Assembly (NCBI GenBank): GCA_003168375.1
Contig: PMSI01000004.1
Location: forward strand, 62,001-126,000
Length of the DNA: 64,000 nucleotides
Direction: 5' to 3'
From: Vulcanimicrobiota bacterium
GTDB taxonomy: Bacteria; Vulcanimicrobiota; Vulcanimicrobiia; Vulcanimicrobiales; Vulcanimicrobiaceae
The notes under the pieces: generated by a model
The model's database searches: none
The model's input: only the letters and a program-made list of their open reading frames with translations
What the model was told of the DNA's origin: nothing
Position numbers and translations under genes: made by a program
Shown here: positions 1 to 64,000 of the stretch, one piece after another
How positions within the stretch are numbered: the stretch's first letter is position 1
How the letters are laid out: each line of letters opens with the position of its first letter

Positions 1-2
1 GC

Positions 3-143
3 TCGGCGGGACCGACGGCGATGCGTGCGAGCGCGTGCATCGCCGGAACGTACGGGGCGACGGCGAGCGATACCGAGGTGCTACGCGTCTGGCGCACCGG
101 ATCGGCGGGCAACCCCTGCGCGACTGTTGACGACGGCCGCTGA
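3..143 (+). CDS. C-terminal end of an unknown protein (partial)
   Basis: An open frame enters from the left edge and stops with TGA at 141-143, giving about 46 residues. The composition (two Cys, ending in a Thr-Val-Asp-Asp-Gly-Arg tail) looks protein-like, with good third-position GC, but no family is recognisable. It could be the end of a secreted protein whose start lies outside the window. The stretch from 144 to 274 holds nothing I can identify. The alternative is a chance open frame in GC-rich DNA, so confidence is low. Confidence 0.3.
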   Translation, partial: SAGPTAMRASACIAGTYGATASDTEVLRVWRTGSAGNPCATVDDGR

Positions 144-274
144 ACTCGCTGATAGATCATGCCCGATCCGCTACCTCACGTTCGCCGATGAAAAACAGCC
201 TTGGACGACACCGTCCGCCGGTCCTCGCGCGGGCACATGGTCAGGTCCGCCGCGCTTGGCCGGACCGAACGCGC

Positions 275-1369
275 TCACGGCGCGATCGTCGTGCGTTTTT
301 CCGTTGAGGTTTCAAGGCCTTTCGCGCGCCACTTGTCGTCCGCGGCGAGGACCCAGCCCTTCTTTGTCTCCGCCCACGTCGCTTTCGTCCGATACTTGGC
401 GAACGTCTCCTGGAGCTGCGTGTTCGCCGCCTTGATCGGCTTCTTGGTCCGCTCCACGAGCGCTTTCTGCATCAAATCGAACGACTTTCTCAAGGCGAAG
501 TAGTGGTCTTCTCCGATGAAGTAAAACGCCTCACGATCGAAGTCGTCGCCGGGCTCGAACGAGCGCTCTCCGGGACCGACGAAGAGATTACCCGGAAACC
601 ATTCGAAGTACGGACCGGCAACGTCGGCGCTTCGCTCGGCGCGGTCTGCGCCCGTCTTGGTCTTCGTCCATTCCGTTCTTGCGGCGGCCAACGTCTGGAC
701 GATGGTCTTGCCCCGGGCCGTTTGACCGAACGCCGTCATCGCCTCCGTCAATGACGTCTCGGCGAGACCGAGCTGACTCCACGTCACGCCGTCGGCGATG
801 ACCGCCGGCAATCGGTTTTTCCCGACGAGATACCCGATGTTGTGGATCGTCCACGCGACCGTGATGCCTTGGGCGACCGTATCGGTCACGCCGGCCAGGA
901 GCTGCGGTGCAGCGGCGGCGACCGCGATCGCTTTCTCCGCCCCGATCTTGAGCAGTCCGGTCGAGCCCCAGTCGATCTTGTCCGTGATCTGGTTGGTTCG
1001 CTCGAGCTCCGCCATCGTGACGTCCGCCCAGCTGTTCGGCATCGCGACCACCATCTGCGCGACATCGGACTTGTACAGGCCCTTCACGACGCCGTAGAAC
1101 GCCTGTAGCGTCGAGTCGGGAATGATGTGGTGCTCTTTCAGCTCGACGTTCGCGCCTTTCTTCGTTTCATCCGGCGTCGGATTTTCGTAGCGGTCCATCT
1201 GAATGGGCACGACCGGCGTCGAGGTGCGAGCGTCGGCGACGCTCATCCGTGCGAGCGAGTGCGGCATCGGTACCGCAGTCACGACCTGACCTGCCTTGGT
1301 CGATGAGGCGATCCGTGAAGGGCCCTGCGGTTCCGCCGAGAGGGCTACACGCCGCACGCTGATTCTCAC
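275..1369 (-). CDS. Unknown protein with an HHIIP motif
   Basis: A 364-residue protein of no recognised family. The start is GTG at 1369, preceded by an AAGG about 7 bases upstream. The N-terminal 60 residues are Ser/Thr/Pro-rich and look disordered. Near residues 77-81 is an HHIIP motif preceded by Leu-Lys-Glu, of the kind found in HNH or AHH-type nuclease toxin domains. A more hydrophobic Ala/Val/Ile stretch follows near residues 127-160, then a charged Lys/Arg-rich C-terminus. No signal peptide is evident. It stands alone, downstream of tRNA-Leu. A toxin or injected effector role is only inference from the motif; no immunity gene is recognisable next to it. Confidence 0.7.
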   Translation of the reverse strand: MRISVRRVALSAEPQGPSRIASSTKAGQVVTAVPMPHSLARMSVADARTSTPVVPIQMDRYENPTPDETKKGANVELKEHHIIPDSTLQAFYGVVKGLYKSDVAQMVVAMPNSWADVTMAELERTNQITDKIDWGSTGLLKIGAEKAIAVAAAAPQLLAGVTDTVAQGITVAWTIHNIGYLVGKNRLPAVIADGVTWSQLGLAETSLTEAMTAFGQTARGKTIVQTLAAARTEWTKTKTGADRAERSADVAGPYFEWFPGNLFVGPGERSFEPGDDFDREAFYFIGEDHYFALRKSFDLMQKALVERTKKPIKAANTQLQETFAKYRTKATWAETKKGWVLAADDKWRAKGLETSTEKRTTIAP

Positions 1370-1479
1370 GATTGGACCTTCCGATGTCGACGGGGTTGTA
1401 ACCGCGGGATTTCGCCTGATGAATGATTCGTGGGATGACCGGGACTCGAACCCGGACGCCGTCGCCGGCTGCAGATTTT

Positions 1480-1744
1480 CGCACCACTTCGGCTTTCGCC
1501 GCCCGACCCGCCCTTCGACAAACTCAGGGTAACAGGAAGGTTCGTGGTCCGGACTGTGCCTTGACCGTGCTCGTTCGCCATCGCGAAGGAGGTTAGGCCG
1601 CGCCCGTCCAGTCTCTACACCTTCAGGTTCGCAGCAGTAGCCGCGAACGAGCTTGGCTCGGCGTTGTCGTGCGGAGGCCGCGACGAGTTCACCGACTTTG
1701 AGCGCATCCCGGCCGGTGTTTCCAGCCGGCCGGCTCAGGATTCC
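1480..1744 (-). ncRNA. Group I self-splicing intron (IC3-like) in tRNA-Leu
   Basis: A 265-nt insertion splits the anticodon loop. Read on the minus strand it carries the conserved group I core. There is a GGGATG...TCAAAGTCGG segment near 1707-1686 (P/Q region), a CAACGCCGAGCCAAGC segment near 1670-1650 typical of the P5/P6 side of tRNA introns, the R element GGTGTAGAGACTGGACGG near 1622-1605, and the S element AAGGCACAGTCC near 1562-1550. The two last elements form P7. The exon ends in T for the usual U-G pair at the 5' splice site, and the intron ends in G. The core closely resembles the Azoarcus tRNA-Ile intron as I recall it. No homing endonuclease is encoded. Splicing in vivo is inferred. 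Confidence 0.9.
1511..1528 (+). repeat. Dispersed 18-bp repeat, copy 1, inside the intron
   Basis: CCCTTCGACAAACTCAGG, differing by one base from the copies at 47243-47260 and 48246-48263. It sits in the 3' part of the intron between the S element and the last base, so presumably in a P9-type peripheral domain. Confidence 0.7.
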
Positions 1745-1761
1745 AAGTCTGCTGTGTCTGC

Positions 1762-2742
1762 CTATTCCACCATCATCCCGCCGCCGTCATTCGCGCCGTG
1801 GCCGGTTGGTCCCGGCGGGAGCGGGACGGCCCGGAACGCTGGGGACGTCAGGTACCCGAGGAGCAGGTCGGCTTCGCTGACGGTGAAGCGGTCGACGCCG
1901 AGGATGCGGCAGGCCTCGTCGACGACGATCAGCCCGGCCGGTAGGATGTCCGCGCGCTGCGGGCGGATCTGCGGCATCGCTTTGCGCGCGTCGAGGTCGC
2001 GGGCGAGGAGCGCGTCGATCAGACGGCGGGCGTCGTCGCGCGTCATCGTCGCGCCGTCGCGAACGTCCCCGGCGACCATCGCGGCTGCGGTAAACACCGT
2101 CCCGCCGACCGCGATCAGCTCCTCGAATCCCCGCAGCTCGGCGAACGGTGCGAGGACCATGGCCGCGTCGGCGCGCGCCTCCGCTTCGAGCGCGCGCCGC
2201 TCGCTCTCGCCCAGCGCGTGCTCACCGAGCAGCGCCGGATGGCGTTCGGAGAGGCGTACCGCGCCGATCTCGAGCGAGATCGCGCGCTGCACCGTGCCGC
2301 TCGCCCGGGCGCGGGCCGGGTGGTCCACGGCGAGCTCGGCGCTGCCGCCGCCGACGTCGAGCACCCCGACCGCCCCGCCGCCCTCGCGCCCCGCGGTCGC
2401 GCCGAGGAACGAGTAGGTCGCCTCTTCCGCACCGCTCAGGATGCGCGGCGCGACGCCGACCCGGGCGGCGATCTCGTCGCCGAATCCGACGCCGTCGGAT
2501 GCGCGGCGCAGCGCGCTGGTCGCGATCGCGTCGACCGCCCCGGCACCGAGACGGCGTGCAAGCGCGACGTAGTCGTCAATCGCCGCGAGCGTGCGGTCGC
2601 GCGCTGCCGCGTCGATCGTGCCGGTGACGCCGATCCCGGTGCCGATCCGCGTCCCGCGCGAATCCGCGGCGAGACGGCGCTCACCGTCCTGGACGAGCAG
2701 TCGGGTCGAGTTCGTCCCGATCGACACCAGTGCGCGGATCAC
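1762..2742 (-). CDS. Ppx/GppA-family phosphatase (short form)
   Basis: A protein of 326 residues belonging to the exopolyphosphatase / guanosine pentaphosphate phosphohydrolase family, which hydrolyses inorganic polyphosphate or pppGpp in the cytoplasm. The N-terminal phosphate-binding loop reads SIGTNSTRLLVQDG, the middle has ATSALRRA, and DVGGGSAEL is the second phosphate loop; AVGGT is present later. Only the catalytic Ppx domain is present; the C-terminal HD domain of long Ppx proteins is missing, which is normal for the short subfamily. The GTG at 2742 is chosen because it places the phosphate loop eight residues in; an ATG at 2781 is the alternative and would overlap the divergent HAD gene. 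Its stop lies inside the tRNA-Leu 5' exon. Confidence 0.9.
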   Translation of the reverse strand: MIRALVSIGTNSTRLLVQDGERRLAADSRGTRIGTGIGVTGTIDAAARDRTLAAIDDYVALARRLGAGAVDAIATSALRRASDGVGFGDEIAARVGVAPRILSGAEEATYSFLGATAGREGGGAVGVLDVGGGSAELAVDHPARARASGTVQRAISLEIGAVRLSERHPALLGEHALGESERRALEAEARADAAMVLAPFAELRGFEELIAVGGTVFTAAAMVAGDVRDGATMTRDDARRLIDALLARDLDARKAMPQIRPQRADILPAGLIVVDEACRILGVDRFTVSEADLLLGYLTSPAFRAVPLPPGPTGHGANDGGGMMVE

Positions 2743-2779
2743 CGGCGGGCGGTTCGCGTACAGGGACGAAGCGCCCCGC

Positions 2780-3460
2780 ATGACGCACCGTGGTCCCGCG
2801 CTGCTCTTCGACCTCGACGGCACGCTGGTCGACTCCGTCTACCAGCACGTCGGCGCGTGGCACGACGCGCTCACCGCGTGCGGCATCCGGCTCTCGGTGT
2901 GGCGCATCCACCGGAAAATCGGGATGAGCGGCGGCCTCTTCGTGCGCGGCCTGATGCGCGAGCTCGGACGCGAGCTCGATCCGGACGTCGCGCTCGAGCT
3001 GCGCACGCTCCATGCGGCCGCCTATGCCAGGCGTTTCGAGGGCGTCGTGCCGCTACCGGGCGCGCGCGAGCTCCTCGCAACGTTGACGCAGCTCAGCGTC
3101 CCGTGGGCGATCGCGACCAGCGGCGGGCGCGACGTCGCGGGCCGCACGCTGGCGCTCCTCGACGTCCCCGCGCACGTTCCGGTCGTGACGCGCGACGAGG
3201 TCTCGCACGCGAAACCCGATCCCGATCTGTTCCTGCGCGCCGCGGAGAAGCTCGGCGTCGCGATCGAGCACAGCATCGTCGTCGGGGATTCGGTCTGGGA
3301 CTTGCTCGCCGCGCGCAGAGCCGGCGCGCTCGGCGTCGGCCTGCTCTCCGGCGGCTACGGCTTCGACGAACTGCAGACCGGCGGCGCATATCGCGTCTAC
3401 GAAGATCCCGCCGACCTGCTGCGCCACCTCGACGAGGTCGGCGTACGCGATCCTGACTGA
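2780..3460 (+). CDS. HAD-superfamily phosphatase
   Basis: A 226-residue haloacid-dehalogenase-type hydrolase, phosphoglycolate-phosphatase-like. Motif I is FDLDGTLVDS near residues 10-19, motif II is AIATSGG near residue 112, the motif III lysine is in the HAKPDPDLF stretch, and motif IV is VVGDSVWD. An alpha-helical cap lies between motifs I and II. The start ATG at 2780 faces the divergent Ppx gene and the two promoters must lie in a very short space. The substrate is a small phosphomonoester that cannot be named from sequence. Confidence 0.92.
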   Translation: MTHRGPALLFDLDGTLVDSVYQHVGAWHDALTACGIRLSVWRIHRKIGMSGGLFVRGLMRELGRELDPDVALELRTLHAAAYARRFEGVVPLPGARELLATLTQLSVPWAIATSGGRDVAGRTLALLDVPAHVPVVTRDEVSHAKPDPDLFLRAAEKLGVAIEHSIVVGDSVWDLLAARRAGALGVGLLSGGYGFDELQTGGAYRVYEDPADLLRHLDEVGVRDPD

Positions 3461-3463
3461 CGC

Positions 3464-4063
3464 TTAACGCCGCAGTCGATACGCGAGGCCGAAGCCCAGG
3501 TCGGCGATGAGATCGAACGCGCCGTCGCCGTCGATCGTCGCGCGTTCGAGCGGTGTGTGATAAAGCAGCACGACGTCGCGCGGCTCGTCGGCCGCGGCGA
3601 GCGTCGCGAGCGCCGCACTCATCACCGGGGCGCGGAACGGGTTGTACATGAACACGACGAGGTCGCCGCGCGGAAACGCGTAGCCGGCCGCGTCGGCGCG
3701 AACGATCTTCACATCGGTCGCGACGCGGCGCGGATCGTGCGCCGAAGCGAGGTTCTCGCGCGCGATCTCCACCAGCGCGGGCGAGACCTCGACGCCGATC
3801 ACCGCGCGAAACGGCCGCCGAGCGGCGAGCATGACGACACGTCCCATTCCCGCGCCCAGATCGACGAACGTAGCGCGCTCGGGCGGCAGCGGCGACGCGT
3901 CGAGGAGCGCTTCGGCCTGCGCGACCGGCGTCGGTTCGTAGTGTGTCGCGTGTTCGAGTGCCGGCCCGATCGCCTCGGGGTCGAGCTCGCCGAGGAACAC
4001 CAGCGCTTCGGTCGTCACGCCGTGCTCCGCGTCGAAGCGCTGTCCCGCTCGCCGCCCCGACAC
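3464..4063 (-). CDS. Class I SAM-dependent methyltransferase
   Basis: A 199-residue protein with the Rossmann-fold SAM site VDLGAGMGRVVMLAA near residues 55-70, the acidic ribose-binding end of strand 2 (VIGVEVSP), and a motif IV-like segment GDLVVFMYNPF. The NPF tripeptide resembles the NPPY-type motif of enzymes that methylate amino groups, so the substrate may be a protein side chain (lysine methyltransferase-like) rather than a small molecule, but this is not certain. The start is GTG at 4063 with an AGGAG nine bases upstream; it follows the RpiR regulator by 23 bases and probably shares its transcript. Confidence 0.88.
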   Translation of the reverse strand: MSGRRAGQRFDAEHGVTTEALVFLGELDPEAIGPALEHATHYEPTPVAQAEALLDASPLPPERATFVDLGAGMGRVVMLAARRPFRAVIGVEVSPALVEIARENLASAHDPRRVATDVKIVRADAAGYAFPRGDLVVFMYNPFRAPVMSAALATLAAADEPRDVVLLYHTPLERATIDGDGAFDLIADLGFGLAYRLRR

Positions 4064-4086
4064 GCGCCATCGCTCCTGGACGGTCT

Positions 4087-4965
4087 TTAGTAGCGCTTGG
4101 ACGCGGTCGCCTCGCGCGTGCGCTGGATCATCTCGAGGGACCGTTCGTGGTGTTTGTTCGCGACCCCGACGTAGAGCGTGTCGACGATCGTGAGCTGCGC
4201 GATGCGGCTCGAGCTGGCGTCGCTGCGGAACGCCGTCTGCTGCGCCGCGGTGACGAGCACGACGTCCGAGACCTTCGTGATCGGCGAAGACGGCCGATGG
4301 GTGATGCAGACCGTCGTCGCTCCGTGCGCCTTGGCACGCCCGAGCGCGTCGGTGACGTCGCGGCTGGCGCCGGTGTGCGATATCCCGAGCGCGACGTCCT
4401 CCGGCCCGAGCAGCGAGGACGACATCGCCATCAGGTCGCCGTCGGAGAGCGCGATCGACTGCAGCCCGAGCTTGAGGAACTTGTGGTACGCGTCGAGGGC
4501 GAGCGGCGCGCTGCCGCCGACGCCGTAGATTTCGACGCGCCGCGCGTCGGCCAGAGCGTCGACCGCGCGCTGCAGCTCGCCGTCGTCGAGCACCTCGATC
4601 GTATCGCGGAGCGCCTGCGTGTTGGCCTGGAAGACCTTCGCCTTGACGGTGGCCAGATCGTCGCCCGGCTCGATCGCCGCGTAGATCTCGGTCGTCTCTT
4701 CGACCAGATCGCGCGCCAGCACGATCTTGAACTCCTGATAGCCTTTGTAGCCGATCTTCTGGCACAGGCGCACGACCGTCGACTCGCTGGTGTGCGTCCG
4801 CTCGGCGAGTTCCGTCACCGTCAGGTAGATCAGCTCGTCGGGAGCCTTCAGGATGAAGTCGGCGACGCGCTGCTCCGCGGCCCGAAGCCCCGAGTATGCT
4901 CCTTGCAAACGTACAAAGGAACCTGGGACCTTGACCGGGTCGACGCGCACGCCTTTCAACGCCAT
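4087..4965 (-). CDS. RpiR-family transcriptional regulator (HTH + SIS)
   Basis: A 292-residue regulator. Residues 1-80 are an RpiR helix-turn-helix (LTVTELAERTHTSESTVVRL, then GYKGYQEFKIVLARDL), and residues 120-270 are a sugar-isomerase (SIS) domain with the phosphosugar-binding loops YGVGGSA and ISHTGASRDV. Members sense sugar phosphates and control sugar catabolism. The ATG at 4965 is chosen because the 44 residues upstream in the same frame are Arg/Pro-rich and unlike the family. No sugar catabolic gene lies next to it, so the regulon is unknown. Confidence 0.93.
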   Translation of the reverse strand: MALKGVRVDPVKVPGSFVRLQGAYSGLRAAEQRVADFILKAPDELIYLTVTELAERTHTSESTVVRLCQKIGYKGYQEFKIVLARDLVEETTEIYAAIEPGDDLATVKAKVFQANTQALRDTIEVLDDGELQRAVDALADARRVEIYGVGGSAPLALDAYHKFLKLGLQSIALSDGDLMAMSSSLLGPEDVALGISHTGASRDVTDALGRAKAHGATTVCITHRPSSPITKVSDVVLVTAAQQTAFRSDASSSRIAQLTIVDTLYVGVANKHHERSLEMIQRTREATASKRY

Positions 4966-5006
4966 GATGCGCACGGTTCGCGAAACCGCATGCTGCGGCC
5001 TCGGCG

Positions 5007-5390
5007 CTAGCCCTCGCGGCTCTCGAAGAACCTCGCGCGGTGCTGTTTGCGGACGAGATGGCGCTCGAACGGCTGCGGCCGGTCCGGCGGCGCCCATTCT
5101 TCGGTCGACTTGAGGTAGGCGGCGATCTGCGCCTCGAACGAGGGATCGGTCAGTGCGGGAACCTCGGTCGTCGGCGTGACCTCGTCGATGCGCGTCTGGG
5201 CCAGGACGACCATCTTCCCCAGCAGGTCGAAGGGGAGCGTCGCCTCTTTGTGTTCGAGCGCCCGCGTGTACGCGGCGCGATTCTTGTTGACGTCACCGAT
5301 CGGCGACGCGACGAGGCGGCCGTCCTCGAGGCGGACCGTCGCGCCCAGGTTGTGGACGTTGATCACGCTCCCGCGGACGCGCTCGCTCAC
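5007..5390 (-). CDS. Small S1-like protein, unknown function
   Basis: A 127-residue cytoplasmic protein. The first 30 residues (GSVINVHNLGATVRLEDGRLVASP) resemble the first strands of an S1/OB RNA-binding fold. The rest is charged and ends in a basic tail (RKQHRARFF). Its ATG overlaps the stop of the FtsB-like gene by four bases, so it is translationally coupled as the last gene of the accD-accA run. An RNA-binding role is inference from the weak S1-like pattern. Confidence 0.75.
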   Translation of the reverse strand: MSERVRGSVINVHNLGATVRLEDGRLVASPIGDVNKNRAAYTRALEHKEATLPFDLLGKMVVLAQTRIDEVTPTTEVPALTDPSFEAQIAAYLKSTEEWAPPDRPQPFERHLVRKQHRARFFESREG

Positions 5391-5689
5391 GGCTGCTTCC
5401 CGTGTTTGAGGTAGATGATCGCTTCGTGCTCGCCGACCAGATGGAGGCGGTCGTGGATCTCAGGGATCGCGCCGTTTGCATCGGAGAGGCGCCGGATGTC
5501 GCGCTCCTGCTGGACGCGCTTGACCTTGAGCGAGGCGACGTCGTGCTCGACGTCGCGCAGTTCGTGCGCGAGCGCGATGTTGCGCCCGATCAGCCGCGCG
5601 TACTGCACGCCGATCACCGAGAACGCGACGAGCGCAACGCAGACGACGCCGAGCCGGCCGAGCAGTCGGAGCAGCGTCGAGACTCTCAC
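5387..5689 (-). CDS. FtsB/DivIC-like septum protein
   Basis: A 100-residue bitopic protein: a basic N-terminus, one membrane helix at about residues 12-33, then a coiled-coil of about 45 residues (ELRDVEHDVASLKVKRVQQERDI), then a short tail with a HLVGEHE segment. Size and layout match the FtsB/DivIC/FtsL group of divisome proteins, which link FtsQ and FtsL at the septum. The family diverges fast, so the call rests on architecture. It overlaps accA and the S1-like gene by four bases each. Confidence 0.72.
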   Translation of the reverse strand: MRVSTLLRLLGRLGVVCVALVAFSVIGVQYARLIGRNIALAHELRDVEHDVASLKVKRVQQERDIRRLSDANGAIPEIHDRLHLVGEHEAIIYLKHGKQP

Positions 5690-6636
5690 GCTGACGCCGC
5701 TCCGATACGGCGGAACTTCGCGTAACGGCGCTCGCGCAACTCGGCCGGCGGGATCGGGATCAGCGCTTCGAGCGCGCGCTCGACGGCGTCGAGCACGCGG
5801 CCGATCGTTCCGGCGGCGTCGCGATGCGCCCCGCCGATCGGTTCGGGGATCACCTCGTCGACGATGCCGAACGTGAGGAGGTCATCGGAGGTGAGCTTCA
5901 ACCGCGTCGCCGCTTCTTCCGCGCGGGCGGCGTCGCCCCAAAGGATCGCCGCCGCGCCTTCGGGCGACGCGACCGAATACACCGAGTGCTGCAGGATGAT
6001 GACGCGGTCGGCCAGCGCGAGCGCCAGCGCGCCGCCGGAGCCGCCCTCGCCGACGATCGACGCGACGATCGGGACGCGCGCCTCGGCCAGCTCGTAGAGC
6101 GACTGCGCGATCGCCTCGGACTGCGCGCGCTCCTCCGAGCCGATCCCAGGATCGGCGCCGCTGGTGTCGACGAAGGTGACGACCGGCAGGCCGAGGTGGT
6201 CGGCCAGCTTCACCAGGCGGATCACTTTTCGGTACCCTTCGGGCGACGCCATCCCGAAGTTGCGGTAGACCTTCTCCTTCGTATCGCGGCCCTTGTCTTG
6301 CGCGATCGCGATGATGCGGCGCCCGTTGAATTTCGCGAACCCGCCGACGATCGCGTGATCGTCGCGGAAATGGCGGTCGCCGTGCAGCTCGTCGAACTGG
6401 TCGAGCGCGGCGATGTAGTCCGACCCGATCGGGCGCTTCGGATGGCGGGCCATGTTGACGCGCTGCCACGGCGTCATCTTGCCGAAGATCTCGCGCTGAA
6501 TCTCCGCGTACTTCGTTTCGAGCGCCCGAATCTCGGCGCTCATGTCGACCGGCTGCTGCGCGGCCTGCGCCTTCAGCTCGTCGATGCGCTGCTCGAGCTG
6601 GATCAGCCCCTTCTCGCGCTCGACGATGACGTTCAT
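5686..6636 (-). CDS. accA: Acetyl-CoA carboxylase carboxyltransferase subunit alpha
   Basis: AccA, 316 residues, with AccD forms the carboxyltransferase that moves CO2 from carboxybiotin to acetyl-CoA, giving malonyl-CoA for fatty-acid synthesis. An N-terminal coiled-coil (residues 1-50) is followed by the family block QRVNMARHPKRPIGSDYI, FAKFNGR near residue 105, the TPGADPG-like FVDTSGADPGIGSEERAQSE segment and the oxyanion region GEGGSGGALAL. Length is usual for the family. The start overlaps the end of accD by four bases, giving a coupled 1:1 pair. accB and accC are not in this window. Confidence 0.97.
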   Translation of the reverse strand: MNVIVEREKGLIQLEQRIDELKAQAAQQPVDMSAEIRALETKYAEIQREIFGKMTPWQRVNMARHPKRPIGSDYIAALDQFDELHGDRHFRDDHAIVGGFAKFNGRRIIAIAQDKGRDTKEKVYRNFGMASPEGYRKVIRLVKLADHLGLPVVTFVDTSGADPGIGSEERAQSEAIAQSLYELAEARVPIVASIVGEGGSGGALALALADRVIILQHSVYSVASPEGAAAILWGDAARAEEAATRLKLTSDDLLTFGIVDEVIPEPIGGAHRDAAGTIGRVLDAVERALEALIPIPPAELRERRYAKFRRIGAASA

Positions 6637-7544
6637 GCGCGGCTCTCCGCCGGCGGCACTGGGTCGGCGGCCGGCACCGCGGCGCCGCTGCGCCCGTTCG
6701 CGTGCCGCTTTCCGCCCGAGCCGTAATCGAGCAGCCGCACCAGCGTCTCCTTGAGCACGTTGCGCTCGACGACCATGTCGATCGCGCCCTTCTCGAGCAG
6801 AAACTCCGCGGTCTGGAAATTCTCCGGCAGCTTCTGCCGTATCGTCTGCTCGATCACGCGGCGGCCGGCGAAACCGATCGCCGCGCGCGCCTCGGCGAGC
6901 ACGACGTCAGCCTGAAACGCGAACGAGGCCGAAACACCGCCGGTCGTCGGATCGGTGAGCACGCTAATGTAGAAGCCGCCGTCGTCGTGGAACCGTCGCA
7001 CGGCCATCGTCGTCTTCGCCATCTGCATCAGCGCGAGCATGCCCTCTTCCATGCGCGCACCGCCGCTGGCGGTGAAGACGACGCACGGGAGCCCGCGCTC
7101 GCGAGCCCGCTCGAAGAGCTGCGTGATCCGTTCTCCGACGACCGTTCCCATCGTGCCGCCGCGAAAGTTGAAATCCATGACGGCCAGCGCGAGCGGGTGG
7201 CCGCCGATCGACGCGAACCCGCAGACGACGCCTTCGGTGAGCTTCGACTTCTCACGATCGCGCGCGAGCTTCTGCGGATACGGGACCTTGTCAGTCCAGC
7301 CAAGCGGGTCGCCCGGCGAAAGCTCTCCGCCGACCTCGTTGAAGTCGGCATCGACCAGCATCGAGATGCGGTCGAAGGCGTGCATCCGGAAGTGGTGGCC
7401 GCAGGTCGCGCACACCCACAGGTTCGCGGCCAGATCGGGCCGGTAGATCATCGTGCCGCACTTGGGACACTTGGTCCACTGCGCAGCGTCCTCGACCGGA
7501 ACCGGTTGCGCACGGCGCAACCGCAGCCATTCCGGCATGGGCAT
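6633..7544 (-). CDS. accD: Acetyl-CoA carboxylase carboxyltransferase subunit beta
   Basis: AccD, 303 residues. The N-terminal four-cysteine zinc ribbon is at C26, C29, C45 and C48 (CPKCG ... CATCGHHF). The crotonase-like carboxyltransferase fold follows, with SASGGARMEEGMLAL, the SVLTDPTTGGVSASFA block and FAGRRVIEQT, all standard AccD motifs. The C-terminal 25 residues are Pro/Ala-rich. It lies two bases downstream of the glycosyltransferase gene and overlaps accA. Confidence 0.97.
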   Translation of the reverse strand: MPMPEWLRLRRAQPVPVEDAAQWTKCPKCGTMIYRPDLAANLWVCATCGHHFRMHAFDRISMLVDADFNEVGGELSPGDPLGWTDKVPYPQKLARDREKSKLTEGVVCGFASIGGHPLALAVMDFNFRGGTMGTVVGERITQLFERARERGLPCVVFTASGGARMEEGMLALMQMAKTTMAVRRFHDDGGFYISVLTDPTTGGVSASFAFQADVVLAEARAAIGFAGRRVIEQTIRQKLPENFQTAEFLLEKGAIDMVVERNVLKETLVRLLDYGSGGKRHANGRSGAAVPAADPVPPAESRA

Positions 7545-7546
7545 GG

Positions 7547-8323
7547 TCAGCGCTTCCCTCGGAGGCGCGCGCCGTAGATGCGGCCGAGCTGCTTCAAGTA
7601 GTTCAGGATCTCGTTCTGGTTCAGCTTCGACGTGCCCGCGACCCGGTCGGTGAACACGTACGGAACCTCGAGCGCCCGCCCGTAGTGCGCCTTCGCGATC
7701 ACCTCGAGCCCGATCTTGAAGCCGATCGGGTCGAGTTCGACGCCCTCCAGGGCCTCGCGCTTGACCAGGAAGTAGCCCGAGGTGATGTCGCGGATCGGCG
7801 TGAGCGGCTGCGCCAGCGCGATCGCTACGCGTGAGGTCACGATGCGCCGCTTCGGCCAGTTGCTGATCCCGCCGCCCGGGACGTAGCGCGACCCGATCGC
7901 CAGGCCGTATCCGCCCTCCTGGAGCGCCGCCACCATGCGGGGCAGGATCGAGGCGTCGTGCGAGAAGTCGGCGTCCATCGCGCCGACGGCGGCCGAATCC
8001 GGCCGGGCGAACCGCCAGCCGTCGATGACGCCCGAGGAGAGCCCCATCTTCCCGGGCCGGTGCAGGCAGCGGACGGGATAGCCTTCGTGCTCCAGGCGGT
8101 CGACGATCGCGCCCGTCCCGTCCGGCGAGTTGTCATCGACCACGACGATCTCGCCGTCGAGGCCGTTCTGCTCGAACACGTCGCGCAGGGTGGTGACCAG
8201 CTTCTCGATCCCGTCCGCCTCGTTGTAGGTCGGAACGACGACCGAGAACTTCAGCTTCTTCGCCGTCTGCGGTGCACCGGACGGCGACGAATCGGCCTGG
8301 TCCGAGGTTGCCGGTGGGCTCAT
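7547..8323 (-). CDS. Dolichol-phosphate-mannose-synthase-like glycosyltransferase (GT2)
   Basis: A 258-residue GT2 enzyme of the polyprenol monophosphomannose synthase type. It has VVVPTYNEADGIEKLV near residue 30, DDNSPDGTG, the metal-binding DADFSHD, and a late GTSKLN segment, all typical of Dpm1/Ppm1. It would move a sugar from a nucleotide donor to a polyprenyl phosphate on the inner face of the membrane. There is no C-terminal membrane domain. The first 25 residues are Ser/Pro-rich and likely disordered. The ATG at 8323 shares one base with the upstream stop. The lipid-linked sugar could feed polyprenol-dependent transferases elsewhere. Confidence 0.93.
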   Translation of the reverse strand: MSPPATSDQADSSPSGAPQTAKKLKFSVVVPTYNEADGIEKLVTTLRDVFEQNGLDGEIVVVDDNSPDGTGAIVDRLEHEGYPVRCLHRPGKMGLSSGVIDGWRFARPDSAAVGAMDADFSHDASILPRMVAALQEGGYGLAIGSRYVPGGGISNWPKRRIVTSRVAIALAQPLTPIRDITSGYFLVKREALEGVELDPIGFKIGLEVIAKAHYGRALEVPYVFTDRVAGTSKLNQNEILNYLKQLGRIYGARLRGKR

Positions 8324-8634
8324 CACTTCAGTTTCTTCATCGTCGGAAATCGCCCGGCATCGAAGGGGGCGAGGTCGCCGTACTGATCGGACTCCCGGCG
8401 CATCAGCACAACGCTGTCGTCGTCGACGCTCTCGACCTCGGTCGTCGGAATCGCCACGTCCTCGCCGCGTGCGTCCCAATACACGACCAGCAGCTCCGCG
8501 ATGCGAGCGTTCCCTTCCGCATAGACGGCGCGGACGTCACCCACGCGGGTCTCGCCGGCGTAGACGGGGGTTCCGGGGTCGAGCGATTCCAAAGTGCGGG
8601 CCATGGTCGAACCAGAGTTGTACGCCGCGGTCAC
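8323..8634 (-). CDS. Small PRC-barrel-like protein, unknown
   Basis: A 103-residue protein with a compact beta-rich segment (TPVYAGETRVGDVRAVYAEG, then ARGEDVAIPTTEVESVDDDSVVLM) that looks like a PRC-barrel or similar small beta-barrel. The ATG at 8634 overlaps the stop of the ribbon-helix-helix gene (ATGA), favouring this start over the ATG at 8604. No function can be named. It lies between the putative DNA-binding protein and the glycosyltransferase in one transcript. Confidence 0.7.
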   Translation of the reverse strand: MTAAYNSGSTMARTLESLDPGTPVYAGETRVGDVRAVYAEGNARIAELLVVYWDARGEDVAIPTTEVESVDDDSVVLMRRESDQYGDLAPFDAGRFPTMKKLK

Positions 8635-8825
8635 GTGTTGCTCCGCTCGCTATCGTCGAGCGCGGCCAGCGCGCGCAGGAGCGCAGCCTTCGCATCAGTC
8701 CGTCCGCGAAAGTGGCGCTCCAGCGACTCGTTCAGCACCGCGTTCATGCTCTTGCGTTCGGTCTCCGACCGTCGTTTCAGTTCGGCGTACACGCCGTCGT
8801 CCAGGCGCGCTGGGAAGGCACGCAT
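8631..8825 (-). CDS. Ribbon-helix-helix DNA-binding protein
   Basis: A 64-residue protein with the Arc/CopG-type pattern: a basic N-terminal strand (RAFPARLDDGVYAELKRRS) followed by ETERKSMNAVLNESLERHF, which is the second helix pair. Such proteins are dimeric repressors, often antitoxins. The next gene shows no toxin fold that I recognise. Two identical 8-bp palindromes lie 12 bases upstream of its start and are the likely autoregulatory operator. It heads the run that leads into accD-accA. Confidence 0.82.
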   Translation of the reverse strand: MRAFPARLDDGVYAELKRRSETERKSMNAVLNESLERHFRGRTDAKAALLRALAALDDSERSNT

Positions 8826-8836
8826 GGTGCAGCGGA

Positions 8837-8855
8837 TGATATCATACTGATATCA
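8837..8855. promoter_or_regulatory. Putative operator: two TGATATCA palindromes
   Basis: TGATATCA at 8837-8844 and again at 8848-8855, 11 bp apart start to start (about one helical turn), in an AT-rich island within very GC-rich DNA. It lies just upstream of the ribbon-helix-helix start at 8825. Paired short palindromes one turn apart are typical of cooperative binding by dimeric ribbon-helix-helix repressors. Confidence 0.65.
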
Positions 8856-8916
8856 AGGCTGCAAGGGCCGGCCGGGCAAAGCTGATCGGACGGGGTCGCG
8901 TAGAAGGGCGCCCGCC

Positions 8917-9846
8917 ATGACCACCACGCCGGCCCGCCAACGGCCGACCCTCACCCCGGGCACGACGCGCGTCGGCGTCGTCGGCGTCGGGCGGATGGGC
9001 GCGAACATCGCCCGCCGCCTCAAGGACGCCGGCTACGAGATCGCCGCCGTCGCCGACGCCGACCGCGGCCGGGCGCAGGGGCTGGCCGCCGAGCTCGGTG
9101 CGCAAGCGCCGGACTCGCTCGCGGCGGTCAGCGCCGGCTCCGACGTCGTCCTGACCGTCGTCAGCGACGACGCTGCGATGCGCGCCATCTTCGCGCGGGA
9201 GGGTGACTCGCTGCTGCGCAACGCGGACGGCGCGATCTTCGTGAACTGCGCGACGATCTCGCCCGAGGTGCACGTCGAGGTCGACGCGCTCGTGCGCGCC
9301 GCAGGAGCGAGCGCGGTTGAGGCCTGTATGGCCAGCTCGATCCCGCAGGCGCGCGACGGCAAGCTCTATCTGATCTGCGGCGGCGATGCCGCCGCCTTCG
9401 AACGGGCTCGCCCGCTGCTGGAGTCAATGAGCGTCTCGCTGCGCTGGGTCGGCGGCCCCGGCACCGCGGCGCAGGTCAAAGCGCTGGTGAACATGCTGAT
9501 GAACATCAACACCGCCGGCCTCGCCGAAGCGCTCGGGCTCGGTGCCGCCCTCGGCATCGATCTCTCCGCGCTGATGGACGTCTTCGCACACACCGGTGCG
9601 AACTCGCGCGTGCTCGAGACCGACGGGGCCGACATGGTCGCCCGCGAGCACGACGTCTACTTCTCGGCGGCGCACGCGGCGAAGGACTCCGGGATCGCGC
9701 TCACGCTCGGCGAGCGAGCCGGTCTGCGGTTGCCGCTTGCGGCGGCGACGCTCGCGCAGTACGAGCGGCTCGTCGCCGCCGGTCACGGAGAGCTCGACAA
9801 GTCGGCGATCGCCGAACTCACGTTCCCCGGGCGGACGAACGGATGA
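8917..9846 (+). CDS. Beta-hydroxyacid dehydrogenase family oxidoreductase
   Basis: A 309-residue NAD(P)-dependent dehydrogenase of the 3-hydroxyisobutyrate / tartronate-semialdehyde reductase family. After a 17-residue lead it has the nucleotide-binding VGVVGVGRMGANIARRL, then a substrate loop in place of the usual DAPVSGG (here EACMASSIPQARDG), and the catalytic-lysine region KALVNMLMNINTAGLAEALGLG with Lys near 188. The altered substrate loop means the substrate is not the common one. It overlaps the following hydrolase by four bases, so the two probably act together. Confidence 0.9.
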   Translation: MTTTPARQRPTLTPGTTRVGVVGVGRMGANIARRLKDAGYEIAAVADADRGRAQGLAAELGAQAPDSLAAVSAGSDVVLTVVSDDAAMRAIFAREGDSLLRNADGAIFVNCATISPEVHVEVDALVRAAGASAVEACMASSIPQARDGKLYLICGGDAAAFERARPLLESMSVSLRWVGGPGTAAQVKALVNMLMNINTAGLAEALGLGAALGIDLSALMDVFAHTGANSRVLETDGADMVAREHDVYFSAAHAAKDSGIALTLGERAGLRLPLAAATLAQYERLVAAGHGELDKSAIAELTFPGRTNG

Positions 9847-10436
9847 TCGCCGAAGCGCGGCGCGTCGTGCTCGAGAGCGGTGCGACGACGACGGTCGAGT
9901 GCTGGGGCGACGCGGGCCCGGCGATCCTGTGCGTGCACGGGATCAGCTCGTCGCGCCGCGACTTTGCGCGGCTCGGCGAGGCGCTGGCGACCACGCACCG
10001 CGTGTTCGCCTACGATCAGCGCGGGCACGGCGACGCGGAGACCGCCGCGCCGATGACGCTCGACGTTCTGGCTGCCGATCTGCGCTCGGTCGCCGACAGC
10101 ATCGGCACGGTGGCCGCCGTGGTCGGCCATTCGTGGGGCGGGGCTGTGGCGCTGGTCGGCGGACCGAAGATCGCGCGCGCACTCGTGCTCGTCGATCCGA
10201 TGATCCGTGTCGCCGCCGGAGCGTTCGGTACTTGGGATCTGCGCGAGCGGCTCGCTGCGCTGAAGATCCCGACGACGGTGCTGCTCGCGGGCGTGGAATC
10301 GGTCGTCGCCGCCGGCGATCTCTCGCAGGCGAGCCCGCTCGTCCGCGTCGAGACGCTGCACGATCACGGACACACGCTGCACCGCACCGCGTTCGAACGC
10401 TTCGCGGACGTGGTGCGCGAGGCGGTGCCGGCCTAG
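9843..10436 (+). CDS. Small alpha/beta hydrolase
   Basis: A 197-residue alpha/beta hydrolase. The oxyanion HG is at residues 32-33, FAYDQRGHGDA follows, and the nucleophile elbow GHSWGG places Ser at about 97. DPM near residue 118 or D/E residues after it could supply the acid, and the HDHGHTLHR segment near the end supplies the histidine. It is shorter than the usual 250-300 residues because the lid between strands 6 and 7 is largely missing. It is coupled to the upstream dehydrogenase. The substrate is not predictable. Confidence 0.9.
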   Translation: MIAEARRVVLESGATTTVECWGDAGPAILCVHGISSSRRDFARLGEALATTHRVFAYDQRGHGDAETAAPMTLDVLAADLRSVADSIGTVAAVVGHSWGGAVALVGGPKIARALVLVDPMIRVAAGAFGTWDLRERLAALKIPTTVLLAGVESVVAAGDLSQASPLVRVETLHDHGHTLHRTAFERFADVVREAVPA

Positions 10437-10443
10437 CTCACAA

Positions 10444-10496
10444 GCGAGCCGCCTCGTTCAGTCGCTGGGGGAAGTGTACTGAACGAGACGGCTCGC
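10444..10496. terminator. Long hairpin between convergent genes
   Basis: Arms 10444-10462 and 10478-10496 pair over 19 bases with one mismatch, around a 15-base loop. No T-run follows on either strand, but the position between converging genes (hydrolase on plus, Q/N-rich protein on minus) fits a bidirectional terminator or mRNA end-protecting hairpin. Confidence 0.7.
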
Positions 10497-10505
10497 GGGG
10501 TGGGA

Positions 10506-11018
10506 CTAGTGGTTACGGTTCCCGACGCGGCGCTGGTTCTGGTTCTGGTTTTGGTTCTGGTTCTGGTTCTGCCAGGTGCGGGTCTGGTTCTGCCCGTTCT
10601 GGTTCTGCCAGCGGCCGGTGTTCGCGTACTGGGCGTTCGCGTACTGGCCGTTGTTGTAGACGCTGTTGGGGTTCACGGCGACGTTACCGTAATTCTGCGG
10701 GTTGTAGCCGTTGTTGTAGCCGTTCTGATTGGTCGCGTACTGCCCGTTCGAGTTCTGATAGTACGTCTGCCCGTCCGGCATCACGATCCGCCCGTCGGCG
10801 TACACGGTTCCGCCGTTGCGCGTATACCCGACGATGCTGTTCGCTGCGGCCTGCTTGTGCTGAATGTTGTTCAACAGCACGATCGCGCCGATCGCGGCCG
10901 CAGCCGTGAGTAGCGTCGTCGTCGTGTTCGCCGACGCGGGGCGGGGGATCATCACGCCCGTGGTCATCGCGGCGGCGGCGCCCGTCGCCATCATGAACTT
11001 GGAGATTCGGCCTAGCAT
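10506..11018 (-). CDS. Secreted Q/N-rich low-complexity protein
   Basis: A 170-residue protein. Residues 1-30 form a signal peptide ending near ASAN. Residues 35-52 are a hydrophobic Ala/Ile/Leu stretch that could be a second membrane helix. Residues 60-85 contain GGTVYADGRIVMPDGQTYY, a short ordered repeat. From about residue 88 to the end it is almost entirely Asn, Gln, Tyr and Gly, finishing in repeated Asn-Gln dipeptides and Arg. The composition is like prion-like or amyloid-forming domains. Function unknown; a surface or biofilm role is speculation. Confidence 0.8.
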   Translation of the reverse strand: MLGRISKFMMATGAAAAMTTGVMIPRPASANTTTTLLTAAAAIGAIVLLNNIQHKQAAANSIVGYTRNGGTVYADGRIVMPDGQTYYQNSNGQYATNQNGYNNGYNPQNYGNVAVNPNSVYNNGQYANAQYANTGRWQNQNGQNQTRTWQNQNQNQNQNQNQRRVGNRNH

Positions 11019-11129
11019 TTGGTGTGTACCTCGTGACGACCGTCGGCGTCTTGCGCTTCCGGTTCGATATACAGATGCTAGCGCGCGAAGTTGTGAGCGC
11101 GATGGGGGTCAAGGGGTTTCCTCGGATTC

Positions 11130-12317
11130 TCATCGCACTGTCAGATTCACCGCCGCCTCGCCAGGCAACCGGACGGCTCGCGGCAGCGCCGCGGCGAGCA
11201 CCAGCGCAGCAAGCGCTACGACGGTCGCAACCGCGGCGAGCGCTACGTAGAGTCCGACGTGCGAGGTCAGCGCACCGACGGCAAGGATCGGCACGCCGAT
11301 GCACACGTACGTCATCGCGTAGAACGTCGCCGACAGCCGTGCGCGCGCAGCGGGCGGCGAGACGCGATTCACCAGGCTTTGCGCGCCGAGATAGCCGAGA
11401 CCGTGTGCTGCGCCCGCGACGACGCTGCCGAGTGCGAACAGCGCCAGGGAGCGGGCGGGCACCGCGCCCAGCAGTGCAGCGAGCGCAACGACGGTCCCGA
11501 TCAATCCGGCGCGCGCCGCGACGCGATCCGAGATCCCGCGCCCGAATGTCTGCGCGAGCGGCGAGACGACGAACACGATCAGCGCGAGCCCGCCCTGAAG
11601 TGCCGGGCTGCGCGCGCCGAGTAGCGTCCCGACAAACGCCGGAAGGATCGAAACGAACAGTGAGGCCAGCCACCAGATGATTCCGCTGGTCAGCGTCGCT
11701 CCGATGAACGCACGGCGCGCGAGCCCGGTCAGTCTCGGCGCGACGGCCGCGTCGCGCACCACCGCAGACCGCGTCTCCGGGACGAGCGCGAGCGACGCCG
11801 CGGCGAGCGCGCACAGCACGAGATGGAGCACGTACGGGAGGACGAACGGCGACGGCGCCGTGACCGCGAGCACGCCGCTCACGAACGGCGCGACGCCGCA
11901 CGCCAGCGAAAGCGCGAACGTGGCGACGAGCGCCGCGCGCCGCCGGTCCTGCGCCGCATCGAGCTCGACCAGCGCCGGCGGTCCGGCCGCGCCGATCGCG
12001 CCGATCGCGACCGCGGAGCACAGCCGAGCGGCGAGGAGCGCCGGCACGCCGTTCGCGAACGCGAACACGATCGAGCCCAGCGCGGCAGCCGCGATCCCAA
12101 ACGCCAAGACCGGCCGCCGCCCGATCGCGTCCGGCAGGCGCGCGAACCCGATCAGCGTCGCGACGAGCGCGAGCGGATACGCGGCGAACACGACCGTCAT
12201 CGCAAAGGTCGACGCTCCGAACCGAACACGGTACAGCTCGTAGAGCGGCGCCGGGAGATTGCTGCCGAGCATCGCGACGAACAGCACGAAGCCGACGATG
12301 AGCACCGACCGGTTCAC
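11130..12317 (-). CDS. MFS transporter
   Basis: A 395-residue major facilitator with about 12 membrane helices. The loop between helices 2 and 3 reads GFARLPDAIGRRPVLAFG, the MFS signature; the corresponding loop of the second half is GRGISDRVAARAG. The start is GTG at 12317, which puts the first helix (RSVLIVGFVLFVAMLG) right at the N-terminus. Related proteins export drugs or small metabolites by proton antiport, but the substrate is not evident. It lies 31 bases downstream of the quinone-oxidoreductase-like gene. Confidence 0.92.
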   Translation of the reverse strand: MNRSVLIVGFVLFVAMLGSNLPAPLYELYRVRFGASTFAMTVVFAAYPLALVATLIGFARLPDAIGRRPVLAFGIAAAALGSIVFAFANGVPALLAARLCSAVAIGAIGAAGPPALVELDAAQDRRRAALVATFALSLACGVAPFVSGVLAVTAPSPFVLPYVLHLVLCALAAASLALVPETRSAVVRDAAVAPRLTGLARRAFIGATLTSGIIWWLASLFVSILPAFVGTLLGARSPALQGGLALIVFVVSPLAQTFGRGISDRVAARAGLIGTVVALAALLGAVPARSLALFALGSVVAGAAHGLGYLGAQSLVNRVSPPAARARLSATFYAMTYVCIGVPILAVGALTSHVGLYVALAAVATVVALAALVLAAALPRAVRLPGEAAVNLTVR

Positions 12318-12348
12318 CGCGCCGGCCTCGCATCCAGGGAAGGGCCGG

Positions 12349-13266
12349 TCAGAACGCCACGACCAGCTTGCCGGTGACGCCGCGGTTCCACAGCCGGTCC
12401 GCGGCGTCGCCGATGCGCGCGATCGGCAGCACGTCGTCGATCCGCACGTCGAGCTTCCCCGCGGCCAGCAGCCCCGCAAGCCGCGTGAGGCCTTGACCTG
12501 CGGGCTGACGCTCGAGCTCGTGGAACAGATAGAAGCCGTAGATCGAGTTCCCGCCTTTGAGGTAGAACGGTGCGACCTCGATCGTGCTCGTGCGCTCCGC
12601 CGACGTTCCGTACGTGACGAGCATTCCGTCCACGGCGAGCAGCTTCAAGGCATTCGCGAACACGCCGCCGCCGACCGACTCCAAGATCACGTCGTACGGT
12701 CCACCGCCGGCGCTCTCGCCCACGAAGACCTCGTCCGCGAAGGGCTCGACGGCCGCCCGCTTTTCGGCGCGATGCACGAGCGCCCCGACGCGCGCACCGG
12801 CGAGGCGCGCGAGCTGTGTTGCAAACACGCCGACGCCGCCCGATGCACCGGTCACGAGCACGCTGCGGCCGAGCAGCGAGCCACGCTTTCCGAGCGCGTA
12901 CAATGCGGTGAGCCCCGCAACCGGGAGCGTCGCGGCGCGCTCGAACGTCACGCCGTCCGGCAGCGTCGCCAGACTCTGCGTCGGCGCCGCCAACCGCTCT
13001 GCCCAGGCGCCTTCCCCCAGCATCCCGACGACGCGCGCGCCGGCCGGTGGACCGCTCCCGTCGCGCGCCTTGGCCTCGACCGTGCCGGCGAAGTCCCACC
13101 CCGGGCGCCAGCCGTCCGGATTGTTCTTCGCGCGGCGCACTTCGCCCAGGTTCAGGCTGATCGCGGCGACGCGAACCAGCGCTTCGGACGGCAGCGGCTC
13201 GGGCTCGGGCACCGTGGTGAGCGCGAGCCCGCCCGGGGCCGCGCGGTTGACGACAACGGCATTCAC
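12349..13266 (-). CDS. Zinc-independent alcohol dehydrogenase / quinone oxidoreductase family
   Basis: A 305-residue medium-chain dehydrogenase/reductase. The N-terminal GroES-like half has the WRPGWDFAGTVEA block; the Rossmann half has VLVTGASGGVGVFATQLARLAGA near residues 135-157 as the NADPH site. The cysteine zinc ligands of classical alcohol dehydrogenases are absent, as in quinone oxidoreductases. The start is GTG at 13266; no strong ribosome binding site is visible. It likely reduces a quinone or enone using NADPH. Confidence 0.9.
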   Translation of the reverse strand: MNAVVVNRAAPGGLALTTVPEPEPLPSEALVRVAAISLNLGEVRRAKNNPDGWRPGWDFAGTVEAKARDGSGPPAGARVVGMLGEGAWAERLAAPTQSLATLPDGVTFERAATLPVAGLTALYALGKRGSLLGRSVLVTGASGGVGVFATQLARLAGARVGALVHRAEKRAAVEPFADEVFVGESAGGGPYDVILESVGGGVFANALKLLAVDGMLVTYGTSAERTSTIEVAPFYLKGGNSIYGFYLFHELERQPAGQGLTRLAGLLAAGKLDVRIDDVLPIARIGDAADRLWNRGVTGKLVVAF

Positions 13267-13313
13267 AAGGGCTGCAACCGCAACCGGACGGCGACGGATG
13301 CTCGCGGCGGCGC

Positions 13314-14048
13314 TTATAGTTCGCCGCGCGCGTAGAGGATCGCGCTGAGCACGACGAGTGCCGCCGTCTCCGTCCGCAGGATGCGATGGCCCAGCGAAAC
13401 CGTCACGGCGCCCGCGGCGCGCGCACGCTCGATCTCGCCGGCGGAGAATCCGCCTTCCGGACCGATCGCGACGAGCACGCTGCGCGCTCCTGCGAGTCCG
13501 CTCTCGAACGCGGCACGCAGGGGCGCGGGCTCGGCGAGTTCCCACGGCACGAACACTCGGTCGTACCGTGAAAACGTCGCGAGCAGCGCGTCCCAGTCGA
13601 GCACGTCCGGGATCTCCGGGACGCGCATGCGACCCGACTGCTGCGCCGCGGATCGTGCGATGCGCCGCCACCGCTCCACCTTCGCCGGACTCGTGTCGTG
13701 GCCGATCACCCGCGCGCTGCGGACCGGCACGATCGCGAACGCGCCGAGCTCCGTCGCCTTCTCGACGACGAGGTCCATCTTCTGACCCTTAGGGACCGCC
13801 TGCGCGATCGTCACCGCGAGCGACGCCTCGACCTCGCCGCCCGAAAGCTGTTCGTCCAGCGTCGCGCTCACCTCGCGCGCGTCCACGTCCAGCGTCGCGG
13901 CATACGCGACCCCGCCGGAATCGACGACTTGCACGCGGTCTCCGGTCCGCTTGCGCAGGACGGTCACGAGCTTGCGGGCGTCATCGGCGGCGAACGCGAC
14001 GCGGTCGCCGGCCGCGTGGACACCCTCGACGAAGAAGCGATCCCGCAT
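13314..14048 (-). CDS. rsmE: 16S rRNA (uracil1498-N3)-methyltransferase
   Basis: RsmE, 244 residues, methylates U1498 of 16S rRNA in the assembled small subunit. An N-terminal PUA-like domain (MRDRFFVEG, then LRKRTGDRVQVVDS) precedes a SPOUT methyltransferase with the hallmark knot motifs LVAIGPEGGFSAGEIE and SLGHRILRTETAAL. KGQKMDLVVEKATELG is the third family block. Full length. Confidence 0.96.
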   Translation of the reverse strand: MRDRFFVEGVHAAGDRVAFAADDARKLVTVLRKRTGDRVQVVDSGGVAYAATLDVDAREVSATLDEQLSGGEVEASLAVTIAQAVPKGQKMDLVVEKATELGAFAIVPVRSARVIGHDTSPAKVERWRRIARSAAQQSGRMRVPEIPDVLDWDALLATFSRYDRVFVPWELAEPAPLRAAFESGLAGARSVLVAIGPEGGFSAGEIERARAAGAVTVSLGHRILRTETAALVVLSAILYARGEL

Positions 14049-14089
14049 CGCGGCAGGCGATTCGCCCCGCTTGCGCGGAAGGCCCGCGG

Positions 14090-14419
14090 ATGGACGACGC
14101 CTTCTGGCTGCGCTATCTGCGCGCCCACGCCGACCCGCGCACCCGTACGTTCCACGCCGCCGGCACGATCCTCGCCACGCTGGTCGGAACGACGGCGCTG
14201 GTGCGCCGGGACCCCAAGCTCTTCGCCGCCGCCCTGGTCTGCGGATACGGGCCGGCCTGGTACTCGCACGCCTTCATCGAGCGCAACAAGCCCGAGACGT
14301 TCAGCGCGCCGCTGCGCTCGCTGGCCGGCGACTACCGCATGTGCTGGGGCATGCTGACGGGCACGCTCGACGACGAGTACCGCCGCGCAACCGCCGACCC
14401 CGCCGCCGCCGGCGGCTAA
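14090..14419 (+). CDS. DUF962 / Mpo1-like membrane protein
   Basis: A 109-residue protein that matches the DUF962 family (yeast Mpo1 homologs, which act in fatty-acid alpha-oxidation): WLRYLRAHADPRTRTFHAAGTI at the start with the conserved His, two hydrophobic stretches, then YSHAFIERNKPETFSAPLRSLAGDY with conserved His, Glu and Asn. Bacterial members are usually described only as inner-membrane proteins. It converges on the isochorismatase-like gene and overlaps its end by four bases. Confidence 0.9.
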   Translation: MDDAFWLRYLRAHADPRTRTFHAAGTILATLVGTTALVRRDPKLFAAALVCGYGPAWYSHAFIERNKPETFSAPLRSLAGDYRMCWGMLTGTLDDEYRRATADPAAAGG

Positions 14420-15051
14420 CGCGCTGAGCTAGGCTCTGCCGGGATCGGCAGAGCGTCGCGTAGCTCGTCCCATTCCATGACGCGGCCGAGGCAGGTTTCG
14501 ATCAGCGTGAGCGCCATTCGGTGGGCGTCCTCGCCGTCCATCGAGTCGACACAGTCCTTTATCACGACGAGTTCGAAGTCGCGATTGACCGTTTCAAATG
14601 CGGAGCACAGGATGCAGCTGTTCGTGTTGACGCCGGCTAACAGCACCGTGCGCGCGCCCAGGTCGCGCAGCACGAACTCCAGATCCGTGTGCAGGTAGGC
14701 GCTGTAGCGCTTCTTGCTGTCGACGACGATGTCGCTCGGAGCGGAGAGTTCGGGCACGATCTCCGTCCCGGGCGAACCGAAGAGGTTGTGCTCGTGCGAG
14801 CGCGCACGGACCGCCGACCTTTTCCCGCCCCAGAACGGGTTCGACTCGGACTCGTGCGATCGCCGGTACCGGGTGACGACCTGCACGATCGGCACTCCGG
14901 CATTTCTCAGCGCCGAGTAGATCGGCGCCGCCCGAGCGATCAGCGCCCGGCTGCGCTCGGCCGACAGCGGCAGCGTCGCGACCGCCGGGTCGAGGTGCCC
15001 GCGATGCATGTCGATCGAGACGAGAACGGGCCGTTCGAGCTGCGTCGCCAT
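14416..15051 (-). CDS. Isochorismatase-like cysteine hydrolase
   Basis: A 211-residue cysteine hydrolase. The catalytic triad is visible as Asp14 (VSIDMHRGHLD), Lys near 114 (VVDSKKRYSAYLHTDLE) and Cys146 (GVNTNSCILCSAF). Such enzymes hydrolyse amides or enol ethers: nicotinamide, N-carbamoylsarcosine, biuret or isochorismate. The Asn-Thr-Asn-Ser-Cys nucleophile context is that of the amidase branch. It lies 11 bases downstream of dnaJ. Confidence 0.9.
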   Translation of the reverse strand: MATQLERPVLVSIDMHRGHLDPAVATLPLSAERSRALIARAAPIYSALRNAGVPIVQVVTRYRRSHESESNPFWGGKRSAVRARSHEHNLFGSPGTEIVPELSAPSDIVVDSKKRYSAYLHTDLEFVLRDLGARTVLLAGVNTNSCILCSAFETVNRDFELVVIKDCVDSMDGEDAHRMALTLIETCLGRVMEWDELRDALPIPAEPSSAR

Positions 15052-15062
15052 GCAGTGGCTGT

Positions 15063-16187
15063 TTACTCCGCGCGAAACGCGTCCTTCACGCGGTCGAAGA
15101 AGGATTTCTCTTCGATGTGATCGCCGCCGGTCTGGGCGTACTCTTCGAGGAGCTCGCGTTCGCGTTTGCTGATCTTGGTCGGGACGACGACGTGGACGGT
15201 GACGAGCTGATCGCCCTTCGCAGCGCCGCGCACGCTGGGCATGCCACGACCGCGCACGCGGTACTGCGAACCGCTCTGCGTCCCGGGCGTCAGCGTCAGG
15301 ACGAGCTCACCGTCGAGCGCGTGCACGCTGATGTCGCCGCCGAGCGCGGCTTGCGGGAACGAGATCGGGACGTCGATCAGCACGTCGAGGCCGTCGCGCC
15401 GGAAGACGCGGTGCGGTGCGACGCTGAGGTACACGTAGAGATCGCCGTCCGGACCGCCGCGAATCCCCGCCTCGCCGCTGCCGGTGATCTTGATCCGCGA
15501 GCCGTCGTCGACGCCGGCCGGGATCCGCACTTGCAGCGCCTTCTCCTGTTCGACGCGGCCGCGCCCGCGGCAGACCGCGCACGGCGTCTGCACGATCTGC
15601 CCGTCGCCGGAGCATTTCGAGCACGTCGTCTGGGTGACGAACTGGCCGAGCGGCGTCTGGCGCACCTGACGCTGAATCCCGCTGCCGCCGCAGCGGTCGC
15701 AAGGGACGATCAGCGTCCCGGGCTCGGCGCCGTTGCCGCGACAGGCGGTGCACGTCGCGAGGTGGCGGAAGTTGATCTCGCGGGTCGTCCCCGCGAACGC
15801 GTCTTCGAGCGAGATCTCGACGTCGTAGCGCAGGTCGCTGCCGCGCGAGGGGCCGTTGCGCCGCTGCTGCGCCGCGCCGCCGCGCGCCGCGCCGAAGAAC
15901 ATGTCGAAGATGTCGCCGAAGCCCTCGCCGCCGAACGGCCCGAACCCCCCTTCGCCGACCGCGCCGTTGACGCCGGCGTGTCCGAAGCGATCGTAGTTCG
16001 CGCGTTTTTGCGCGTCCGAGAGAACCTCGTACGCTTCGTTGATCTCTTTGAAGTGCGTCTCCGCCGCCGCTTTGTCCGCAGCGACGTCGGGATGGTACTT
16101 GCGCGCGAGCTGGCGATAGGCGCGCTTGATGGTGCTCTCGTCAGCGTCACGCGCGACGCCGAGAACGTTATAGAAGTCGGTGGGCAC
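15063..16187 (-). CDS. dnaJ: Chaperone protein DnaJ
   Basis: DnaJ, 374 residues, stimulates DnaK ATPase and delivers unfolded substrates. The J domain has HPD at residues 32-34; a Gly/Phe-rich linker follows at about 75-105 (FGPFGGEGFGDIFDMFFG); four zinc-binding CxxCxGxG repeats are at about 145-210 (CTACRGNG, CDRCGGSG, CSKCSGDG, CAVCRGRG); the substrate-binding C-terminal domains complete it. It begins immediately after the hrcA stop and is under the same CIRCE-like operator. Confidence 0.97.
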   Translation of the reverse strand: MPTDFYNVLGVARDADESTIKRAYRQLARKYHPDVAADKAAAETHFKEINEAYEVLSDAQKRANYDRFGHAGVNGAVGEGGFGPFGGEGFGDIFDMFFGAARGGAAQQRRNGPSRGSDLRYDVEISLEDAFAGTTREINFRHLATCTACRGNGAEPGTLIVPCDRCGGSGIQRQVRQTPLGQFVTQTTCSKCSGDGQIVQTPCAVCRGRGRVEQEKALQVRIPAGVDDGSRIKITGSGEAGIRGGPDGDLYVYLSVAPHRVFRRDGLDVLIDVPISFPQAALGGDISVHALDGELVLTLTPGTQSGSQYRVRGRGMPSVRGAAKGDQLVTVHVVVPTKISKRERELLEEYAQTGGDHIEEKSFFDRVKDAFRAE

Positions 16188-17258
16188 TTACCGTATCTCG
16201 ACGTCGTTGAGGTGCTCGCCAAGCGAGCGGGCCGTCCCCGACGCGAGCGCGATGAGGCGGCCGTAGGGCATGCGCCGCGGTCCGAGGATCGCCAGCATGC
16301 CGACGCCGCGGTCGCCGAAGCGATACGGCACGGTGACGACGCTGCACTCGGCGAGCTCGTCGGCGCGCAGCTCGTGGCCGATGCGCACGTGCGGCGCACC
16401 ATCCGGCGTTGATGCGTTCTCCGCCGTGAGCTCGTCGGCGATCAGGTCGTACAGGGTGCGCTGCTCCTCGACGATGCGCAGGATCGCGCGCAGTTTGCGC
16501 AGGTCGTGGAACTCGGGTTGATCGAGCAGGTTCTGCGCGCCGGCCGCGGCGATCTCGGGCTCGTCGGTCTGGCGAGCGGTGGCGAACACCGTTCGCACCG
16601 CATCGCCGATCTCGGCGCTCACGCCGAGCTCGGCGGAGACGGCGTCGATCTCGACCGAGCCGACATCTTCCATCACGCGTCCGCCGAAACGCGAATTGAG
16701 CGCGTTGGAAAGGCGCGTCAAGTCGTCAGCGTTGACGTCGGTCGACCACTCGAAGACACGCTGCGCCGCAACGCCGCCCGAGGTCACCACGATCGCCAGA
16801 CTCGTCCGCGCCGAAAGCCAGATGAGCTGGACGTGCTTGAACGCGTGCGAATCGCGCGACGGGGCGATCGCCATCGCCAGGTTCCCCGAGAGGCCGGAGA
16901 GCAGCCGTGTCGTCTGATCGATCACGTCGGCGAGCTCGGTCGACGCTTCGCGGAACTGATCGCGGATGCGCCGCGAGTCGTCTTTGGTCAGCGTCTCCGG
17001 GGCCATCAGGCGGTCGACGTAGGTGCGGTACCCGGCGTCCGAGGGGACGCGGCCGGCCGACGTGTGCGGCTGGACCAGGTAACCGCCCGCCTCCAGCTCC
17101 GCCATCTCGTTGCGGATCGTCGCCGACGACACTCCCAAGTTGTACTTCTGGGTGAGCGTGACGGAGCCGACCGGTTCCGCCGTGTTGATGTACTCATACA
17201 CGACGGTCGCGAGGATGAAGGCCTTTCGTTTATCGAGCTCGAGGAGCTTGTCGTTCAC
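16188..17258 (-). CDS. hrcA: Heat-inducible transcription repressor HrcA
   Basis: HrcA, 356 residues, represses heat-shock genes by binding CIRCE and needs GroEL to stay active. The N-terminal winged helix has YNLGVSSATIRNEMAELEAGGYLVQPHTSAGRVPSDAGYR (positions 40-80), the family hallmark; the rest is the GAF-like and insertion domains, with GDRGVGMLAILGPRRMPYGRL near the end. The start is GTG at 17258, and the operator lies 13 bases upstream. grpE and dnaK are not beside it. Confidence 0.96.
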   Translation of the reverse strand: MNDKLLELDKRKAFILATVVYEYINTAEPVGSVTLTQKYNLGVSSATIRNEMAELEAGGYLVQPHTSAGRVPSDAGYRTYVDRLMAPETLTKDDSRRIRDQFREASTELADVIDQTTRLLSGLSGNLAMAIAPSRDSHAFKHVQLIWLSARTSLAIVVTSGGVAAQRVFEWSTDVNADDLTRLSNALNSRFGGRVMEDVGSVEIDAVSAELGVSAEIGDAVRTVFATARQTDEPEIAAAGAQNLLDQPEFHDLRKLRAILRIVEEQRTLYDLIADELTAENASTPDGAPHVRIGHELRADELAECSVVTVPYRFGDRGVGMLAILGPRRMPYGRLIALASGTARSLGEHLNDVEIR

Positions 17259-17271
17259 CGGATCAGCACCG

Positions 17272-17298
17272 TTGGCAGTCGGCCAGACAGAGTGCCAG
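17272..17298. promoter_or_regulatory. CIRCE-like HrcA operator
   Basis: TTGGCAGTC (17272-17280), a 9-base spacer, then GAGTGCCAG (17290-17298). This matches the CIRCE layout (TTAGCACTC, 9 bases, GAGTGCTAA) with the same arm length and spacer and a few arm changes. It lies directly upstream of hrcA, so HrcA probably controls its own operon with dnaJ. Confidence 0.85.
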
Positions 17299-17333
17299 GC
17301 TTCACGTTAGCGTACCACCGCGGCCGTCGAGGG

Positions 17334-17801
17334 TCAAGGCGCGGCGCTCGCTTCCCGGCGGTGAGCGACCGTCGTCATCTCGGAGAGCACGACCCCGTAG
17401 AAGATCACGGTTCCGACCAAGCCCTCCCAGAGCGGCTGTGCCTGAACCGCGCCGGTGAGCGGGACCAGCACGTCGTTGATCACCCACCACACCAGCAGGC
17501 CGTAGAGCAGGCCCCAGGCGACCGAGGCGGGCGCCCGCCACATCGAACGCAGGCGGCTGGCCAACAGCGCGTAGACGATCCCAAAGGCGGCCGCCAGGGC
17601 GAAGTAGAGGACGACGCCCAGGCCGACCAGCGCCCAGGAGACCGGCGCGCCGTGGAACGGCGGCAGCGCCTGGGCGGCTTGCGCGAAGAAGCCGTCGAGC
17701 GTGACCTCGTGCAGCCACGCGACCGCGACGACCGTGTAGAAGAGCGCGCTCGTCACGCCCGCGACCAGGCCCCCGTAGAAGCCGTCGATCCAGCGGACCA
17801 T
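17334..17801 (-). CDS. Unknown four-helix membrane protein
   Basis: A 155-residue inner-membrane protein with four predicted helices (about residues 7-28, 54-78, 91-110, 124-145) and short loops. The opening MVRWIDGFYGGLVAGVTSALFY and the WGLLYGLLVWWVIND segment resemble small YagU/DUF1440-type membrane proteins, but I cannot assign a family firmly. It is divergent from acs. Confidence 0.75.
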   Translation of the reverse strand: MVRWIDGFYGGLVAGVTSALFYTVVAVAWLHEVTLDGFFAQAAQALPPFHGAPVSWALVGLGVVLYFALAAAFGIVYALLASRLRSMWRAPASVAWGLLYGLLVWWVINDVLVPLTGAVQAQPLWEGLVGTVIFYGVVLSEMTTVAHRREASAAP

Positions 17802-17887
17802 TTCTTCTTCATTCGGCAGGCAGGGTGCCGGCTCATAGCGGCGGCCCGGCGCGAGGTTGCTCCCCAGCGAAAACGAATCCCGCGGCC

Positions 17888-19858
<1,971 letters not shown>

Positions 19859-19862
19859 CAGC

Positions 19863-20219
19863 GTGGCGGACAATTCCGAGAACGACCAACGCATCGACTA
19901 CGTCGAATTCATCGTTCGCGACATCGGACGCACGAAGGCGTTCTACGCCGCCGCGTTCGGCTGGCAGATGACGGACTACGGTCCCGATTATGCTGCGTTC
20001 TTCGATGGTCGCCTCAACGGCGGGTTTACTACCGGCGAGCCGAAGCCCGGAGGCCCGCTCGTGATCCTCTTCGCCAGCGATCTCGCGGCGACGCAGCGCG
20101 CGGTCGAGGACGCAGGCGGCACAATCGTGCGCACACCGTTCGCGTTTCCGGGCGGTCGCCGCTTCCACTTCACCGATCCTGACGGCTACGAGCTTGCCGT
20201 GTGGGGCGATCCTTCGTAG
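19863..20219 (+). CDS. VOC-family (glyoxalase/bleomycin-resistance-like) protein
   Basis: A 118-residue single-module VOC protein. It has DYVEFIVRDIGRTKAFYAAAFGW at the start, LNGGFTTGEPKPGGPLVILFA in the middle and FHFTDPDGYELAVWGDPS at the end, the usual metal-site regions (Glu in FTDPDGYELAVW). The start is GTG at 19863. Such proteins are dimeric and may be dioxygenases, isomerases or binding proteins; the substrate is unknown. It sits directly behind acs. Confidence 0.9.
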   Translation: MADNSENDQRIDYVEFIVRDIGRTKAFYAAAFGWQMTDYGPDYAAFFDGRLNGGFTTGEPKPGGPLVILFASDLAATQRAVEDAGGTIVRTPFAFPGGRRFHFTDPDGYELAVWGDPS

Positions 20220-20258
20220 GCGCTCAAGGCCTCCTCACAGCCTGCGTATCGTTCATCT

Positions 20259-20300
20259 GGTCCTCCGCCCCGATGCTCGCAGAGCACGGGGCGGGGGACC
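20259..20300. terminator. Strong GC hairpin between convergent genes
   Basis: Left arm 20259-20278 and right arm 20282-20300 pair along nearly their whole length around a 3-base loop, with one bulged A and one G-T pair. It lies between the VOC gene (plus) and the DUF4142 gene (minus), as expected for a bidirectional terminator. No T-run. Confidence 0.65.
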
Positions 20301-20310
20301 AGGCACACGC

Positions 20311-20329
20311 GTCAGCCGGCGCGGCTGAC
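20311..20329 (-). terminator. Perfect 8-bp hairpin after the DUF4142 gene
   Basis: GTCAGCCG at 20311-20318 pairs with CGGCTGAC at 20322-20329 around a GCG loop, six bases downstream of the stop of the minus-strand gene. Likely its terminator or 3' end. Confidence 0.55.
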
Positions 20330-20334
20330 GAACG

Positions 20335-21078
20335 TTACATGGTCGGCGACGGACGGGGCGAACTGGGCGTCGCGGCCGGGTTGTTCGGCGTTCCCGGGCC
20401 CGGCCCGGCGCCGTTGTTGTTCGGGTTGACGTTGCCCGGCACGGGCAGCACGTCGGGTGGGGTGAACGGGGTGAGGTTGTGCGCGGCGAGATACTGCTGC
20501 GCGAGCTGCCAGTGCTGCTGCATCGTTGGGATGAGGGTCGTCGCGAGCGACTTGAGGCCCAAGTTCGTGCCGTTCTGCGATTCCCACTGCAGCAGACCCA
20601 GCGCGCGCCGGTGCGCCGGCACCTGCATGCGCATGAAGTCCTCGTCCATCTTCGACCCGGTCTCGCTCTGCAACAGCATCAGACCTCGCGCCCCGAACCC
20701 AGGGGCGGGACTGTCGTCGCGCGGGGCGGGGCGCAGGCTCGTTCCCCGCGTCGCGGCTTCGAGCTTCACCGCCGTGGTGCTGTGATCGTCGATCATGTGC
20801 TGAGCGAATTGATGGACCGCCGGATCCTTCGTCAGGTTCACGACGTACTTCGCCATATCGAGCTCGATGGTGTTCGAACGGTCGAGCGCGCGCACGAAAT
20901 CGGCGTCGTTGGCCGGCATGCGCAGCCCGGGCCCGCCGACGGGCGGCGGCGACATGGCACCTGGCGGGGGGCCGTTGGGAGGCGTCTGCGCGCTGACTGC
21001 GAGCGTCGCGGCAGCCAAGCCGGCGATGGCGACAAACGCGGACAGCACGCGCGCCGTGGTTTTATGTTTCACGAGCAC
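20335..21078 (-). CDS. Secreted DUF4142 protein
   Basis: A 247-residue exported protein. A signal peptide covers residues 1-30 (ending near AVSAQ). A Pro/Gly-rich linker leads to a DUF4142 four-helix bundle: DADFVRALDRSNTIELDMAKYVV, then DPAVHQFAQHMIDDHSTTAVKLE, the family motif with the conserved His and Asp. The C-terminal 40 residues are Pro/Asn/Gly-rich and disordered. DUF4142 proteins are periplasmic and of unknown function, ferritin-like in fold. Confidence 0.88.
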   Translation of the reverse strand: MLVKHKTTARVLSAFVAIAGLAAATLAVSAQTPPNGPPPGAMSPPPVGGPGLRMPANDADFVRALDRSNTIELDMAKYVVNLTKDPAVHQFAQHMIDDHSTTAVKLEAATRGTSLRPAPRDDSPAPGFGARGLMLLQSETGSKMDEDFMRMQVPAHRRALGLLQWESQNGTNLGLKSLATTLIPTMQQHWQLAQQYLAAHNLTPFTPPDVLPVPGNVNPNNNGAGPGPGTPNNPAATPSSPRPSPTM

Positions 21079-21125
21079 GCTCTTACCCTGATTCAGCGAC
21101 CGGTTTTGCGAGCAGGGGCTCGGCG

Positions 21126-22154
21126 CTAGTCTCCAAGGCCGACGCCGGCATGCGTCGGGACCACGGCGCCTGACTCCACGTCGCGCACCGAGATCCCCGG
21201 ATAGCCGACCTTCGCTTCAGCGCTCGCCTGCCACGCCTCGACGATGAAATCGCGCATCTGCGCCGCGCCGGCTGCCAGGCAGTCGAGAACGAGCGCCGTC
21301 GCCGCCGGGCTGTGTCCGTCGATCCCCCCGTTGGCCTCCAAACGGTAGACGTCGGGGACCTTGCTCTCGGTCGCGGCCAAGTACGCGCCGACTTGCGCGA
21401 GCAGCGGATCGCTCGACACGCGAACCGCGGGGACGCGCGCCGCGACCAGCCCTTCTGTTGCGACTGCCCGCACGAGCGCCGTCTCGAAACGGGCATGGAT
21501 CGTTTTCGATTCCGAGAAGTTGTTCGGGTTGCCGTACTTCGCGCCGTCCCACCCGTTGAAATGGACCGAAACGTGCAGCGGCTGCGATGCATCGGCGACG
21601 AAATGTCCCCAGTAGCCGATGTCGCGCAGCGTCAGCGCTTCGCGCAGGGTACGATCGGAGGTAAAGAACGCGCGCTCTTCCGGCGAGGGCGCTTTCTGCT
21701 CACCAACCACGTCGACGCGCCAATAGGCGAGGTCGCGCACGATGCGCTGCCAGCCGTCCGCGATCTGGTACGGCAGGTAGCCCTGTCCGAACTCGTCGGT
21801 CGGCGGAGTCGCACCGCGCAGCGCGCGGTCGTACTCGGCCCGATCCTTCGGGAGCGCGCTGAGCTTCACGACGCCGGCGACCGAAAAGTCGTCGAGCGCG
21901 TCGAGATAATGTCCGGGATTGTCGTCGTCGTCGAGCGGCGAACCCGCGCCCTTGATGCGGTCGGCCTCAGGGCCGAGCAGGGAGACTTCGTCGTGTGCGG
22001 GCAGCGTGCGCAGGAACGCCGGGAGACCGTCGGGCAGCTTTCGCATCGCCGCACCGTTCACGATACGGTGGCCCAGCGCGCCCCAGGCAAATGCCGGCGA
22101 CGGTGCCGCGGCGAGCGCGGCGCAGAGCAGCAGAGCTAGCGGACGAAAGCGCAT
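21126..22154 (-). CDS. S1/P1-type zinc nuclease, secreted
   Basis: A 342-residue protein of the S1/P1 nuclease family (zinc-dependent single-strand nuclease / 3'-nucleotidase). The signal peptide ends at AFA, so the mature protein starts WGALGH, with Trp24 and His29 as zinc ligands as in P1. Further ligands are visible in DNPGHYLDALDDF and in WGHFVADASQPLHVSVHFNGWDGAKYGNPNNF, where the last part is the family hallmark. The ATG at 22154 is chosen to start at the signal peptide; 17 Arg-rich residues upstream are unlikely. It probably salvages phosphate and nucleosides from extracellular nucleic acid. Confidence 0.9.
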   Translation of the reverse strand: MRFRPLALLLCAALAAAPSPAFAWGALGHRIVNGAAMRKLPDGLPAFLRTLPAHDEVSLLGPEADRIKGAGSPLDDDDNPGHYLDALDDFSVAGVVKLSALPKDRAEYDRALRGATPPTDEFGQGYLPYQIADGWQRIVRDLAYWRVDVVGEQKAPSPEERAFFTSDRTLREALTLRDIGYWGHFVADASQPLHVSVHFNGWDGAKYGNPNNFSESKTIHARFETALVRAVATEGLVAARVPAVRVSSDPLLAQVGAYLAATESKVPDVYRLEANGGIDGHSPAATALVLDCLAAGAAQMRDFIVEAWQASAEAKVGYPGISVRDVESGAVVPTHAGVGLGD

Positions 22155-22201
22155 CCGCCGGGGTTCGCGTGCCCGGCGGCGGCCTCCGCTAGCGGGCGCG
22201 A

Positions 22202-24133
22202 TCACGCCTTGAAGATGTCGTCTAGAGCGGCGAGATCAGTGATGCGCGTCGCAGGTGGGAGCGCGTCGACGATCGTCGCGCCGTAGCGCATCGAGGTCGC
22301 GCGTCCGTCGAGCAGTGCGACGACGCCGCGATCGGTCGTCGAGCGAATGAGCCGGCCGAAGCCCTGTTTGAGCCGCACGATCGCGCTGGGGATCATGTAG
22401 TGCTCGAAACCCGAGCGGCCTTTCGCTTCGAGCGCGGCGATGCGCGCCGCGACCAGCGGTTCCGACGGCGAGGGGAACGGAAGCCGGTCGATGACGACGC
22501 ACGAGAGCGCGTCGCCGACGACGTCGATCCCCTCCCAGAACGTACCGGTCGCGAACAAGACCGCGTTCTTGGTCGAGCGGAACCAATCGAGCAGCGCGGT
22601 GCGCGGCAGATCGCCCTGCATCTTCGTCGGAAACGGAATGCGGTCGCGCAGCAGCGCGTACACCTCGCGCAGGCGCGCGTACGAGGTGAACAGCACGAAG
22701 GCACGGCCGCCGCTGCGATCGAGAATCTCCTCGATCAGCGGCGCGGCGCGCCGTGCAAAATCGGCGGCCTTGGGGTTCAGGCGCGGCGGCGCGATGTACA
22801 GGCGCGCCTGCTTCGCGTAGTCGAACGGCGAGGGGGCGACCAGCTCCTGCGCATCGTCGATCCCGAGCGAAGACTTCAGAAACTCGAACGATCCTCCGGT
22901 CGAGATCGTCGCGCTCGTCAGCACGACGCTTCGCGTGCGCGCGAACAGCGTCGCCTTCAGGAACTCGGCGACGGAGAACGGCGCCGCGTTCACCTCGTAG
23001 CGTTCCCCACCCTCGCCGCGCTCGACCCAGGCGACGTTCTCGATCTCGTCGGCGGGGACCGCGCCGCTCGTCGCCTGCAGCGCCGCGTTCTCGATGCGGT
23101 CGACCGTTGCGACGTGCGCCGCGACCGAGCGCAGCGCGAGATCGCGCCGGCGCTCCGCCTCGGCTTCGTTGTCGATCGGGCGGCGCAGTCCGTCCTTCCA
23201 GTTCGCGTGCAGCCAGTTCTCGAGCCGGTAGAACGATTCGCGCAGCGCGGGCAGCACCTCGAACACGTCCTCGTTCGCCGCGATCGGGTACTTGTCGCCC
23301 GGAACCCGCGCCAGCGTCTGCTGCAACCGGCGCATCCCTTCGTCGAGCTCGGCGTCGAACGCGCCGGGAACCGCGTACGTGCGGTGCACCTTGCGCATCA
23401 TGCGGTTGACCGACACGGGCGAGAGCGTAACAGTCAGCGCGGCGGTCGCGTACTTCTCGGCCTGATGCGCTTCGTCGAGCACCACGAAATCGTAGGCTGG
23501 AAGTAGCGCGCCGCCGCTGGCGAGGTCGAGGAAGAACAGCGCGTGGTTCACCACGACGACGTCGGCGAAGCGCGCAGCGTCGCGCTTCGCGAAGAAATGG
23601 CAGTCGGCGAAGCGGCTGCAGTACTCGCCCACGCAGTCGTCGGCGTCGGCGTCGAGCGTCTCCCAGTCGTCGGCGCGCGGCGTGAAGTCGAGCTCGGCGC
23701 GATCGCCGGTTTCGGTGCTTTCGGCCCACGCCCAGAGCCGCTCCACCGCGAGCGAGGGCGCGATCAGCCGCGAGCCGCTCTCCTTTTCGAACTTCGCCTT
23801 GCAGAGGTAGTGGTTGCGGCCTTTGAGCAGGACGACGCGCGCCTCGATGCCGAGCGCTTTGGTCACCAGCGGGATGTCCTTACGGACGAGCTGTTCCTGC
23901 AGCGCGATCGTCCCGGTCGAGACGACGACGCGCGCCCCGGCGCGCAGCGCCGGCACGAGATACGCGAGCGACTTCCCGACGCCGGTCCCCGCTTCGACGA
24001 TCGTGTGCACGTTCTCGAGGAAGCCGCGCTGGATCAGCCGCGCCATCCGAACCTGTCCCTCGCGCGCCTCGAATCCGGGCAGCGCCCGCGCGATCGGGCC
24101 GTCCGGCGCGAAGGTATCGTCGACCAGCTTCAT
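22202..24133 (-). CDS. DinG/XPD-family ATP-dependent DNA helicase
   Basis: A 643-residue superfamily 2 helicase. Walker A is EAGTGVGKS at 47-55; the Fe-S domain has Cys111, Cys167, Cys172 and Cys178, the four ligands of the XPD/DinG 4Fe-4S cluster; the DEAH box is at 220-223. Motif VI reads QGFGRLIRSTTDRGVVALLD near 600. It unwinds 5' to 3' DNA, including R-loops or damaged structures. There is no N-terminal exonuclease domain. The start overlaps the end of the rhomboid gene by four bases. Confidence 0.94.
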   Translation of the reverse strand: MKLVDDTFAPDGPIARALPGFEAREGQVRMARLIQRGFLENVHTIVEAGTGVGKSLAYLVPALRAGARVVVSTGTIALQEQLVRKDIPLVTKALGIEARVVLLKGRNHYLCKAKFEKESGSRLIAPSLAVERLWAWAESTETGDRAELDFTPRADDWETLDADADDCVGEYCSRFADCHFFAKRDAARFADVVVVNHALFFLDLASGGALLPAYDFVVLDEAHQAEKYATAALTVTLSPVSVNRMMRKVHRTYAVPGAFDAELDEGMRRLQQTLARVPGDKYPIAANEDVFEVLPALRESFYRLENWLHANWKDGLRRPIDNEAEAERRRDLALRSVAAHVATVDRIENAALQATSGAVPADEIENVAWVERGEGGERYEVNAAPFSVAEFLKATLFARTRSVVLTSATISTGGSFEFLKSSLGIDDAQELVAPSPFDYAKQARLYIAPPRLNPKAADFARRAAPLIEEILDRSGGRAFVLFTSYARLREVYALLRDRIPFPTKMQGDLPRTALLDWFRSTKNAVLFATGTFWEGIDVVGDALSCVVIDRLPFPSPSEPLVAARIAALEAKGRSGFEHYMIPSAIVRLKQGFGRLIRSTTDRGVVALLDGRATSMRYGATIVDALPPATRITDLAALDDIFKA

Positions 24134-24780
24134 TCGCGCGGGTCGCGGAGCTCGGGCGGCTGCTCGATCGTTTCGACCGGTGCGGGCTCATCCGGACGCG
24201 CCACGTACGCGTATGCGGCGGAGCGCTGACGCGACGGGATCATGAAGAGCACGAGTCCGGCCAGAAAGCCGGTGATCAGACCGCCGATGTGTCCCGCCGC
24301 CGAGATGTTCGGGATCGCGAATGTCAACACGAGGTTGAACACGATGACCGGGAGCACCTGACCGATAAGGCCGCGACCGCGCTTTCCGAGCCGTAGTCCG
24401 ACCGCGACGAGCGCACCGAACAGACCGAAAATCGCGCCGCTCGCCCCGACGGTCAGGTCGTTTGGGGCAGCGTAGACCACCGCGAGGCCGGCGCCCACCA
24501 GCGCGACCGCGTAGAGCAACGCGAACCGCACTTTGCCGAAGATTTGCTCGACGCTGCTCCCGACAAAATACAGGGCCAGCATGTTGCTCCCGATGTGCAC
24601 GAGTCCGCCGTGGAGAAACGCACCCGTCACGATGCGCCACCATTGTCCGCTCTGCGTGCAGGCGATGCCGAGCAGCGCACCGTGATCGAACAGGGCGCGA
24701 TCCGACGACAGACCGCCGGTCGAGATCAGCCAGAGGTAAGCGACGACGTTGATCGCGATCAGGAGGTTGGTGAGGGTCAC
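24130..24780 (-). CDS. Rhomboid-family intramembrane serine protease
   Basis: A 216-residue rhomboid. Six membrane helices; the oxyanion HGGLVHIGSNM segment (His57, His62, Asn66), nucleophile Ser114 in GASGAIFG, and His164 in AAGHIGGLITG form the active site. It cleaves membrane proteins within the bilayer. The C-terminal 40 residues are Pro/Glu-rich and cytoplasmic. The start is GTG at 24780, overlapping the stop of the DtxR-type regulator (GTGA), and the stop overlaps the helicase start. Confidence 0.93.
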   Translation of the reverse strand: MTLTNLLIAINVVAYLWLISTGGLSSDRALFDHGALLGIACTQSGQWWRIVTGAFLHGGLVHIGSNMLALYFVGSSVEQIFGKVRFALLYAVALVGAGLAVVYAAPNDLTVGASGAIFGLFGALVAVGLRLGKRGRGLIGQVLPVIVFNLVLTFAIPNISAAGHIGGLITGFLAGLVLFMIPSRQRSAAYAYVARPDEPAPVETIEQPPELRDPRE

Positions 24781-25466
24781 GCGCTGAGCGCCGGGCTCGC
24801 CTCCAACGTTATCGCGATCAGCCGCGCGAGCTCGATCGAGATCGCCGTCCGGCCGCTGGCGCCTTCGATCGTGATCGGACCACCGAGCGGGCCGCGCTCG
24901 ACGACGTCGACGCTCGCGCCGGGCCGCAGCCCGATGCGGTCGAGGTATCGCAGCGTCTCGGGGACGTCTTCGACGACCTCGACGACCCGCACGGTGCTGC
25001 CGGCCTGCGCGTCGGCGAGCCGCAGCCCGACGCGGACCGGTTCGCTCAGGTCGGCTGGTGGGATGGGGTGGCCGTGCGGGCACACCTTGGGATCGCCGAG
25101 GATCGCGACGAGCCGCTCCTCCACGCGCTCCGAGATCGCGTGCTCCAGCCGGCACGCCTCCTCGTGCACCTCGTCCCACGGCATCCCCAGGACGTCCTGG
25201 AGGAACACCTCGGCGAGCCGGTTCCGGCGGATGACGCGGACCGCGACCTTCAGCCCCTTCTCGGTGAGCTTCGCCGTGCCGCGCGCCTCATATGCGAGGT
25301 AGCCGTCCGCGGTGAGCTTCTTGAGCATCCCCGAGACCGAGGCCGGCGCGACGCCGAGATCGGCGGCGAGCCCGGACGTGGTCACGCCGGGGCCCTCCCG
25401 CTCCAGCCGGTAGACGGATTCGAGATACTCTTCGGTCGACTCGTCGAAATGCGTGTGACCGGGCAT
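24777..25466 (-). CDS. DtxR/MntR-family metal-dependent regulator
   Basis: A 229-residue repressor. The N-terminal winged helix has STEEYLESVYRLEREGPGVTTSGLAADLGVAPASVSGMLKKL; the metal-binding and dimer region follows with HEEACRLEHAISERVEERLVAILGDPKVCPHGHPIP, where the Glu, His, Cys and His residues are the family's metal ligands. The C-terminal 80 residues form the FeoA/SH3-like third domain. It would sense iron or manganese. The start at 25466 gives the family N-terminus. No metal transporter lies beside it; it heads an operon with the rhomboid and helicase genes. Confidence 0.93.
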   Translation of the reverse strand: MPGHTHFDESTEEYLESVYRLEREGPGVTTSGLAADLGVAPASVSGMLKKLTADGYLAYEARGTAKLTEKGLKVAVRVIRRNRLAEVFLQDVLGMPWDEVHEEACRLEHAISERVEERLVAILGDPKVCPHGHPIPPADLSEPVRVGLRLADAQAGSTVRVVEVVEDVPETLRYLDRIGLRPGASVDVVERGPLGGPITIEGASGRTAISIELARLIAITLEASPALSA

Positions 25467-25470
25467 TACT

Positions 25471-26493
25471 TTAAGAGATTCGACCAGCCGGCGCGGAGTT
25501 CCGGGAACGCTCCAGCGCCGCGTGCAGCCGCGCCTTCGTGGCCGGGGCGGCGAACGACGCGTCGATGCCGTTCCGGGCGAATCGCAGGATGGCGTCCTCC
25601 CCGAACGTCTCGGCGACGTACCGGTACTCGTCGAGCAGCGTGGTGCCGAACAGCGCCGGGTCGTCCGCGTCGATCGTGACGATGCAGCCGGCGGCGTCGA
25701 GCTCCCCGAGCGGATGGACCGCCCCGGCCGGGGCCGCACCGGTCAGCCGGTTCGACGTCGGACAGATCTCGAGGGGGATTTGCCGCTCGGCGAGCAGCGC
25801 CACGACGGCCGGATCTTCGATCGCACGAACGCCGTGGCCGATGCGCTCGGACCGGAGCACCTCCACCGCAGCCCGCACGCTCTCGGGGCCGGCGGCCTCG
25901 CCGGCGTGCGCGACCCCGTGCAGCCCGCCGTCCCGGGCGATCGCGAACGCCCGCTCGTAGAGCTCGGGCGGATAATTCGCCTCGTCGCCTCCGAGCCCGA
26001 CGGCCACGACGCCGAGGTCGCGGAGCGTGACGGCCTCGCGTGCCGACTGTTCGGCACACTCGACGCCAAAGTTCCGGGTTAGGTCGGCGATCAGCGCGAC
26101 CTCGATCCCGAGCGGCCCGCCGGCCTCGTCGAGCGCGGCGCGGATCGCCTCGACCGCCACCCGGACGTTCAGGTCGCGGTGGAAGAACGACCAAACCGAC
26201 GGCGAGACGAAGACCTCGGCGTAGCGGACGCCTTGCGCCGCGGCGTCGGCGGCGTAGTCCCGCGCGATCCGCGCGAAGTCGTCGGGCTCGCGCAGCGCCT
26301 CGGTGACCTTGGCGAACAGCAACAAGAACTCGCGAAAGGTCTCGAAAGCGTACGTTTGCGCCGGATCGGCGCGCTCGCCCAGCGCGATCCCGTACTTCGC
26401 GGCCAACGCCCGGAACGTCTCGGCCCGGACCGTGCCCTCGAGATGGCAGTGAAGCTGCACCTTCGGGAGGGCGGCGAGATCGAGACCATACAC
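25471..26493 (-). CDS. add: Adenosine deaminase-family amidohydrolase
   Basis: A 340-residue zinc deaminase. Metal and active-site residues: His15 and His17 (LHCHLEG), His195 and Glu198 (HAGE), His219 (RIGHG), Asp276-Asp277 (DADDPALFGTTL). This is the adenosine deaminase pattern, converting adenosine to inosine. Close relatives act on adenine or aminofutalosine, so substrate is not proven. The gene ends four bases before the DtxR-type start and probably shares the transcript. Confidence 0.9.
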   Translation of the reverse strand: MYGLDLAALPKVQLHCHLEGTVRAETFRALAAKYGIALGERADPAQTYAFETFREFLLLFAKVTEALREPDDFARIARDYAADAAAQGVRYAEVFVSPSVWSFFHRDLNVRVAVEAIRAALDEAGGPLGIEVALIADLTRNFGVECAEQSAREAVTLRDLGVVAVGLGGDEANYPPELYERAFAIARDGGLHGVAHAGEAAGPESVRAAVEVLRSERIGHGVRAIEDPAVVALLAERQIPLEICPTSNRLTGAAPAGAVHPLGELDAAGCIVTIDADDPALFGTTLLDEYRYVAETFGEDAILRFARNGIDASFAAPATKARLHAALERSRNSAPAGRIS

Positions 26494-26537
26494 CTTGACG
26501 GTCGTTCGACGCCGATGCTATAGTAACCGTCGCCCGT

Positions 26538-26611
<74 letters not shown>

Positions 26612-26616
26612 CCTGT

Positions 26617-26657
26617 ACAGGTCCAACAAATGAAGATTTGTTGGACCTGTTTATTTT
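26617..26657 (+). terminator. Rho-independent terminator of tRNA-fMet
   Basis: Arms 26617-26630 and 26637-26650 pair perfectly over 14 bases around a 6-base loop, followed by TTATTTTGT. It is one of the few AT-rich spots in the window and the only classic intrinsic terminator I see. Confidence 0.92.
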
Positions 26658-26839
26658 GTCAGGGTCAGCCGACGGCTCTTGTCACAAGGGGGTTGGGGTC
26701 GCTGCGCGTGCCGGGCGCACCTATGCGGGTACAATAGTCGCGCCTAAGGCCGCCCCGCTGCTGGCCCATCGGCACATCCAGCCGGCGCCCTACCGACCCG
26801 CCAAACGCCGTCGAATCTTCACGGCTTCCTTGGCGGCCT
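26658..26839. other. Intergenic stretch, nothing identified
   Basis: Between the tRNA-fMet terminator and the end of the epimerase gene. Several frames are open through it, but none has a plausible start, ribosome binding site or protein-like composition. Confidence 0.5.
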
Positions 26840-27877
26840 TCAGGGCGCCGGCCTTGCCCCCAGCAAGTGGCCTCGTGTGACGATGCGGCGAAGCCGTTCG
26901 GGGACCGTCCGGCGCTCCCGTTTGAGCCAGCGAGCAAACTCGGCGAGTCCGTCGTCGAGAGGAACGCAGGGGCGCCACGACCAGCGTTCCCCGGCGCGAT
27001 CGATGTTGGCGTAGGTTATGTTCATTTCGCCCGCCGGGCGTGCGACGAACCGCACGCGCGGTGAAATCTCGAGCGCGTTGCCCAGCTTCTCGACGAGGTC
27101 GAGCACCGTCACGGGCGAGGCGTTTCCGAGATTGACGATCCGGAAGCCCGAGCGTTCCCGGGCTGCCGCCGCGATGCCGCGCACGATATCGCTCACGTGC
27201 GTAAAGTCGCGCGCCATCGATCCGTCGCCGAACACGGTGATTTCTTTCTTGCGCAGCATCGCGGTCGCGAACTTGCGGATCGCCAAATCGGGCCGTTGAC
27301 GGGGACCGTACACGGTGAACAGCCGCAGGACGGTAATCGGCGCGGCGAAGGTTTCGGCGGCGGCCGCGCACAGCAGTTCACAAGCGCGTTTCGTCGCCGC
27401 GTAGGGACTGAGCGGCGCGTTGCAAGGCGCCGACTCTTCGAAGGGCGGCACCGTATCGTTTCCATACGCCGAACTGGTCCCGGCGAACACGATCGGCACG
27501 GGATGCTGCCGCGCGAATGCATCGAGCAGGTTTTGCGTGGCGACGATGTTCGATCGCACGTATCGCGCGGGTTCGGCGACCGATCGGCGCACCCCGGGCA
27601 TCCCCGCCAGATGGATGACGACATCGGGGCGCGCGCGAGCCGCAAGGCGCTGCGTCGTGCCGGGGGCGGCCAGGTCCATCACCTCCAGTTCGAATCGCTC
27701 GTCGTGCAAAGCCGCTTCGATGTTCGCGACCTTGAGGCGCGGATCGTAATAGTCGTCGAACGAGTCGATTCCGTGGACGCGATAGCCCGCAGCGAGCAGA
27801 TGCTCGACCACGTGCGAGCCGATGAAGCCCGCGCAGCCGGTAACCAGCGCGCGGGGCGGTGCGGAGGCGCCGCTCAT
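26840..27877 (-). CDS. NAD-dependent nucleotide-sugar epimerase/dehydratase
   Basis: A 345-residue extended short-chain dehydrogenase. The NAD site is VTGCAGFIGSHVVEHLL (Gly14, Gly17, Gly20); Ser135-Ser136 and the Tyr159-xxx-Lys163 pair form the catalytic triad. HGIDSFDDYYDPRLK near 35-49 is a typical UDP-glucuronate/UDP-galactose 4-epimerase feature, and RLFTVYGPRQRPDLAI is present, so a UDP-glucuronate 4-epimerase role is likely. The ATG at 27877 overlaps the stop of the radical SAM gene. This fits with the UDP-glucose dehydrogenase-like gene divergent from the operon, which would supply UDP-glucuronate. Confidence 0.9.
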   Translation of the reverse strand: MSGASAPPRALVTGCAGFIGSHVVEHLLAAGYRVHGIDSFDDYYDPRLKVANIEAALHDERFELEVMDLAAPGTTQRLAARARPDVVIHLAGMPGVRRSVAEPARYVRSNIVATQNLLDAFARQHPVPIVFAGTSSAYGNDTVPPFEESAPCNAPLSPYAATKRACELLCAAAAETFAAPITVLRLFTVYGPRQRPDLAIRKFATAMLRKKEITVFGDGSMARDFTHVSDIVRGIAAAARERSGFRIVNLGNASPVTVLDLVEKLGNALEISPRVRFVARPAGEMNITYANIDRAGERWSWRPCVPLDDGLAEFARWLKRERRTVPERLRRIVTRGHLLGARPAP

Positions 27878-28992
27878 GCCGGGCTTTGTTTCGGACGCCG
27901 CAACGAACCGCGGGTCGTCAGCGCGTGCTTGAAGATATCGCCCGAATAGACCGCACTGGGTAAGACTTCGCATTCGGCCCAACAGCCGGGACACGCGCGC
28001 ACCCAGGTTCGTGCCGACTCCGCGGGTGCGCCGAACCAGATTTCTTCAAAGGTCTCTTCGCGCAGATTGCCCAGCCGCCGGCTGTTGAATTGACAGATGG
28101 GCACGTCTCCGTTGGGGAAGATTCGAAGGTGGGCGCGCACCGCGACGCAGGGCGGATTGGGGCTTGCCTCCTGCGCGAGGAGCCGGTTGCGGATGCCGTC
28201 GAGGTAATAGCGCTTCGCCGCTCGATCGGCCCGCGCGTACGATTTCAGGTCCGACTCGATCGCGTCGAAGAGTCCTTCGAGCTCCGCGGGCGAGATGTCG
28301 CCGAACGCTTCGAACTGTCCGGGATAACTCGGCGCCAGATTCGCCTCTTGAGCGATCGAATACGTCGCGCTCGCGCGGTACGCGACGACGACTTGGTTCT
28401 GGATGCCCAGCGGCGCAAGGATCGCGTGCAGTTCGCGGTATTGGGCGGCTCCGGCGGCGTCGACCACCGTTTGATTGACGGCGAGGCTCAGCCGCAATTC
28501 TTTGCGGCGCGGAGCAAGCGCCTCGATCGTGCGCATTGCCGCACGGAAGGCGCCGCGGTGTCCGCGGATCGCATCGTGCGTGTCGCCGACGCCGTCGATC
28601 GAAACCAGCAGCTTGAGCGGAATCGTCCTGGGCCTGCGCTCGCAGAAGTCCACGATACGGTCGGTCAGGAATCCGTTGGTGGTGACATGGAGCAGCGCGG
28701 GCTCGAGCGCGCTCACGGCGACGCGCGCGATGTCGGTGAGATCCTTACGGACGAACGGTTCGCCGCCGCTCAACCTGACGGCGTCCATCGGCGGCAACCG
28801 GCTAAAGATGCGCTCCACGTCCGCGAGGGAGAGGTCGCCCTGCGAGTCCTTGCGCCACGAATCGCACATCACGCAGCGCGCGTTGCACGCAAACGTGACG
28901 ATGTACGTCAGCATGCGCGGAAGGCACGCTTCGCCGCGGCGGACTTTCCAGATCGTGCGCGCCAATGCCGCAGCCCGCCGGATCGGTCTCAT
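27874..28992 (-). CDS. Radical SAM protein with SPASM-like C-terminus
   Basis: A 372-residue radical SAM enzyme. The 4Fe-4S site is Cys36, Cys40, Cys43 (CNARCVMC). LSGGEPFVRKDL follows near 75 and LVSIDGVGDTHDAIRG near 135. The C-terminal third has CVAVRAHLRIFPNGDVPICQF, then LGNLREETFEEIW and CPGCWAEC, the pattern of a SPASM/twitch domain that holds extra clusters. Such proteins modify peptides or sugars. No precursor peptide is visible nearby. The start overlaps the end of the glycosyltransferase gene, so it works between that gene and the epimerase in one operon; a carbohydrate or cell-surface product is inferred. Confidence 0.92.
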   Translation of the reverse strand: MRPIRRAAALARTIWKVRRGEACLPRMLTYIVTFACNARCVMCDSWRKDSQGDLSLADVERIFSRLPPMDAVRLSGGEPFVRKDLTDIARVAVSALEPALLHVTTNGFLTDRIVDFCERRPRTIPLKLLVSIDGVGDTHDAIRGHRGAFRAAMRTIEALAPRRKELRLSLAVNQTVVDAAGAAQYRELHAILAPLGIQNQVVVAYRASATYSIAQEANLAPSYPGQFEAFGDISPAELEGLFDAIESDLKSYARADRAAKRYYLDGIRNRLLAQEASPNPPCVAVRAHLRIFPNGDVPICQFNSRRLGNLREETFEEIWFGAPAESARTWVRACPGCWAECEVLPSAVYSGDIFKHALTTRGSLRRPKQSPA

Positions 28993-30095
28993 CGGATCGA
29001 CGCGTGCAGCTCGCGTTGCAGCGGCTGGGTCTGTGGCGGGAGGTGGCGGCGAAGCGCGGCAAGTGCGGCAGGGTTGCCGTTCATGCGCTCGCAGACGATA
29101 TGCGAACGGTAGAAATCGACGCGCGCCAGAAAGCGGCGGAGCGCCGACGCGCTCACCCGGTCGAACTCGAGCCACTCACCCGTCAGCTCGTTCGCGAGCA
29201 AATGCCCGTGTAACAGTTGTTCTGCGTTGTTGGGCTCGGGAAGCGCGAGAACGGGCTTCTGCAGATAGAGCGCCTCGCCGAGCAATTGGTTGCCGGCGGT
29301 CGTGACGAGCGCGTATGACGTCGCGAGATCCTCGATAAACCGTCGCTCGTCGATGGCGAAGAAGTGGATCTTCCCGCGACTCGGCTGCGCGCCCAAGCCG
29401 TAGGCGCGGACCTCTCTGCCGGTCGCGGCGAGCGCGTCGATGAGGCGTTCGGAACCGAACTTTCGCAGATAGACGACGAGGTGCGCACCGTGTTCCGCCC
29501 GTGCATCGAGCACCTGCGGCCGCAAGAGTGGGCCGACTTCGACGGTGCGCCCGATCGCCGGGCGCAACCCGGGAAAGCAGAACGAAGAAACGACGGTCGC
29601 CGCTTGGCCCTGATAGTAGAGTTCGACGATCTTGCCCAACCCGGCGGCGCGCCACTGCAAGGTTTTGGGTAGATACGAGAGGTCGCTCGTGACCAGAAAG
29701 TGCTGATGGTCGAGGCTGACAAACGGAACGCCGCGGCGCACTGCGGCACGCGGCAGCGACGGTTCGAAATCCGTGAGGACCAAGTCCGGCCGCTCGCGAT
29801 TGATCGCGCGCTCGAGGCGTGCGATTAATTCCGGGAGCTTCGCAACATAGGCGAGCGCGCCGAGCGCGGTGCGCCACGGCGACACGGAGCGGTTCGCCGC
29901 GTATTCGAAATGCAGACCGGGGATGCGAATCACGCGAACGTCGGAATCCGCATAGAGCGGCGCGAGCATATCGAACGCATCGCCCGGAGCAAAGATGACG
30001 AATCGATGTTCGGAGCGCAGCAGCTCGACGATCGTCCGGACGCGCGTCGCGTGCCCGCGGCCTTCGCCTGCCAGACTGTAGAAGATCGTCGCCAT
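28989..30095 (-). CDS. GT-B glycosyltransferase, MurG/MJ1255-like
   Basis: A 368-residue two-domain glycosyltransferase. The N-terminus FYSLAGEGRGHATRVRTIVELL carries the glycine-rich GEGRGHATR loop of the MurG/UGT-like superfamily; the C-terminal donor domain has the TTAGNQLLGEALYLQKPVLALPEPNNAEQLLHG segment, typical of binding the nucleotide sugar. Acceptor unknown. It is the first gene of the three-gene operon; the divergent dehydrogenase lies 261 bases away across a large inverted repeat. Confidence 0.9.
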   Translation of the reverse strand: MATIFYSLAGEGRGHATRVRTIVELLRSEHRFVIFAPGDAFDMLAPLYADSDVRVIRIPGLHFEYAANRSVSPWRTALGALAYVAKLPELIARLERAINRERPDLVLTDFEPSLPRAAVRRGVPFVSLDHQHFLVTSDLSYLPKTLQWRAAGLGKIVELYYQGQAATVVSSFCFPGLRPAIGRTVEVGPLLRPQVLDARAEHGAHLVVYLRKFGSERLIDALAATGREVRAYGLGAQPSRGKIHFFAIDERRFIEDLATSYALVTTAGNQLLGEALYLQKPVLALPEPNNAEQLLHGHLLANELTGEWLEFDRVSASALRRFLARVDFYRSHIVCERMNGNPAALAALRRHLPPQTQPLQRELHASIR

Positions 30096-30193
30096 TCGCT
30101 TACCGCGGACGCTTCGGCATCAGCATGATGAGCGTGCCTTCACGCTTTACACGTTCACTCCTCGACAGGTTCGGCGAAGAAAACAACACGTGC

Positions 30194-30262
30194 ACGCATA
30201 CGCTTTGCCTAATTGAAGTTTTCGGCGAACCAAACACTTCAAATTAGGCAAAGCGTATGCGT
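30194..30262. repeat. Large near-perfect inverted repeat in a divergent intergenic region
   Basis: Left arm 30194-30219 and right arm 30236-30262 are reverse complements over 26 bases, with one extra T in the right arm; the spacer is 16 bases. The arms are AT-richer than the surroundings and contain GCCTAATT; a related CACCTAATT lies at about 30273-30281. It sits between the glycosyltransferase (minus, starts 30095) and the dehydrogenase-like gene (plus, starts 30357). It could be an operator, a hairpin RNA or a mobile palindromic element. The rest of 30096-30356 shows no gene. Confidence 0.8.
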
Positions 30263-30356
30263 ACATTCGCCTCACCTAATTCGTAGGCGGTCCGTCTCAC
30301 GCGTGTAATAATAAGTGCGTCATGCCTCAGATTCACGTTGGAATGGAGTTCGTTCT

Positions 30357-31244
30357 ATGAAGGTCGGCATCGCGGGGTTTGGGTTCATCGGCAACGCGCT
30401 CGCGCGCTGTTTCTCCCTATCCGAGGAGATCGATCTGTACGTTTTTGACAAGTACAAAGAAGCGTATTCGGCGCCCGAGCGATTCGAGGCGTTGAACTCG
30501 TGCGACATCGTCTTCGTCACGGTTCCGACACCGTTCGACAAGAAGCGTCGGTGTTGCGACGCCTCGGCCGTCGAAGACGTCATCAGCCGCTTGGAAGCGC
30601 CCGCGTGCATCAAGTCGACCGTGCCGCCGGGGACCACCGATCGCCTAGCAGGGGCGACCGGCAAGAAGCTTGCCTTCAGCCCCGAGTTCATGGGTGAATC
30701 CGCGGTGCACCGCTGGCCCGAAGTCTACAGCTCCGGCTTCGCCGTCTTCGGAGGACATCCGCAGGCATGTGAAAGCGCCCGCCGCGCGTACGAGTTGTCG
30801 TCCCCCGTTCCCCTGGAGTTCGTGGAGACCACGGCCGCCCTCGCCGAGCTAAGCAAATACATGCTGAACGGGTTTCTAGCGACCAAGGTGTCGTTCATGA
30901 ACCAGTTCTACGATATCGCTACGCAGGCAGGCCTGGATTTTGCGGAACTGCGGAGGCTCTTCTTACTCGATCCGCGCATCGGCGAGTCGCACACCGTCGT
31001 AACCCGCGAGCGCGGCTTCGGCGGCAAATGTTTCCCGAAAGATTTGAACGCGATTATCTCCTGGGCATCGCAGCGCGGCGACCCGTCGTTTCTGCGGGCC
31101 GTGGCCGACTACAACGATGCTATCCGCCACGTCGACCTCGCGGAAGTGCCGAAAACAACCGCTCGCTCTCGCAAACCCTTGAGGGTCGTCCAAGCGATCA
31201 AGGCGATCGCCCGCCGGCCGCGCCAAGCGCTACAGGGCCCGTAA
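30357..31244 (+). CDS. UDP-glucose/GDP-mannose dehydrogenase-like protein, short form
   Basis: A 295-residue protein of the UDP-glucose 6-dehydrogenase family. It has the NAD site MKVGIAGFGFIGNALA, SPEFMGESAVHRW, the central helix AELSKYMLNGFLATKVSFMNQ and the catalytic Cys225 in GFGGKCFPKDLNA. The C-terminal UDP-binding domain (roughly the last 130 residues of a 430-residue enzyme) is absent. A GGAG lies eight bases before the ATG. Catalytic residues are intact, so it may be active as a short-family member or need a partner for the missing domain. Oxidation of a nucleotide sugar would feed the divergent epimerase and glycosyltransferase. Confidence 0.88.
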   Translation: MKVGIAGFGFIGNALARCFSLSEEIDLYVFDKYKEAYSAPERFEALNSCDIVFVTVPTPFDKKRRCCDASAVEDVISRLEAPACIKSTVPPGTTDRLAGATGKKLAFSPEFMGESAVHRWPEVYSSGFAVFGGHPQACESARRAYELSSPVPLEFVETTAALAELSKYMLNGFLATKVSFMNQFYDIATQAGLDFAELRRLFLLDPRIGESHTVVTRERGFGGKCFPKDLNAIISWASQRGDPSFLRAVADYNDAIRHVDLAEVPKTTARSRKPLRVVQAIKAIARRPRQALQGP

Positions 31245-31419
31245 GCCGATTACCCGTCGGCGACTGCTCACCGCTGCTGTTGCGGCTGGAGCCGCGCTCG
31301 CGGGACTCGTCTATGAGTTCTCGCCCGACGGCGCGCGGCGACGGGGAGTTTCGTTACACGATGCTCGACGCGTCAGTCGGGACTGTTGTATGACAGCTTC
31401 CCGGACGCTGCGGCGCTGA
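31183..31419 (+). other. Possible Tat-leader-like remnant without a start
   Basis: An open frame from 31183 to the TGA at 31417-31419 reads PITRRRLLTAAVAAGAALAG, a good twin-arginine signal pattern, and then ends after about 30 residues. It has no ATG, GTG or TTG start and overlaps the end of the dehydrogenase-like gene. It may be the broken 5' end of a lost exported enzyme, or chance. Confidence 0.25.
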
Positions 31420-31804
31420 CGAACCGCTCGTAAGTACGATCGATAGGCGCGCCCACAAAAACGAATTCGACGTTGTCGAGCATTCCGTCACCGTTTATCC
31501 ATAAGATCGTTTCGACGATGGACGTAGTTCGGATGACGGTCGTGAGCGTCGGTCCGTCGCAACGATAGCCGGCCGTAACGATGCGCAGGAACGCTCGTTC
31601 CTCTTCGGTCGGCACACGGAAACTGGTCATAAGCGTCGATGTACCCGGCTGGGCCGTGACTCCCGGCAGGCCGTACGGCACCACGAGTTTCTCCATGGCC
31701 TTGGTCCACCATGCATGCTCCGCGGGCATGTTGCTTTCCGGGGTGACGAAAGGCTCGACGCGATAAGCCGATCGTCCCGCTACGCGGCTGCTGGGCAGGG
31801 GCAT
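31373..31804 (-). CDS. Unknown protein, 143 residues
   Basis: A small protein without a recognised family and without a signal peptide. The first 25 residues may not belong (an internal ATG lies at 31729). The core has beta-strand-rich segments such as TLTTVIRTTSIVETILWINGDGMLDNVEFVFVG, giving mixed alpha/beta character. It is divergent from the lipoprotein gene; only about 50 bases separate them. Confidence 0.6.
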   Translation of the reverse strand: MPLPSSRVAGRSAYRVEPFVTPESNMPAEHAWWTKAMEKLVVPYGLPGVTAQPGTSTLMTSFRVPTEEERAFLRIVTAGYRCDGPTLTTVIRTTSIVETILWINGDGMLDNVEFVFVGAPIDRTYERFVSAAASGKLSYNSPD

Positions 31805-31856
31805 AGTGCAACCGTCACCGAAAGGTCATCGCGCTCGTCAAAAAAGGGTGTTCTCG

Positions 31857-32843
31857 ATGCAGTCTTTGCGGACGTTTCTCCTCACCGCGCTTGCCGCTTT
31901 CGCGCTCGCGGCGTGCGGCGGCGGCCTCGGCACGCTCCCGCCGAGCGATCCCAGCGGCAGCTCCGTCGAGAAAGCGACGCTTTGGGTCGGCTACGACATC
32001 CTGATGAACGCGTTCCCGGTCACCGGCAACGGCCTGGTCACGCCGGAAGCGACGTTGGGCACGTTCTGGTCCCTCGGAACCGATGTCCCCGGCATCGTCG
32101 ACGTCGCCATCGCTTCCGACGGCACCCGCTGGGTGCTCGAGAACCGATCCTTCGCGTTAGGCGGCCCGGGGTGGCATCTCTATTCCGTCGCGGCGGGCGA
32201 GAGCGGACCCATGAACACGTATGGCGACAACGTCAACGAGCCGATCGCGCTCGCCCTCGGCGCCGACGGAGTTCTGGTCGCCTACAGCGACGCGAACGGG
32301 ACGACGACGATCGCGACCTATCCGTATGGTGCGAGCAATGCGCCCGCGATCCGCACGTTGCAGATTTCCGGCCCCGTGTTTGGGTTCGCAGTCGGCCACT
32401 TGGGATATCTCTACGTCGCGCGCCCCAACCGCGTCGATATCTACAGCCCAACGTCGACCGGCTGCTGCCCCGTACGAAGCATCGCCACGTTCATGCTGCC
32501 CCGAAACCTCTGGACCGGTGCCCGGTACTTCAAGGTTGGGCCCGACAACAGCATCTATCTCGTCGACCTTCCGGGCAACCAGGCCAATCCGGTGATGTAT
32601 GTAAACGTTTACTCGGGCGACGGTACGCTCGCGCGCCGCATCGGACCGCTGCCGGCCAACTACCACGGATTGGCCTGGCCGGTGATTACCGTCGATGCGA
32701 AGAATCGGCTCTACGTCGCGACGAACGACGGGCAAATCTACCAATTCGGACCGAGCGCGAACGGTACGGACGCGCCGCAGCGCCTGATGATCGATCCGAC
32801 GATCGGCCGCCCCGCCGCAATGGCATTCGGCCCCCCACTGTAG
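31857..32843 (+). CDS. Lipoprotein, beta-propeller-like
   Basis: A 328-residue lipoprotein. The lipobox is LAAC, with Cys20 after the 19-residue signal (MQSLRTFLLTALAAFALAAC), followed by a Gly/Pro/Ser linker. The remainder shows repeated strands with an approximately 50-residue period, such as GIVDVAIASDGTRWVLE, FGFAVGHLGYLYVARPN, YFKVGPDNSIYLVDLPG and PVITVDAKNRLYVATNDGQIYQF, that look like NHL/SBBP-type propeller blades. Ligand or partner unknown. Confidence 0.8.
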   Translation: MQSLRTFLLTALAAFALAACGGGLGTLPPSDPSGSSVEKATLWVGYDILMNAFPVTGNGLVTPEATLGTFWSLGTDVPGIVDVAIASDGTRWVLENRSFALGGPGWHLYSVAAGESGPMNTYGDNVNEPIALALGADGVLVAYSDANGTTTIATYPYGASNAPAIRTLQISGPVFGFAVGHLGYLYVARPNRVDIYSPTSTGCCPVRSIATFMLPRNLWTGARYFKVGPDNSIYLVDLPGNQANPVMYVNVYSGDGTLARRIGPLPANYHGLAWPVITVDAKNRLYVATNDGQIYQFGPSANGTDAPQRLMIDPTIGRPAAMAFGPPL

Positions 32844-33135
32844 TCATCGGACGAACTGGGGGAGGCTAATGGTGCGCTGGGCGCCGCCGGAGATCGTCTC
32901 GTTCGGTCGACGCGAGGACGTTCGCGGTGTCGCGCGCGTAGCGAGGTCCCTGCGCCGGGCGCAGCCAGGAGTTCGGCCGGCAATTGGAGATTCCGTGAGC
33001 GATGTCGACGAGTGACCCAGCGATCGGACCGGGCGAAATCGCGTTCGCATTGTGATGGTACACCCGGCGCGGGGCCGGGCGCGAGCCCCAGCACGGCACA
33101 CGGACATTACCGGCGTACCGCGACGTGCGGACCGC
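32844..33135. other. Intergenic stretch with one doubtful small ORF
   Basis: No convincing gene. On the minus strand a GTG at 33063 opens a 65-residue frame to 32866 containing GSLVDIAHGISNC and fair third-position GC; it lacks a clear ribosome binding site and no family is recognised. Otherwise I see nothing. Confidence 0.4.
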
Positions 33136-33168
33136 GCAGGCCCGAGAGCGGTCGCTTCTCGGGCCTGC
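33136..33168 (-). terminator. Hairpin terminator of the secreted-protein gene
   Basis: GCAGGCCCGAGA at 33136-33147 pairs perfectly with TCTCGGGCCTGC at 33157-33168 around a 9-base loop, ten bases past the stop of the minus-strand gene at 33179. Confidence 0.7.
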
Positions 33169-33178
33169 TGCTACGTCA

Positions 33179-33643
33179 CTACGATCCGCCGTACGCGTTG
33201 AGCGCGCCGGTTGCGTCGGCGGCGGGTACGATGGTCTGCGGGCGGATGTAGGTCAGCTTCGTGACGCCCGGAGCATCGTCGACGATGATCTGGTGAACGA
33301 CCGTGATGCCGAGTGTCAACTCGACTTCGTGCGCACGGCGTCCGTCGCACTTGCGATCCGTGTCGACGCTCGTCTTGAAGCCGTTGTCGGCGACGTTCTT
33401 CTTCACCAGCGCGACGGTATCGTCGTACGAGAGGCCCGCATCGGCCAGGTACGTCAGCAGCTCGCCGTCGCTCTTCTTCCAGGTCTCCTGCGCGCGCGCA
33501 GATGCCGCGGTCGGGGTCGCTCCGACCGCGTGCTCCCAACCGGTGGGCCCGGGGAAGGGCTTGGTGGCGGCGAGCGCCGCGATGGGCAGGAATGCGGCGA
33601 GGGCCAGGAGCGCCGAGGCGCCGCGAAACGATGCTGGTCGCAT
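33179..33643 (-). CDS. Unknown exported protein, 154 residues
   Basis: A signal peptide covers about residues 1-26 (ending ALAA). The mature part has a helical segment (SDGELLTYLADAGLSYDDTVALVKKNVADNG) followed by beta strands with RAHEVELTLGITVVHQIIVDDAP. One Cys. No family recognised. The ATG at 33643 is chosen because it starts the signal peptide; an ATG ten codons upstream is less likely. Confidence 0.7.
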   Translation of the reverse strand: MRPASFRGASALLALAAFLPIAALAATKPFPGPTGWEHAVGATPTAASARAQETWKKSDGELLTYLADAGLSYDDTVALVKKNVADNGFKTSVDTDRKCDGRRAHEVELTLGITVVHQIIVDDAPGVTKLTYIRPQTIVPAADATGALNAYGGS

Positions 33644-33731
33644 AATTTCCCAACGGTAGCCGGAGTGGCACACCGGCGCAACCTACGAAAAGTGAGCCCG
33701 CTCGGCTCGCGATGCAACAGGCGGCCAGCCG

Positions 33732-34937
33732 TCAGCTCTGCGCGTGGGCGACCTCGCCGATGATGCCGAGCTCGCGCCCGACCTTCTCGAACGCCGCCAG
33801 CGCGCGGTCGAGCTCGTCGCGCGTCAGCGCGCTCGAGATCTGCACGCGCACGCGCGCCGTCCCCTCGGGGACGACCGGGAAGCCGAAGCCCGTCACGAAC
33901 ACGCCTTCCTTCAGGAGCCGGTCGCTCATCGCGATCGCGAACGCGGTGTCGCCCACGATGATCGGCACGATCGCGCTCGGACCGTCGAGCGGCTTGAAAC
34001 CGAGCCGCTGCAAGCCGGTGCGGAAGTATTGCGTGTTTGCGCGCTGCGCCTCGACGAGCTGCGGCTGCGTCTCGAGCAGCTCGACGGCTTTGAGCGCGCT
34101 GCACGCGACGGTCGCCGGCAACGCGTTCGAGAACAGCTGCGTCCGCGAGCGCTGCACCAGCGTGTCGACGAGCGCTTTCGAGCCGGCGACGAACCCGCCG
34201 GCACCGCCGCCGAGCGCCTTGCCCAGCGTCCCGGTCAGGATGTCGATCTTGCCTTCGAGCCCGAAATGCTCGATCGTGCCGCGGCCCGTCTCGCCCATCA
34301 CGCCCGTACCGTGCGAGTCGTCGACGATCGTGACCGCGCCGTACTTCTCGGCGAGTGCGACGATCTCAGGAAGCTTCGCGAGCGAACCTTCCATCGAGAA
34401 CACACCGTCGGTGACGATGAACGGCATTCCCTCCGACTCGCGCAAGCGCGATTCGAGCTCGGCCATGTCGCCGTGCTTGTACCGCATCCGTTTCGCGCCG
34501 GAGAGCCGGCAGGCGTCGATGATCGAGGCATGGTTCAGCTCGTCGCTGATGATCGTGTTGCCGGCGGTCGCGATCGTCGGGATCACCCCTTCGTTCGCGG
34601 TCCAGCACGAGACGTATGAGAGCGAAGCCTCGAAACCGAACACCGCGGCGATCTTCTCTTCGAGCTCGCGGTGGATGTCGAACGTGCCGCAGATGAACCG
34701 CACCGACGCGGTGCCGGCGCCGTATTTCTTCAGCCCGGCGATCCCGGCGGCGACGACGTCCGGATGGTCGGCGAGGCCGAGGTAGTTGTTCGAGGAGAGG
34801 ACGATCACGTCGCCGGCCTCCTCCATGTGCACCTCGGGCGCCATCGGCCCGGTGATGTGACGCAGCCGCTTGTACGTCCCGGCGGCGCGGAGCGCGTCCA
34901 GGTCGGTGTTCAGACGGGATTCGAAGGCGGCGTTCAT
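33732..34937 (-). CDS. kbl: Glycine C-acetyltransferase (2-amino-3-ketobutyrate CoA ligase)
   Basis: Kbl, 401 residues, a PLP enzyme of the alpha-oxoamine synthase family that splits 2-amino-3-oxobutyrate with CoA into glycine and acetyl-CoA. Visible: VLSSNNYLGLADHP near 46-60, CGTFDIHRELE near 83, ISDELNHASIIDACRLS, IVDDSHGTGVMG (Asp206, His209) and the PLP lysine Lys240 in GTLGKALGGGAGG. The nearby tdh makes its substrate, but an opposite-strand gene lies between the two. Confidence 0.94.
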   Translation of the reverse strand: MNAAFESRLNTDLDALRAAGTYKRLRHITGPMAPEVHMEEAGDVIVLSSNNYLGLADHPDVVAAGIAGLKKYGAGTASVRFICGTFDIHRELEEKIAAVFGFEASLSYVSCWTANEGVIPTIATAGNTIISDELNHASIIDACRLSGAKRMRYKHGDMAELESRLRESEGMPFIVTDGVFSMEGSLAKLPEIVALAEKYGAVTIVDDSHGTGVMGETGRGTIEHFGLEGKIDILTGTLGKALGGGAGGFVAGSKALVDTLVQRSRTQLFSNALPATVACSALKAVELLETQPQLVEAQRANTQYFRTGLQRLGFKPLDGPSAIVPIIVGDTAFAIAMSDRLLKEGVFVTGFGFPVVPEGTARVRVQISSALTRDELDRALAAFEKVGRELGIIGEVAHAQS

Positions 34938-34989
34938 GGGTCTCCTGCGGCGTGGGATCGGGCGGCGCTTGCTTGCCGCTGCGGGCAGA

Positions 34990-35010
34990 CGGTACCGAGC
35001 TCCGGTACCG
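34990..35010. promoter_or_regulatory. Paired CGGTACCG palindromes
   Basis: CGGTACCG at 34990-34997 and at 35003-35010, 13 bp apart start to start, followed by the related ATACCGATACGAACG up to 35025. They lie between the divergent kbl (start 34937) and lipoprotein (start 35070) genes, so a shared operator is plausible. Confidence 0.45.
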
Positions 35011-35069
35011 ATACCGATACGAACGTACTGCTAGCGAGATCAACAGCCTGCGCCGTATACTCTGTCCGT

Positions 35070-36098
35070 ATGCGAGCGTTGATTCGACGCGCGGCGGCGT
35101 TGGCCGTGCTGCCGCTGCTGGGCGCCTGTTCCGGAGGGATGGGGTCGTCGATCTCGGCGCCGAATCCCACGGCGCCGCCCAGCACGCCCGGGCCGATCCC
35201 GGACAACGTCCTGCGCGGCGCGGCGCAGAGCGCGCTCCTGGCGGAGTCGGCGGTCGTTATCGCCGCACCGGTTACCGGCGGCCCGCGGCTGCTGACCGTT
35301 CGGCATGCCTCCTCGCGCGCGCCACGGTCAACCGTCGCCTGCAGCAACGGGTATTCCGAGCAAGACACGCCGGCGGGCCCGTTCACCACGCACGTCGTCG
35401 TTTCGCTCTACACCGATGCGGGCTGCACGGCATTGCGCCAGCAAGCGACGTTCGATTTCGACCTCGGCGTCGACACGTCCGATTGGAGCGGGACGATCGC
35501 TTCATTCGACGCAGCCGGTCATGTAACGGCGACACAGACGGCGACCGATTTCTTCTTCGCGAGCGGCGGCGGCTACGTGCGGCGCCAATCGACCGACGCT
35601 GCAGGCGCCGCGACGGCGCCGTTCGGACACAACGAGATCGTCTGCTTGGTGTCGGCGCAACAGTGCACGCTCGCGGCAGTCACCGACGGCGCAACGTTCG
35701 AAACCGGCGTACTCCTGACCGCCACCATGCCGTCGACCGTCAGCGGCCCCGGATCCTCGGTGACGATCCCGTTGGGCGGATCCGTGCGTTTCGGGGCCCC
35801 CGGTTCGATCACGATCGTCGACGGGCAGCCCTTCACCGCTCCCACACTGTCCGGCGGCGGCACGCCGGTCGCGTTCACCGGCACCGTCAGCGCGACGCTC
35901 AGCGCAAACGGCCCGACGGCGTTCACCGTCAGCATGAACGTCGGCTCGACGCACGTCGACGGGAGCCTGGCGAGCGGGACGACGACGTTCACGATCGCCG
36001 GCGGCGCGACGGTGACGGTGAACGCGAACGGCGACGGCTCGATCCGTTACGCCGACGGCGCGACCGAAGCGATCCTCGATTTCCGCATCAGCGGTTAG
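35070..36098 (+). CDS. Lipoprotein of unknown function
   Basis: A 342-residue lipoprotein with lipobox LGAC (Cys20) and a Gly/Ser/Pro-rich linker to about residue 45. The mature part is beta-rich and Thr/Gly/Ala-rich, with several GTxTxTxx strands near the end (ANGPTAFTVSMNVGSTHVDG, GTTTFTIAGGATVTVNANGDG), and has two Cys pairs that could form disulfides. No family recognised. It converges on tdh and shares four bases with its end. Confidence 0.72.
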   Translation: MRALIRRAAALAVLPLLGACSGGMGSSISAPNPTAPPSTPGPIPDNVLRGAAQSALLAESAVVIAAPVTGGPRLLTVRHASSRAPRSTVACSNGYSEQDTPAGPFTTHVVVSLYTDAGCTALRQQATFDFDLGVDTSDWSGTIASFDAAGHVTATQTATDFFFASGGGYVRRQSTDAAGAATAPFGHNEIVCLVSAQQCTLAAVTDGATFETGVLLTATMPSTVSGPGSSVTIPLGGSVRFGAPGSITIVDGQPFTAPTLSGGGTPVAFTGTVSATLSANGPTAFTVSMNVGSTHVDGSLASGTTTFTIAGGATVTVNANGDGSIRYADGATEAILDFRISG

Positions 36099-37180
36099 GC
36101 AACGCGGAGGACGATCTTCGCGGCTTCGCCGGACTTCATCAGCGCGAAGGCCTCGTCGAATTGTTCGAAGCGCATCTCGTGCGTGATGATCGGGGTCAGG
36201 TCGACGCGACCGCTCGTGACGAGCGCCTGCGTCTGGTACCACGTCTCGAACATCCGCCGGCCGTTGATGCCGAGCACCGTCAAGCCCTTGAAGATGATGC
36301 GTTCGGCGAGGTTGATCTCCACCTCGTCGGACGGGATCCCGAGCAGCGCCGCGACGCCGCCGTTGCGCACCATCGCCAGGCCGCTGTTGATCGCCTGACC
36401 CGAACCCGACATCTCGAGCAGCACGTCGACGCCGTCGCCCCCTGTGCGCGCGATGATGTCGTCGACGAGATCCGGCTGTGTCGCGGAGAACGTCGCATCG
36501 GCGCCGACGCGTTTGGCGAGCTCGAGCTTCTGCGGGTTCACGTCGACCGCGAACACCGTCGAAGCGCCGGCCGCGCGCGCGACCGGGATCGCCATCAAGC
36601 CGATCGACCCGACGCCGGTGATGACGACGGACTTCGCAGAGACCCCAGCCGCCATCACGGTGTGGACTGCGTTGCCGAGCGGGTCGAACACCGCCGCCCA
36701 GCTGTCGGGGATCGACGGGTCGAGCTTCCAGACGTTCGACTCCGGCATCCGGATGTAGTCGGCGAACGAACCGTCGGTGTCGACGCCGATGATCTCGACG
36801 TGCTCGCAGATGTGCGCTTCGCCGGTGCGGCACAACCGGCAGATACCGCACGCGATGTGCCCCTCGGCCGAGACGCGGTCGCCGACCTGCACGCCCTTCA
36901 CGGCGCTGCCGACCGCGGCAACCTCACCCATGAACTCGTGACCGATCGTCAACGGCGGCTTCACGCGCCGCTGCGCCCAGTGATCCCAGGTGTAGATGTG
37001 GAGATCGGTCCCGCACAGCCCGACGGTCTTCACCCGGATCAGCACCTCGTTCGGGCCGATCGACGGCACCGGGACGTGCTCGAGCGTGAAGCCCGGACCG
37101 GGCCCGGCCTTCCGCAGCGCACGCATCGTATCGGGGATCGCCGGCCTGCTCGTCGGTCGCTCGCTTGCGGTCGAGATCAT
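36095..37180 (-). CDS. tdh: L-threonine 3-dehydrogenase
   Basis: Tdh, 361 residues (343 from the alternative ATG at 37126). A zinc medium-chain dehydrogenase that oxidises threonine to 2-amino-3-oxobutyrate with NAD. Catalytic zinc ligands: Cys in VGLCGTDLHIY and His-Glu in TIGHEFMGEV. The structural zinc site is GHIACGICRLCRTGEAHICEH. VVITGVGSIGLMAIPVARAAGAS is the NAD site. The Asp-Pro-Leu-Gly-Asn-Ala motif (FDPLGNAVHT) is diagnostic of Tdh. The 18 residues before the second ATG are Ser/Pro-rich, so either start could be used. Confidence 0.92.
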   Translation of the reverse strand: MISTASERPTSRPAIPDTMRALRKAGPGPGFTLEHVPVPSIGPNEVLIRVKTVGLCGTDLHIYTWDHWAQRRVKPPLTIGHEFMGEVAAVGSAVKGVQVGDRVSAEGHIACGICRLCRTGEAHICEHVEIIGVDTDGSFADYIRMPESNVWKLDPSIPDSWAAVFDPLGNAVHTVMAAGVSAKSVVITGVGSIGLMAIPVARAAGASTVFAVDVNPQKLELAKRVGADATFSATQPDLVDDIIARTGGDGVDVLLEMSGSGQAINSGLAMVRNGGVAALLGIPSDEVEINLAERIIFKGLTVLGINGRRMFETWYQTQALVTSGRVDLTPIITHEMRFEQFDEAFALMKSGEAAKIVLRVA

Positions 37181-37302
37181 CGCGTCCGAGCTTCGTTCAC
37201 CCCGCGCCCGCATCCCGGCGCCGATGGATTCGCACCTCGCTGATCCAAAACAGGCGCTGCGCCGTCTTCGGAGCAGATACTCCCAGCTTGGAGGCCCGAC
37301 TC

Positions 37303-37716
37303 GTGCGAAATCTTCGTTCCGTCTACGCGCTCGGCGCTTGCGCCGTGCTCGCCCTTGCCCTCCCGGCGTCGGCCGCGGATCCGACCCATCGCGTCTACGC
37401 GATCGTGGTGCAGAACGGCTCAGGCGAATCCGGCACCGTCACCCTGACCCCGCTCGGCGACAAGACGCGTGTCGACGTTGCGCTGGTCGGCGCCCCGGCC
37501 GACACGCCGCAGCCGGCGCACGTCCATCTCGGCTCGTGCGCGAAGCTCGACCCGAAGCCGAAGTACCCGCTGGCGACCGTCGTGGACGGCTTCTCGACGA
37601 CGACCCTCGACGTCCCGATCGGGCAACTGACCTCCGGCGACTTCGCGGTGAACGTCCACAAGTCGACGAGCGAGATCCCTAAGTACGTCGCTTGCGGCGA
37701 TCTTACCAAGAAGTAG
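37303..37716 (+). CDS. Exported protein linked to an ECF sigma factor
   Basis: A 137-residue secreted protein. GTG at 37303 follows an excellent GGAGG eight bases upstream. The signal peptide ends at ASA (near residue 24). The mature part is beta-rich and has an AHVHLGSC motif near residue 76 that could bind metal, plus a second Cys near the end (YVACGDL). It is remotely like CHRD or copper-zinc dismutase-type beta sandwiches, but unassigned. Its last 25 bases overlap the sigma gene, so all three genes are probably co-transcribed. Confidence 0.82.
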   Translation: MRNLRSVYALGACAVLALALPASAADPTHRVYAIVVQNGSGESGTVTLTPLGDKTRVDVALVGAPADTPQPAHVHLGSCAKLDPKPKYPLATVVDGFSTTTLDVPIGQLTSGDFAVNVHKSTSEIPKYVACGDLTKK

Positions 37717-38267
37717 CCGAACTCGGCGACGAGGCGCTGGTGCGTCTCGTCGCTTCGCGGCGGGCCGATGCGTTCGAGGAACTGTACCGCCGCCACTCCG
37801 TCGCGGTCGCGGCGATCGCCTCGAGGACCGTCGCCGACCGCGGTTGTGCCGACGAGGCGACGCAGTCGGCGTTCCTGTCGCTGTGGCGCCGTGCCGCCCA
37901 GCTCGAACTCCGCTCGTCGTCGCTCCGTCCCTGGCTGATCATCGTCGCCCGCAACGCGGCGATCGACGCCGCGCGCCGGATGCACGCGGTCGAGCGACTC
38001 GATGCGCCGCGGAGCGCCGCCGGCGAGACACGACTCCCCGAGGATATCGTCATGCAGCGAGAGGCCGAGCGCGACGTCCACGCGGCGCTCGCGACCCTGG
38101 ACGACGCGCAGCGCGAAGCGCTGCAGCTCGCCTTTTTCGGCGGCCTGTCCCAATCCGAGATCGCGCAGGTCACCGGAGCGCCGCTCGGCACGGTAAAAGG
38201 CCGCATCCGCCTCGCGATGCGCCACCTGCGCGCGATCCTCGCGCCGCAGACGGGGGATGCCACGTGA
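37692..38267 (+). CDS. ECF-family RNA polymerase sigma factor
   Basis: A 191-residue sigma factor. Region 2: DAFEELYRRHSVAVAAIASRTV then ADEATQSAFLSLWRRA near 26-70, and LRPWLIIVARNAAIDAARR. Region 4: ALATLDDAQREALQLAFFGGLSQSEIAQVTGAPLGTVKGRIRLAMRHLRAIL near 132-183. This is the SigK/RskA-type group. The start is TTG at 37692, overlapping the upstream gene; no ATG or GTG gives the full region 2. The stop overlaps the anti-sigma GTG (GTGA), giving coupled synthesis of the pair. Confidence 0.93.
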   Translation: MRRSYQEVAELGDEALVRLVASRRADAFEELYRRHSVAVAAIASRTVADRGCADEATQSAFLSLWRRAAQLELRSSSLRPWLIIVARNAAIDAARRMHAVERLDAPRSAAGETRLPEDIVMQREAERDVHAALATLDDAQREALQLAFFGGLSQSEIAQVTGAPLGTVKGRIRLAMRHLRAILAPQTGDAT

Positions 38268-38896
38268 ACCCGCACGACGACGTCGAAGCCTACGTCCTCG
38301 GCGCGCTCGACGCCGCCGACGTCCGCGCGTTCGAATCGCACGCCGCGACGTGCGCGCAGTGCCGTGACGCGATCGCCTCGTACGCCGGCGTGCTCGCCGC
38401 GCTCCGGCGGCTCCCACTCGCTGCGCCGCCGGCGATGCCGCGCGTTCGCCGGATGCCGCTCGCATGGCGGATCGGAGCCGGGATCGCCGCTGCGATCGCG
38501 CTTGCGATCGGACTCGCCGCGGCGTTCGCCGCGAATCGCGGCGACGAGGACGCGCGCGCGATCGCGGAGATGCTCGGCTCGCACGCGCGGATGGTCGCGC
38601 TCGCCGGCCCGGCAGCGCACGGCAGCGCGCTGGTCGACGCCGGCGGGCGCCGGACGGCGTTCGTCGTGTCCGGTCTGCCGGATCCGCCGCGCGGACGCGG
38701 CTATCAGGTCTGGGTGCGCGGCAAGACGGTGCGCTCGCCGGGGATGCTTCATCGCTTGCGCGACGGCCTAGAAGTGCTCGTCGTGAGCGGCGACGCGATC
38801 GAGGGAGCGAAGCGCATCGGCATCACCGAGGAGCAGGCCGGCGGCTCGCCGATGCGGACCGGTCCGCTGGAAGCCGGCGCGACGCTGGCCGATTAG
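38264..38896 (+). CDS. RskA-type anti-sigma factor
   Basis: A 210-residue membrane anti-sigma factor. The N-terminal zinc-finger region has SHAATCAQCRDA (His, Cys, Cys) at about 25-36, next to a helix that would clasp the sigma factor. One membrane helix is at about 69-88 (IGAGIAAAIALAIGLAAAFAA). The outer part contains the anti-sigma-K fold with GRGYQVWVRGKTVRSPGMLHR. The GTG has GGGGGA seven bases upstream. It probably releases the sigma factor upon an envelope signal; regulated genes may include the upstream secreted protein. Confidence 0.92.
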   Translation: MNPHDDVEAYVLGALDAADVRAFESHAATCAQCRDAIASYAGVLAALRRLPLAAPPAMPRVRRMPLAWRIGAGIAAAIALAIGLAAAFAANRGDEDARAIAEMLGSHARMVALAGPAAHGSALVDAGGRRTAFVVSGLPDPPRGRGYQVWVRGKTVRSPGMLHRLRDGLEVLVVSGDAIEGAKRIGITEEQAGGSPMRTGPLEAGATLAD

Positions 38897-38898
38897 CG

Positions 38899-39099
38899 CT
38901 ACCGCAAGAAGACCCAGAACGCACCGTCGACGGTACCGCTCACTTGGTTCGCGCGATCGCGTTGCGCCCGCGCTTCATCGATGCGGCCGTTCACCGCGAT
39001 GAGCTGCTGGACGACGTGACGAAGCTGCGCGCGCACTCTCTTGCGGAACTGGGACGGGGGCTTGACCGCGACGAAGCGCGGAACGGGAAACACCTTCAT
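38899..39099 (-). CDS. Small basic protein, unknown
   Basis: A 66-residue Arg/Val/Gln-rich protein: MKVFPVPRFVAVKPPSQFRK followed by a long amphipathic helix (VRAQLRHVVQQLIAVNGRIDEARAQRD). GGAG lies nine bases before the ATG. It could be a nucleic-acid-binding or coiled-coil small protein. It converges on the anti-sigma gene. Confidence 0.55.
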   Translation of the reverse strand: MKVFPVPRFVAVKPPSQFRKRVRAQLRHVVQQLIAVNGRIDEARAQRDRANQVSGTVDGAFWVFLR

Positions 39100-39119
39100 G
39101 GGGCACCACTCCGGGGGCG

Positions 39120-39137
39120 CGCCGCTCGAAAGCGGCG
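39120..39137 (-). terminator. Hairpin after the pst operon
   Basis: CGCCGCT and AGCGGCG pair around a CGAA tetraloop, about 50 bases past the last pstB stop. Likely the 3' end of the pst transcript; no T-run. Confidence 0.5.
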
Positions 39138-39187
39138 TGAACCAGTTATCGGCCGGAGTCGCGCTAAGCTTGAGGCACCGTGCGTCC

Positions 39188-39985
39188 TCAGCCGAAGCGG
39201 CCGGTGATGTAGTCCTCGGTCCGCCGGTCCTTCGGTCTGGTGAATATCTGGTTCGTCGGGCCCGCCTCGACGATCGAACCGTTCAAGAAAAACGCGGTTC
39301 GATCGGAGACGCGGCCGGCTTGCGCCATCGAGTGGGTCACGATCACAACGGTATAGCGCTCGCGCAGCTCGGCGATCAGCTCCTCGATTTTGACCGTCGC
39401 GATCGGGTCGAGCGCCGACGCGGGTTCGTCCATCAAGATAACCTCGGGCCGCAGCGAGAGGACGCGCGCGATGCAGAGTCGCTGCTGCTGGCCACCCGAG
39501 AGGGCGACGCCCGACTCCGACAGACGGTCCTTCACCTCGTCCCAGAGCGCCGCGTGCCGAAGGCTGTCCTCGACCAATCCCGCAATTCGCGATGCGTCCC
39601 GTTCGCCGTTCACACGCGGTCCGTAGGCAACATTGTCGTAGATCGACATCGGGAACGGGTTCGGGCGCTGGAACACCATGCCGACGCGGCGCCGCATCAC
39701 GATGGGATCCACGCCGCGCGAATAGATGTCGACGTCGTCCAGCTCGACCTTTCCGGAGACGCGCGCCGACGGCGTCAGATCGTGCAGGCGGTTGATGGCG
39801 CGAATGAACGTCGATTTACCGCAGCCTGACGGACCGATCAGCGCCGTGACCTGGTTTTCCTCGATGTCGAGGGAGGCGTCGCGGACCGCATGATTCGAAC
39901 CGTAGTACACGTCGAGATGGCTGACTCGGACCTTTACTGCAGTGGCCGCGGACGTCACTCGGCCGTCGATCGCGCGCTGAATCAT
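39188..39985 (-). CDS. pstB: Phosphate ABC transporter ATP-binding protein (second copy)
   Basis: A 265-residue PstB. Walker [10 protein letters not shown] near residue 47, signature [12 protein letters not shown] near 158, Walker [14 protein letters not shown], switch His in VTHSMAQ. The block [18 protein letters not shown] is diagnostic of PstB. The ATG at 39985 overlaps the stop of the first pstB (ATGA). It drives phosphate uptake with PstA and PstC. The Ala in place of Thr in DEPASALDP and the [10 protein letters not shown] (rather than NLQQAARVS) loop show it has diverged from its neighbour. Confidence 0.95.
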
Positions 39986-40809
39986 CCGAATCGTCCGGTG
40001 ATGTAGTCTTCGGTGCGCCGGTCGTTGGGATGCGTGAAAATCTGCTGCGTCGGTGCGTATTCGATGACGCTGCCCACCCGATCGGCGTCGCCGAGCATGA
40101 ACGCGGCGAAGTTCGAAACACGCGCCGCCTGCTGCAAGTTGTGGGTGACGATCACGACGGTGTAGTTCGTCGCGAGTTGCTCCATGAGCTCCTCGATCTT
40201 CAGCGTCGACAGCGGATCGAGGGCCGACGTCGGCTCGTCCATCAGGAGTACTTCGGGCTGCACGGCAAGCGCCCGCGCGATGCACAACCGCTGCTGCTGG
40301 CCACCCGACAGCGAGAGCGCGGGGTCGTCGAGTTTGTCTTTGACCTCGTCGAACAGCGCGGCTTGCCTCAGCGCCTCTTCGGCCAGGTCCTTCAGCTCAC
40401 GAGGATTACGGCTCAAGCCGGTATAGCGCGGACCGGAGACCACGTTCTCGAAGATCGACATGGTGGGGAACGGATTCGGCCGCTGAAAGACCATCCCGAT
40501 GCGGCGGCGCGTGACGACCGGGTTCACGCCGGGATCGTAGATGTTCGTGCCGTCGAGCAGGACCTCGCCCGTCGTGCTCGCCCCCAGCGCCGACTCGTGG
40601 ATGCGATTGAGGCACCGTAGGAAGGTCGTCTTCCCGCAGCCGGACGGCCCCATCAACGCCGAGATGGAATGCCGTCTGAAATCGAGGCTGACGTCGCGAA
40701 TGGCCAGCTTCGTCCCGTACCACGCGCTGATGGACCGAGCGCACAGTGCTACGTCGGCTTCGTCTTCCACGGGGACGCTATTCTCCGCCGCGACGACGGT
40801 CGTCTGCAT
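39982..40809 (-). CDS. pstB: Phosphate ABC transporter ATP-binding protein (first copy)
   Basis: A 275-residue PstB with Walker [10 protein letters not shown], signature [15 protein letters not shown], Walker [14 protein letters not shown] and [12 protein letters not shown], all closer to typical PstB than the next gene. [16 protein letters not shown] is present. The first 20 residues are an acidic extension. It lies three bases after pstA and is coupled to the second pstB. Confidence 0.95.
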
Positions 40810-40812
40810 GGA

Positions 40813-41667
40813 TCAGGACCTCTTCGTCCGGCCGCGCAGCGCCCAGCGCGCCCCGATGTTCAGAACGAGCACGGCGAGAATGAGCAGCAGCGCTCCGCCC
40901 CACGCTTGCCGGTGCCAATCGTCGTACGGGGAAATCGCGTACGTAAAGATCTGCATCGCCAGGGCCGCCATCGGATTCCCCGGATTGACCTCCCAGAACT
41001 GACTGCCGAACGCCGTGAACAGCAGCGGAGCGGTCTCACCGGTCACGCGCGCGATGGCGAGCAGCAAGCCCGTAACGATCAGCGGTCGGGCTGCCGGCAG
41101 AACGACGTGGATCACCCCGCCGTAGTCGGGAAGTCCGAGCGCCAGGGCACCTTCGCGAATCGCCGTCGGCACGCCGCGGATCGCCTCTTCGGACGTCCTG
41201 ATCATCAAGGGCAGCATCAACACCGCGAACGCGAACGCGGCAGACAACCCGGAGAAGTGCCTGAACGGCTGAACCAGGATGGTGTACGCGAAAAGACCGA
41301 TTGCGATGCTCGGCACACCCGACAGTACTTCGGCGAGAAAGCGCACGCATTCGGCCGGAAGTCCGCGGCCGTAGATGGCAAGATAGAGCCCGGTCAGGAC
41401 ACCGACGGGTACGGCCATCAGCGTTGCGAGCGCGACGATGATCAGCGTCCCGACGATGCCGTTCGCGACGCCTCCGCCCGACACGCCCACCGGATGCGGC
41501 AACTGGGTCACGAACGCCGGATTGATCGCGCTCCATCCCTGTACGACGACGTATCCGAGGATCACGATCAGAAGCCCGGCGGCAAGGGCCGAGCAGAAGC
41601 CGGTCAGTACGACGCCGGCGATCCCGCTCACGCGCCGCGACGCCGCGAGCCGCGAACCTGCGATCAT
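40813..41667 (-). CDS. pstA: Phosphate ABC transporter permease PstA
   Basis: PstA, 284 residues, six membrane helices, one half of the phosphate channel. It has GVLTGLYLAIYGR, FLAEVLSGVPSIAIGLFAY and the EAA-type loop EEAIRGVPTAIREGALALGLPDYGGVIHVVLPAARP. ATG at 41667 overlaps the pstC stop (ATGA), favoured over the ATG eleven codons upstream. Confidence 0.94.
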   Translation of the reverse strand: MIAGSRLAASRRVSGIAGVVLTGFCSALAAGLLIVILGYVVVQGWSAINPAFVTQLPHPVGVSGGGVANGIVGTLIIVALATLMAVPVGVLTGLYLAIYGRGLPAECVRFLAEVLSGVPSIAIGLFAYTILVQPFRHFSGLSAAFAFAVLMLPLMIRTSEEAIRGVPTAIREGALALGLPDYGGVIHVVLPAARPLIVTGLLLAIARVTGETAPLLFTAFGSQFWEVNPGNPMAALAMQIFTYAISPYDDWHRQAWGGALLLILAVLVLNIGARWALRGRTKRS

Positions 41668-42656
41668 GGGCGGCGCCCCAGTGAACGCAGCATCGACCAC
41701 ATGAGAACACGCGCGCCGCCGTTGACGACGACGCTTACGACGAAGAGGATCAGGCCGAGCTCGAGCAGCGCGCTGAGGTAGATCGACGACGTCGCCTCGG
41801 TAAACTCGTTCGCGATCACGCTCGACAGCGTGTATCCGGGCGCGAAAAGCGAGGCTGAGATCGCGGGCCGATTACCGATCACCATCGTCGCGGCGATCGT
41901 CTCGCCGAGCGCGCGTCCCAGCGCTAAGACGCAGGCACCGACGATTCCCGCTCGGGCCGACGGCAGCACGACACGCGTCGCGGTTTCCCAGCGCGTCGCA
42001 CCAAGCGCGATCGACGCTTCGCGCAGCTCGTTGGGCACCGCCTGGATCAAATCGCGCGCGATCGCAGCGACGGTCGGCACGATCATCAACGCCAGGAGCA
42101 ACCCGGCCGTGAACAGACCGACGCCGTAGATCGGTCCGGAAAAGAGCGGCAAGAACCCAAGATAGCGCTGTAGGAACGGCTCGACGGTCTGGCTCAAGAT
42201 CGGCGCCAGCACGAACAAACCCCACAAGCCGAACACGACGCTCGGCACGGCGGCGAGCAGCTCGATGAAAAAGCTCACCGGGCGCGCGACGACGGCAGGC
42301 GCGAACTCGGCGAGAAAAACGGCGGCCGATATCCCGACGACGCCCGCGATGACGATCGCAATTGCCGAGCTCACCACGGTTCCGTAGATGAACGGCAGGG
42401 CTCCGAAATGATTCGTGACCGGGTTCCACTCGGAGCTCCACAGGAACCCTGCCCCGAACGTAACGATCGACTCCCACGAACCGTGGACGAGCTCGACGAA
42501 CAGCCCGGCGATGAGCGCCACAAAAAGCAATGTCGCCCCGAGCAGGGCGACCCGAAATGCGCGATCGGAGACGGCCTGGCGCGTCGTCAGGCCGCGTTGG
42601 GCCGCGCGGCCACGCGCCGCCGTGAGGGTTCGAGGTGAGTCGAGCTCAGTACTCAT
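41664..42656 (-). CDS. pstC: Phosphate ABC transporter permease PstC
   Basis: PstC, 330 residues, the other permease half, six helices after a 30-residue cytoplasmic lead. FIELLAAVPSVVFGLWG and the EAA loop NELREASIALGATRWETATRVVLPSARAGIVGACVLALGRALGETIAATMVIG are diagnostic. It follows pstS by about 100 bases that contain a strong hairpin. Confidence 0.95.
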   Translation of the reverse strand: MSTELDSPRTLTAARGRAAQRGLTTRQAVSDRAFRVALLGATLLFVALIAGLFVELVHGSWESIVTFGAGFLWSSEWNPVTNHFGALPFIYGTVVSSAIAIVIAGVVGISAAVFLAEFAPAVVARPVSFFIELLAAVPSVVFGLWGLFVLAPILSQTVEPFLQRYLGFLPLFSGPIYGVGLFTAGLLLALMIVPTVAAIARDLIQAVPNELREASIALGATRWETATRVVLPSARAGIVGACVLALGRALGETIAATMVIGNRPAISASLFAPGYTLSSVIANEFTEATSSIYLSALLELGLILFVVSVVVNGGARVLMWSMLRSLGRRP

Positions 42657-42695
42657 GAACGAACGAATGCGCCTGCTGACGTGGCAATTGCGAGA

Positions 42696-42725
42696 GCCCC
42701 TCGCGCGGCGGCGCGCACGAGGGGC
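42696..42725 (-). terminator. Intercistronic hairpin between pstS and pstC
   Basis: GCCCCTCG at 42696-42703 pairs with CGAGGGGC at 42718-42725 around a GC-rich loop that can pair further. Placed right after pstS, it would cut or protect the transcript so that the binding protein is made in excess of the permease genes, as in many binding-protein operons. Confidence 0.6.
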
Positions 42726-42755
42726 ATCGGGTCCAGACCTCGGGCAGCCGCGATA

Positions 42756-43805
42756 TTAGACCTTTACTTCAGCGAGGGCCTTCTTCGCTGTGTCCTGCAC
42801 CGTCCCGGGGAGTGCCACGTAGTTCAACGAAGCGGCGATTTTCTGAGCGTCGTCGCCGGTGACCCAGGTGAGAACGTCGCGAACGAGCTTCGCCCGCGCC
42901 TTGTCGGTGGGATTCTCGTAGACGAAGGCCCAGGTGTAGCCGGAGATCGGATACGAGTTGGCGCCGGCACGATCGACGATTGAAAAGTCGGTTGCTGAGA
43001 CGGATGGCTTCGTGGACGCGGCTGCCTGGACGGTCGACGCCGTGCAGAAGACCCACTTACCCGCTTTGTTCTCGAGCTGTGCGGTCGACAGCTTGTTCTC
43101 CATCGCATAGGCAAGCTCGACGTAGCCGATCCCGCCCGTCGTCTGGCGCACCTGACCGGCAACGCCCTCGTTACCCTTACCGCCGACCGTGTTCGAACCC
43201 GGCCACTGCACGCTCTTGCCCGTCCCGACCTTGTCCTTCCAGTCCTTCGAGACGCTGCTCAAGAAATCAGTGAAGATGTAGGTCGTGCCGGATCCGTCGG
43301 ACCGGTGTACGGTAACGATCGGAAGGTTCGGAAGCCCAGCCCGAGGATTCAGCTTTTCGAGGACCGGATCGTTCCAGTGCGTGATCTTGCCGAGGTAGAT
43401 GTCGACGATCGCCTCGCGCGTGAGCTTGAGCCCACCCGGCACCGTAACCGGCAGGTTGTAGGTGACCGCGATACCGCCCAACGCCACCGGGACCTGGACG
43501 ACGGCGCCGCTCGCGCGCTTCAGCTCGTCGGCGTTCATCGGAACGTCCGAAGCACCGAAGTCGACGGTCTTGGCGGTGAACTGTTGGATGCCGCCGCCAC
43601 TGCCGATGGACTGATAGTTCACGGTGACGTCGTTGTGCGCTTGCGAGTACGTGTAGAACGCCTTCGAGAAGAACGGGTAGACGAAGCTCGATCCGGCCCC
43701 GGTCAGCTGCGTCGCGGCAAGGGCCGGCAGGCTGGCAAGCCCGGCCGATCCGACGAAGCCCGCGATCAAAGCCGCGCACGCGCGGCGAGTCATTCTTGTG
43801 CTCAT
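42756..43805 (-). CDS. pstS: Phosphate-binding protein PstS
   Basis: PstS, 349 residues, a periplasmic protein with a signal peptide of about 32 residues (ending ALA). Phosphate-binding loops: LTGAGSSFVYPFF, SIGSGGGIQQF, FGASDVPM, and HRSDGSGTTYIFTDFLS. No lipobox, so soluble. It is the first gene of the transport part and has Pho-type repeats immediately upstream. Confidence 0.95.
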   Translation of the reverse strand: MSTRMTRRACAALIAGFVGSAGLASLPALAATQLTGAGSSFVYPFFSKAFYTYSQAHNDVTVNYQSIGSGGGIQQFTAKTVDFGASDVPMNADELKRASGAVVQVPVALGGIAVTYNLPVTVPGGLKLTREAIVDIYLGKITHWNDPVLEKLNPRAGLPNLPIVTVHRSDGSGTTYIFTDFLSSVSKDWKDKVGTGKSVQWPGSNTVGGKGNEGVAGQVRQTTGGIGYVELAYAMENKLSTAQLENKAGKWVFCTASTVQAAASTKPSVSATDFSIVDRAGANSYPISGYTWAFVYENPTDKARAKLVRDVLTWVTGDDAQKIAASLNYVALPGTVQDTAKKALAEVKV

Positions 43806-43830
43806 GTGGGCCCATCGTGTCAGAGGCGGC

Positions 43831-43867
43831 CTAAGCGAAGTTTAAATGTACCTTAACGACTCTTAAT
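43831..43867 (-). promoter_or_regulatory. Pho box: TTAA-type direct repeats upstream of pstS
   Basis: On the minus strand TTAA, TTAA, TTAA and TTAG occur with spacings of 10, 11 and 11 bases (plus-strand positions 43863-43866, 43853-43856, 43842-43845, 43831-43834). Direct repeats at 11-bp spacing are the layout of PhoB/PhoP binding sites. The block begins 26 bases before the pstS ATG, in the only gap between phoR and pstS, so PhoB probably drives pstSCAB from here. Confidence 0.75.
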
Positions 43868-43875
43868 GTTCGGGG

Positions 43876-44784
43876 TCACAGCTCGGCGACGGCGGCGGCC
43901 GGGATGCGCATCGTGAACGTCGCGCCTCGTCCGTACAAGGACTCGGCGGTGAGCGATCCGCCGTGCGCCTCGACCAGATGCTTCGCGATCGCCAGACCCA
44001 GCCCGGTTCCGCCGGCTTCGCGCGACCGCGACCGGTCGACGACGTAGAACCGCTCGAAGACCCGCGGCAGGTCCGTGAACGGAATGCCGGTGCCCGTGTC
44101 GCGCACGCTGAGAACCGCATCGGCCTCGTCCCGGCGAACGTCGACGACGACCGCTCCGCCGCCCGGGGTGTGCCGCAGGGCGTTGTCGACGAGGTTGACG
44201 ACGACTTGCGCCAGCTCACCGCGGTCGGCGTTGACCTCGACCGCTTGCGGCGCGTCGAGCTGCAACGCGATGTCAAGCCCTGCGGCCCGGCGCCCAAACG
44301 TGTTCACCGTCGACATCGCGACGTCGCGAAGGTCGAAGCGCTCCTGCCTCAGCGGAACGATTGCGGACTCCGAGCGCGCGAGCTCGAGCAGGTCCTCGAC
44401 GAGGCGGATCATCCGCTCCACCTCGTTCTGCACCTGCGGCAAGAACAGCGCGCGCGCCTCCTCGTCGTCCTCGGAAATCAGCACCGTTTCGAGCATCAGC
44501 TTCATCGCGGAGAGCGGCGTGCGCAGCTCGTGCGAGACGTTGCCGATGAAGTCGCTGCGCATCTTCTCTGCGGCGAGCAACGCGGTGCGGTCGGCGGCGA
44601 TCGCCATGGCGCCCTCGTCGTACGGCTGCGCGGTCACGCCGTAGTACCGCTCGCGCCCACCGGCGCCGAACGCGACGTCGCCGGTGCGGGTCTCCCCGCC
44701 GAGCGCCGCCTGCACCATCCGCTCGAGGTCGACCGACGGAACGACTTCGATCAGCGCGCGGCCGATCGCCCGCGCACGGTCCAC
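43876..44784 (-). CDS. phoR: Phosphate-regulon sensor histidine kinase PhoR (start unclear)
   Basis: A histidine kinase. From the GTG at 44784 it is 302 residues: end of a PAS domain, then H-box MRSDFIGNVSHELRTPLSAM with His85, N-box LVDNALRHTPGGG, G1 VRDTGTGIPF and G2 GGTGLGLAIAKHLVEAHGG. The same frame stays open upstream to 45027 and encodes a membrane helix (ALAGIIATYAALR), a linker and the first half of the PAS domain (LVDALPFAAFTVDARGRVRVFN), about 81 more residues, but has no ATG, GTG or TTG. The preceding codon is the in-frame TAG of phoB. The whole kinase would be 383 residues. See findings. It would autophosphorylate and pass phosphate to PhoB. Confidence 0.85.
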   Translation of the reverse strand: MDRARAIGRALIEVVPSVDLERMVQAALGGETRTGDVAFGAGGRERYYGVTAQPYDEGAMAIAADRTALLAAEKMRSDFIGNVSHELRTPLSAMKLMLETVLISEDDEEARALFLPQVQNEVERMIRLVEDLLELARSESAIVPLRQERFDLRDVAMSTVNTFGRRAAGLDIALQLDAPQAVEVNADRGELAQVVVNLVDNALRHTPGGGAVVVDVRRDEADAVLSVRDTGTGIPFTDLPRVFERFYVVDRSRSREAGGTGLGLAIAKHLVEAHGGSLTAESLYGRGATFTMRIPAAAVAEL

Positions 44785-45027
44785 TCCGAACAGCTCGCAC
44801 GCCGCGGCATTGAATACGCGGACGCGTCCGCGCGCATCGACCGTGAAGGCGGCGAACGGAAGCGCGTCGACCAGCCGCGCAGCGTGGCCGCCATCGGTCG
44901 CGACGGGCGCGGGGAGTTCGTCCGCGGCGGCGCCGCGCCGCGCCCGCGACGCTCGCAGCGCCGCGTACGTCGCGATGATTCCGGCAAGCGCACCGAGCGA
45001 TGCGGAGAGCGGATCGGCCGTGTCCGT

Positions 45028-45726
45028 CTACTCGCGAAACATGTAGCCGCGGCTACGGACGGTGATGATGTGGCGGGGGTTGTTGGCGTCGACCTCGATC
45101 TTCTCGCGCAGCCAGCGCACGTGCACGCTGATCGTTTGGTGCTCGCCCTCGAAGTCGTACCCCCACACCTTCTCGAGGAGCATCTGCCGCGTTACGATGC
45201 GGCCGCGGTGCTCCATCAGCACGTGCAGCAGCCGGAACTCCTTCGGTGCCAGCGCGACCTCGCGCCCGCGCACGACGAGCCGCTGCCGCGACGGGTCGAT
45301 GGTGATCTCGCCGGCCGTGATCGAGTCGTCGCGCTCGTCGGCGTCGACCTCGACGCGGCGCAGGCGCGCCTTGATGCGCGCCATGATCTCGCCGAGCGAG
45401 AACGGCTTCGTCACGTAGTCGTCGGCGCCGAGCTCGAGGGCCAGAACCTTGTCGAACTCCTGGTCCTTCGCGGTCAGCATGATGATCGGGACGCTCGAGC
45501 TCTTGCGAATCTCCTTGCAGGCCTCGATCCCGTCGAGGAGCGGCAGCATGATGTCGAGGACCACGAGATCGGGATGCTCCGTCTGCGCAAGCGTCACGGC
45601 GGTGCGGCCGTCACCGGCGGTCGTCACGGCATAACCGTTCTTCTCGAGGTTGTAGCGCAGCGAGTGCACGATCGCCGCCTCGTCGTCGACGAGGAGGATC
45701 TTCTTCTTGGTCCCGGACGCCGTCAC
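45028..45726 (-). CDS. phoB: Phosphate-regulon response regulator PhoB
   Basis: A 232-residue OmpR/PhoB-type regulator. Receiver: acidic pocket VDDE near 13-16, phospho-acceptor Asp58 (VVLDIMLPLLDG), Thr/Lys in MLTAKDQ. The winged-helix effector has LAPKEFRLLHVLMEHRGRIVTRQMLLEKVWGYDFEGEHQTISVHVRWLREKIEVDANNPRHIITVRSRGYMFRE, cited by its positions near 150-232. It ends in TAG, in the same frame as phoR. The start overlaps the end of the ppx remnant by four bases. Confidence 0.95.
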   Translation of the reverse strand: MTASGTKKKILLVDDEAAIVHSLRYNLEKNGYAVTTAGDGRTAVTLAQTEHPDLVVLDIMLPLLDGIEACKEIRKSSSVPIIMLTAKDQEFDKVLALELGADDYVTKPFSLGEIMARIKARLRRVEVDADERDDSITAGEITIDPSRQRLVVRGREVALAPKEFRLLHVLMEHRGRIVTRQMLLEKVWGYDFEGEHQTISVHVRWLREKIEVDANNPRHIITVRSRGYMFRE

Positions 45727-46300
45727 GCGCGGTCACCCTGCGCCTGCGCGGAGCCGGAGGCGTCGACCACGTCGAACACGGCGCGCAGGCCGAAGGTCCG
45801 TTCGAAGAGATCGGCTTTCTCCATTGCAGCGTCGACTTCGCCCGAGGCGTCGCCGTCGGCCTGCGCCGAGACGATCACGATCCCTCCCTCGGGGGCCGCG
45901 CCGACGTCGGTGACGACCCCGAGGTGGCGGATGTCGAGGCCGTCGGCGATCCGCAGCAGCGCGGCCAGGACGTCGACGCGCCGGCGGTCCCCCGGCGCGA
46001 GCGCGGCGTATTCCGGGTGCGACGGTTTCGGCATCGCCTTGCGGTAGTAGCGCGCGATCTGCGCGACCAGCTCGCGCTCGTCGTCGCGCCAGCCGTCCAG
46101 CGGCGTGTTGCGGATCAAATAGGCCGCGTGCTTGTGGTGCCCGCGCGAGAGCCGGATCCGCTCTCGAGCGCGTCCTCGCTGCCGAGCCGTACCATCTCGC
46201 GTGCCTTGTAGACAACGCGCGAGGTATCGAAGGCGGAGTCGAGCTCGACGACGATCAGGTGGATCGAGTTCGTTCCGACGTCGATCGCCCCGAACGGCAT
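45723..46300 (-). pseudogene. ppx: ppx/gppA remnant with the middle deleted
   Basis: The first 47 residues from the ATG at 46300 are the start of a Ppx/GppA protein (AIDVGTNSIHLIVVEL, then YKAREMVRLGSEDALES). The frame then breaks, and in another frame the sequence continues as the C-terminal HD region (SRGHHKHAAYLIRNTPLDGW, then RRVDVLAALLRIADGLD), ending at 45723. Compared with a full family member of about 500 residues, about 300 residues are missing. The break lies in an imperfect palindrome (CGAGAG at 46146-46151, CTCTCG at 46161-46166). The catalytic core is lost. Position upstream of phoB fits a former ppx-phoB-phoR operon. A 131-residue HD fragment could still be made from the ATG at 46118. 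A misassembly is the alternative. Confidence 0.82.
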
Positions 46301-46304
46301 GGGG

Positions 46305-47207
46305 TCAGGCTTTCTTTCGCACGCGCACGCCCGCGGCGCGTTCGTAGAACTGCGCGACCGACGTGTAGTCGTCGCGGCCGTGACCCTCGCCCGAGCTCGC
46401 GGTATAGAGCTGGTACGCGAGCGAGGAGGCCGGCATCGGGACGCCGATCGCGCGGGCGGAGTCGAGCGCGGCGGCGAGATCCTTGCGCAGCAGGTCGAGC
46501 ATGAAGCCGGGCTTGTGCGAACCCGCCAGCCAGCTCTGCGGGAGCCAGTTCTGAAGCAGGTAGTTCGAGCCGGTCGCGGTTCCGATCACCGCCAGCGTGG
46601 CGTCGATGTCGGCCCCGGCTTTCGCGGCGAACGTCAGCGCTTCGATGTTGGCGATCATCGTGTTCGAGATGAGGATCTGGTTGACGAGCTTGACGACCTC
46701 GCCCATCCCGACGCCGCCGACGTGGTTCGGCGTCCCCATCGCGCGCAGCACCGGCTCGGCGGCGGGGAAGTCCTCGTCGGACGCGCCGACGATGATGGTG
46801 AGCGTCCCCGTTTTCGCTCGCGCCGAGCCGCCGGAGACCGGAGCGTCGACGAAACGGAAACCACCCGCGCGCAGACGCCGGTCGAACTCGCGCGTCGCCA
46901 CCGGCGAGATCGTCGACATGTCGATGAACAGCGTCCCGGGCTTCGCGCCGTGCGTCGCACCGAGCTGGCCGAAGAGCGTCTCATCGACCTGCGGTGCGTC
47001 CGGCACGCAGGTGATGACGCACGTGCTGTCTCGCGCGACGCCGGCCGGATCACCGCCGTCCCGTGCGCCGAGCGCGACGAGGCGCTCGACCGGTTCGCGA
47101 TTGCGATGCCCGCACACGGTGAGTGCGAAGCCGGCGCGCAGCAGCGCCGCCGCCATCGGCTCGCCCATCACGCCCACGCCGATGAATCCGACCGTCTCGT
47201 TTCCCAT
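46305..47207 (-). CDS. 3-hydroxyisobutyrate/tartronate-semialdehyde-type dehydrogenase
   Basis: A 300-residue beta-hydroxyacid dehydrogenase. NAD site VGFIGVGVMGEPMAAALL; FIDMSTISPVATREF near 92; substrate loop FVDAPVSGGSARAKTGTLTI near 118; catalytic Lys in GEVVKLVNQILI near 168. All family motifs are canonical, unlike the paralog at 8917-9846. Likely substrates are 3-hydroxyisobutyrate or tartronate semialdehyde. Confidence 0.93.
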   Translation of the reverse strand: MGNETVGFIGVGVMGEPMAAALLRAGFALTVCGHRNREPVERLVALGARDGGDPAGVARDSTCVITCVPDAPQVDETLFGQLGATHGAKPGTLFIDMSTISPVATREFDRRLRAGGFRFVDAPVSGGSARAKTGTLTIIVGASDEDFPAAEPVLRAMGTPNHVGGVGMGEVVKLVNQILISNTMIANIEALTFAAKAGADIDATLAVIGTATGSNYLLQNWLPQSWLAGSHKPGFMLDLLRKDLAAALDSARAIGVPMPASSLAYQLYTASSGEGHGRDDYTSVAQFYERAAGVRVRKKA

Positions 47208-47242
47208 ACGAGCCGCTCGCGTACGTCGTGCGGGACGCGGCG

Positions 47243-47260
47243 CCCTTCGACAAGCTCAGG
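47243..47260 (+). repeat. Dispersed 18-bp repeat, copy 2
   Basis: CCCTTCGACAAGCTCAGG, between the dehydrogenase start and the UbiA gene. It faces copy 3 in inverted orientation across the UbiA gene. Confidence 0.75.
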
Positions 47261-47294
47261 ATGACATGGCAAGGTCCGGTCGCAAATACGACGG

Positions 47295-48185
47295 GTGTCG
47301 CAATTTTGGGCGTTCGTCAGGCTCACGCGCCCGGTTTTTCTGTACGGCGGCTTCGCGGGGATCGCGCTCGGCGCCGCGGTGGCGGCGTGGTCGGGACGAC
47401 GGCTCGACCTTGCGACCTACGCCTGGGCGCAGGGGCTCGTCACCGCTTTTCACTTGATGGCTCACTATTCGAACGAGTATTTCGATCGTGGGTGCGACGC
47501 CGGCGGCCGGCGCACCGCATGGACAGGCGGCAGCGGCGTGCTCGTCGCCGGCGACCTGGCGGGACGCGTCGCGCTGATCGCGGCATTGGTCTGCGCTGCG
47601 CTCGGCCTCGCCGCGAGCGCCCGTTTCGCGCTCGCCGGAAATGCAACGGTCGCGTTCCTCGGCGTCGCGATCCTCGTCCTCGCCTGGTGCTACTCGGCGC
47701 CGCCGGTGCGATTCGCGGCGCGCAGCTTGGGCGAGCTCGACACCGCGCTCATCGTGGCGGTGCTGGTACCATTCGCCGGCTACGCGGCGTTCGCCGGACG
47801 CATCGACGACCCGATCCTGACCGCCGTGTTCGCGCCGGCGGCCGCGATGTTCGCGATGATGCTCTGCGTCGAACTGCCCGACGCGGCGAGCGACGCCGCC
47901 GCCGGGAAGCGCACCTTGGTCGTCGCTTGGGGGCCGGCTCGCGCGTGGCAGCTGACATCGCTGGCCGTGATCGTCGCCGGGGCGACAGCCGGCGGCACGG
48001 CCCTGCGCATGCAGGCGGGGCCGGCGATCCTCACGCTGGCCCCGGCCGCCGTAGCAGCGTTCATGCTGGTCCGGCGCGCGAGCGGCGACCCGCGCCCGGC
48101 CTCGATGGCGTTCTGGGGCGTGATCTTCTACGCGACGCTCGTCACCGGGCTCGCCGCACTCTACGCGCTCCTCGCCGCACGCTGA
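47295..48185 (+). CDS. UbiA-family prenyltransferase
   Basis: A 296-residue intramembrane prenyltransferase with eight or nine helices. The two Asp-rich motifs that bind magnesium-diphosphate are NEYFDRGCDAGG near 58-69 and DAASDAAAGKR near 197-207. The pattern is closest to MenA-type 1,4-dihydroxy-2-naphthoate prenyltransferases, but UbiA members also make chlorophyll and other prenyl lipids. The start is GTG at 47295; no ribosome binding site is obvious. Inverted copies of an 18-bp repeat lie on both sides. Confidence 0.88.
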   Translation: MSQFWAFVRLTRPVFLYGGFAGIALGAAVAAWSGRRLDLATYAWAQGLVTAFHLMAHYSNEYFDRGCDAGGRRTAWTGGSGVLVAGDLAGRVALIAALVCAALGLAASARFALAGNATVAFLGVAILVLAWCYSAPPVRFAARSLGELDTALIVAVLVPFAGYAAFAGRIDDPILTAVFAPAAAMFAMMLCVELPDAASDAAAGKRTLVVAWGPARAWQLTSLAVIVAGATAGGTALRMQAGPAILTLAPAAVAAFMLVRRASGDPRPASMAFWGVIFYATLVTGLAALYALLAAR

Positions 48186-48245
48186 GCGGCCCGCCGACCG
48201 GCGTCGTTGCGCGCGGCGCTCTTCGCGGCGCACAATGGTCCCGGT

Positions 48246-48263
48246 CCTGAGCTTGTCGAAGGG
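48246..48263 (-). repeat. Dispersed 18-bp repeat, copy 3
   Basis: Reverse complement of copy 2 (identical 18 bases on the minus strand), 41 bases before the aldolase start. Confidence 0.75.
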
Positions 48264-48303
48264 CGACGGGCCGACCCAATCAACGCCAAGGGGAACCGAC
48301 AGG

Positions 48304-49209
48304 ATGCTTGCTTCGATTCGCCGGCCCACGTTCGAGGACCTCAACCTCTCGACCGGCAAGCGCGCCCGCCTCTCCACCATGATGTACGGCCACGGCCCGG
48401 GCAACGGGACCCTGATGCTGCTGCCGATCGACCAGGGCCTCGAGCACGGGCCGATCGACTTCTTCGACAACCCCGACGCGCTCGACACCGACTGGGTCCT
48501 GCGGCTCGCGGTCGCGGGAAACTTCTCCGGGATCGCCTATCACATCGGCCTCGCCGAGAAGTACCACAAGCAGTACGCCGGACGTGTTCCGCTCGTGCTC
48601 AAGGTGAACGGGAAAACGAACGTTCCGCCCGACGACGCGTCGTTCAGCCCGCTGACCTCGAGCGTCGAGGACGCGGTGCGGCTCGGTGCGAGCGCCGTCG
48701 GCTACACGATCTACGTCGGCTCGCCCGCCCAAGACCGCGACCTACAGCAGGCCAACGACGTGCGCCGCGACTGCGAGAAGTACGGTATGCCGCTGATCAC
48801 TTGGGCGTATCCGCGCGGCTCAGCGGTGAAGGCGAAAGGCGGCCAGGACTCGCTCTATGCGGTCGACTACGCGGCGCGCGTCGCGTGCGAGATCGGCGCC
48901 GACATCGTCAAGCTCAACGTGCCGCACTCCGAAGAAGCCGCGGCCGCATCTCCCAAACCGTACAACGGCCTGGCGATGCCCGAGCTCGAGGGTCTCCGCA
49001 AAGTCGTGAAGTCGGCGGGACGCACGCTGGTGCTCGTCTCCGGCGGCTCGAAGCTCAGCGACGACGACACCCTGCACAAGGCGCGGTTGGCGATGGAATC
49101 CGGCTGCGTCGGCCTCATCTTCGGCCGCAACATGTGGCAGCGCAAATGGGACGACGCGCTCGCGATGGCCGGACGGATGCACGACCTGATGAAGGAGTTC
49201 GGACAATAG
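48304..49209 (+). CDS. Class I fructose-bisphosphate aldolase, DhnA/archaeal type
   Basis: A 301-residue aldolase of the DhnA-type class I family, which splits fructose 1,6-bisphosphate through a lysine Schiff base. MLLPIDQGLEHGPIDFF near 38 is the family hallmark; SAVGYTIYVGS near 137, LITWAYPRGSAVK near 162, DIVKLNVPHSEE near 200 with the Schiff-base lysine candidate, VLVSGGSKLSDDDTL near 240 and GLIFGRNMWQR near 275. ATG at 48304 is chosen; the 23 upstream residues run through the 18-bp repeat. The NifU-like gene follows two bases later. Confidence 0.93.
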   Translation: MLASIRRPTFEDLNLSTGKRARLSTMMYGHGPGNGTLMLLPIDQGLEHGPIDFFDNPDALDTDWVLRLAVAGNFSGIAYHIGLAEKYHKQYAGRVPLVLKVNGKTNVPPDDASFSPLTSSVEDAVRLGASAVGYTIYVGSPAQDRDLQQANDVRRDCEKYGMPLITWAYPRGSAVKAKGGQDSLYAVDYAARVACEIGADIVKLNVPHSEEAAAASPKPYNGLAMPELEGLRKVVKSAGRTLVLVSGGSKLSDDDTLHKARLAMESGCVGLIFGRNMWQRKWDDALAMAGRMHDLMKEFGQ

Positions 49210-49211
49210 TC

Positions 49212-49445
49212 ATGGCGACGGCGACGGTCGAAGAGCGCATCGAGGCGGCGCTCGACCGTATCCGGCCGGCGATCCGCCGCGACGGTGGCGACGTCTGGCT
49301 GATCAAGGTCGAAGACGGCGTCGCGTACGTGCAGATGATCGGCGCGTGCGGCGGCTGCCCCGCGTCCAACGCGACGCTCAAAGGCGGCATCGAAGCCGTC
49401 GTCCGCGAGGACGTCCCCGAGATCCGCGCCGTCGAACAGGTGTAA
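49212..49445 (+). CDS. NifU-like (Nfu) iron-sulfur scaffold domain protein
   Basis: A 77-residue stand-alone NifU C-terminal domain. VEERIEAALDRIRPAIRRDGGDVWLIKV leads to the cluster motif IGACGGCPASNATLKGGIE with CxxC (Cys46 and Cys49). It would carry a 4Fe-4S cluster between two subunits and pass it to client proteins. It directly follows the aldolase gene. Confidence 0.93.
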   Translation: MATATVEERIEAALDRIRPAIRRDGGDVWLIKVEDGVAYVQMIGACGGCPASNATLKGGIEAVVREDVPEIRAVEQV

Positions 49446-49451
49446 CGGCCG

Positions 49452-50618
49452 TCAGACGCGCGCCCGCCGGAGCGGCCGCGCGGTCTCTTCGAGCCGGTAC
49501 TCAGAACGCCGGAGCTCGCGGCTATACCGCCGGAACGCGGGCGCGTCGACGAAACCTGCCGCGCCGGGGAGCAGCCGCACGACGAGCCATGCGCAGGTGC
49601 CGCCGACGACGATCACCGTCAGCGGATCGAAGCGCAGGAGCGGCGAGAGGAACAACAGTGGTGCCACGAGGGCGAGCCCGAACAGCAGCCGCGTGCGGTA
49701 CGGTTCGGCGAGCGCGGCCGCGGTGAAGCCGATCATCGGGAGCGCGAGCACGGCGTCGTACGCCCACGCATGCGGGCTCAGCGCGAGGCCGGCCAGGCAG
49801 GCGGCGCTGCCCGCCTCGACCGCCGTCGCTCGCCGCAGCGCGACCGCGACGGCGGCGGCCGCGAGCACGACGATCGCGATGGTGACCGCGCTGCCGAGAC
49901 CCGCCCGCGCGAGCTGTCCCGGGAGGCCGATCGCGAACGCACCGTTCACGCCCAGATCGCCGCTTGCGAACCGCGCGATGAGCCGCAGCCAGGCCGCCGG
50001 CCACGCCCAGTCGCCGCCCGCCGCGGGCACACCGAGCAGGAACCATCCGAGCGCGATCGCGCCCACGACGCCGAGCTCGCGCAGTCGTCCGCGGAGCACC
50101 AGCAGGCCGATGAACGGCAGCGCGTACGTCGGCTTGTAGAGCAGAAAGCCGATCGGCACCGCGGTCAGCGCGACGGAGCGCGTGGCCATCCCGGCGATCG
50201 ACAGCTGCGCCAGCAGCAAACCGAACGGCGCATTCTGGCCGATGATCCCGGCAGCATACACGACCGGCGGCCACAGCACGAACGTCGCGACCGACGTCGC
50301 GCGCGGCAGCGCGTAGGTGCGCGACGCGACGACCCCCGCCGTCGCCGCGCACCCGAGCATCACCACGATGTTCACCACGAAGCTCGCGGCGAGCGGCACC
50401 GCGACGAACGGGACCATCGCCCACGCGGCGCCCGGGAGGTAGAAGAACGCTTGCCACGCCTGCGGTGGATCGAGCAACGCATGGCTCCCCACCAGCGAAC
50501 CAGCCGCGACGAACACTTGCCAGTCGCCGCCGTGATGCGCGATCGACCACGGCGCGGCGCTCAGGATCAGCGCCGCGAAGGCAATGGACCACACCCACAG
50601 CACCGCGCGCAGCATCAC
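49452..50618 (-). CDS. GT87-like polyprenol-dependent membrane glycosyltransferase
   Basis: A 388-residue protein with about ten helices. DWQVFVAAGSLVGSHALLDPPQAW near 32 supplies an acidic residue in the first outer loop, as in GT87 (DUF2029) mannosyltransferases; FLLYKPTYALP near 158 and SPHAWAYDAVLALP near 282 are further GT87-like loops. GT87 enzymes use polyprenyl-phosphate sugars and act on the outer face of the membrane. It is the last gene of an overlapping operon that begins with pilus genes. Confidence 0.82.
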   Translation of the reverse strand: MMLRAVLWVWSIAFAALILSAAPWSIAHHGGDWQVFVAAGSLVGSHALLDPPQAWQAFFYLPGAAWAMVPFVAVPLAASFVVNIVVMLGCAATAGVVASRTYALPRATSVATFVLWPPVVYAAGIIGQNAPFGLLLAQLSIAGMATRSVALTAVPIGFLLYKPTYALPFIGLLVLRGRLRELGVVGAIALGWFLLGVPAAGGDWAWPAAWLRLIARFASGDLGVNGAFAIGLPGQLARAGLGSAVTIAIVVLAAAAVAVALRRATAVEAGSAACLAGLALSPHAWAYDAVLALPMIGFTAAALAEPYRTRLLFGLALVAPLLFLSPLLRFDPLTVIVVGGTCAWLVVRLLPGAAGFVDAPAFRRYSRELRRSEYRLEETARPLRRARV

Positions 50619-51742
50619 GTCTCGGCCGCCAGCGGATAGGCGGCGCGCGCGCGTTTCTGCGACGGGTTGCGCAGCAGCAACTCGCGTACGCGCCGCCGCA
50701 TCGGCTGCTCGACGCCGTGGTAGAGTGCGAAGCTCAGTGCGAGCGTCGCACCGAACGCAAGCGGCAGCACGAACGGGCGATCCCAGCCGGCGCGCTCGGC
50801 GACCATGACGACCGCAAGGTGGCAGAGATAGAACGCGAAGCTGATCTCACCAAGCCGCACCGGCACGGGATGCGACAAGACGCGCGAGAGCGCACCGCCC
50901 TGGCGCGCGAACACGAAGATGACCGCCGCCCATGCCGGCATCACCCACGCCGAGAAGCGCACGGAGAGGGGGACGAACGGGGAGACGTACACCAGCAGGC
51001 ACACCGCCGCGAGCGCGAGGATCTCCAGGCTCGTCGCCCGCAGCGGCCAGCGCTTGCGTGCGTCGCTGTGAACGAACGCGATTCCGAGCATCATCCCGAC
51101 CACGAACTCGACCAGGCGGCTGGGCGGAAACACGTACCACCGCCAGTCGTCGACCGCCGCCTCCTGCGGCCAGAGCACCGCGAGCTGGACGAACCACAAC
51201 GCGGCGGCGCACAGGAGCACGCGATGCGGGGGCACCGCACGAAACGCGCGCAGCAAGCCGTACGCCAGCAGCGGGAACGCGGCATAGAAGAACGCTTCGA
51301 CCGAGATGCTCCACGCCGGCCCGTTCGCACCGAAGTAGATCGGCCCGACCGGTATCCAACTCTGGACGAGCGCTGCTTGCGCGGCGATCGCCTGCAGCCG
51401 CGTCGGCGCGCCGGCACCGTTCCAGAGCGGGCTCGTCCCGAGCGCGACGAGGCCCGCGATCGCAAGCGGCATCGTCGCGAGGTGGAGCGGATAGATCCGC
51501 GCGATCCGCGCGGCATAGAACGCGCGGACCGCGCCGGCCCGAAGACGACCGCGGAAGCTGCCGTGGTAGCTATACGTCAGGATGAAGCCGGAGAGCAGAA
51601 AGAAGAATGCGACGCCGAGGTAGCCGAACGAGAACATCACCGAGATGCGGCGCGTCGGAACACAGTGCCACGAGAAGACGAGGAGCGCCGCAACGAACCG
51701 CAACGAGGTCAGCGGGAGCAGCGCGCCTCGCGGCTCCGTCAT
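50615..51742 (-). CDS. Acyltransferase family 3 (OafA/YrhL-like)
   Basis: A 375-residue membrane O-acyltransferase with ten helices. LTSLRFVAALLVFSWHC near 10-26 has the catalytic His; RIARIYPLHL near 79 is the conserved Arg region; NGPAWSISVEAFFYAAFPL near 142 is the family block. These enzymes acetylate or succinylate sugars of surface glycans. ATG at 51742 overlaps the stop of the next upstream gene, and its own stop overlaps the GT87-like gene. Confidence 0.93.
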   Translation of the reverse strand: MTEPRGALLPLTSLRFVAALLVFSWHCVPTRRISVMFSFGYLGVAFFFLLSGFILTYSYHGSFRGRLRAGAVRAFYAARIARIYPLHLATMPLAIAGLVALGTSPLWNGAGAPTRLQAIAAQAALVQSWIPVGPIYFGANGPAWSISVEAFFYAAFPLLAYGLLRAFRAVPPHRVLLCAAALWFVQLAVLWPQEAAVDDWRWYVFPPSRLVEFVVGMMLGIAFVHSDARKRWPLRATSLEILALAAVCLLVYVSPFVPLSVRFSAWVMPAWAAVIFVFARQGGALSRVLSHPVPVRLGEISFAFYLCHLAVVMVAERAGWDRPFVLPLAFGATLALSFALYHGVEQPMRRRVRELLLRNPSQKRARAAYPLAAET

Positions 51743-53181
51743 CGCAGCGCTTCGGCGAGCACGGGCGGGCGTACGTAGAGCTCGGAGACGCGGTCGGTCG
51801 CGATGCGCCGCCACGTGCCGCCCCGTTCGGCGAGCAAGCTGTCGAGCGCGCCGTTCCGGCGCACGAGCACGGCATCGATCCGCTCGGCGTCGAGAATCGA
51901 CGCCCAGCCGCGGTTGCCGTCGATGACCTCCCGGTACTCGCGCCACACGCGCGCAGGATACGGATCGCAGCGGCCGTCCATGAAGAACCGTACCGGCTCG
52001 TTCAGAAAGACGCTGCACCACGCGAAGTCCTCGCAGAACACGCGCGGCGGCGTCCTCGACTCGGCGAGCAGCACTCGCGCGGTGCCCAGCGGGAGGCCCT
52101 CGCCCGCGAACGGAGCATAGCGCCACGTCGCGCCGCTCACGGCGGCGCCGCACACGACGGTTGCGGCCAGCGTCGCCCATGCAAACGCGCCGGTCCCGCG
52201 CGCCGCCACCGGTGCACGCGCTCGGCTGCGTGGGATCGCCGCGAGTGCGATCGGCGCGGCGACGATCGCGAACACCGGGACGTTCCTGACCGCCCCGAAC
52301 AACAGCACGGCGAACGCGACCGCGACGAGTCGGTCGCGCAGCGGCGTGCGCGCGCCGAACACCGCCAGCAGCAGCACGATCGGCAGCGCTCCGGCGACGA
52401 ACGCCGGGTTGCCCGCGCTGGTCGCGCCCCACTCGCTGATCGACGCGCGGATCGGGCTCGTGAGCAGGGCCGCGGCGTACCGCGCCAAGTCGAGCCCGAA
52501 CGGCGTCGCCAGCGTCGCAGCGGCACAGGCGATCGCGAGGGCGGTGCTGCGGCGCACCGCCGCCGACCACGCGCGTTCGCGCAGCGCCGCCCCGAGCGCG
52601 AACAGCGCGGCGAGAACCGGCGCCAGGAACGCGCTCGCGTGCAGGTTCGCCCAGACGACGGTGACCGGAACGGCGGCCCAGGCCCCGGGGCCTTCGAGTT
52701 CGAGCAGCCACGTGACGCTCGCGAGACAGGCCCAGCCCAGCACCTGAGCGCGCGCGCCGAACGACTGCATCGCCGCGAGCGCGCACAGCAGCACGGCGAC
52801 CGACGCACTCGCGTCGGAGACGCCGCGCCGGCGAGCGCGCAGCACGACCGTGGCGAGGACGACGCCGAACGCTAGCGCGCACAGCAGCGGTACGGCCCAG
52901 CTCGCGCCGCGCGCGCTCGTCCACGCCAATGCGGTCGAGAACAGCCACTCGTGCGGCGTCCACGGAGCCCCGTCCGCGGCGAACGTCTCCGGACCGAGCG
53001 CCCGCGGGATCGCGTGCTCGTGCAGCACGCGTTCGCCGAGCCAGCGCTGCCAGAGCAGATCGCCGTCACCGCGCGGCAAACGCAGGGCCAGCGCGGCGAA
53101 CCAGCCGACGACGAGCACGCAGCACGCCCACGGCAACAGCGCCGCGGGCCGGATGCGCCCGCGGGCCGGACCGGTGTTCAC
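51739..53181 (-). CDS. Polytopic membrane protein, glycosyltransferase-like
   Basis: A 480-residue protein with about ten helices and a soluble C-terminal domain of about 120 residues. GDGDLLWQRWLGERVLHEHAIP near 38 and WTPHEWLFSTALAW near 73 resemble the first outer loop of GT-C enzymes, in which acidic and His residues bind the sugar-lipid. The tail has VFCEDFAWCSVFLNEPVRFFMDGRCDPYP, with three Cys that could be disulfide-linked outside the cell. Probable oligosaccharyl or polyprenol-sugar transferase; not proven. Confidence 0.72.
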   Translation of the reverse strand: MNTGPARGRIRPAALLPWACCVLVVGWFAALALRLPRGDGDLLWQRWLGERVLHEHAIPRALGPETFAADGAPWTPHEWLFSTALAWTSARGASWAVPLLCALAFGVVLATVVLRARRRGVSDASASVAVLLCALAAMQSFGARAQVLGWACLASVTWLLELEGPGAWAAVPVTVVWANLHASAFLAPVLAALFALGAALRERAWSAAVRRSTALAIACAAATLATPFGLDLARYAAALLTSPIRASISEWGATSAGNPAFVAGALPIVLLLAVFGARTPLRDRLVAVAFAVLLFGAVRNVPVFAIVAAPIALAAIPRSRARAPVAARGTGAFAWATLAATVVCGAAVSGATWRYAPFAGEGLPLGTARVLLAESRTPPRVFCEDFAWCSVFLNEPVRFFMDGRCDPYPARVWREYREVIDGNRGWASILDAERIDAVLVRRNGALDSLLAERGGTWRRIATDRVSELYVRPPVLAEALR

Positions 53182-54596
53182 GGTGCGCTGCCCACGGGAA
53201 GGGCGGCGAGAGGCGCGCGCACGCGGCGCAGCGCGTCACCGTATGCGACCGCCGCGATCGCGACCAAGCCGCACGCGAGGCCGGCGAAGGTCGGCAGGCG
53301 CAGCCACTGCATCATCGCAGAGGGCCGCATCAGCGCCGCGCGCGAGAATTCGCCCCAGCTCAACTCTGCCAGCGCGTCCGGAGGGTACACGTGCGGTACG
53401 AAGTGCACGGGCGCGGGACCGAGTCCCAGCGCCGCCAGCACGACGACCGAGCACACGACGCCCGCGGCGCCGATGGCGAAAACGATCCCGGCGCGGCGCC
53501 CGAGCGTCAGGCCGCCGAGCCCGCCGGCGAGCAGCGGCGCGAACCCGGCCAGCACGCTCGATCCCATCACGTTCCAGGGGATCATGGCGAGCGCCAGGCC
53601 GGCGATCGCCGGCGCTCGCACCCGCGGATCGCGCACCGCGACGTAGAGGATCGCCGGAAACGCGACCGCGATCTGCTGGAAGTGCACGTGCACGCCGCCG
53701 AACACGGCGAACGCCGGCGGCACGATCACCATGACCGCCGCGTCGCCGGTCAGAGCCCGAAGCCGGTTCGCGACGACGACCCCGAGGACCAGCATCGCCG
53801 CGAACTCCACCTCGCCCCAGCGCACCGCCGCCGAGATCGACACGCCGAGCGACGTGAGGAGCGAGGTCAGGCTGAACTGCCACTCGTAGGCATTGGCGAG
53901 CGCATGCGCGGGTACGACGTCGCGCACGTATGCGATGAACGCCGGCAGGCCGACCGCGCCGGCGCTCGCGAGGGCCAGGCCGGCCCCGCACAGCAGCAGC
54001 GGGAGGCGCGTGCGCGGAACGGCCGCCAGCATTCCGACGATCGCGGCGAGCGCGACGTGCGGTTCGATGCTCGCCAGCGCGACGCAGGCCGACGCCGCGA
54101 TCCAATGCCCGCGACGGGCGAGCAGCGCGGCGCCGCCTAGCGCGGCGAAGACGAACGGCATCGGCTGGCCGACGTAGTACGTCACCGTCGCGGTGATCGC
54201 CGCCAGCGAAAGATTCAGCATCGCGCTCGAAGCGCCGGTGACGCGCTGCAGCAGCGCGACCGCGAGCGTCATCGACGCGATCATCAGCGCACCGTAGCAC
54301 AGCGCGGCGAGCGGGAACGGCAGCAGCGCGAACGGGACGAACAGCAGCAGCGCATACGGCGGCAGCGGCGCGGGGAGCGCGACCGGCCGCAGGAACGCCG
54401 GTTCCGCGGGCGGTCCCGCCGTCGCCTCACAGCTGCGCAGCGGCTCTTCGAGGTACGGATTTGCGCCGTGCGCGATCGCGCTTCCGGCGCAGTAGAACGC
54501 GCGGAAGTCCCCCATGAGATACGTCTGGCCGGCGGGCGGGTTGAGCGCGATCATCACCGCCAGCAGCGCCGGGGCGATGAACCACGTCCAACGCAC
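53178..54596 (-). CDS. GT87-like polyprenol-dependent membrane glycosyltransferase
   Basis: A 472-residue protein with about eleven helices. GDFRAFYCAGSAIAHGANPYLEEPLRSCE near 30-58 is the GT87 first loop with the conserved Asp and the Asn-Pro-Tyr. TVTYYVGQPMPFVFA near 145 and ALASIEPHVALAA near 178 are the usual later blocks (YxxGQ, PH). The GTG at 54596 is chosen because GGGAG lies five bases before it. It starts 14 bases after the TadE gene ends, so it belongs to the pilus transcript. Confidence 0.82.
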   Translation of the reverse strand: MRWTWFIAPALLAVMIALNPPAGQTYLMGDFRAFYCAGSAIAHGANPYLEEPLRSCEATAGPPAEPAFLRPVALPAPLPPYALLLFVPFALLPFPLAALCYGALMIASMTLAVALLQRVTGASSAMLNLSLAAITATVTYYVGQPMPFVFAALGGAALLARRGHWIAASACVALASIEPHVALAAIVGMLAAVPRTRLPLLLCGAGLALASAGAVGLPAFIAYVRDVVPAHALANAYEWQFSLTSLLTSLGVSISAAVRWGEVEFAAMLVLGVVVANRLRALTGDAAVMVIVPPAFAVFGGVHVHFQQIAVAFPAILYVAVRDPRVRAPAIAGLALAMIPWNVMGSSVLAGFAPLLAGGLGGLTLGRRAGIVFAIGAAGVVCSVVVLAALGLGPAPVHFVPHVYPPDALAELSWGEFSRAALMRPSAMMQWLRLPTFAGLACGLVAIAAVAYGDALRRVRAPLAALPVGSAP

Positions 54597-54610
54597 GTTC
54601 GCTCCCACCT

Positions 54611-55039
54611 TTACTGCGCGATCACGATCTGCGACGTGCTCGACATCGTCATCGTGAAGTTGGGCAGCACCGGGATGATGAACCGGAACGGGTACGACGC
54701 CTGCACCGCGACGATGCAGCCCGGCCCCTGATTCGCGGGATCGCTGCAACCGCCGGAGCTCGTCCAGGTCGTCGTCACGGCCAAGGAGTTCGGGTCGATC
54801 CCCGGCGCGAGTCCGCGCACGTACGTCTGGATCGTGTCCGTCGTCGCCGGGCAGCCGGAGACCGTACACGTGGAGCCTCGCACCATCGCATAGCGCGTCC
54901 CCGACCGCGCCGCGTTGGCGACCAGATGATAGGTGTAGAGTGCGCGCCCGAAGTCGATGATGCCGAGCATCAGCGTCAGCGTGGCCGCGCTCACGAGGGC
55001 GAACTCCACCAGCGCGTTTCCCCGCTCGCGCGCGCTCAT
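54611..55039 (-). CDS. TadE-like minor pilin
   Basis: A 142-residue TadE/TadG-type pseudopilin. A short basic lead is followed by GNALVEFALVSAATLTLMLGIIDFGRALY, with the Glu at position 5 after the likely prepilin-peptidase cleavage site, then a hydrophobic helix. The outer part has three Cys pairs at most. It would prime or cap the Flp pilus. The ATG at 55039 overlaps the preceding stop. Confidence 0.9.
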   Translation of the reverse strand: MSARERGNALVEFALVSAATLTLMLGIIDFGRALYTYHLVANAARSGTRYAMVRGSTCTVSGCPATTDTIQTYVRGLAPGIDPNSLAVTTTWTSSGGCSDPANQGPGCIVAVQASYPFRFIIPVLPNFTMTMSSTSQIVIAQ

Positions 55040-55494
55040 TGCGCGACGCGCATCGTCGCGCGGCTGGTGATCGTCTGGCTCGCCGGCACGGCCGGGAAAT
55101 GCAGGATCGACGTAAAGGTTCCGGTCGCGTCGACCTGGACGAACACCAGCCGGTGACTGGTGCCGCAATCGGTCGGCAAGCACGTCGACGACGTGCCGTC
55201 CGCGCAGCGGCAGAACTGGACGGCGGTCGCGCTGAGCCCCGTGATGTTCTGCGCGTCGTTCCGCGCCGCCGCCGCCATGCCGGTCAGGTCCGCGGCGGTC
55301 CCCAGGTTCTGCGCGCCGTACTGAGCGCCCGACCGCGCGGCGTTGGCGACCACAATGCTGTACTGCGCGAAGCGGCCCACTTCGATCAGGCCGATCAAGA
55401 GGAGCACCAGGAGCGGCGCGATGACCGCCAGCTCCGCGATCGCGGATCCGGAGTCCGCGCGCGCCAGCCGGCGGAGCCCCTGCGCGGTCATCAT
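55036..55494 (-). CDS. TadE-like minor pilin (second)
   Basis: A 152-residue protein: basic lead, SGSAIAELAVIAPLLVLLLIGLIEVGRF as the cleavage and membrane segment with conserved Glu, then VVANAARSGAQYGAQ, the TadE block. The outer part has four Cys (CRCADGTSSTCLPTDC) likely paired. Overlaps both neighbours by four bases. Confidence 0.9.
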   Translation of the reverse strand: MMTAQGLRRLARADSGSAIAELAVIAPLLVLLLIGLIEVGRFAQYSIVVANAARSGAQYGAQNLGTAADLTGMAAAARNDAQNITGLSATAVQFCRCADGTSSTCLPTDCGTSHRLVFVQVDATGTFTSILHFPAVPASQTITSRATMRVAQ

Positions 55495-56687
55495 TCCGCC
55501 AGCGTGCCGTGGCCGGTGCGCTGCAGGCCGCCCGACGCGGGAACGGTGATGCCGCCGCCGTTCATGCGGATCGACTTGGCGACGAGCAGCGTGACCGACG
55601 GAAGTTGTCCGTTGAACGTGAAGTCGCACGACGGCGCGTAGAATCCGCCGGTGAGGTCGACCGTGCCGGCCGCGCCGTTCTTGGTGAAGCTGCCGGTATT
55701 GCCGGGAGCCTGGTAATACACCATCCCGGCCGTCGGGCCGGTGGTCGGCGCCGACAGGATCACGTTGACGTTACCGTTGTATGTCAAGCCGCCGGTGCCG
55801 CCGTTGTAGATCGTGACGCCGCTGCCGGTGATGTCGCCGCTCGTCATCCCTTGGTCGAGGACGAACAGCCCCGGCGAGAGCGTCAGCGAGCCGCTGAGCG
55901 GGACGCAGTACTCGCCCGGCGGGAGCGGGTTCGCGGCCGGGAACGGCTGACAGCCGCTATGGAGGATGCCGGGGTGATTCAGCGTCAGGTCGGCGAGATA
56001 CGCGCAGCCGGCGATCGTCTGACACGGGTCGCTCACCGGGACGCTCTTCATCGGCTGCGCCAGCGGGTAGGATCCACCGCCCGGACCATCCCCGACGTAC
56101 CCGATGGTGACCGCATCGACGTTGGCTTGTCCGGTGACCACCAGATCCTGGTTGGTGATGAGGCCACACGTCGGCGCCGTGATCCCGCCCCGGCCGCCGC
56201 CGCGCAAGTCGATGTCGCCCGCCAGCGCGTAGATGCAGTAGATGCCGTTCGTGTTGAGGAGGGCGACCGCACGAACGCTGATCCATTGCTGCATTCCGAA
56301 GACGCCGTTGAAGAAACTCGGCAGCTTCTTTCGGATGACCACCTCGACGCCTTGCGCGTTGCCGCTGTACGCCCCAGCCGCCGGCGGGTTGTTGACGGTG
56401 ACGGCGACGCTGGCGCCGCCATCGTCGGTGAAGCCGTTCGCACTCGCGTCGCTCGCCGCCGCGGCGGCGACGTCGGCGGCGGCTGGGTACGCAAGTTCAC
56501 CGGCGCCTGCAATCGCGGCGCTGTCGGCCGCCGACTGCGCGAGACGCTGCTGATACCGCCAGTAGCCGACGTCGACCGCGAGCGCCGCCGCCCCAAAGAG
56601 AACGACGAGCGCGAGGGCGAAGAGCGGCAGAACCTGTCCCCGTTCTCCCGAGCGCGGCCGGTACGTGCGCATCGAATCGGCATCCAT
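55491..56687 (-). CDS. TadG-like pilus assembly protein
   Basis: A 398-residue protein. The N-terminal Tad domain reads GERGQVLPLFALALVVLFGAAALAVDVGYWRYQQRLAQSAADSAAIAGA (residues 15-62, by position), the hallmark of TadG. The rest is a Gly/Thr/Asn-rich beta-structured extracellular region with repeated short strands (for example GDITGSGVTIYNGGTG and LTYNGNVNVILS) that resembles a beta-helix. It lies 30 bases after the secretin gene. Confidence 0.88.
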   Translation of the reverse strand: MDADSMRTYRPRSGERGQVLPLFALALVVLFGAAALAVDVGYWRYQQRLAQSAADSAAIAGAGELAYPAAADVAAAAASDASANGFTDDGGASVAVTVNNPPAAGAYSGNAQGVEVVIRKKLPSFFNGVFGMQQWISVRAVALLNTNGIYCIYALAGDIDLRGGGRGGITAPTCGLITNQDLVVTGQANVDAVTIGYVGDGPGGGSYPLAQPMKSVPVSDPCQTIAGCAYLADLTLNHPGILHSGCQPFPAANPLPPGEYCVPLSGSLTLSPGLFVLDQGMTSGDITGSGVTIYNGGTGGLTYNGNVNVILSAPTTGPTAGMVYYQAPGNTGSFTKNGAAGTVDLTGGFYAPSCDFTFNGQLPSVTLLVAKSIRMNGGGITVPASGGLQRTGHGTLAE

Positions 56688-56717
56688 CGCTGACGTCTCC
56701 TTCCGGCGGGCGGTCTC

Positions 56718-58160
56718 TCAGCGGATCAGGATCTGCGGCGTCATGACGAACACGACGTCGGTCTGTGAGTTCTGGTAGCGCGTCGATCGGAAGAGCTTGC
56801 CGAGGATCGGCAGATCGCCGAGCCCGGGGATCTTGTCGACGAACCGCGTCTCCTGGTGCCGCAGCAGGCCGCCCATCACGATCGACTCGCCCGCGCGCGT
56901 GACGACGTCCGTCGACAGGCGGCTCGTCTTGAGCGCAGGGACGAGGAAGCCGTTGAGCGAGACGCCGTCCTGGAAATCGAGATCGGAGACCTCCGGTGCG
57001 ATCACGGTCTCGACGTTGTTCTCGCCGAGGATCGTCGGCGTCACGACGAGTTTCACGCCGAAATCCTTGTACTGGATCGCGATCTGCTGCGGACCGGTCG
57101 CCACCGGGATCGGGATCTGGCCGCCGACCAGAAAGTCGGCCTGCTTGCCGGGCATCGTCACCAGATCGGGCGACGAGAGCAGCCGCCCGTGCCCGTTCTG
57201 CAGGATCAGGTTGACGGTCGGCGCCAGCGTGATCGAGCGGAAGAACGCACCGATGGTGAGCGCGCGCCCGGCGGCGATCGGACCCGGCGCGCGACCGTTG
57301 CCGATATCGGGCGACTCGACGACCGGGAACTGCGGCCCGCCGAGCGTGTACGTCCCGTCGGGATGGAACGTCGCCGACTGCAGGTTCACCCCGAGCTGCC
57401 GTAGCGCGGTCTCGTCGACTTCCATCACGTAGACTTTGACGGAGACCTGACTGATCGTCGCCGTCTCGAGCCGGTCGACAACTTTGCCGTCGATGGCGAG
57501 ATACGGTCCGGCGAGTGCCCGCACGCGCTGCAGCACGTGCTCCGCCATCGAGCGATCCGGCACCTGACCGCTGACGATCAGGTTGCCCTTGAGGTCGCGG
57601 TCGACGCGCACGCCGGAGGTCGCCGGCGATCCGGCGAGCTCGGTCTGCAGCGGCCCAAGCGGTCGCGCGACCGTCGCCGCGTTGACGACGGTGAACTTGC
57701 CGGCCGCCGCGATCGGTTCGAACCGCGAGACGACTTCGCCGAGATGAACGAGACTCTCGCCGGTCGCGACCCCGCCGTTGATGACGATCGAGCGGTCGAC
57801 GACATCGATGTGGACGTCGGGATCGGTGATCGCTCGCTGCATCATCCGCTTGAGGCTGTCGAGGCTCTGTTCGCTGATCGTGACGTCGTACATACGCCGC
57901 CCGTCAGCGGTCCACACCAGCAGCGTCGTGCGCCCGACCGAACGGCCGCTGACCACGATCTCGGTGTTGCCGACGGCCATCACGCCGGCGATCTTTCCGT
58001 CACCGACCGCGACGCGCGTCAGGTGCGGCGTGGCGATGACGGTCGATTCGCCCGTGCGGAGATTCACCGCTGCAGCCATGTCGGCGGAGACCGCGAACGG
58101 GGGCGCAGTGACGGCCGTCACGCTCAAGGCCGCGAGTAACGAACGAAGACGATGGTGCAA
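56718..58160 (-). CDS. cpaC: Tad pilus secretin CpaC/RcpA
   Basis: The outer-membrane channel of the Tad system, 480 residues. A signal peptide (ending near AVSA) is followed by a pilus-secretin N-domain (VIATPHLTRVAVGDGKIAGVMAVGNTEIVVSG), a BON-like part, and the secretin core with LLSSPDLVTMPGKQADFLVGGQIPIPV, GVKLVVTPTILGENNVETVIAPEVS and IPGLGDLPILGKLFRS. The start is TTG at 58160, with GGAGG seven bases upstream; no ATG gives a full signal peptide. It heads the minus arm of the locus. Confidence 0.93.
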   Translation of the reverse strand: MHHRLRSLLAALSVTAVTAPPFAVSADMAAAVNLRTGESTVIATPHLTRVAVGDGKIAGVMAVGNTEIVVSGRSVGRTTLLVWTADGRRMYDVTISEQSLDSLKRMMQRAITDPDVHIDVVDRSIVINGGVATGESLVHLGEVVSRFEPIAAAGKFTVVNAATVARPLGPLQTELAGSPATSGVRVDRDLKGNLIVSGQVPDRSMAEHVLQRVRALAGPYLAIDGKVVDRLETATISQVSVKVYVMEVDETALRQLGVNLQSATFHPDGTYTLGGPQFPVVESPDIGNGRAPGPIAAGRALTIGAFFRSITLAPTVNLILQNGHGRLLSSPDLVTMPGKQADFLVGGQIPIPVATGPQQIAIQYKDFGVKLVVTPTILGENNVETVIAPEVSDLDFQDGVSLNGFLVPALKTSRLSTDVVTRAGESIVMGGLLRHQETRFVDKIPGLGDLPILGKLFRSTRYQNSQTDVVFVMTPQILIR

Positions 58161-58221
58161 AACGATTCCTCCCCTGAATGGGAGCAAAGCCCGTGTCCGC
58201 AGTATGCCAGATGACGGCGTT

Positions 58222-58253
58222 GACCGTGCGTTGACAGACCGTGGACAGACCGT
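58222..58253. promoter_or_regulatory. Direct repeats in the divergent Tad promoter region
   Basis: GACAGACCGT at 58233-58242 and at 58244-58253 (11 bp apart), with a third GACCGT at 58222-58227. They lie between the divergent secretin (start 58160) and plus-arm genes, and include TTGAC-like hexamers. A shared regulator site or overlapping -35 boxes are possible. Confidence 0.5.
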
Positions 58254-58292
58254 CAATTCTGCCGGAAACGTCTTTTCAGCGGTGCCGGAGCC

Positions 58293-58739
58293 ATGTACGA
58301 TGCGGCCACGATGCACGTCGACACACGGTTCCCGATCGCATTCTTCGCCGCCGTGGCTGCGCTTTGCGCGCCGGTAACGGCGCAGACTCCGAGCACGGCG
58401 CCGGTGACGGGCATCACGGTGAGCGCGACGCGCGCGGTCGGAGCGGAAGCGGTGCGCATCACCGGGACCGCTGCAGCCACGCGGCCGCTGGAAGCTGCGA
58501 TCTACGCAAGGTTCTCGCAGGATCTTCCGACGGTGCTCCTGAGCCGCCGCATCATCTCGACGGACGCCACGGGCCGCTACGAGACGACGCTGCCGACCGC
58601 TCCCGCGTATTTCCGCGGTGCGATCCTCACGATCGTCGTCCGTACGATCCCCGACGGCGCCGGCGCGAGCGCGACGGTCTCCGTCGCCGCCCCCAACGTA
58701 CCGGCGCCGCCGGACGACATCCCTGCATCCGTGCGCTAG
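58293..58739 (+). CDS. Exported protein of the Tad locus, unknown
   Basis: A 148-residue secreted protein; ATG at 58293, or the ATG at 58311 six codons later. The signal peptide ends at VTAQ. The mature part is a single Ig-like or bacterial-surface beta sandwich (VTGITVSATRAVGAEAVRITGTAAATRPLEAAIYARF, then DATGRYETTLPTAPAYFRGAILTIVVRT). No Cys. It is the first gene of the plus arm, just before the pilins, so a pilus-associated periplasmic or surface role is likely but unproven. Confidence 0.75.
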   Translation: MYDAATMHVDTRFPIAFFAAVAALCAPVTAQTPSTAPVTGITVSATRAVGAEAVRITGTAAATRPLEAAIYARFSQDLPTVLLSRRIISTDATGRYETTLPTAPAYFRGAILTIVVRTIPDGAGASATVSVAAPNVPAPPDDIPASVR

Positions 58740-58753
58740 CACAGGAGAGACTC

Positions 58754-58924
58754 ATGAAAAACGCATTCCGTTCGATCACGTCCATCTTCGGCGACGAGTC
58801 CGGCCAAGGTCTCGCCGAATACGGCCTCATCCTCGGCCTGGTCGCCATCCTCTGCATCGGCGCCGTGCTCGTGCTGAGCGGCAACGTCAAGGGCGTCCTC
58901 AGCAACGTCGGCAGCAGCATCTAA
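58754..58924 (+). CDS. flp: Flp-type major pilin
   Basis: A 56-residue prepilin. A 17-residue basic/acidic leader ends in SGQG, then LAEYGLILGLVAILCIGAVLV forms the membrane and filament helix with the Glu-Tyr pair that defines Flp pilins. Cleavage after the Gly by the CpaA peptidase leaves a mature pilin of under 40 residues. AGGAGAG precedes the ATG. Confidence 0.94.
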   Translation: MKNAFRSITSIFGDESGQGLAEYGLILGLVAILCIGAVLVLSGNVKGVLSNVGSSI

Positions 58925-58944
58925 GAACGCCTGGCGGGTTCACG

Positions 58945-59097
58945 ATGCTTCGCACGCTCCGCGACGACCGGGGACAAGGGCTCGCCGAGTACGGCCTGAT
59001 CCTCGGCTTCGTCGCGGTGCTGTGCATCGCCGCGATCGCGTTCGTCGGTTCGCAAGTGTTCGCTCAATATCAGAACGTCTCGACGAACTACCCATGA
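58945..59097 (+). CDS. Second Flp-type pilin
   Basis: A 50-residue prepilin: RGQGLAEYGLILGFVAVLCIAAIAFV with the same cleavage and Glu-Tyr motif, but a shorter leader (11 residues) and a different hydrophilic end (QYQNVSTNYP). It lies 20 bases after the first pilin and its TGA overlaps the cpaA ATG, so its translation is coupled to the peptidase rather than strongly expressed on its own. A minor or alternative pilin is likely. Confidence 0.9.
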   Translation: MLRTLRDDRGQGLAEYGLILGFVAVLCIAAIAFVGSQVFAQYQNVSTNYP

Positions 59098-59594
59098 ACG
59101 CCGCAGCGGTCGTCCTCATCCTCGTGACCTGCACAGCGGCGCTCCTCGATGTGCGGACGCGGCGAATCCCGAACGCGCTGACGGGCATTGCGGCGCTCGC
59201 CGCGCTCGCAGTGCACGTGCCGGGCGGACCGTACGCGGTTCTCCTCTCGCTCGCCGCCATGACCGCGGCCTTTCTCATCGCGTCGCTCGCGTTCACCGCC
59301 GGCTGGTTCGGCGGCGGCGACGTCAAGCTCATCGCCGTGTGCTGCGGGTTGGCCGGCACACCGGGCGCCGTCGCGCTCGTGCTCTACGTTCTCGCCGCCG
59401 GCGCGGTCCTGGCCGTCGTCTCCGCGCTCGCGCGCGGCCGACTGATCGCACTGCTGCGCAGCACCGCAGCAGTCGCAGCCCACGGCGCACCTGCCGCCCA
59501 GGCGGCGAGCCTGCCGTACGCGCTCGCGATCGCCGGCGGCAGCATCACGTACGTCGCGTCTTCCATCATCCCGGTCCTGAGGTTGCCCCTATGA
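59094..59594 (+). CDS. cpaA: Prepilin peptidase CpaA/TadV
   Basis: A 166-residue aspartic prepilin peptidase. The catalytic aspartates are Asp19 (LLDVRTRRIPN) and the Asp in GWFGGGDVKL near 75. Six hydrophobic segments. It lacks the N-methylating domain of type IV prepilin peptidases, as usual for TadV. Overlaps the second pilin and cpaB. Confidence 0.94.
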   Translation: MNAAAVVLILVTCTAALLDVRTRRIPNALTGIAALAALAVHVPGGPYAVLLSLAAMTAAFLIASLAFTAGWFGGGDVKLIAVCCGLAGTPGAVALVLYVLAAGAVLAVVSALARGRLIALLRSTAAVAAHGAPAAQAASLPYALAIAGGSITYVASSIIPVLRLPL

Positions 59595-60448
59595 AGAACG
59601 CTCGTCGCATCCCGCTCATCGTCGGCTTGCTGCTGGCGCTCGGAACCGGTGTGCTGCTGCTGAACTACCTCGGCTCGCTGCGCGCCTCCGCCGCCGCGGT
59701 CGAGATGAAACGCGTCTACGTCGCCTCGCGCGACGTACCGGCGCGGGCCCTTCTGTCGAGCGGTTTTCTGACCGCCGCAATCAAACCCGCGACCGAGGTC
59801 GACGCAGACGCCGTCACCGATACCAAGCAGATCGCGGGAAAGTACTCGCTGATCACGATACCGGCCGGCAGCGTCGTGACGCTCTCGAAGATCGGCGAGG
59901 GCGGCGCGAACGCGCTTCCGGCGCGGCTTCCGATCGGGATGCGCGCGGTGAGCATCTCGATCGACCGCGTCAAAGGCGTCTCGGGGCTGATCCAGCCCGG
60001 CGATCGCGTCGACGTCGTCGCCGTTCCGCCGCGCGTCGGCAGCGAAGTCCCGCAGGCAGCGGCGATCCTGCGCGGCGTGCTCGTGCTCGCGATGGGAAAC
60101 GCGATCGAGACGACCAGCGCGACGCCGGGTCCCGATAACCAGAATCTCACGACCGTGACGCTCGCGGTCACGCCGAAGCAAGTGAACCTACTGGCGTCGG
60201 CCGACATCAACACGACGCTGCGGCTCGCGCTGCGGCCCCCGAAAGAATCGATCCGCGCGTTCCCGGCCGAGCCGCTGAGACTCGGGGTCCCCGAACGGGC
60301 GCCGGCGCCCGCGCCCGTCTACGCTCCGACCCCGTTGCCGGCGCCGGCAGCGCAACCGGCCGTCGTCGCGGCCGCGAAACCCGCTGCGAGCCCGGCGTCG
60401 AACGCGGTGCCGGTGATCGAACTCGATCGCATCGACGGCCACCGATGA
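59591..60448 (+). CDS. cpaB: Flp pilus assembly protein CpaB/RcpC
   Basis: A 285-residue periplasmic protein. A single N-terminal membrane helix (IPLIVGLLLALGTGVLLLNYL), an SAF domain (KRVYVASRDVPARALLSSGFL near 40-60), GMRAVSISIDRVKGVSGLIQPGDRVDVVA near 115, and a Pro/Ala-rich C-terminal linker of about 50 residues. It sits between the inner membrane and the secretin. Its stop overlaps the start of the fused ATPase. Confidence 0.93.
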   Translation: MKNARRIPLIVGLLLALGTGVLLLNYLGSLRASAAAVEMKRVYVASRDVPARALLSSGFLTAAIKPATEVDADAVTDTKQIAGKYSLITIPAGSVVTLSKIGEGGANALPARLPIGMRAVSISIDRVKGVSGLIQPGDRVDVVAVPPRVGSEVPQAAAILRGVLVLAMGNAIETTSATPGPDNQNLTTVTLAVTPKQVNLLASADINTTLRLALRPPKESIRAFPAEPLRLGVPERAPAPAPVYAPTPLPAPAAQPAVVAAAKPAASPASNAVPVIELDRIDGHR

Positions 60449-62553
60449 GCCTGCGCGTTTTCGTCGTCGTCGGCGCAAAGGGCGGCGTCGGCGCGTCCTC
60501 GCTCGCGATGAAGCTGGTCGAGACGCTCCCCTCCGACGGCCCGCGTTACATCGTCGACGCCGATCTGGCCGGTCGCCGCGCGATGGCGGTCTGGTACGAG
60601 GTCGCGCAGGAGCTCGACCTCGGACGCGTCGCCGGATCCCCGGCGGTCGCGACCAAAGGGAAGCTCACGGTCGTCGAGCTGGCGCGCTCCTACGAAGACG
60701 GCTTTGTCGTCAGCGCCGACGCGGTCGCGGCGTTCGCCGCGAAGCTGCCCTCGAGCGGCTTGGTCGTCGTCGACGCTCCGCAGCCGTTCGCCGCGACGGT
60801 GCGCCCCTTCATGGTCAACGCGGCGCGGGTCGTCGTTCTCAGCGAGCCGACCCTGCTCGGCGTCGGTGCGGCCCAGTCGATGCTCGCCGCACTCGACCGC
60901 TTCGGGGTACCCAAGTCGCACGTCGCCTTCACGCTGTTCGACCTCCGCAACACCCCCGAACTGCACGCGCGGGAGATCCAGGACTCCCTGAAGATCCCGG
61001 TCGCCGGCGAGCTGCCGACGCCGCGCGATCGCCACTTCGGCCGTGCATTCGCGAAGCTCGCCGACACGCTGGCGGCCAGCCCCGATCCGGGTCCGCTGAC
61101 CACACTGCGTGCTTCGACCGCAAAGCCGATCGGCGACCGGCGCTTCGCGGCGCGCCCCGATCTTGACGCACCGGAGCCCCAAAGCTTTCCCGGCTCGTCG
61201 AGCAACGCGTCGATCTTCGCGGCACCGCCGCAGGGAGCCGATTTCAAAGCGAACGAGAAGCTCAAGACCGAGCTCCATGCGGCGATGCTTACCAAGATCG
61301 ACTTCATGGCGGCCGCGCGCGCGGATACCGACGAGAAAAAGCTGGCCGAATTGCGGCAGCAAGTCGACACGATCGCGAATGAATTCCTGGCCTCCCGCAG
61401 CGACGTCACCTCGGCCGAGCAGGCCTCGCACATTCGCCACGAAGTGATCGAAGAAGCGCTCGGGCTGGGGCCGCTCGAGAGTCTGCTCTGCGAATCCGAT
61501 ATCACCGAGATCATGGTGAACGGGCACGCCAACGTATACGTCGAGCGACGCGGCAATATCGAACAGACTGCGAAACAATTCGTCGATGACGGCCAGGTTC
61601 GGCTCGTGATCGAGCGCATCATCGCGCCGCTCGGCCGCCGGCTCGACGAGTCGAGCCCGATGGTCGACGCCCGGCTCCCCGACGGCTCACGCGTCAACGC
61701 GATCATCGCGCCGCTCGCGATCGACGGCCCGACGCTGACGATCCGCCGCTTCGGCACCAAACGCTTCGGAATCGACGACATGCTCGCGGTCGGCTCGATC
61801 ACGCCGCCCGTGCTCGACTTCCTACGCGCCGCCGTAGAGGCGCGGCTCAACATCGTCGTCAGCGGCGGAACGGGCTCCGGGAAGACCACGTTGCTCAACG
61901 CGCTCTCCACCTTCATCCCCCGGCGCGACCGCATCGTCACGATCGAGGACGCGGCCGAGCTGAAGCTCGTGCAGCCGCACGTCGTCCGCCTCGAGTCCCG
62001 GCCCCCGAATCTCGAGGGCAAGGGCGCGGTCCTGATCCGCGATCTGGTGCGCAACTCGCTGCGCATGCGGCCCGACCGCATCGTCGTCGGCGAGTGCCGT
62101 GGCGGCGAAGCGCTCGACATGCTCCAAGCGATGAACACCGGCCATGACGGTTCGCTCACCACGGTCCACGCCAACAGCGCGCGCGACGCACTCTCGCGCA
62201 TCGAGACGATGGTCCTCATGGCGGGCTTCGAGCTCCCGGTGCGCGCGATCCGCGAACAGATCGCCGGTGCGGTCGACATCATCGTGCAGGTTTCGCGTCT
62301 GCGCGACGGTTCGCGGCGCGTCGTCGGCGTGAGTGAGGTCGTCGGGATGGAAGGTGACGTCGTGACGATGCAGGAGTTGGTGCGGTACCGGCAGCGTGGC
62401 GTGGACGCCCAGGGCACCGTGATCGGCGACTTCGAGCCGTGCGGGGTGCAGCCGAACTGCCTCACCCGCTTCGAGGAACTCGGGATCCCATACGATTCCG
62501 TCACCTTCCAGGCGTCGCCGATCCAGCGCGCGGAGGCGGCATGGCTGAGGTAG
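60445..62553 (+). CDS. CpaE-CpaF fusion: MinD-like and secretion ATPase in one chain
   Basis: A 702-residue protein. Residues 1-215 are a CpaE/TadZ-type MinD-like ATPase with the deviant Walker A VVVGAKGGVGASSLAMK (Lys12) and SEPTLLGVGAAQSML. A linker of about 60 residues follows. Residues 275-690 are a CpaF/TadA secretion ATPase: N-terminal helices, ITEIMVNGHANVYVERRG near 353, Walker A SGGTGSGKTT (Lys480), Asp-box VTIEDAAEL, Walker B RPDRIVVGECRGGEALD, and the His-box GHDGSLTTVHANS. The usual receiver domain of CpaE is absent. In most Tad loci these are two separate genes. It powers pilus extension and places the machine. Confidence 0.94.
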   Translation: MSLRVFVVVGAKGGVGASSLAMKLVETLPSDGPRYIVDADLAGRRAMAVWYEVAQELDLGRVAGSPAVATKGKLTVVELARSYEDGFVVSADAVAAFAAKLPSSGLVVVDAPQPFAATVRPFMVNAARVVVLSEPTLLGVGAAQSMLAALDRFGVPKSHVAFTLFDLRNTPELHAREIQDSLKIPVAGELPTPRDRHFGRAFAKLADTLAASPDPGPLTTLRASTAKPIGDRRFAARPDLDAPEPQSFPGSSSNASIFAAPPQGADFKANEKLKTELHAAMLTKIDFMAAARADTDEKKLAELRQQVDTIANEFLASRSDVTSAEQASHIRHEVIEEALGLGPLESLLCESDITEIMVNGHANVYVERRGNIEQTAKQFVDDGQVRLVIERIIAPLGRRLDESSPMVDARLPDGSRVNAIIAPLAIDGPTLTIRRFGTKRFGIDDMLAVGSITPPVLDFLRAAVEARLNIVVSGGTGSGKTTLLNALSTFIPRRDRIVTIEDAAELKLVQPHVVRLESRPPNLEGKGAVLIRDLVRNSLRMRPDRIVVGECRGGEALDMLQAMNTGHDGSLTTVHANSARDALSRIETMVLMAGFELPVRAIREQIAGAVDIIVQVSRLRDGSRRVVGVSEVVGMEGDVVTMQELVRYRQRGVDAQGTVIGDFEPCGVQPNCLTRFEELGIPYDSVTFQASPIQRAEAAWLR

Positions 62554-63398
62554 CACCGATCGCGATCCTGTTCGGCGCCGTCGCGGCGATCGGGCTGCTG
62601 TTCAACTCGTTCTCGGCCCCGCTGTTCGTCCGAATCGGCAAACTCGGCGCGCACTTCGAGACCGGGCTGGAAGCCGCCGGAATGCGGATCGAGCCGCAGC
62701 ACTTCGCCTTCGTGCTGGCGGGCGTCTGGATCGCGATCTGGGTCGTGCTGCTGGTGGTGGTGCGCCCCGGGCCGCTGATCGGCGCGCTACTGCTCGTCGT
62801 GACAGCGGCGGCCGCGATCGGCGGCGGGCGCATGTACTTGAAGCACCGGTGCGCGAAGCGCATCTCGATGTTCACCGACCAGCTCGAAGGCTCGCTGCGC
62901 ACGCTGGCCGGCGGCGTTCGCGTCGGTTTGGGTATCCGCCAGGCGCTGGTGCTCACCAGCGAGCAGAGTCGCGAACCCGCGAAGTCGGAGTTCATGCGCG
63001 TCGTCGGCCTGAGCAATCTCGGCGTCAGCATCTTGGACGCGTTCGATCAGCTCGCGCTGCGCATGACGAACACCGAGACCGCCGTCCTCGCGCGCGTCGT
63101 GCGGGTGCAGGCTCAGACCGGCGGCGATCTCGGATCGGTCCTGGAAGGCCTGGCGGGTACGATCCGCGACCGCCGCCGACTGCGGCGCCGCGTCCGCGCC
63201 ATCACCGCGCAAGGACGTGCGACGGCATGGCTGCTGGGGTTGCTGCCGATCGGCGTCGGCGCGTTCGTCCTCACGCAGGACGAGCTGCGCGACTCCATGC
63301 TCCTGACGACGGTCGGCCACATCTTCTTGGCGCTCTCGCTCGGCCTCGACGCGCTCGCGATCTTCACCCTCACCCGCATCACCAGGATCGACGCGTGA
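62541..63398 (+). CDS. tadB: Tad pilus inner-membrane platform TadB
   Basis: A 285-residue T2SS-F-type membrane protein. It has two helices near 8-25 and 55-98, then the cytoplasmic F domain with QLEGSLRTLAGGVRVGLGIRQALVL and QTGGDLGSVLEGLAGTIRDRRRLRRRV, and two more helices at the end. The ATG at 62541 lies 13 bases before the ATPase gene ends. Confidence 0.93.
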   Translation: MAEVAPIAILFGAVAAIGLLFNSFSAPLFVRIGKLGAHFETGLEAAGMRIEPQHFAFVLAGVWIAIWVVLLVVVRPGPLIGALLLVVTAAAAIGGGRMYLKHRCAKRISMFTDQLEGSLRTLAGGVRVGLGIRQALVLTSEQSREPAKSEFMRVVGLSNLGVSILDAFDQLALRMTNTETAVLARVVRVQAQTGGDLGSVLEGLAGTIRDRRRLRRRVRAITAQGRATAWLLGLLPIGVGAFVLTQDELRDSMLLTTVGHIFLALSLGLDALAIFTLTRITRIDA

Positions 63399-64000
63399 TC
63401 GCGGTCTCGCCGTACGCCGTCGCCGGCTGCGGCATGATCTCTGCGTTCCTCATCGTGTTTTCGGCGTTTCCGGCGCGCAGCCCGATGGCGGCGCGGCTCA
63501 AGAAGCTCGAACGCATCAACGAGAAGTCGGTCCATCAGCGCATCAAGATGATCGACCACATCGTCACCAAAGAGCGTCACTCGCGCCTTCAACAGCAGCT
63601 GATCGAGGCCGGCTGGTACGGCGTCACGCCGGTCGCGATGGCGGTGCGCGGAATCGGCGCGCTCGGCATCGGCGTCGTCGTGTGCCTGATGGCGATGACG
63701 ATCTTCAGCGGCAGCATCTTGGGCGTCCTGGGCGGCGCCTTCGCCGCGCTCGTCGCGTGGCGCATCCCGAGCATCATGCTCTCTCGCGCCGTCAAGGCGC
63801 GCAAGGCCAGCATCCGCCGCGATCTGCCCGACTTTCTCGACTTTCTCGCCAGCACCGTGCAAGCCGGGCTCGCGCTCAACGCCGCGCTCGTCCAGGCAAC
63901 GGACACGTCGCACGGCCCCCTGCGCGCCGAGCTCACCTCGATGCTCGCCGAGATCCGGCTCGGCCGGCCGCGCGCGGACGCGTTCAACGCGCTCGCCGAC
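63395..64000 (+). CDS. tadC: Tad pilus inner-membrane platform TadC (partial)
   Basis: The first 202 residues of a T2SS-F-type protein; it runs off the right edge. Two helices near 5-22 and 85-125, then RRDLPDFLDFLASTVQAGLALNAALVQATDTS, the F-domain start. GTG at 63395 overlaps the tadB stop (GTGA). With TadB it forms the membrane base on which the fused ATPase acts. Confidence 0.92.
   Translation, partial: MIAVSPYAVAGCGMISAFLIVFSAFPARSPMAARLKKLERINEKSVHQRIKMIDHIVTKERHSRLQQQLIEAGWYGVTPVAMAVRGIGALGIGVVVCLMAMTIFSGSILGVLGGAFAALVAWRIPSIMLSRAVKARKASIRRDLPDFLDFLASTVQAGLALNAALVQATDTSHGPLRAELTSMLAEIRLGRPRADAFNALAD

What the first reader, a model, noticed from the sequence alone, without database searches (positions are those of the whole stretch)
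1431..1779. tRNA-Leu(UAA) with a 265-nt group I intron in the anticodon
Both tRNA halves and the whole conserved intron core are readable, and the insertion lies after U34, the position known from cyanobacteria and plastids. The intron core, however, resembles the proteobacterial Azoarcus tRNA-Ile intron. Finding it in what appears to be a different phylum bears on whether this intron is ancient or has moved. It is easily missed by tRNA finders that expect uninterrupted genes.
Basis: partly seen in the sequence, partly recalled or inferred. Interest (0 to 1): 0.7.

Follow-up and report, generated by a model that had tools for sequence, protein, structure and literature searches.

The report
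Self-splicing intron in a tRNA-Leu gene
The only tRNA this bacterium (phylum Vulcanimicrobiota/Eremiobacterota) has for reading the leucine codon UUA is interrupted by a small RNA that must cut itself out; the same kind of intron, at the same spot, was known from cyanobacteria and chloroplasts, and turns out to be old in this phylum and to sit also in other phyla and in giant phages.

Summary
On the minus strand, window 1779-1745 and 1479-1431 are the halves of tRNA-Leu(UAA). They are split after U34 by a 265-nt intron (1744-1480), which has a complete group I (IC3-type) core. A covariance model trained without the window's genus finds it at 120 bits (E 4e-31). Rfam's general model misses it. 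No other tRNA-Leu(UAA) was found in the 97%-complete genome, so splicing should be essential (inferred). The host is Vulcanimicrobiota (Eremiobacterota). Fifty of 149 genomes of the phylum carry the intron and 38 have the uninterrupted gene; none has both. The gene usually lies next to ppx, with or without the intron. All 47 intron cores used form one clade (100/99) apart from 151 relatives, so the intron entered this lineage once or is ancestral, and was lost repeatedly. The Azoarcus likeness is not specific. Same-site tRNA-Leu introns also occur in Pseudomonadota, Acidobacteriota, Bacteroidota, Bacillota and phages, including the isolate Atu_ph07 and a 595-kb phage whose intron carries an HNH endonuclease gene. 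Phages are thus a plausible, unproven route of spread. Splicing itself was not tested. This is a new member of a known kind.

The parts
1745..1779 (-). 5' exon of tRNA-Leu(UAA), positions 1-34, ending C32-U33-U34
   Evidence: ARAGORN with introns allowed; 48 of 48 related introns follow CTT
1480..1744 (-). group I intron, IC3-type, 265 nt, ending in G
   Evidence: ARAGORN; model R1 120.3 bits, E 4e-31 over 1710-1546; ends in G in 48/48
1431..1479 (-). 3' exon of tRNA-Leu(UAA) from A35 to the acceptor stem
   Evidence: ARAGORN cloverleaf of the joined exons, 85 nt
1734..1736 (-). internal guide sequence GAG, pairs with exon C32-U33-U34 to form P1 with a U-G pair at the 5' splice site
   Evidence: read from sequence; GAGCC present near the 5' end of 48/48 introns
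1718..1723 (-). P2 loop with GAAA tetraloop
   Evidence: sequence position; pattern in 47/48
1700..1705 (-). P3 5' strand GCGCTC
   Evidence: pairs with 1600-1605; invariant in A1, 6 of 6 pairs in 31/31
1600..1605 (-). P3 3' strand GGGCGC
   Evidence: as above
1691..1695 (-). P4 5' strand TCGGT, pairs with 1658-1662
   Evidence: 100% paired in alignment A1
1658..1662 (-). P4 3' strand GCCGA
1609..1613 (-). P7 5' strand GACTG (guanosine-binding helix), pairs across P3 with 1552-1556 as a pseudoknot
   Evidence: 5 of 5 pairs in 31/31 sequences
1552..1556 (-). P7 3' strand CAGTC
1490..1501 (-). terminal P9 hairpin CGGCGAAAGCCG with GAAA tetraloop
   Evidence: sequence position; similar hairpin in 46/48
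1511..1529 (.). dispersed palindromic REP-like repeat CCCTTCGACAAACTCAGGG lodged in the P9 extension of the intron
   Evidence: 195 copies with up to 2 mismatches in the genome, reversed control 0; same repeat in P5 of L080 and P6 of L087
1762..2823 (-). ppx/gppA-like gene next to the tRNA; its stop codon lies inside the tRNA D-loop; conserved neighbour of this tRNA locus
   Evidence: Pfam PF02541, E 1.7e-33; ORF; found beside the tRNA in many related loci

Best explanation
[quoted passage not shown] Inferred mechanism, from known group I introns: exon CUU pairs with the intron's GAG to form P1; a guanosine bound in P7 attacks after U34; the freed 5' exon attacks after the terminal G, joining U34 to A35 and giving a functional UAA anticodon loop. 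The intron has no endonuclease gene of its own, so it is not mobile by itself. In this class of Vulcanimicrobiota it descends from one entry (or from an ancestor), stays at the ppx-linked locus, and has been lost many times, by precise removal or by replacement of the tRNA gene.
For: Exact exons and cloverleaf; independent model hit with E 4e-31; covariation in P5, P6a and P8, and near-complete conservation of P3, P4 and P7; CTT at the 5' exon end, GAG guide and terminal G in 48/48 introns; no other tRNA-Leu(UAA) found in the genome; 50 genomes with the intron and 38 with the uninterrupted gene, none with both; one clade of 47 at 100/99, against 151 other introns; shared ppx neighbour with and without the intron, including the intron-free congeners G119 and G127; at least 6 and probably 8 presence/absence changes on the ppx tree; intron and ppx distances correlate (Spearman 0.26, 5 of 5000 permutations as high).
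Against: No RNA evidence of splicing. The genome is 97% complete, so a second tRNA-Leu(UAA) in a gap cannot be excluded. MFE folding of the 349-nt precursor does not return the native core (z -2.1), as expected for a pseudoknotted GC-rich ribozyme. The intron-ppx correlation is weak, so some transfer within the phylum is possible. The intron tree rests on about 129 columns and its bootstrap had not settled.
Confidence: 0.88

Rival explanations
1. The intron was acquired recently by lateral transfer from a proteobacterium with an Azoarcus-type intron, and says nothing about age.
For: Core motifs are shared with proteobacterial IC3 introns, and same-site tRNA-Leu introns are common in Alphaproteobacteria.
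Against: The window's core is about 79% (mean) to 95% (best) identical to relatives in its own class but at most 74% to any intron outside the phylum. All 47 cores form one clade on a long stem. The locus is the native ppx-linked one.
Confidence: 0.05
2. The intron was inherited vertically from a common ancestor of Vulcanimicrobiota and Cyanobacteria, and the cyanobacterial and plastid tRNA-Leu introns are its orthologues.
For: Same tRNA, same position, same IC3 type, ORF-less, mosaic presence with losses, as described for cyanobacteria (PMC4476775).
Against: In the phylum it was found only in the window's class (families f1 and f3), not in the deeper families f4-f16. Same-site introns in Pseudomonadota, Bacteroidota, Bacillota and phages make site-specific transfer the simpler account. 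No cyanobacterial sequence could be fetched for the tree.
Confidence: 0.12
3. The interrupted gene is a non-functional relic, and leucine UUA is read by another tRNA.
For: No expression data.
Against: Exons keep perfect stems; the core is intact and under structural constraint across 48 copies; no other UAA tRNA was found.
Confidence: 0.02

Closest known systems
[quoted passage not shown]
   Same: Same tRNA, same position after U34, small ORF-less IC3-type intron, patchy presence explained by loss (position and type from general knowledge; loss pattern from PMC4476775).
   Different: Different phylum; GC-rich; R element GGTGTAGAGACTGGACGG instead of the cyanobacterial GGTGCAGAGACTC (recalled); REP-like repeats instead of heptanucleotide repeats in peripheral loops.
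Azoarcus tRNA-Ile(CAU) IC3 intron and its betaproteobacterial relatives
   Same: IC3-type core, P2 and P9 GNRA loops, similar length.
   Different: Different tRNA and insertion point; a separate well-supported group on the tree; 67% mean core identity, no closer than other IC3 introns.
Alphaproteobacterial tRNA-Leu(UAA) and tRNA-Arg(CCU) IC3 introns
   Same: Same type; the tRNA-Leu introns sit at the same site.
   Different: Outside the Vulcanimicrobiota clade.
Phage tRNA-Leu(UAA) introns (Agrobacterium phage Atu_ph07, 735-kb and 595-kb uncultured phages)
   Same: Same tRNA, same site, same core.
   Different: AT-richer; these named-phage introns were not put on the tree, but the IMG/VR phage introns sampled lie outside the Vulcanimicrobiota clade; the 595-kb phage intron is 700 nt and carries an HNH endonuclease ORF.

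Membership tests
Group I intron (IC3 type) | Core of P3-P4-P6-P7-P8 with the P3/P7 pseudoknot | tested here: met
   Pair counts over 31 relatives; independent model hit on the window
Group I intron (IC3 type) | P1 with U-G pair at the 5' splice site and terminal guanosine | tested here: met
   CTT/GAG and final G in 48/48 introns
Group I intron (IC3 type) | GNRA loops L2 and L9 | tested here: met
   GAAA in both in the window; patterns in 47/48 and 46/48
Group I intron (IC3 type) | Match to the Rfam RF00028 model | tested here: not met
   No hit. Nawrocki et al. judged that one alignment would not capture group I diversity, and RF00028 gave no significant hits in their archaeal search (PMC6125680), so this counts little
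Group I intron (IC3 type) | Autocatalytic splicing with guanosine | not testable with these tools
   needs transcription and splicing assay
tRNA-Leu(UAA) intron of cyanobacteria and plastids | Insertion in tRNA-Leu(UAA) between U34 and A35 | tested here: met
tRNA-Leu(UAA) intron of cyanobacteria and plastids | Common descent with the cyanobacterial introns | not testable with these tools
   no cyanobacterial intron could be fetched (searches gave none); only a recalled Anabaena sequence was compared, as a lead
Azoarcus-type tRNA-Ile intron | Groups with tRNA-Ile-type (CAU) IC3 introns | tested here: not met
   separate clades
Mobile (homing) group I intron | Encodes a homing endonuclease | tested here: not met
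   265 nt; no ORF of 60 aa lies within the intron

The most novel reading that the evidence does not exclude
tRNA-Leu(UAA) IC3 introns circulate between bacterial phyla on phage-borne tRNA genes. Phage copies (some with a homing endonuclease gene) convert the host's uninterrupted tRNA-Leu, after which ORF-less copies persist for long times by vertical descent, as in Vulcanimicrobiota and possibly in cyanobacteria and plastids. That would mean the 'ancient' trnL intron was seeded by phages.
Probability: 0.3. Interest if true: 0.75.

Novelty: new member of a known kind. Interest (0 to 1): 0.52.

Why it matters
A 2014 review lists bacterial tRNA group I introns only for cyanobacteria and alpha-/betaproteobacteria (PMC4033280). 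This intron is an old, single-clade resident of another phylum, in an apparently single-copy essential tRNA, with natural pairs of close relatives that have and lack it at the same locus. With same-site introns in several more phyla and in phage genomes, the old question of whether the trnL intron is ancestral or mobile can be tested directly. It also shows that annotation overlooks such tRNAs.

Tried and rejected
Rfam search for group I introns, at gathering score and relaxed: no hit, though exons and core are plain. Search for an uninterrupted tRNA-Leu(UAA), including a 28-tRNA array: none. Plasmid and named-phage searches with the window intron: no real match. Attempts to obtain a cyanobacterial intron for the tree from viral contigs, plasmids and phages: none, so the cyanobacterial comparison rests on a recalled sequence and is only a lead. 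The Azoarcus link was tested and dropped. MFE folding does not show the core and was not used. ARAGORN isotypes such as Ser(AGA), Ser(GGA), Phe(GAA) and Phe(AAA) are mostly tRNA-Leu(UAA) read with a shifted splice site, judging from the junctions; they were not recounted.

Full report
What is there. On the minus strand, the two halves of a tRNA-Leu lie at window 1779-1745 and 1479-1431, separated by 265 nt. ARAGORN with introns allowed reports tRNA-Leu(taa) with the junction 'gactt-Intron-aaaat', and the joined exons form a complete cloverleaf. The insertion is after U34. Default ARAGORN and Rfam miss the gene.

Group I core. A DNA search of 149 genomes of the same phylum gave dozens of full-length relatives; 48 introns could be extracted with their exons. 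In all 48, the 5' exon ends in CTT, a GAG guide lies near the intron's 5' end, and the last base is G. In an alignment of 31 introns outside the window's genus, the proposed core is 98.3% paired; 81 cells change on both sides of a pair against 19.5 in shuffles, and slid versions pair at 30-40%. P3, P4 and P7 hardly vary, so the covariation comes from P5, P6a and P8. A model built from that alignment finds the window's intron at 120.3 bits, E 4e-31, its only hit in the 64 kb. The class (IC3) is assigned from the layout, the GNRA loops and the likeness to known IC3 motifs, partly from general knowledge.

Function. The genome (4.43 Mb, 97% complete) has tRNA-Leu with CAA, UAG, CAG and GAG anticodons but no other UAA. 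UUA decoding should therefore depend on splicing; this is inference, and no RNA data were available. The splicing steps given are those of known group I introns. The intron has no endonuclease ORF.

Host. Locus L126, from a record titled Candidatus Eremiobacterota (NCBI phylum Vulcanimicrobiota), lies on a contig of the same length as one in G089, which is in the window's own family, and both give the same model score. So the host is in Vulcanimicrobiota.

History in the phylum. Model R1 hits 54 of 149 genomes. In four of these (G020, G026, G027, G078) the only hit is a different, tRNA-fMet-type intron, leaving 50 with the tRNA-Leu intron; 38 genomes have the uninterrupted junction, and no genome has both. 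The tRNA usually lies beside a ppx/gppA gene. Two congeners, G119 and G127, have the uninterrupted gene at that locus, as do 9 of 14 further intron-free genomes sampled. Of the other five, three in family f3 carry a different tRNA-Leu gene with no ppx nearby, which suggests replacement. On a ppx tree, presence and absence change at least 6 and probably 8 times. In a tree of 198 cores, all 47 from this phylum form one clade (100/99), on a long stem, apart from 151 others. The simplest account is one entry, or ancestry within the class, followed by repeated loss; regain inside the phylum is not excluded. Intron and ppx distances correlate, but weakly (Spearman 0.26).

The Azoarcus likeness. Core identity of the window to tRNA-Ile-type (CAU) introns averages 67%, against 69% for tRNA-Arg(CCU), 66-68% for several tRNA-Leu sets, and 79-89% on average inside the class. 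The likeness reflects shared intron type, not a recent source.

Elsewhere. Same-site tRNA-Leu(UAA) introns are in Alpha-, Beta- and Gammaproteobacteria, Acidobacteriota, Bacteroidota and uncultured Bacilli. Contig assignment in MAGs was not checked. The same scan of IMG/VR gave 120 stretches, about 45 of them tRNA-Leu(UAA) with an intron; the viral nature of those contigs was not checked one by one. Named phage records settle that phages carry them: Agrobacterium phage Atu_ph07 (isolate, 490 kb), a 735-kb and a 595-kb uncultured phage have tRNA-Leu(UAA) introns at this site, and Gordonia phage Daredevil a tRNA-Lys intron. The 595-kb phage's intron encodes an HNH protein. The Atu_ph07 paper lists 33 tRNA genes and does not mention introns (PMC6102473), and a review states that phage group I introns were known only in protein genes (PMC3984707). 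I found no report of phage tRNA introns, but the library holds only open-licence papers.

Verdict. A well-supported new member of a known kind. The broader point, that phage tRNA genes may have spread tRNA-Leu introns among phyla, is a hypothesis (about 0.3): the phage introns put on the tree are not inside the Vulcanimicrobiota clade, and the direction of transfer is not shown.

Noticed in passing
window 1511-1529; G000 genome-wide; L080, L083, L087: A dispersed palindromic repeat, CCCTTCGACAARCTCAGGG (195 copies with up to 2 mismatches in the genome, reversed control 0), has entered different peripheral helices of the same intron in different species: P9 in the window, P5 in L080, P6 in L087, and a longer version in P5 of L083.
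   Followed up: partly
L342, L343, L344, L345, L346 (G027, G026, G020, G022, G078): Five genomes of the phylum carry a second group I intron, in what looks like initiator tRNA-Met; in L345 and L346 it encodes a PD-(D/E)XK endonuclease (PF11645, E about 3e-50) whose PDB match, 2OST (E 3.5e-59), I recall as I-SspI of the Synechocystis tRNA-fMet intron. The phylum thus holds both tRNA intron types known from cyanobacteria.
   Followed up: partly
L335 (Agrobacterium phage Atu_ph07), L336, L338, L337 (Gordonia phage Daredevil): Phage genomes with group I introns in tRNA genes; in L335 and L337 no tRNA is annotated in the stretch read (L336 and L338 records have no annotation). L338 carries an HNH ORF inside the intron.
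   Followed up: partly
L031, G000:C7:182.5-186.3 kb: An array of 28 tRNA genes in about 4 kb, many low-scoring and duplicating the chromosomal set, resembling arrays in mobile elements; it has no tRNA-Leu(UAA).
   Followed up: no
window 1762-1779: The ppx/gppA-like ORF ends with its stop codon inside the D-loop of the tRNA gene, so the two genes overlap by 18 nt.
   Followed up: no
window 50001-54000: Strong excess of A over T on the + strand (AT skew 0.36) at 70-75% GC; no tandem repeats found.
   Followed up: partly
L267, L289 (viral contigs): Viral contigs with two IC3-type introns each within a few kilobases, apparently in different tRNA genes.
   Followed up: no

Follow-up and report, generated by a model that had tools for sequence, protein, structure and literature searches.

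What does a near-perfect inverted repeat do between two divergent sugar genes? The repeat lies in the window, which is the whole stretch of 64,000 nucleotides from a Vulcanimicrobiota genome that was analyzed here. A sequence-only reading had described two arms that differ by a single extra base, a 16-base spacer, an unusually low GC content, a third arm-like copy just beyond and a position between divergent sugar genes, and all of this is confirmed. The arm at 30194-30219 is the reverse complement of that at 30236-30262 but for one extra base, and 16 bases (30220-30235) separate the two; the GC content of the repeat is 0.44, against 0.63 to 0.70 in most of the neighboring 500-bp bins; a third copy, CATTCGCCTCACCTAATT, is found at 30264-30281 with 78% identity to the arm; and domain matches identify the flanking genes as coding for a glycosyltransferase on the minus strand and a UDP-sugar-dehydrogenase-like protein on the plus strand. 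The same reading had offered three roles for the repeat, as a two-sided operator, a regulatory hairpin RNA, or a palindromic element, which are weighed below.

Anatomy of the hairpin and its gene neighborhood

The elements of the spacer between the two genes are as follows.

30194-30219, no strand assigned: left arm, ACGCATACGCTTTGCCTAATTGAAGT, 26 nt, read directly
30236-30262, no strand assigned: right arm, ACTTCAAATTAGGCAAAGCGTATGCGT, 27 nt with the one extra base, read directly
30191-30265, no strand assigned: full near-perfect hairpin (palindrome), 75 nt, with one bulged base and a 4-nt loop
30264-30286, no strand assigned: third, degenerate copy, able to form an alternative minus-strand hairpin with the right arm
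30161-30175, no strand assigned: outer sequence, predicted to enclose the main hairpin by pairing with 30266-30277, with a bulge of 12 nt on one side
30177-30189, minus strand: T-rich stretch just past the hairpin, interrupted, at best a weak terminator tail
30304-30313, either strand: AT-rich stretch, a candidate -10 element, where the promoter scan found none

The repeat is longer than the arms first described. It spans 30191-30265, with ungapped arms of 24 nt at 96% identity and an inner 13-nt inverted repeat, so that a single strand folds as one long hairpin with a loop of four bases. In the folding model, the window copy forms 34 pairs on the minus strand. This hairpin is far beyond chance. 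The exact arm, present twice in the window, appeared in none of 100 shuffles of it. When hairpins are scored as ungapped matches minus twice the mismatches, the core reaches 21, compared with a best score of 12 in 300 resampled spacers and of 14 in 8 resampled 64-kb windows, and the folding z-scores are -9.6 on the plus strand and -9.3 on the minus strand. An Rfam search of the hairpin returned no family at the gathering threshold (the best match had 29.4 bits, where the gathering score is 98); the sub-threshold matches are mostly to microRNA families, as is likely for any long hairpin.

The spacer that holds the hairpin comprises 258 bp (30096-30353), and the start codons of the two divergent genes lie 95 bp and 88 bp from the 75-nt hairpin, one on each side. 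The neighboring genes and the block to which they belong are listed here.

28989-30095, minus strand: glycosyltransferase of 368 aa, by domain match (PF13528)
27874-28965, minus strand: radical SAM/SPASM protein, start taken from the codon model (listed open reading frame, 27874-29175)
26840-27994, minus strand: NAD-dependent sugar epimerase/dehydratase, by domain match
30354-31244, plus strand: short gene similar to UDP-glucose/GDP-mannose dehydrogenases, 296 aa, with just the N-terminal and central domains
26860-31370, no strand assigned: 4.5-kb block, flanked differently in a contig of another species that matches it at 99.4% identity

The glycosyltransferase is found at an E value of 1e-15 or lower in only 2 of 60 genomes. 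The 296-aa dehydrogenase-like protein has no match to the usual C-terminal domain. Its relatives beyond the genome that shares the block (G004, see below) are 29 to 33% identical and mostly archaeal (Pacearchaeota, Nanoarchaeota) in one genome-contig scan; homologues in G007 (54% identity) and G001 (49%) have no similar hairpin upstream. No regulator gene was recognized among the genes of the 4.5-kb block. Just outside the block, at 26617-26650, a perfect 15-bp hairpin, ACAGGTCCAACAAATgaagATTTGTTGGACCTGT, lies between two minus-strand genes and is a possible terminator.

Distribution and the shared 4.5-kb block

The sequence-only reading had noted that many identical copies at unrelated sites would point to a mobile palindrome. 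A search of the same genome (4.43 Mb in 7 contigs) with the arm gave one locus: there is no other occurrence within 2 mismatches, and one further place appears at 3 mismatches of 19. The spacer has matches in 2 of the 149 genomes of the phylum at an E value of 0.001 or lower, its own genome among them, and the idea of a mobile palindrome is not borne out. In a search of 60 genomes at E values up to 0.01, 5 genomes match, three of them over just 20 to 29 bp, and a structure-aware model finds 2 of the 60 at E values up to 0.1. The hairpin has no match in phage or plasmid collections, and its exact arm and loop sequences are absent from viral contigs. The loop motif, TTCGGCGAAnnAAACA, was considered separately as a dispersed element; it occurs with no more than one mismatch in 33 of 60 relatives, 0 to 5 times in each, and these occurrences were taken as chance or coding matches.

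The second genome with the hairpin, G004, is a metagenome-assembled genome (MAG) of the WPS-2 group and belongs to the same genus; its contig, L012, fits CALEOJ010000235.1. Positions 26860-31370 of the window match positions 266-4778 of L012 at 99.4% identity, and the remainder of L012 has just partial matches in the genome of the window, the two longest at 79 and 75%. The block ends on the right within an open reading frame; L012 has this frame without interruption (4523-5149), and the window has a truncated remnant of it with a 2-base gap. Judged by this identity between regions with different flanks, the block looks to have been recently transferred or recombined between species; alternatively, the G004 contig may be chimeric in the MAG. 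An invertible promoter was rejected, as the hairpin has the same orientation in both genomes and a very short spacer.

Alignment of the two blocks reveals 29 differing columns, of which 5 fall within the 258-bp spacer and 2 of these within the 75-nt hairpin. The G004 hairpin is closer to perfect than that of the window: all 35 of its modeled pairs are formed on the minus strand, one of them as G.U, and each of the two differences makes the window copy less perfect. The outer pairing (30161-30175 with 30266-30277) was modeled in both copies. The hairpin differs at 2 of 75 positions, the remaining spacer at 3 of 183, and synonymous positions at 11 over about 1,073 sites (about 1%). As the rate in the hairpin is no lower than in the rest of the spacer or at synonymous sites, the hairpin is without visible constraint between the two genomes, albeit on very small numbers. 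For covariation, just two homologous copies are available, and they are near-identical.

Long hairpins elsewhere in the genome

We examined 1.6 Mb of the same genome (G000) in 80 stretches which, together with the window, amount to 1,664,000 bases of 4.43 Mb; the gene calls came from our own codon model, not from a standard gene finder. Five hairpins in these bases score 20 or more. Two of the five belong to the dispersed REP-like repeat CTTCGACAAGCTCAGG and were set aside. The remaining three are all located in divergent spacers, which make up 28.6% of the intergenic bases; this count includes the hairpin that prompted the census, and both the cutoff of 20 and the exclusion of REP-like copies were picked after the list had been seen. 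For the two independent hairpins alone, the chance that both fall in divergent spacers is about 0.08 (0.286 squared).

The first of these two, at L090 16615-16697 (G000:C4:316615-316697), is an 83-nt hairpin between divergent genes near a Baseplate_J-type gene and consists of two head-to-head copies of the 24-bp sequence CACTAGGGTAATCCCCAGTCGTAA. G003 also has CACTAGGGTAATCCCCAGTCGTAA as a facing pair, and G048 and G046 each have one copy of it; the sequence is a candidate class-wide regulator site. Both single copies lie near open reading frames that by eye resemble P-loop ATPases. The second, at L154 16481-16551 (G000:C4:976481-976551), is 71 nt long, has arms around GTTTCACCGTTATGTAAAAC, and lies between a small gene that has no Pfam match and looks by eye like a LAGLIDADG gene and a CCA-adding-enzyme-like gene (PolyA_pol and HD domains). 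Among the 60 genomes, it is found in its own genome only and thus speaks neither for nor against a regulator.

A 400-kb sample of G006 contained 9 hairpins with scores of 16 or more, 7 of them REP-like in appearance and 2 inside genes. There was no non-REP hairpin in a divergent spacer in that sample, so that the pattern of G000 is not reproduced there.

The repeat CTTCGACAAGCTCAGG(GTGAC), which we take to be REP-like by its motif as seen in L101, is dispersed and forms long hairpins at window positions 1513, 47245, and 48246, at L101 8067-8173, and at L163 3312-3393; several stretches of G006 carry it in a variant form, GTCACGCTGAGCTTGTCGAAGCGC.

Weighing the explanations

One or both of the flanking genes are probably controlled through the hairpin. 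The fuller form of this reading, that it is a two-sided control site of two divergent units with its arms homogenized by hairpin-templated repair, is the best of the explanations compared here, although our preference for it is tentative; a functionless by-product and a leader RNA stand close behind it in the ranking. The argument starts from direct observations, namely, the anatomy, the single locus, the divergent position, the block common to another species, and a parallel within the same genome, where a facing-copy hairpin occupies another divergent spacer and its site occurs singly elsewhere. The spacer 30096-30353 contains three copies of one sequence, two of them head-to-head and near-identical and one degenerate. 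In the proposed mechanism, a DNA-binding regulator would recognize these copies and so exert joint control of both divergent genes, and hairpin-templated (template-switch) repair would hold the facing copies near-identical over 34 to 36 bp.

Head-to-head operator pairs are known from divergent bacterial promoters, where inverted copies lie between functionally related genes. The window site resembles them in having inverted copies of one sequence between divergent related genes, but its nearly identical arms of 34 to 36 bp are longer than a usual site, and no regulator or regulon was found. The window hairpin and L090 16615-16697 are both long, near-perfect, and placed between divergent genes of the same genome, but the L090 arm has single or paired relatives in three other genomes, whereas no relative of the window arm is found beyond the shared block. 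The sequence-only interpretation is borne out in part, and its two-sided operator gains indirect support. This operator is favored by the inverted copies between divergent genes, by the divergent position of 3 of 3 long non-REP hairpins and by the L090 parallel; the missing part is the regulon, given that the arm has no other copy within 2 mismatches in its own genome and that a degenerate arm pattern gave only chance-level matches outside the locus across 60 genomes, about as many as the reversed-pattern control. Since the site does not recur as a regulon would, the hairpin is not filed as a proven divergent operator; its regulator may be purely local. DtxR box sequences contain TTAGG, and DtxR/MntR-type half-sites in the spacer were considered on account of a DtxR-family gene at 24777-25739; their spacing does not fit. 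Two further observations count against a control site: near-identity of the arms over 34 to 36 bp exceeds the needs of a protein site, and the hairpin lacks extra conservation (2/75 against 11/~1,073 at synonymous sites).

The latter observation bears on the next reading, which is unlikely but the foremost of the rivals: in a spacer free of constraint, a template switch or an inverted duplication would have left a young, decaying palindrome without function. Its appearance in just two genomes, both with the recently transferred block, would agree with this, as would the finding that 2 of the 5 spacer differences lie in the hairpin, both spoiling the perfect form in the window copy, at a rate that is not lowered. 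The hairpin is surrounded by partial repeats (TTCGGCGAAnnAAACA twice and the third copy), as successive template switches would leave them. Template switching that perfects quasi-palindromes is described for yeast (PMC3820800), and hairpin-associated template switching in bacteria is described in a review (PMC10710837). In both, as proposed for the window, imperfect inverted repeats are turned into near-perfect ones, but the published cases are mutational events observed in assays, whereas the window hairpin is seen as an end product alone. On this reading, however, the placement of long non-REP hairpins in divergent spacers would have to be put down to coincidence or to a preference of the mutational process, and so would the finding that the transition-type mispairs are all G.U on one strand (see below); the substitution counts are too small to demonstrate an absence of constraint. 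The open-access papers searched on Eremiobacterota hairpins and on long intergenic palindromes with cruciforms in bacteria contained nothing on this element.

We regard as doubtful, and place third, the idea that the minus-strand operon (glycosyltransferase, radical SAM protein, and epimerase) begins with a leader RNA. Attenuator leaders use mutually exclusive hairpins. In the model of the window site, a transcript would start near 30297, the third copy and the right arm (1:2) would fold first, and branch migration would then produce the long hairpin (2:3), attenuating transcription or shaping mRNA stability. As in attenuators, the right arm could pair with either the third copy or the left arm in a minus-strand RNA, but not with both. 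Thermodynamic prediction indeed gives mutually exclusive hairpins on that strand, which would have to be the transcribed one. For the minus strand, the predicted stability is -23.0 kcal/mol for the alternative 1:2 hairpin and -51.0 for the main hairpin; the plus-strand values are -11.6 and -42.4, respectively. Each of the six transition-type mispairs of the two window helices (30232-30223, 30263-30193, 30271-30252, 30273-30250, 30274-30249, and 30282-30241) is a G.U when read on the minus strand and hence an A.C on the plus strand, which favors a minus-strand RNA (two-sided chance 0.03, uncorrected). Strand-biased mutation could produce the same bias, though, and a seventh mispair, 30235-30220, is G.A, unpaired on either strand, and involves a base that differs from G004. 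The T-rich stretch at 30177-30189 follows the stem on the minus strand, but it is interrupted and begins 2 to 3 nt past the stem, unlike clear terminators of the same genome such as those at L197 10044 and L163 15464. Nor did a promoter and terminator scan find either element, and the hairpin has no Rfam family at threshold. Compared with attenuator leaders, then, the window site is without a terminator tail, and no leader peptide or ligand domain was identified.

A more elaborate version is improbable: the leader of a glycan operon that moved horizontally would act as an RNA switch of three strands, the outer strand included. In this version, the first hairpin, formed by the third copy and the right arm and wobble-paired only on the minus strand, would be displaced by the hairpin of 34 to 36 bp via an 11-bp toehold hairpin; the outer strand at 30161-30175 would then capture the freed third copy, and sensing would come from whatever stabilizes the first hairpin.

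An ordinary (bidirectional) terminator or an insulator between the two divergent units is very improbable. The stem is strong and one side of the hairpin has a T-rich stretch, but the position is divergent rather than convergent, the terminator scan found no T run at the stem end, and the stem is about twice the length of terminator-like hairpins that score 16 to 18 in the same genome. The hairpin does not combine a GC-rich stem with an immediate T run, the hallmark of an intrinsic terminator.

REP and MITE elements are palindromic intergenic DNA in dispersed form; the window hairpin is likewise palindromic and intergenic but occupies one locus. A mobile palindrome (REP, MITE, or similar) is the least probable explanation of all: it would suit inverted ends with almost nothing between them in a genome that does carry a REP-like dispersed repeat, but only 2 of the 149 genomes of the phylum have the hairpin, each at one locus, it matches no phage, plasmid, or viral contig, and no target-site duplication was seen by eye in its flanks.

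If the hairpin is merely a young palindrome, it would be a clear natural case of a near-perfect hairpin that is starting to decay. If it is a control site, the divergent switch of a glycan gene block would have traveled with that block from one species of a little-studied phylum to another. It would also suggest a rule to be tested for G000, namely, that long non-dispersed hairpins mark divergent promoters.
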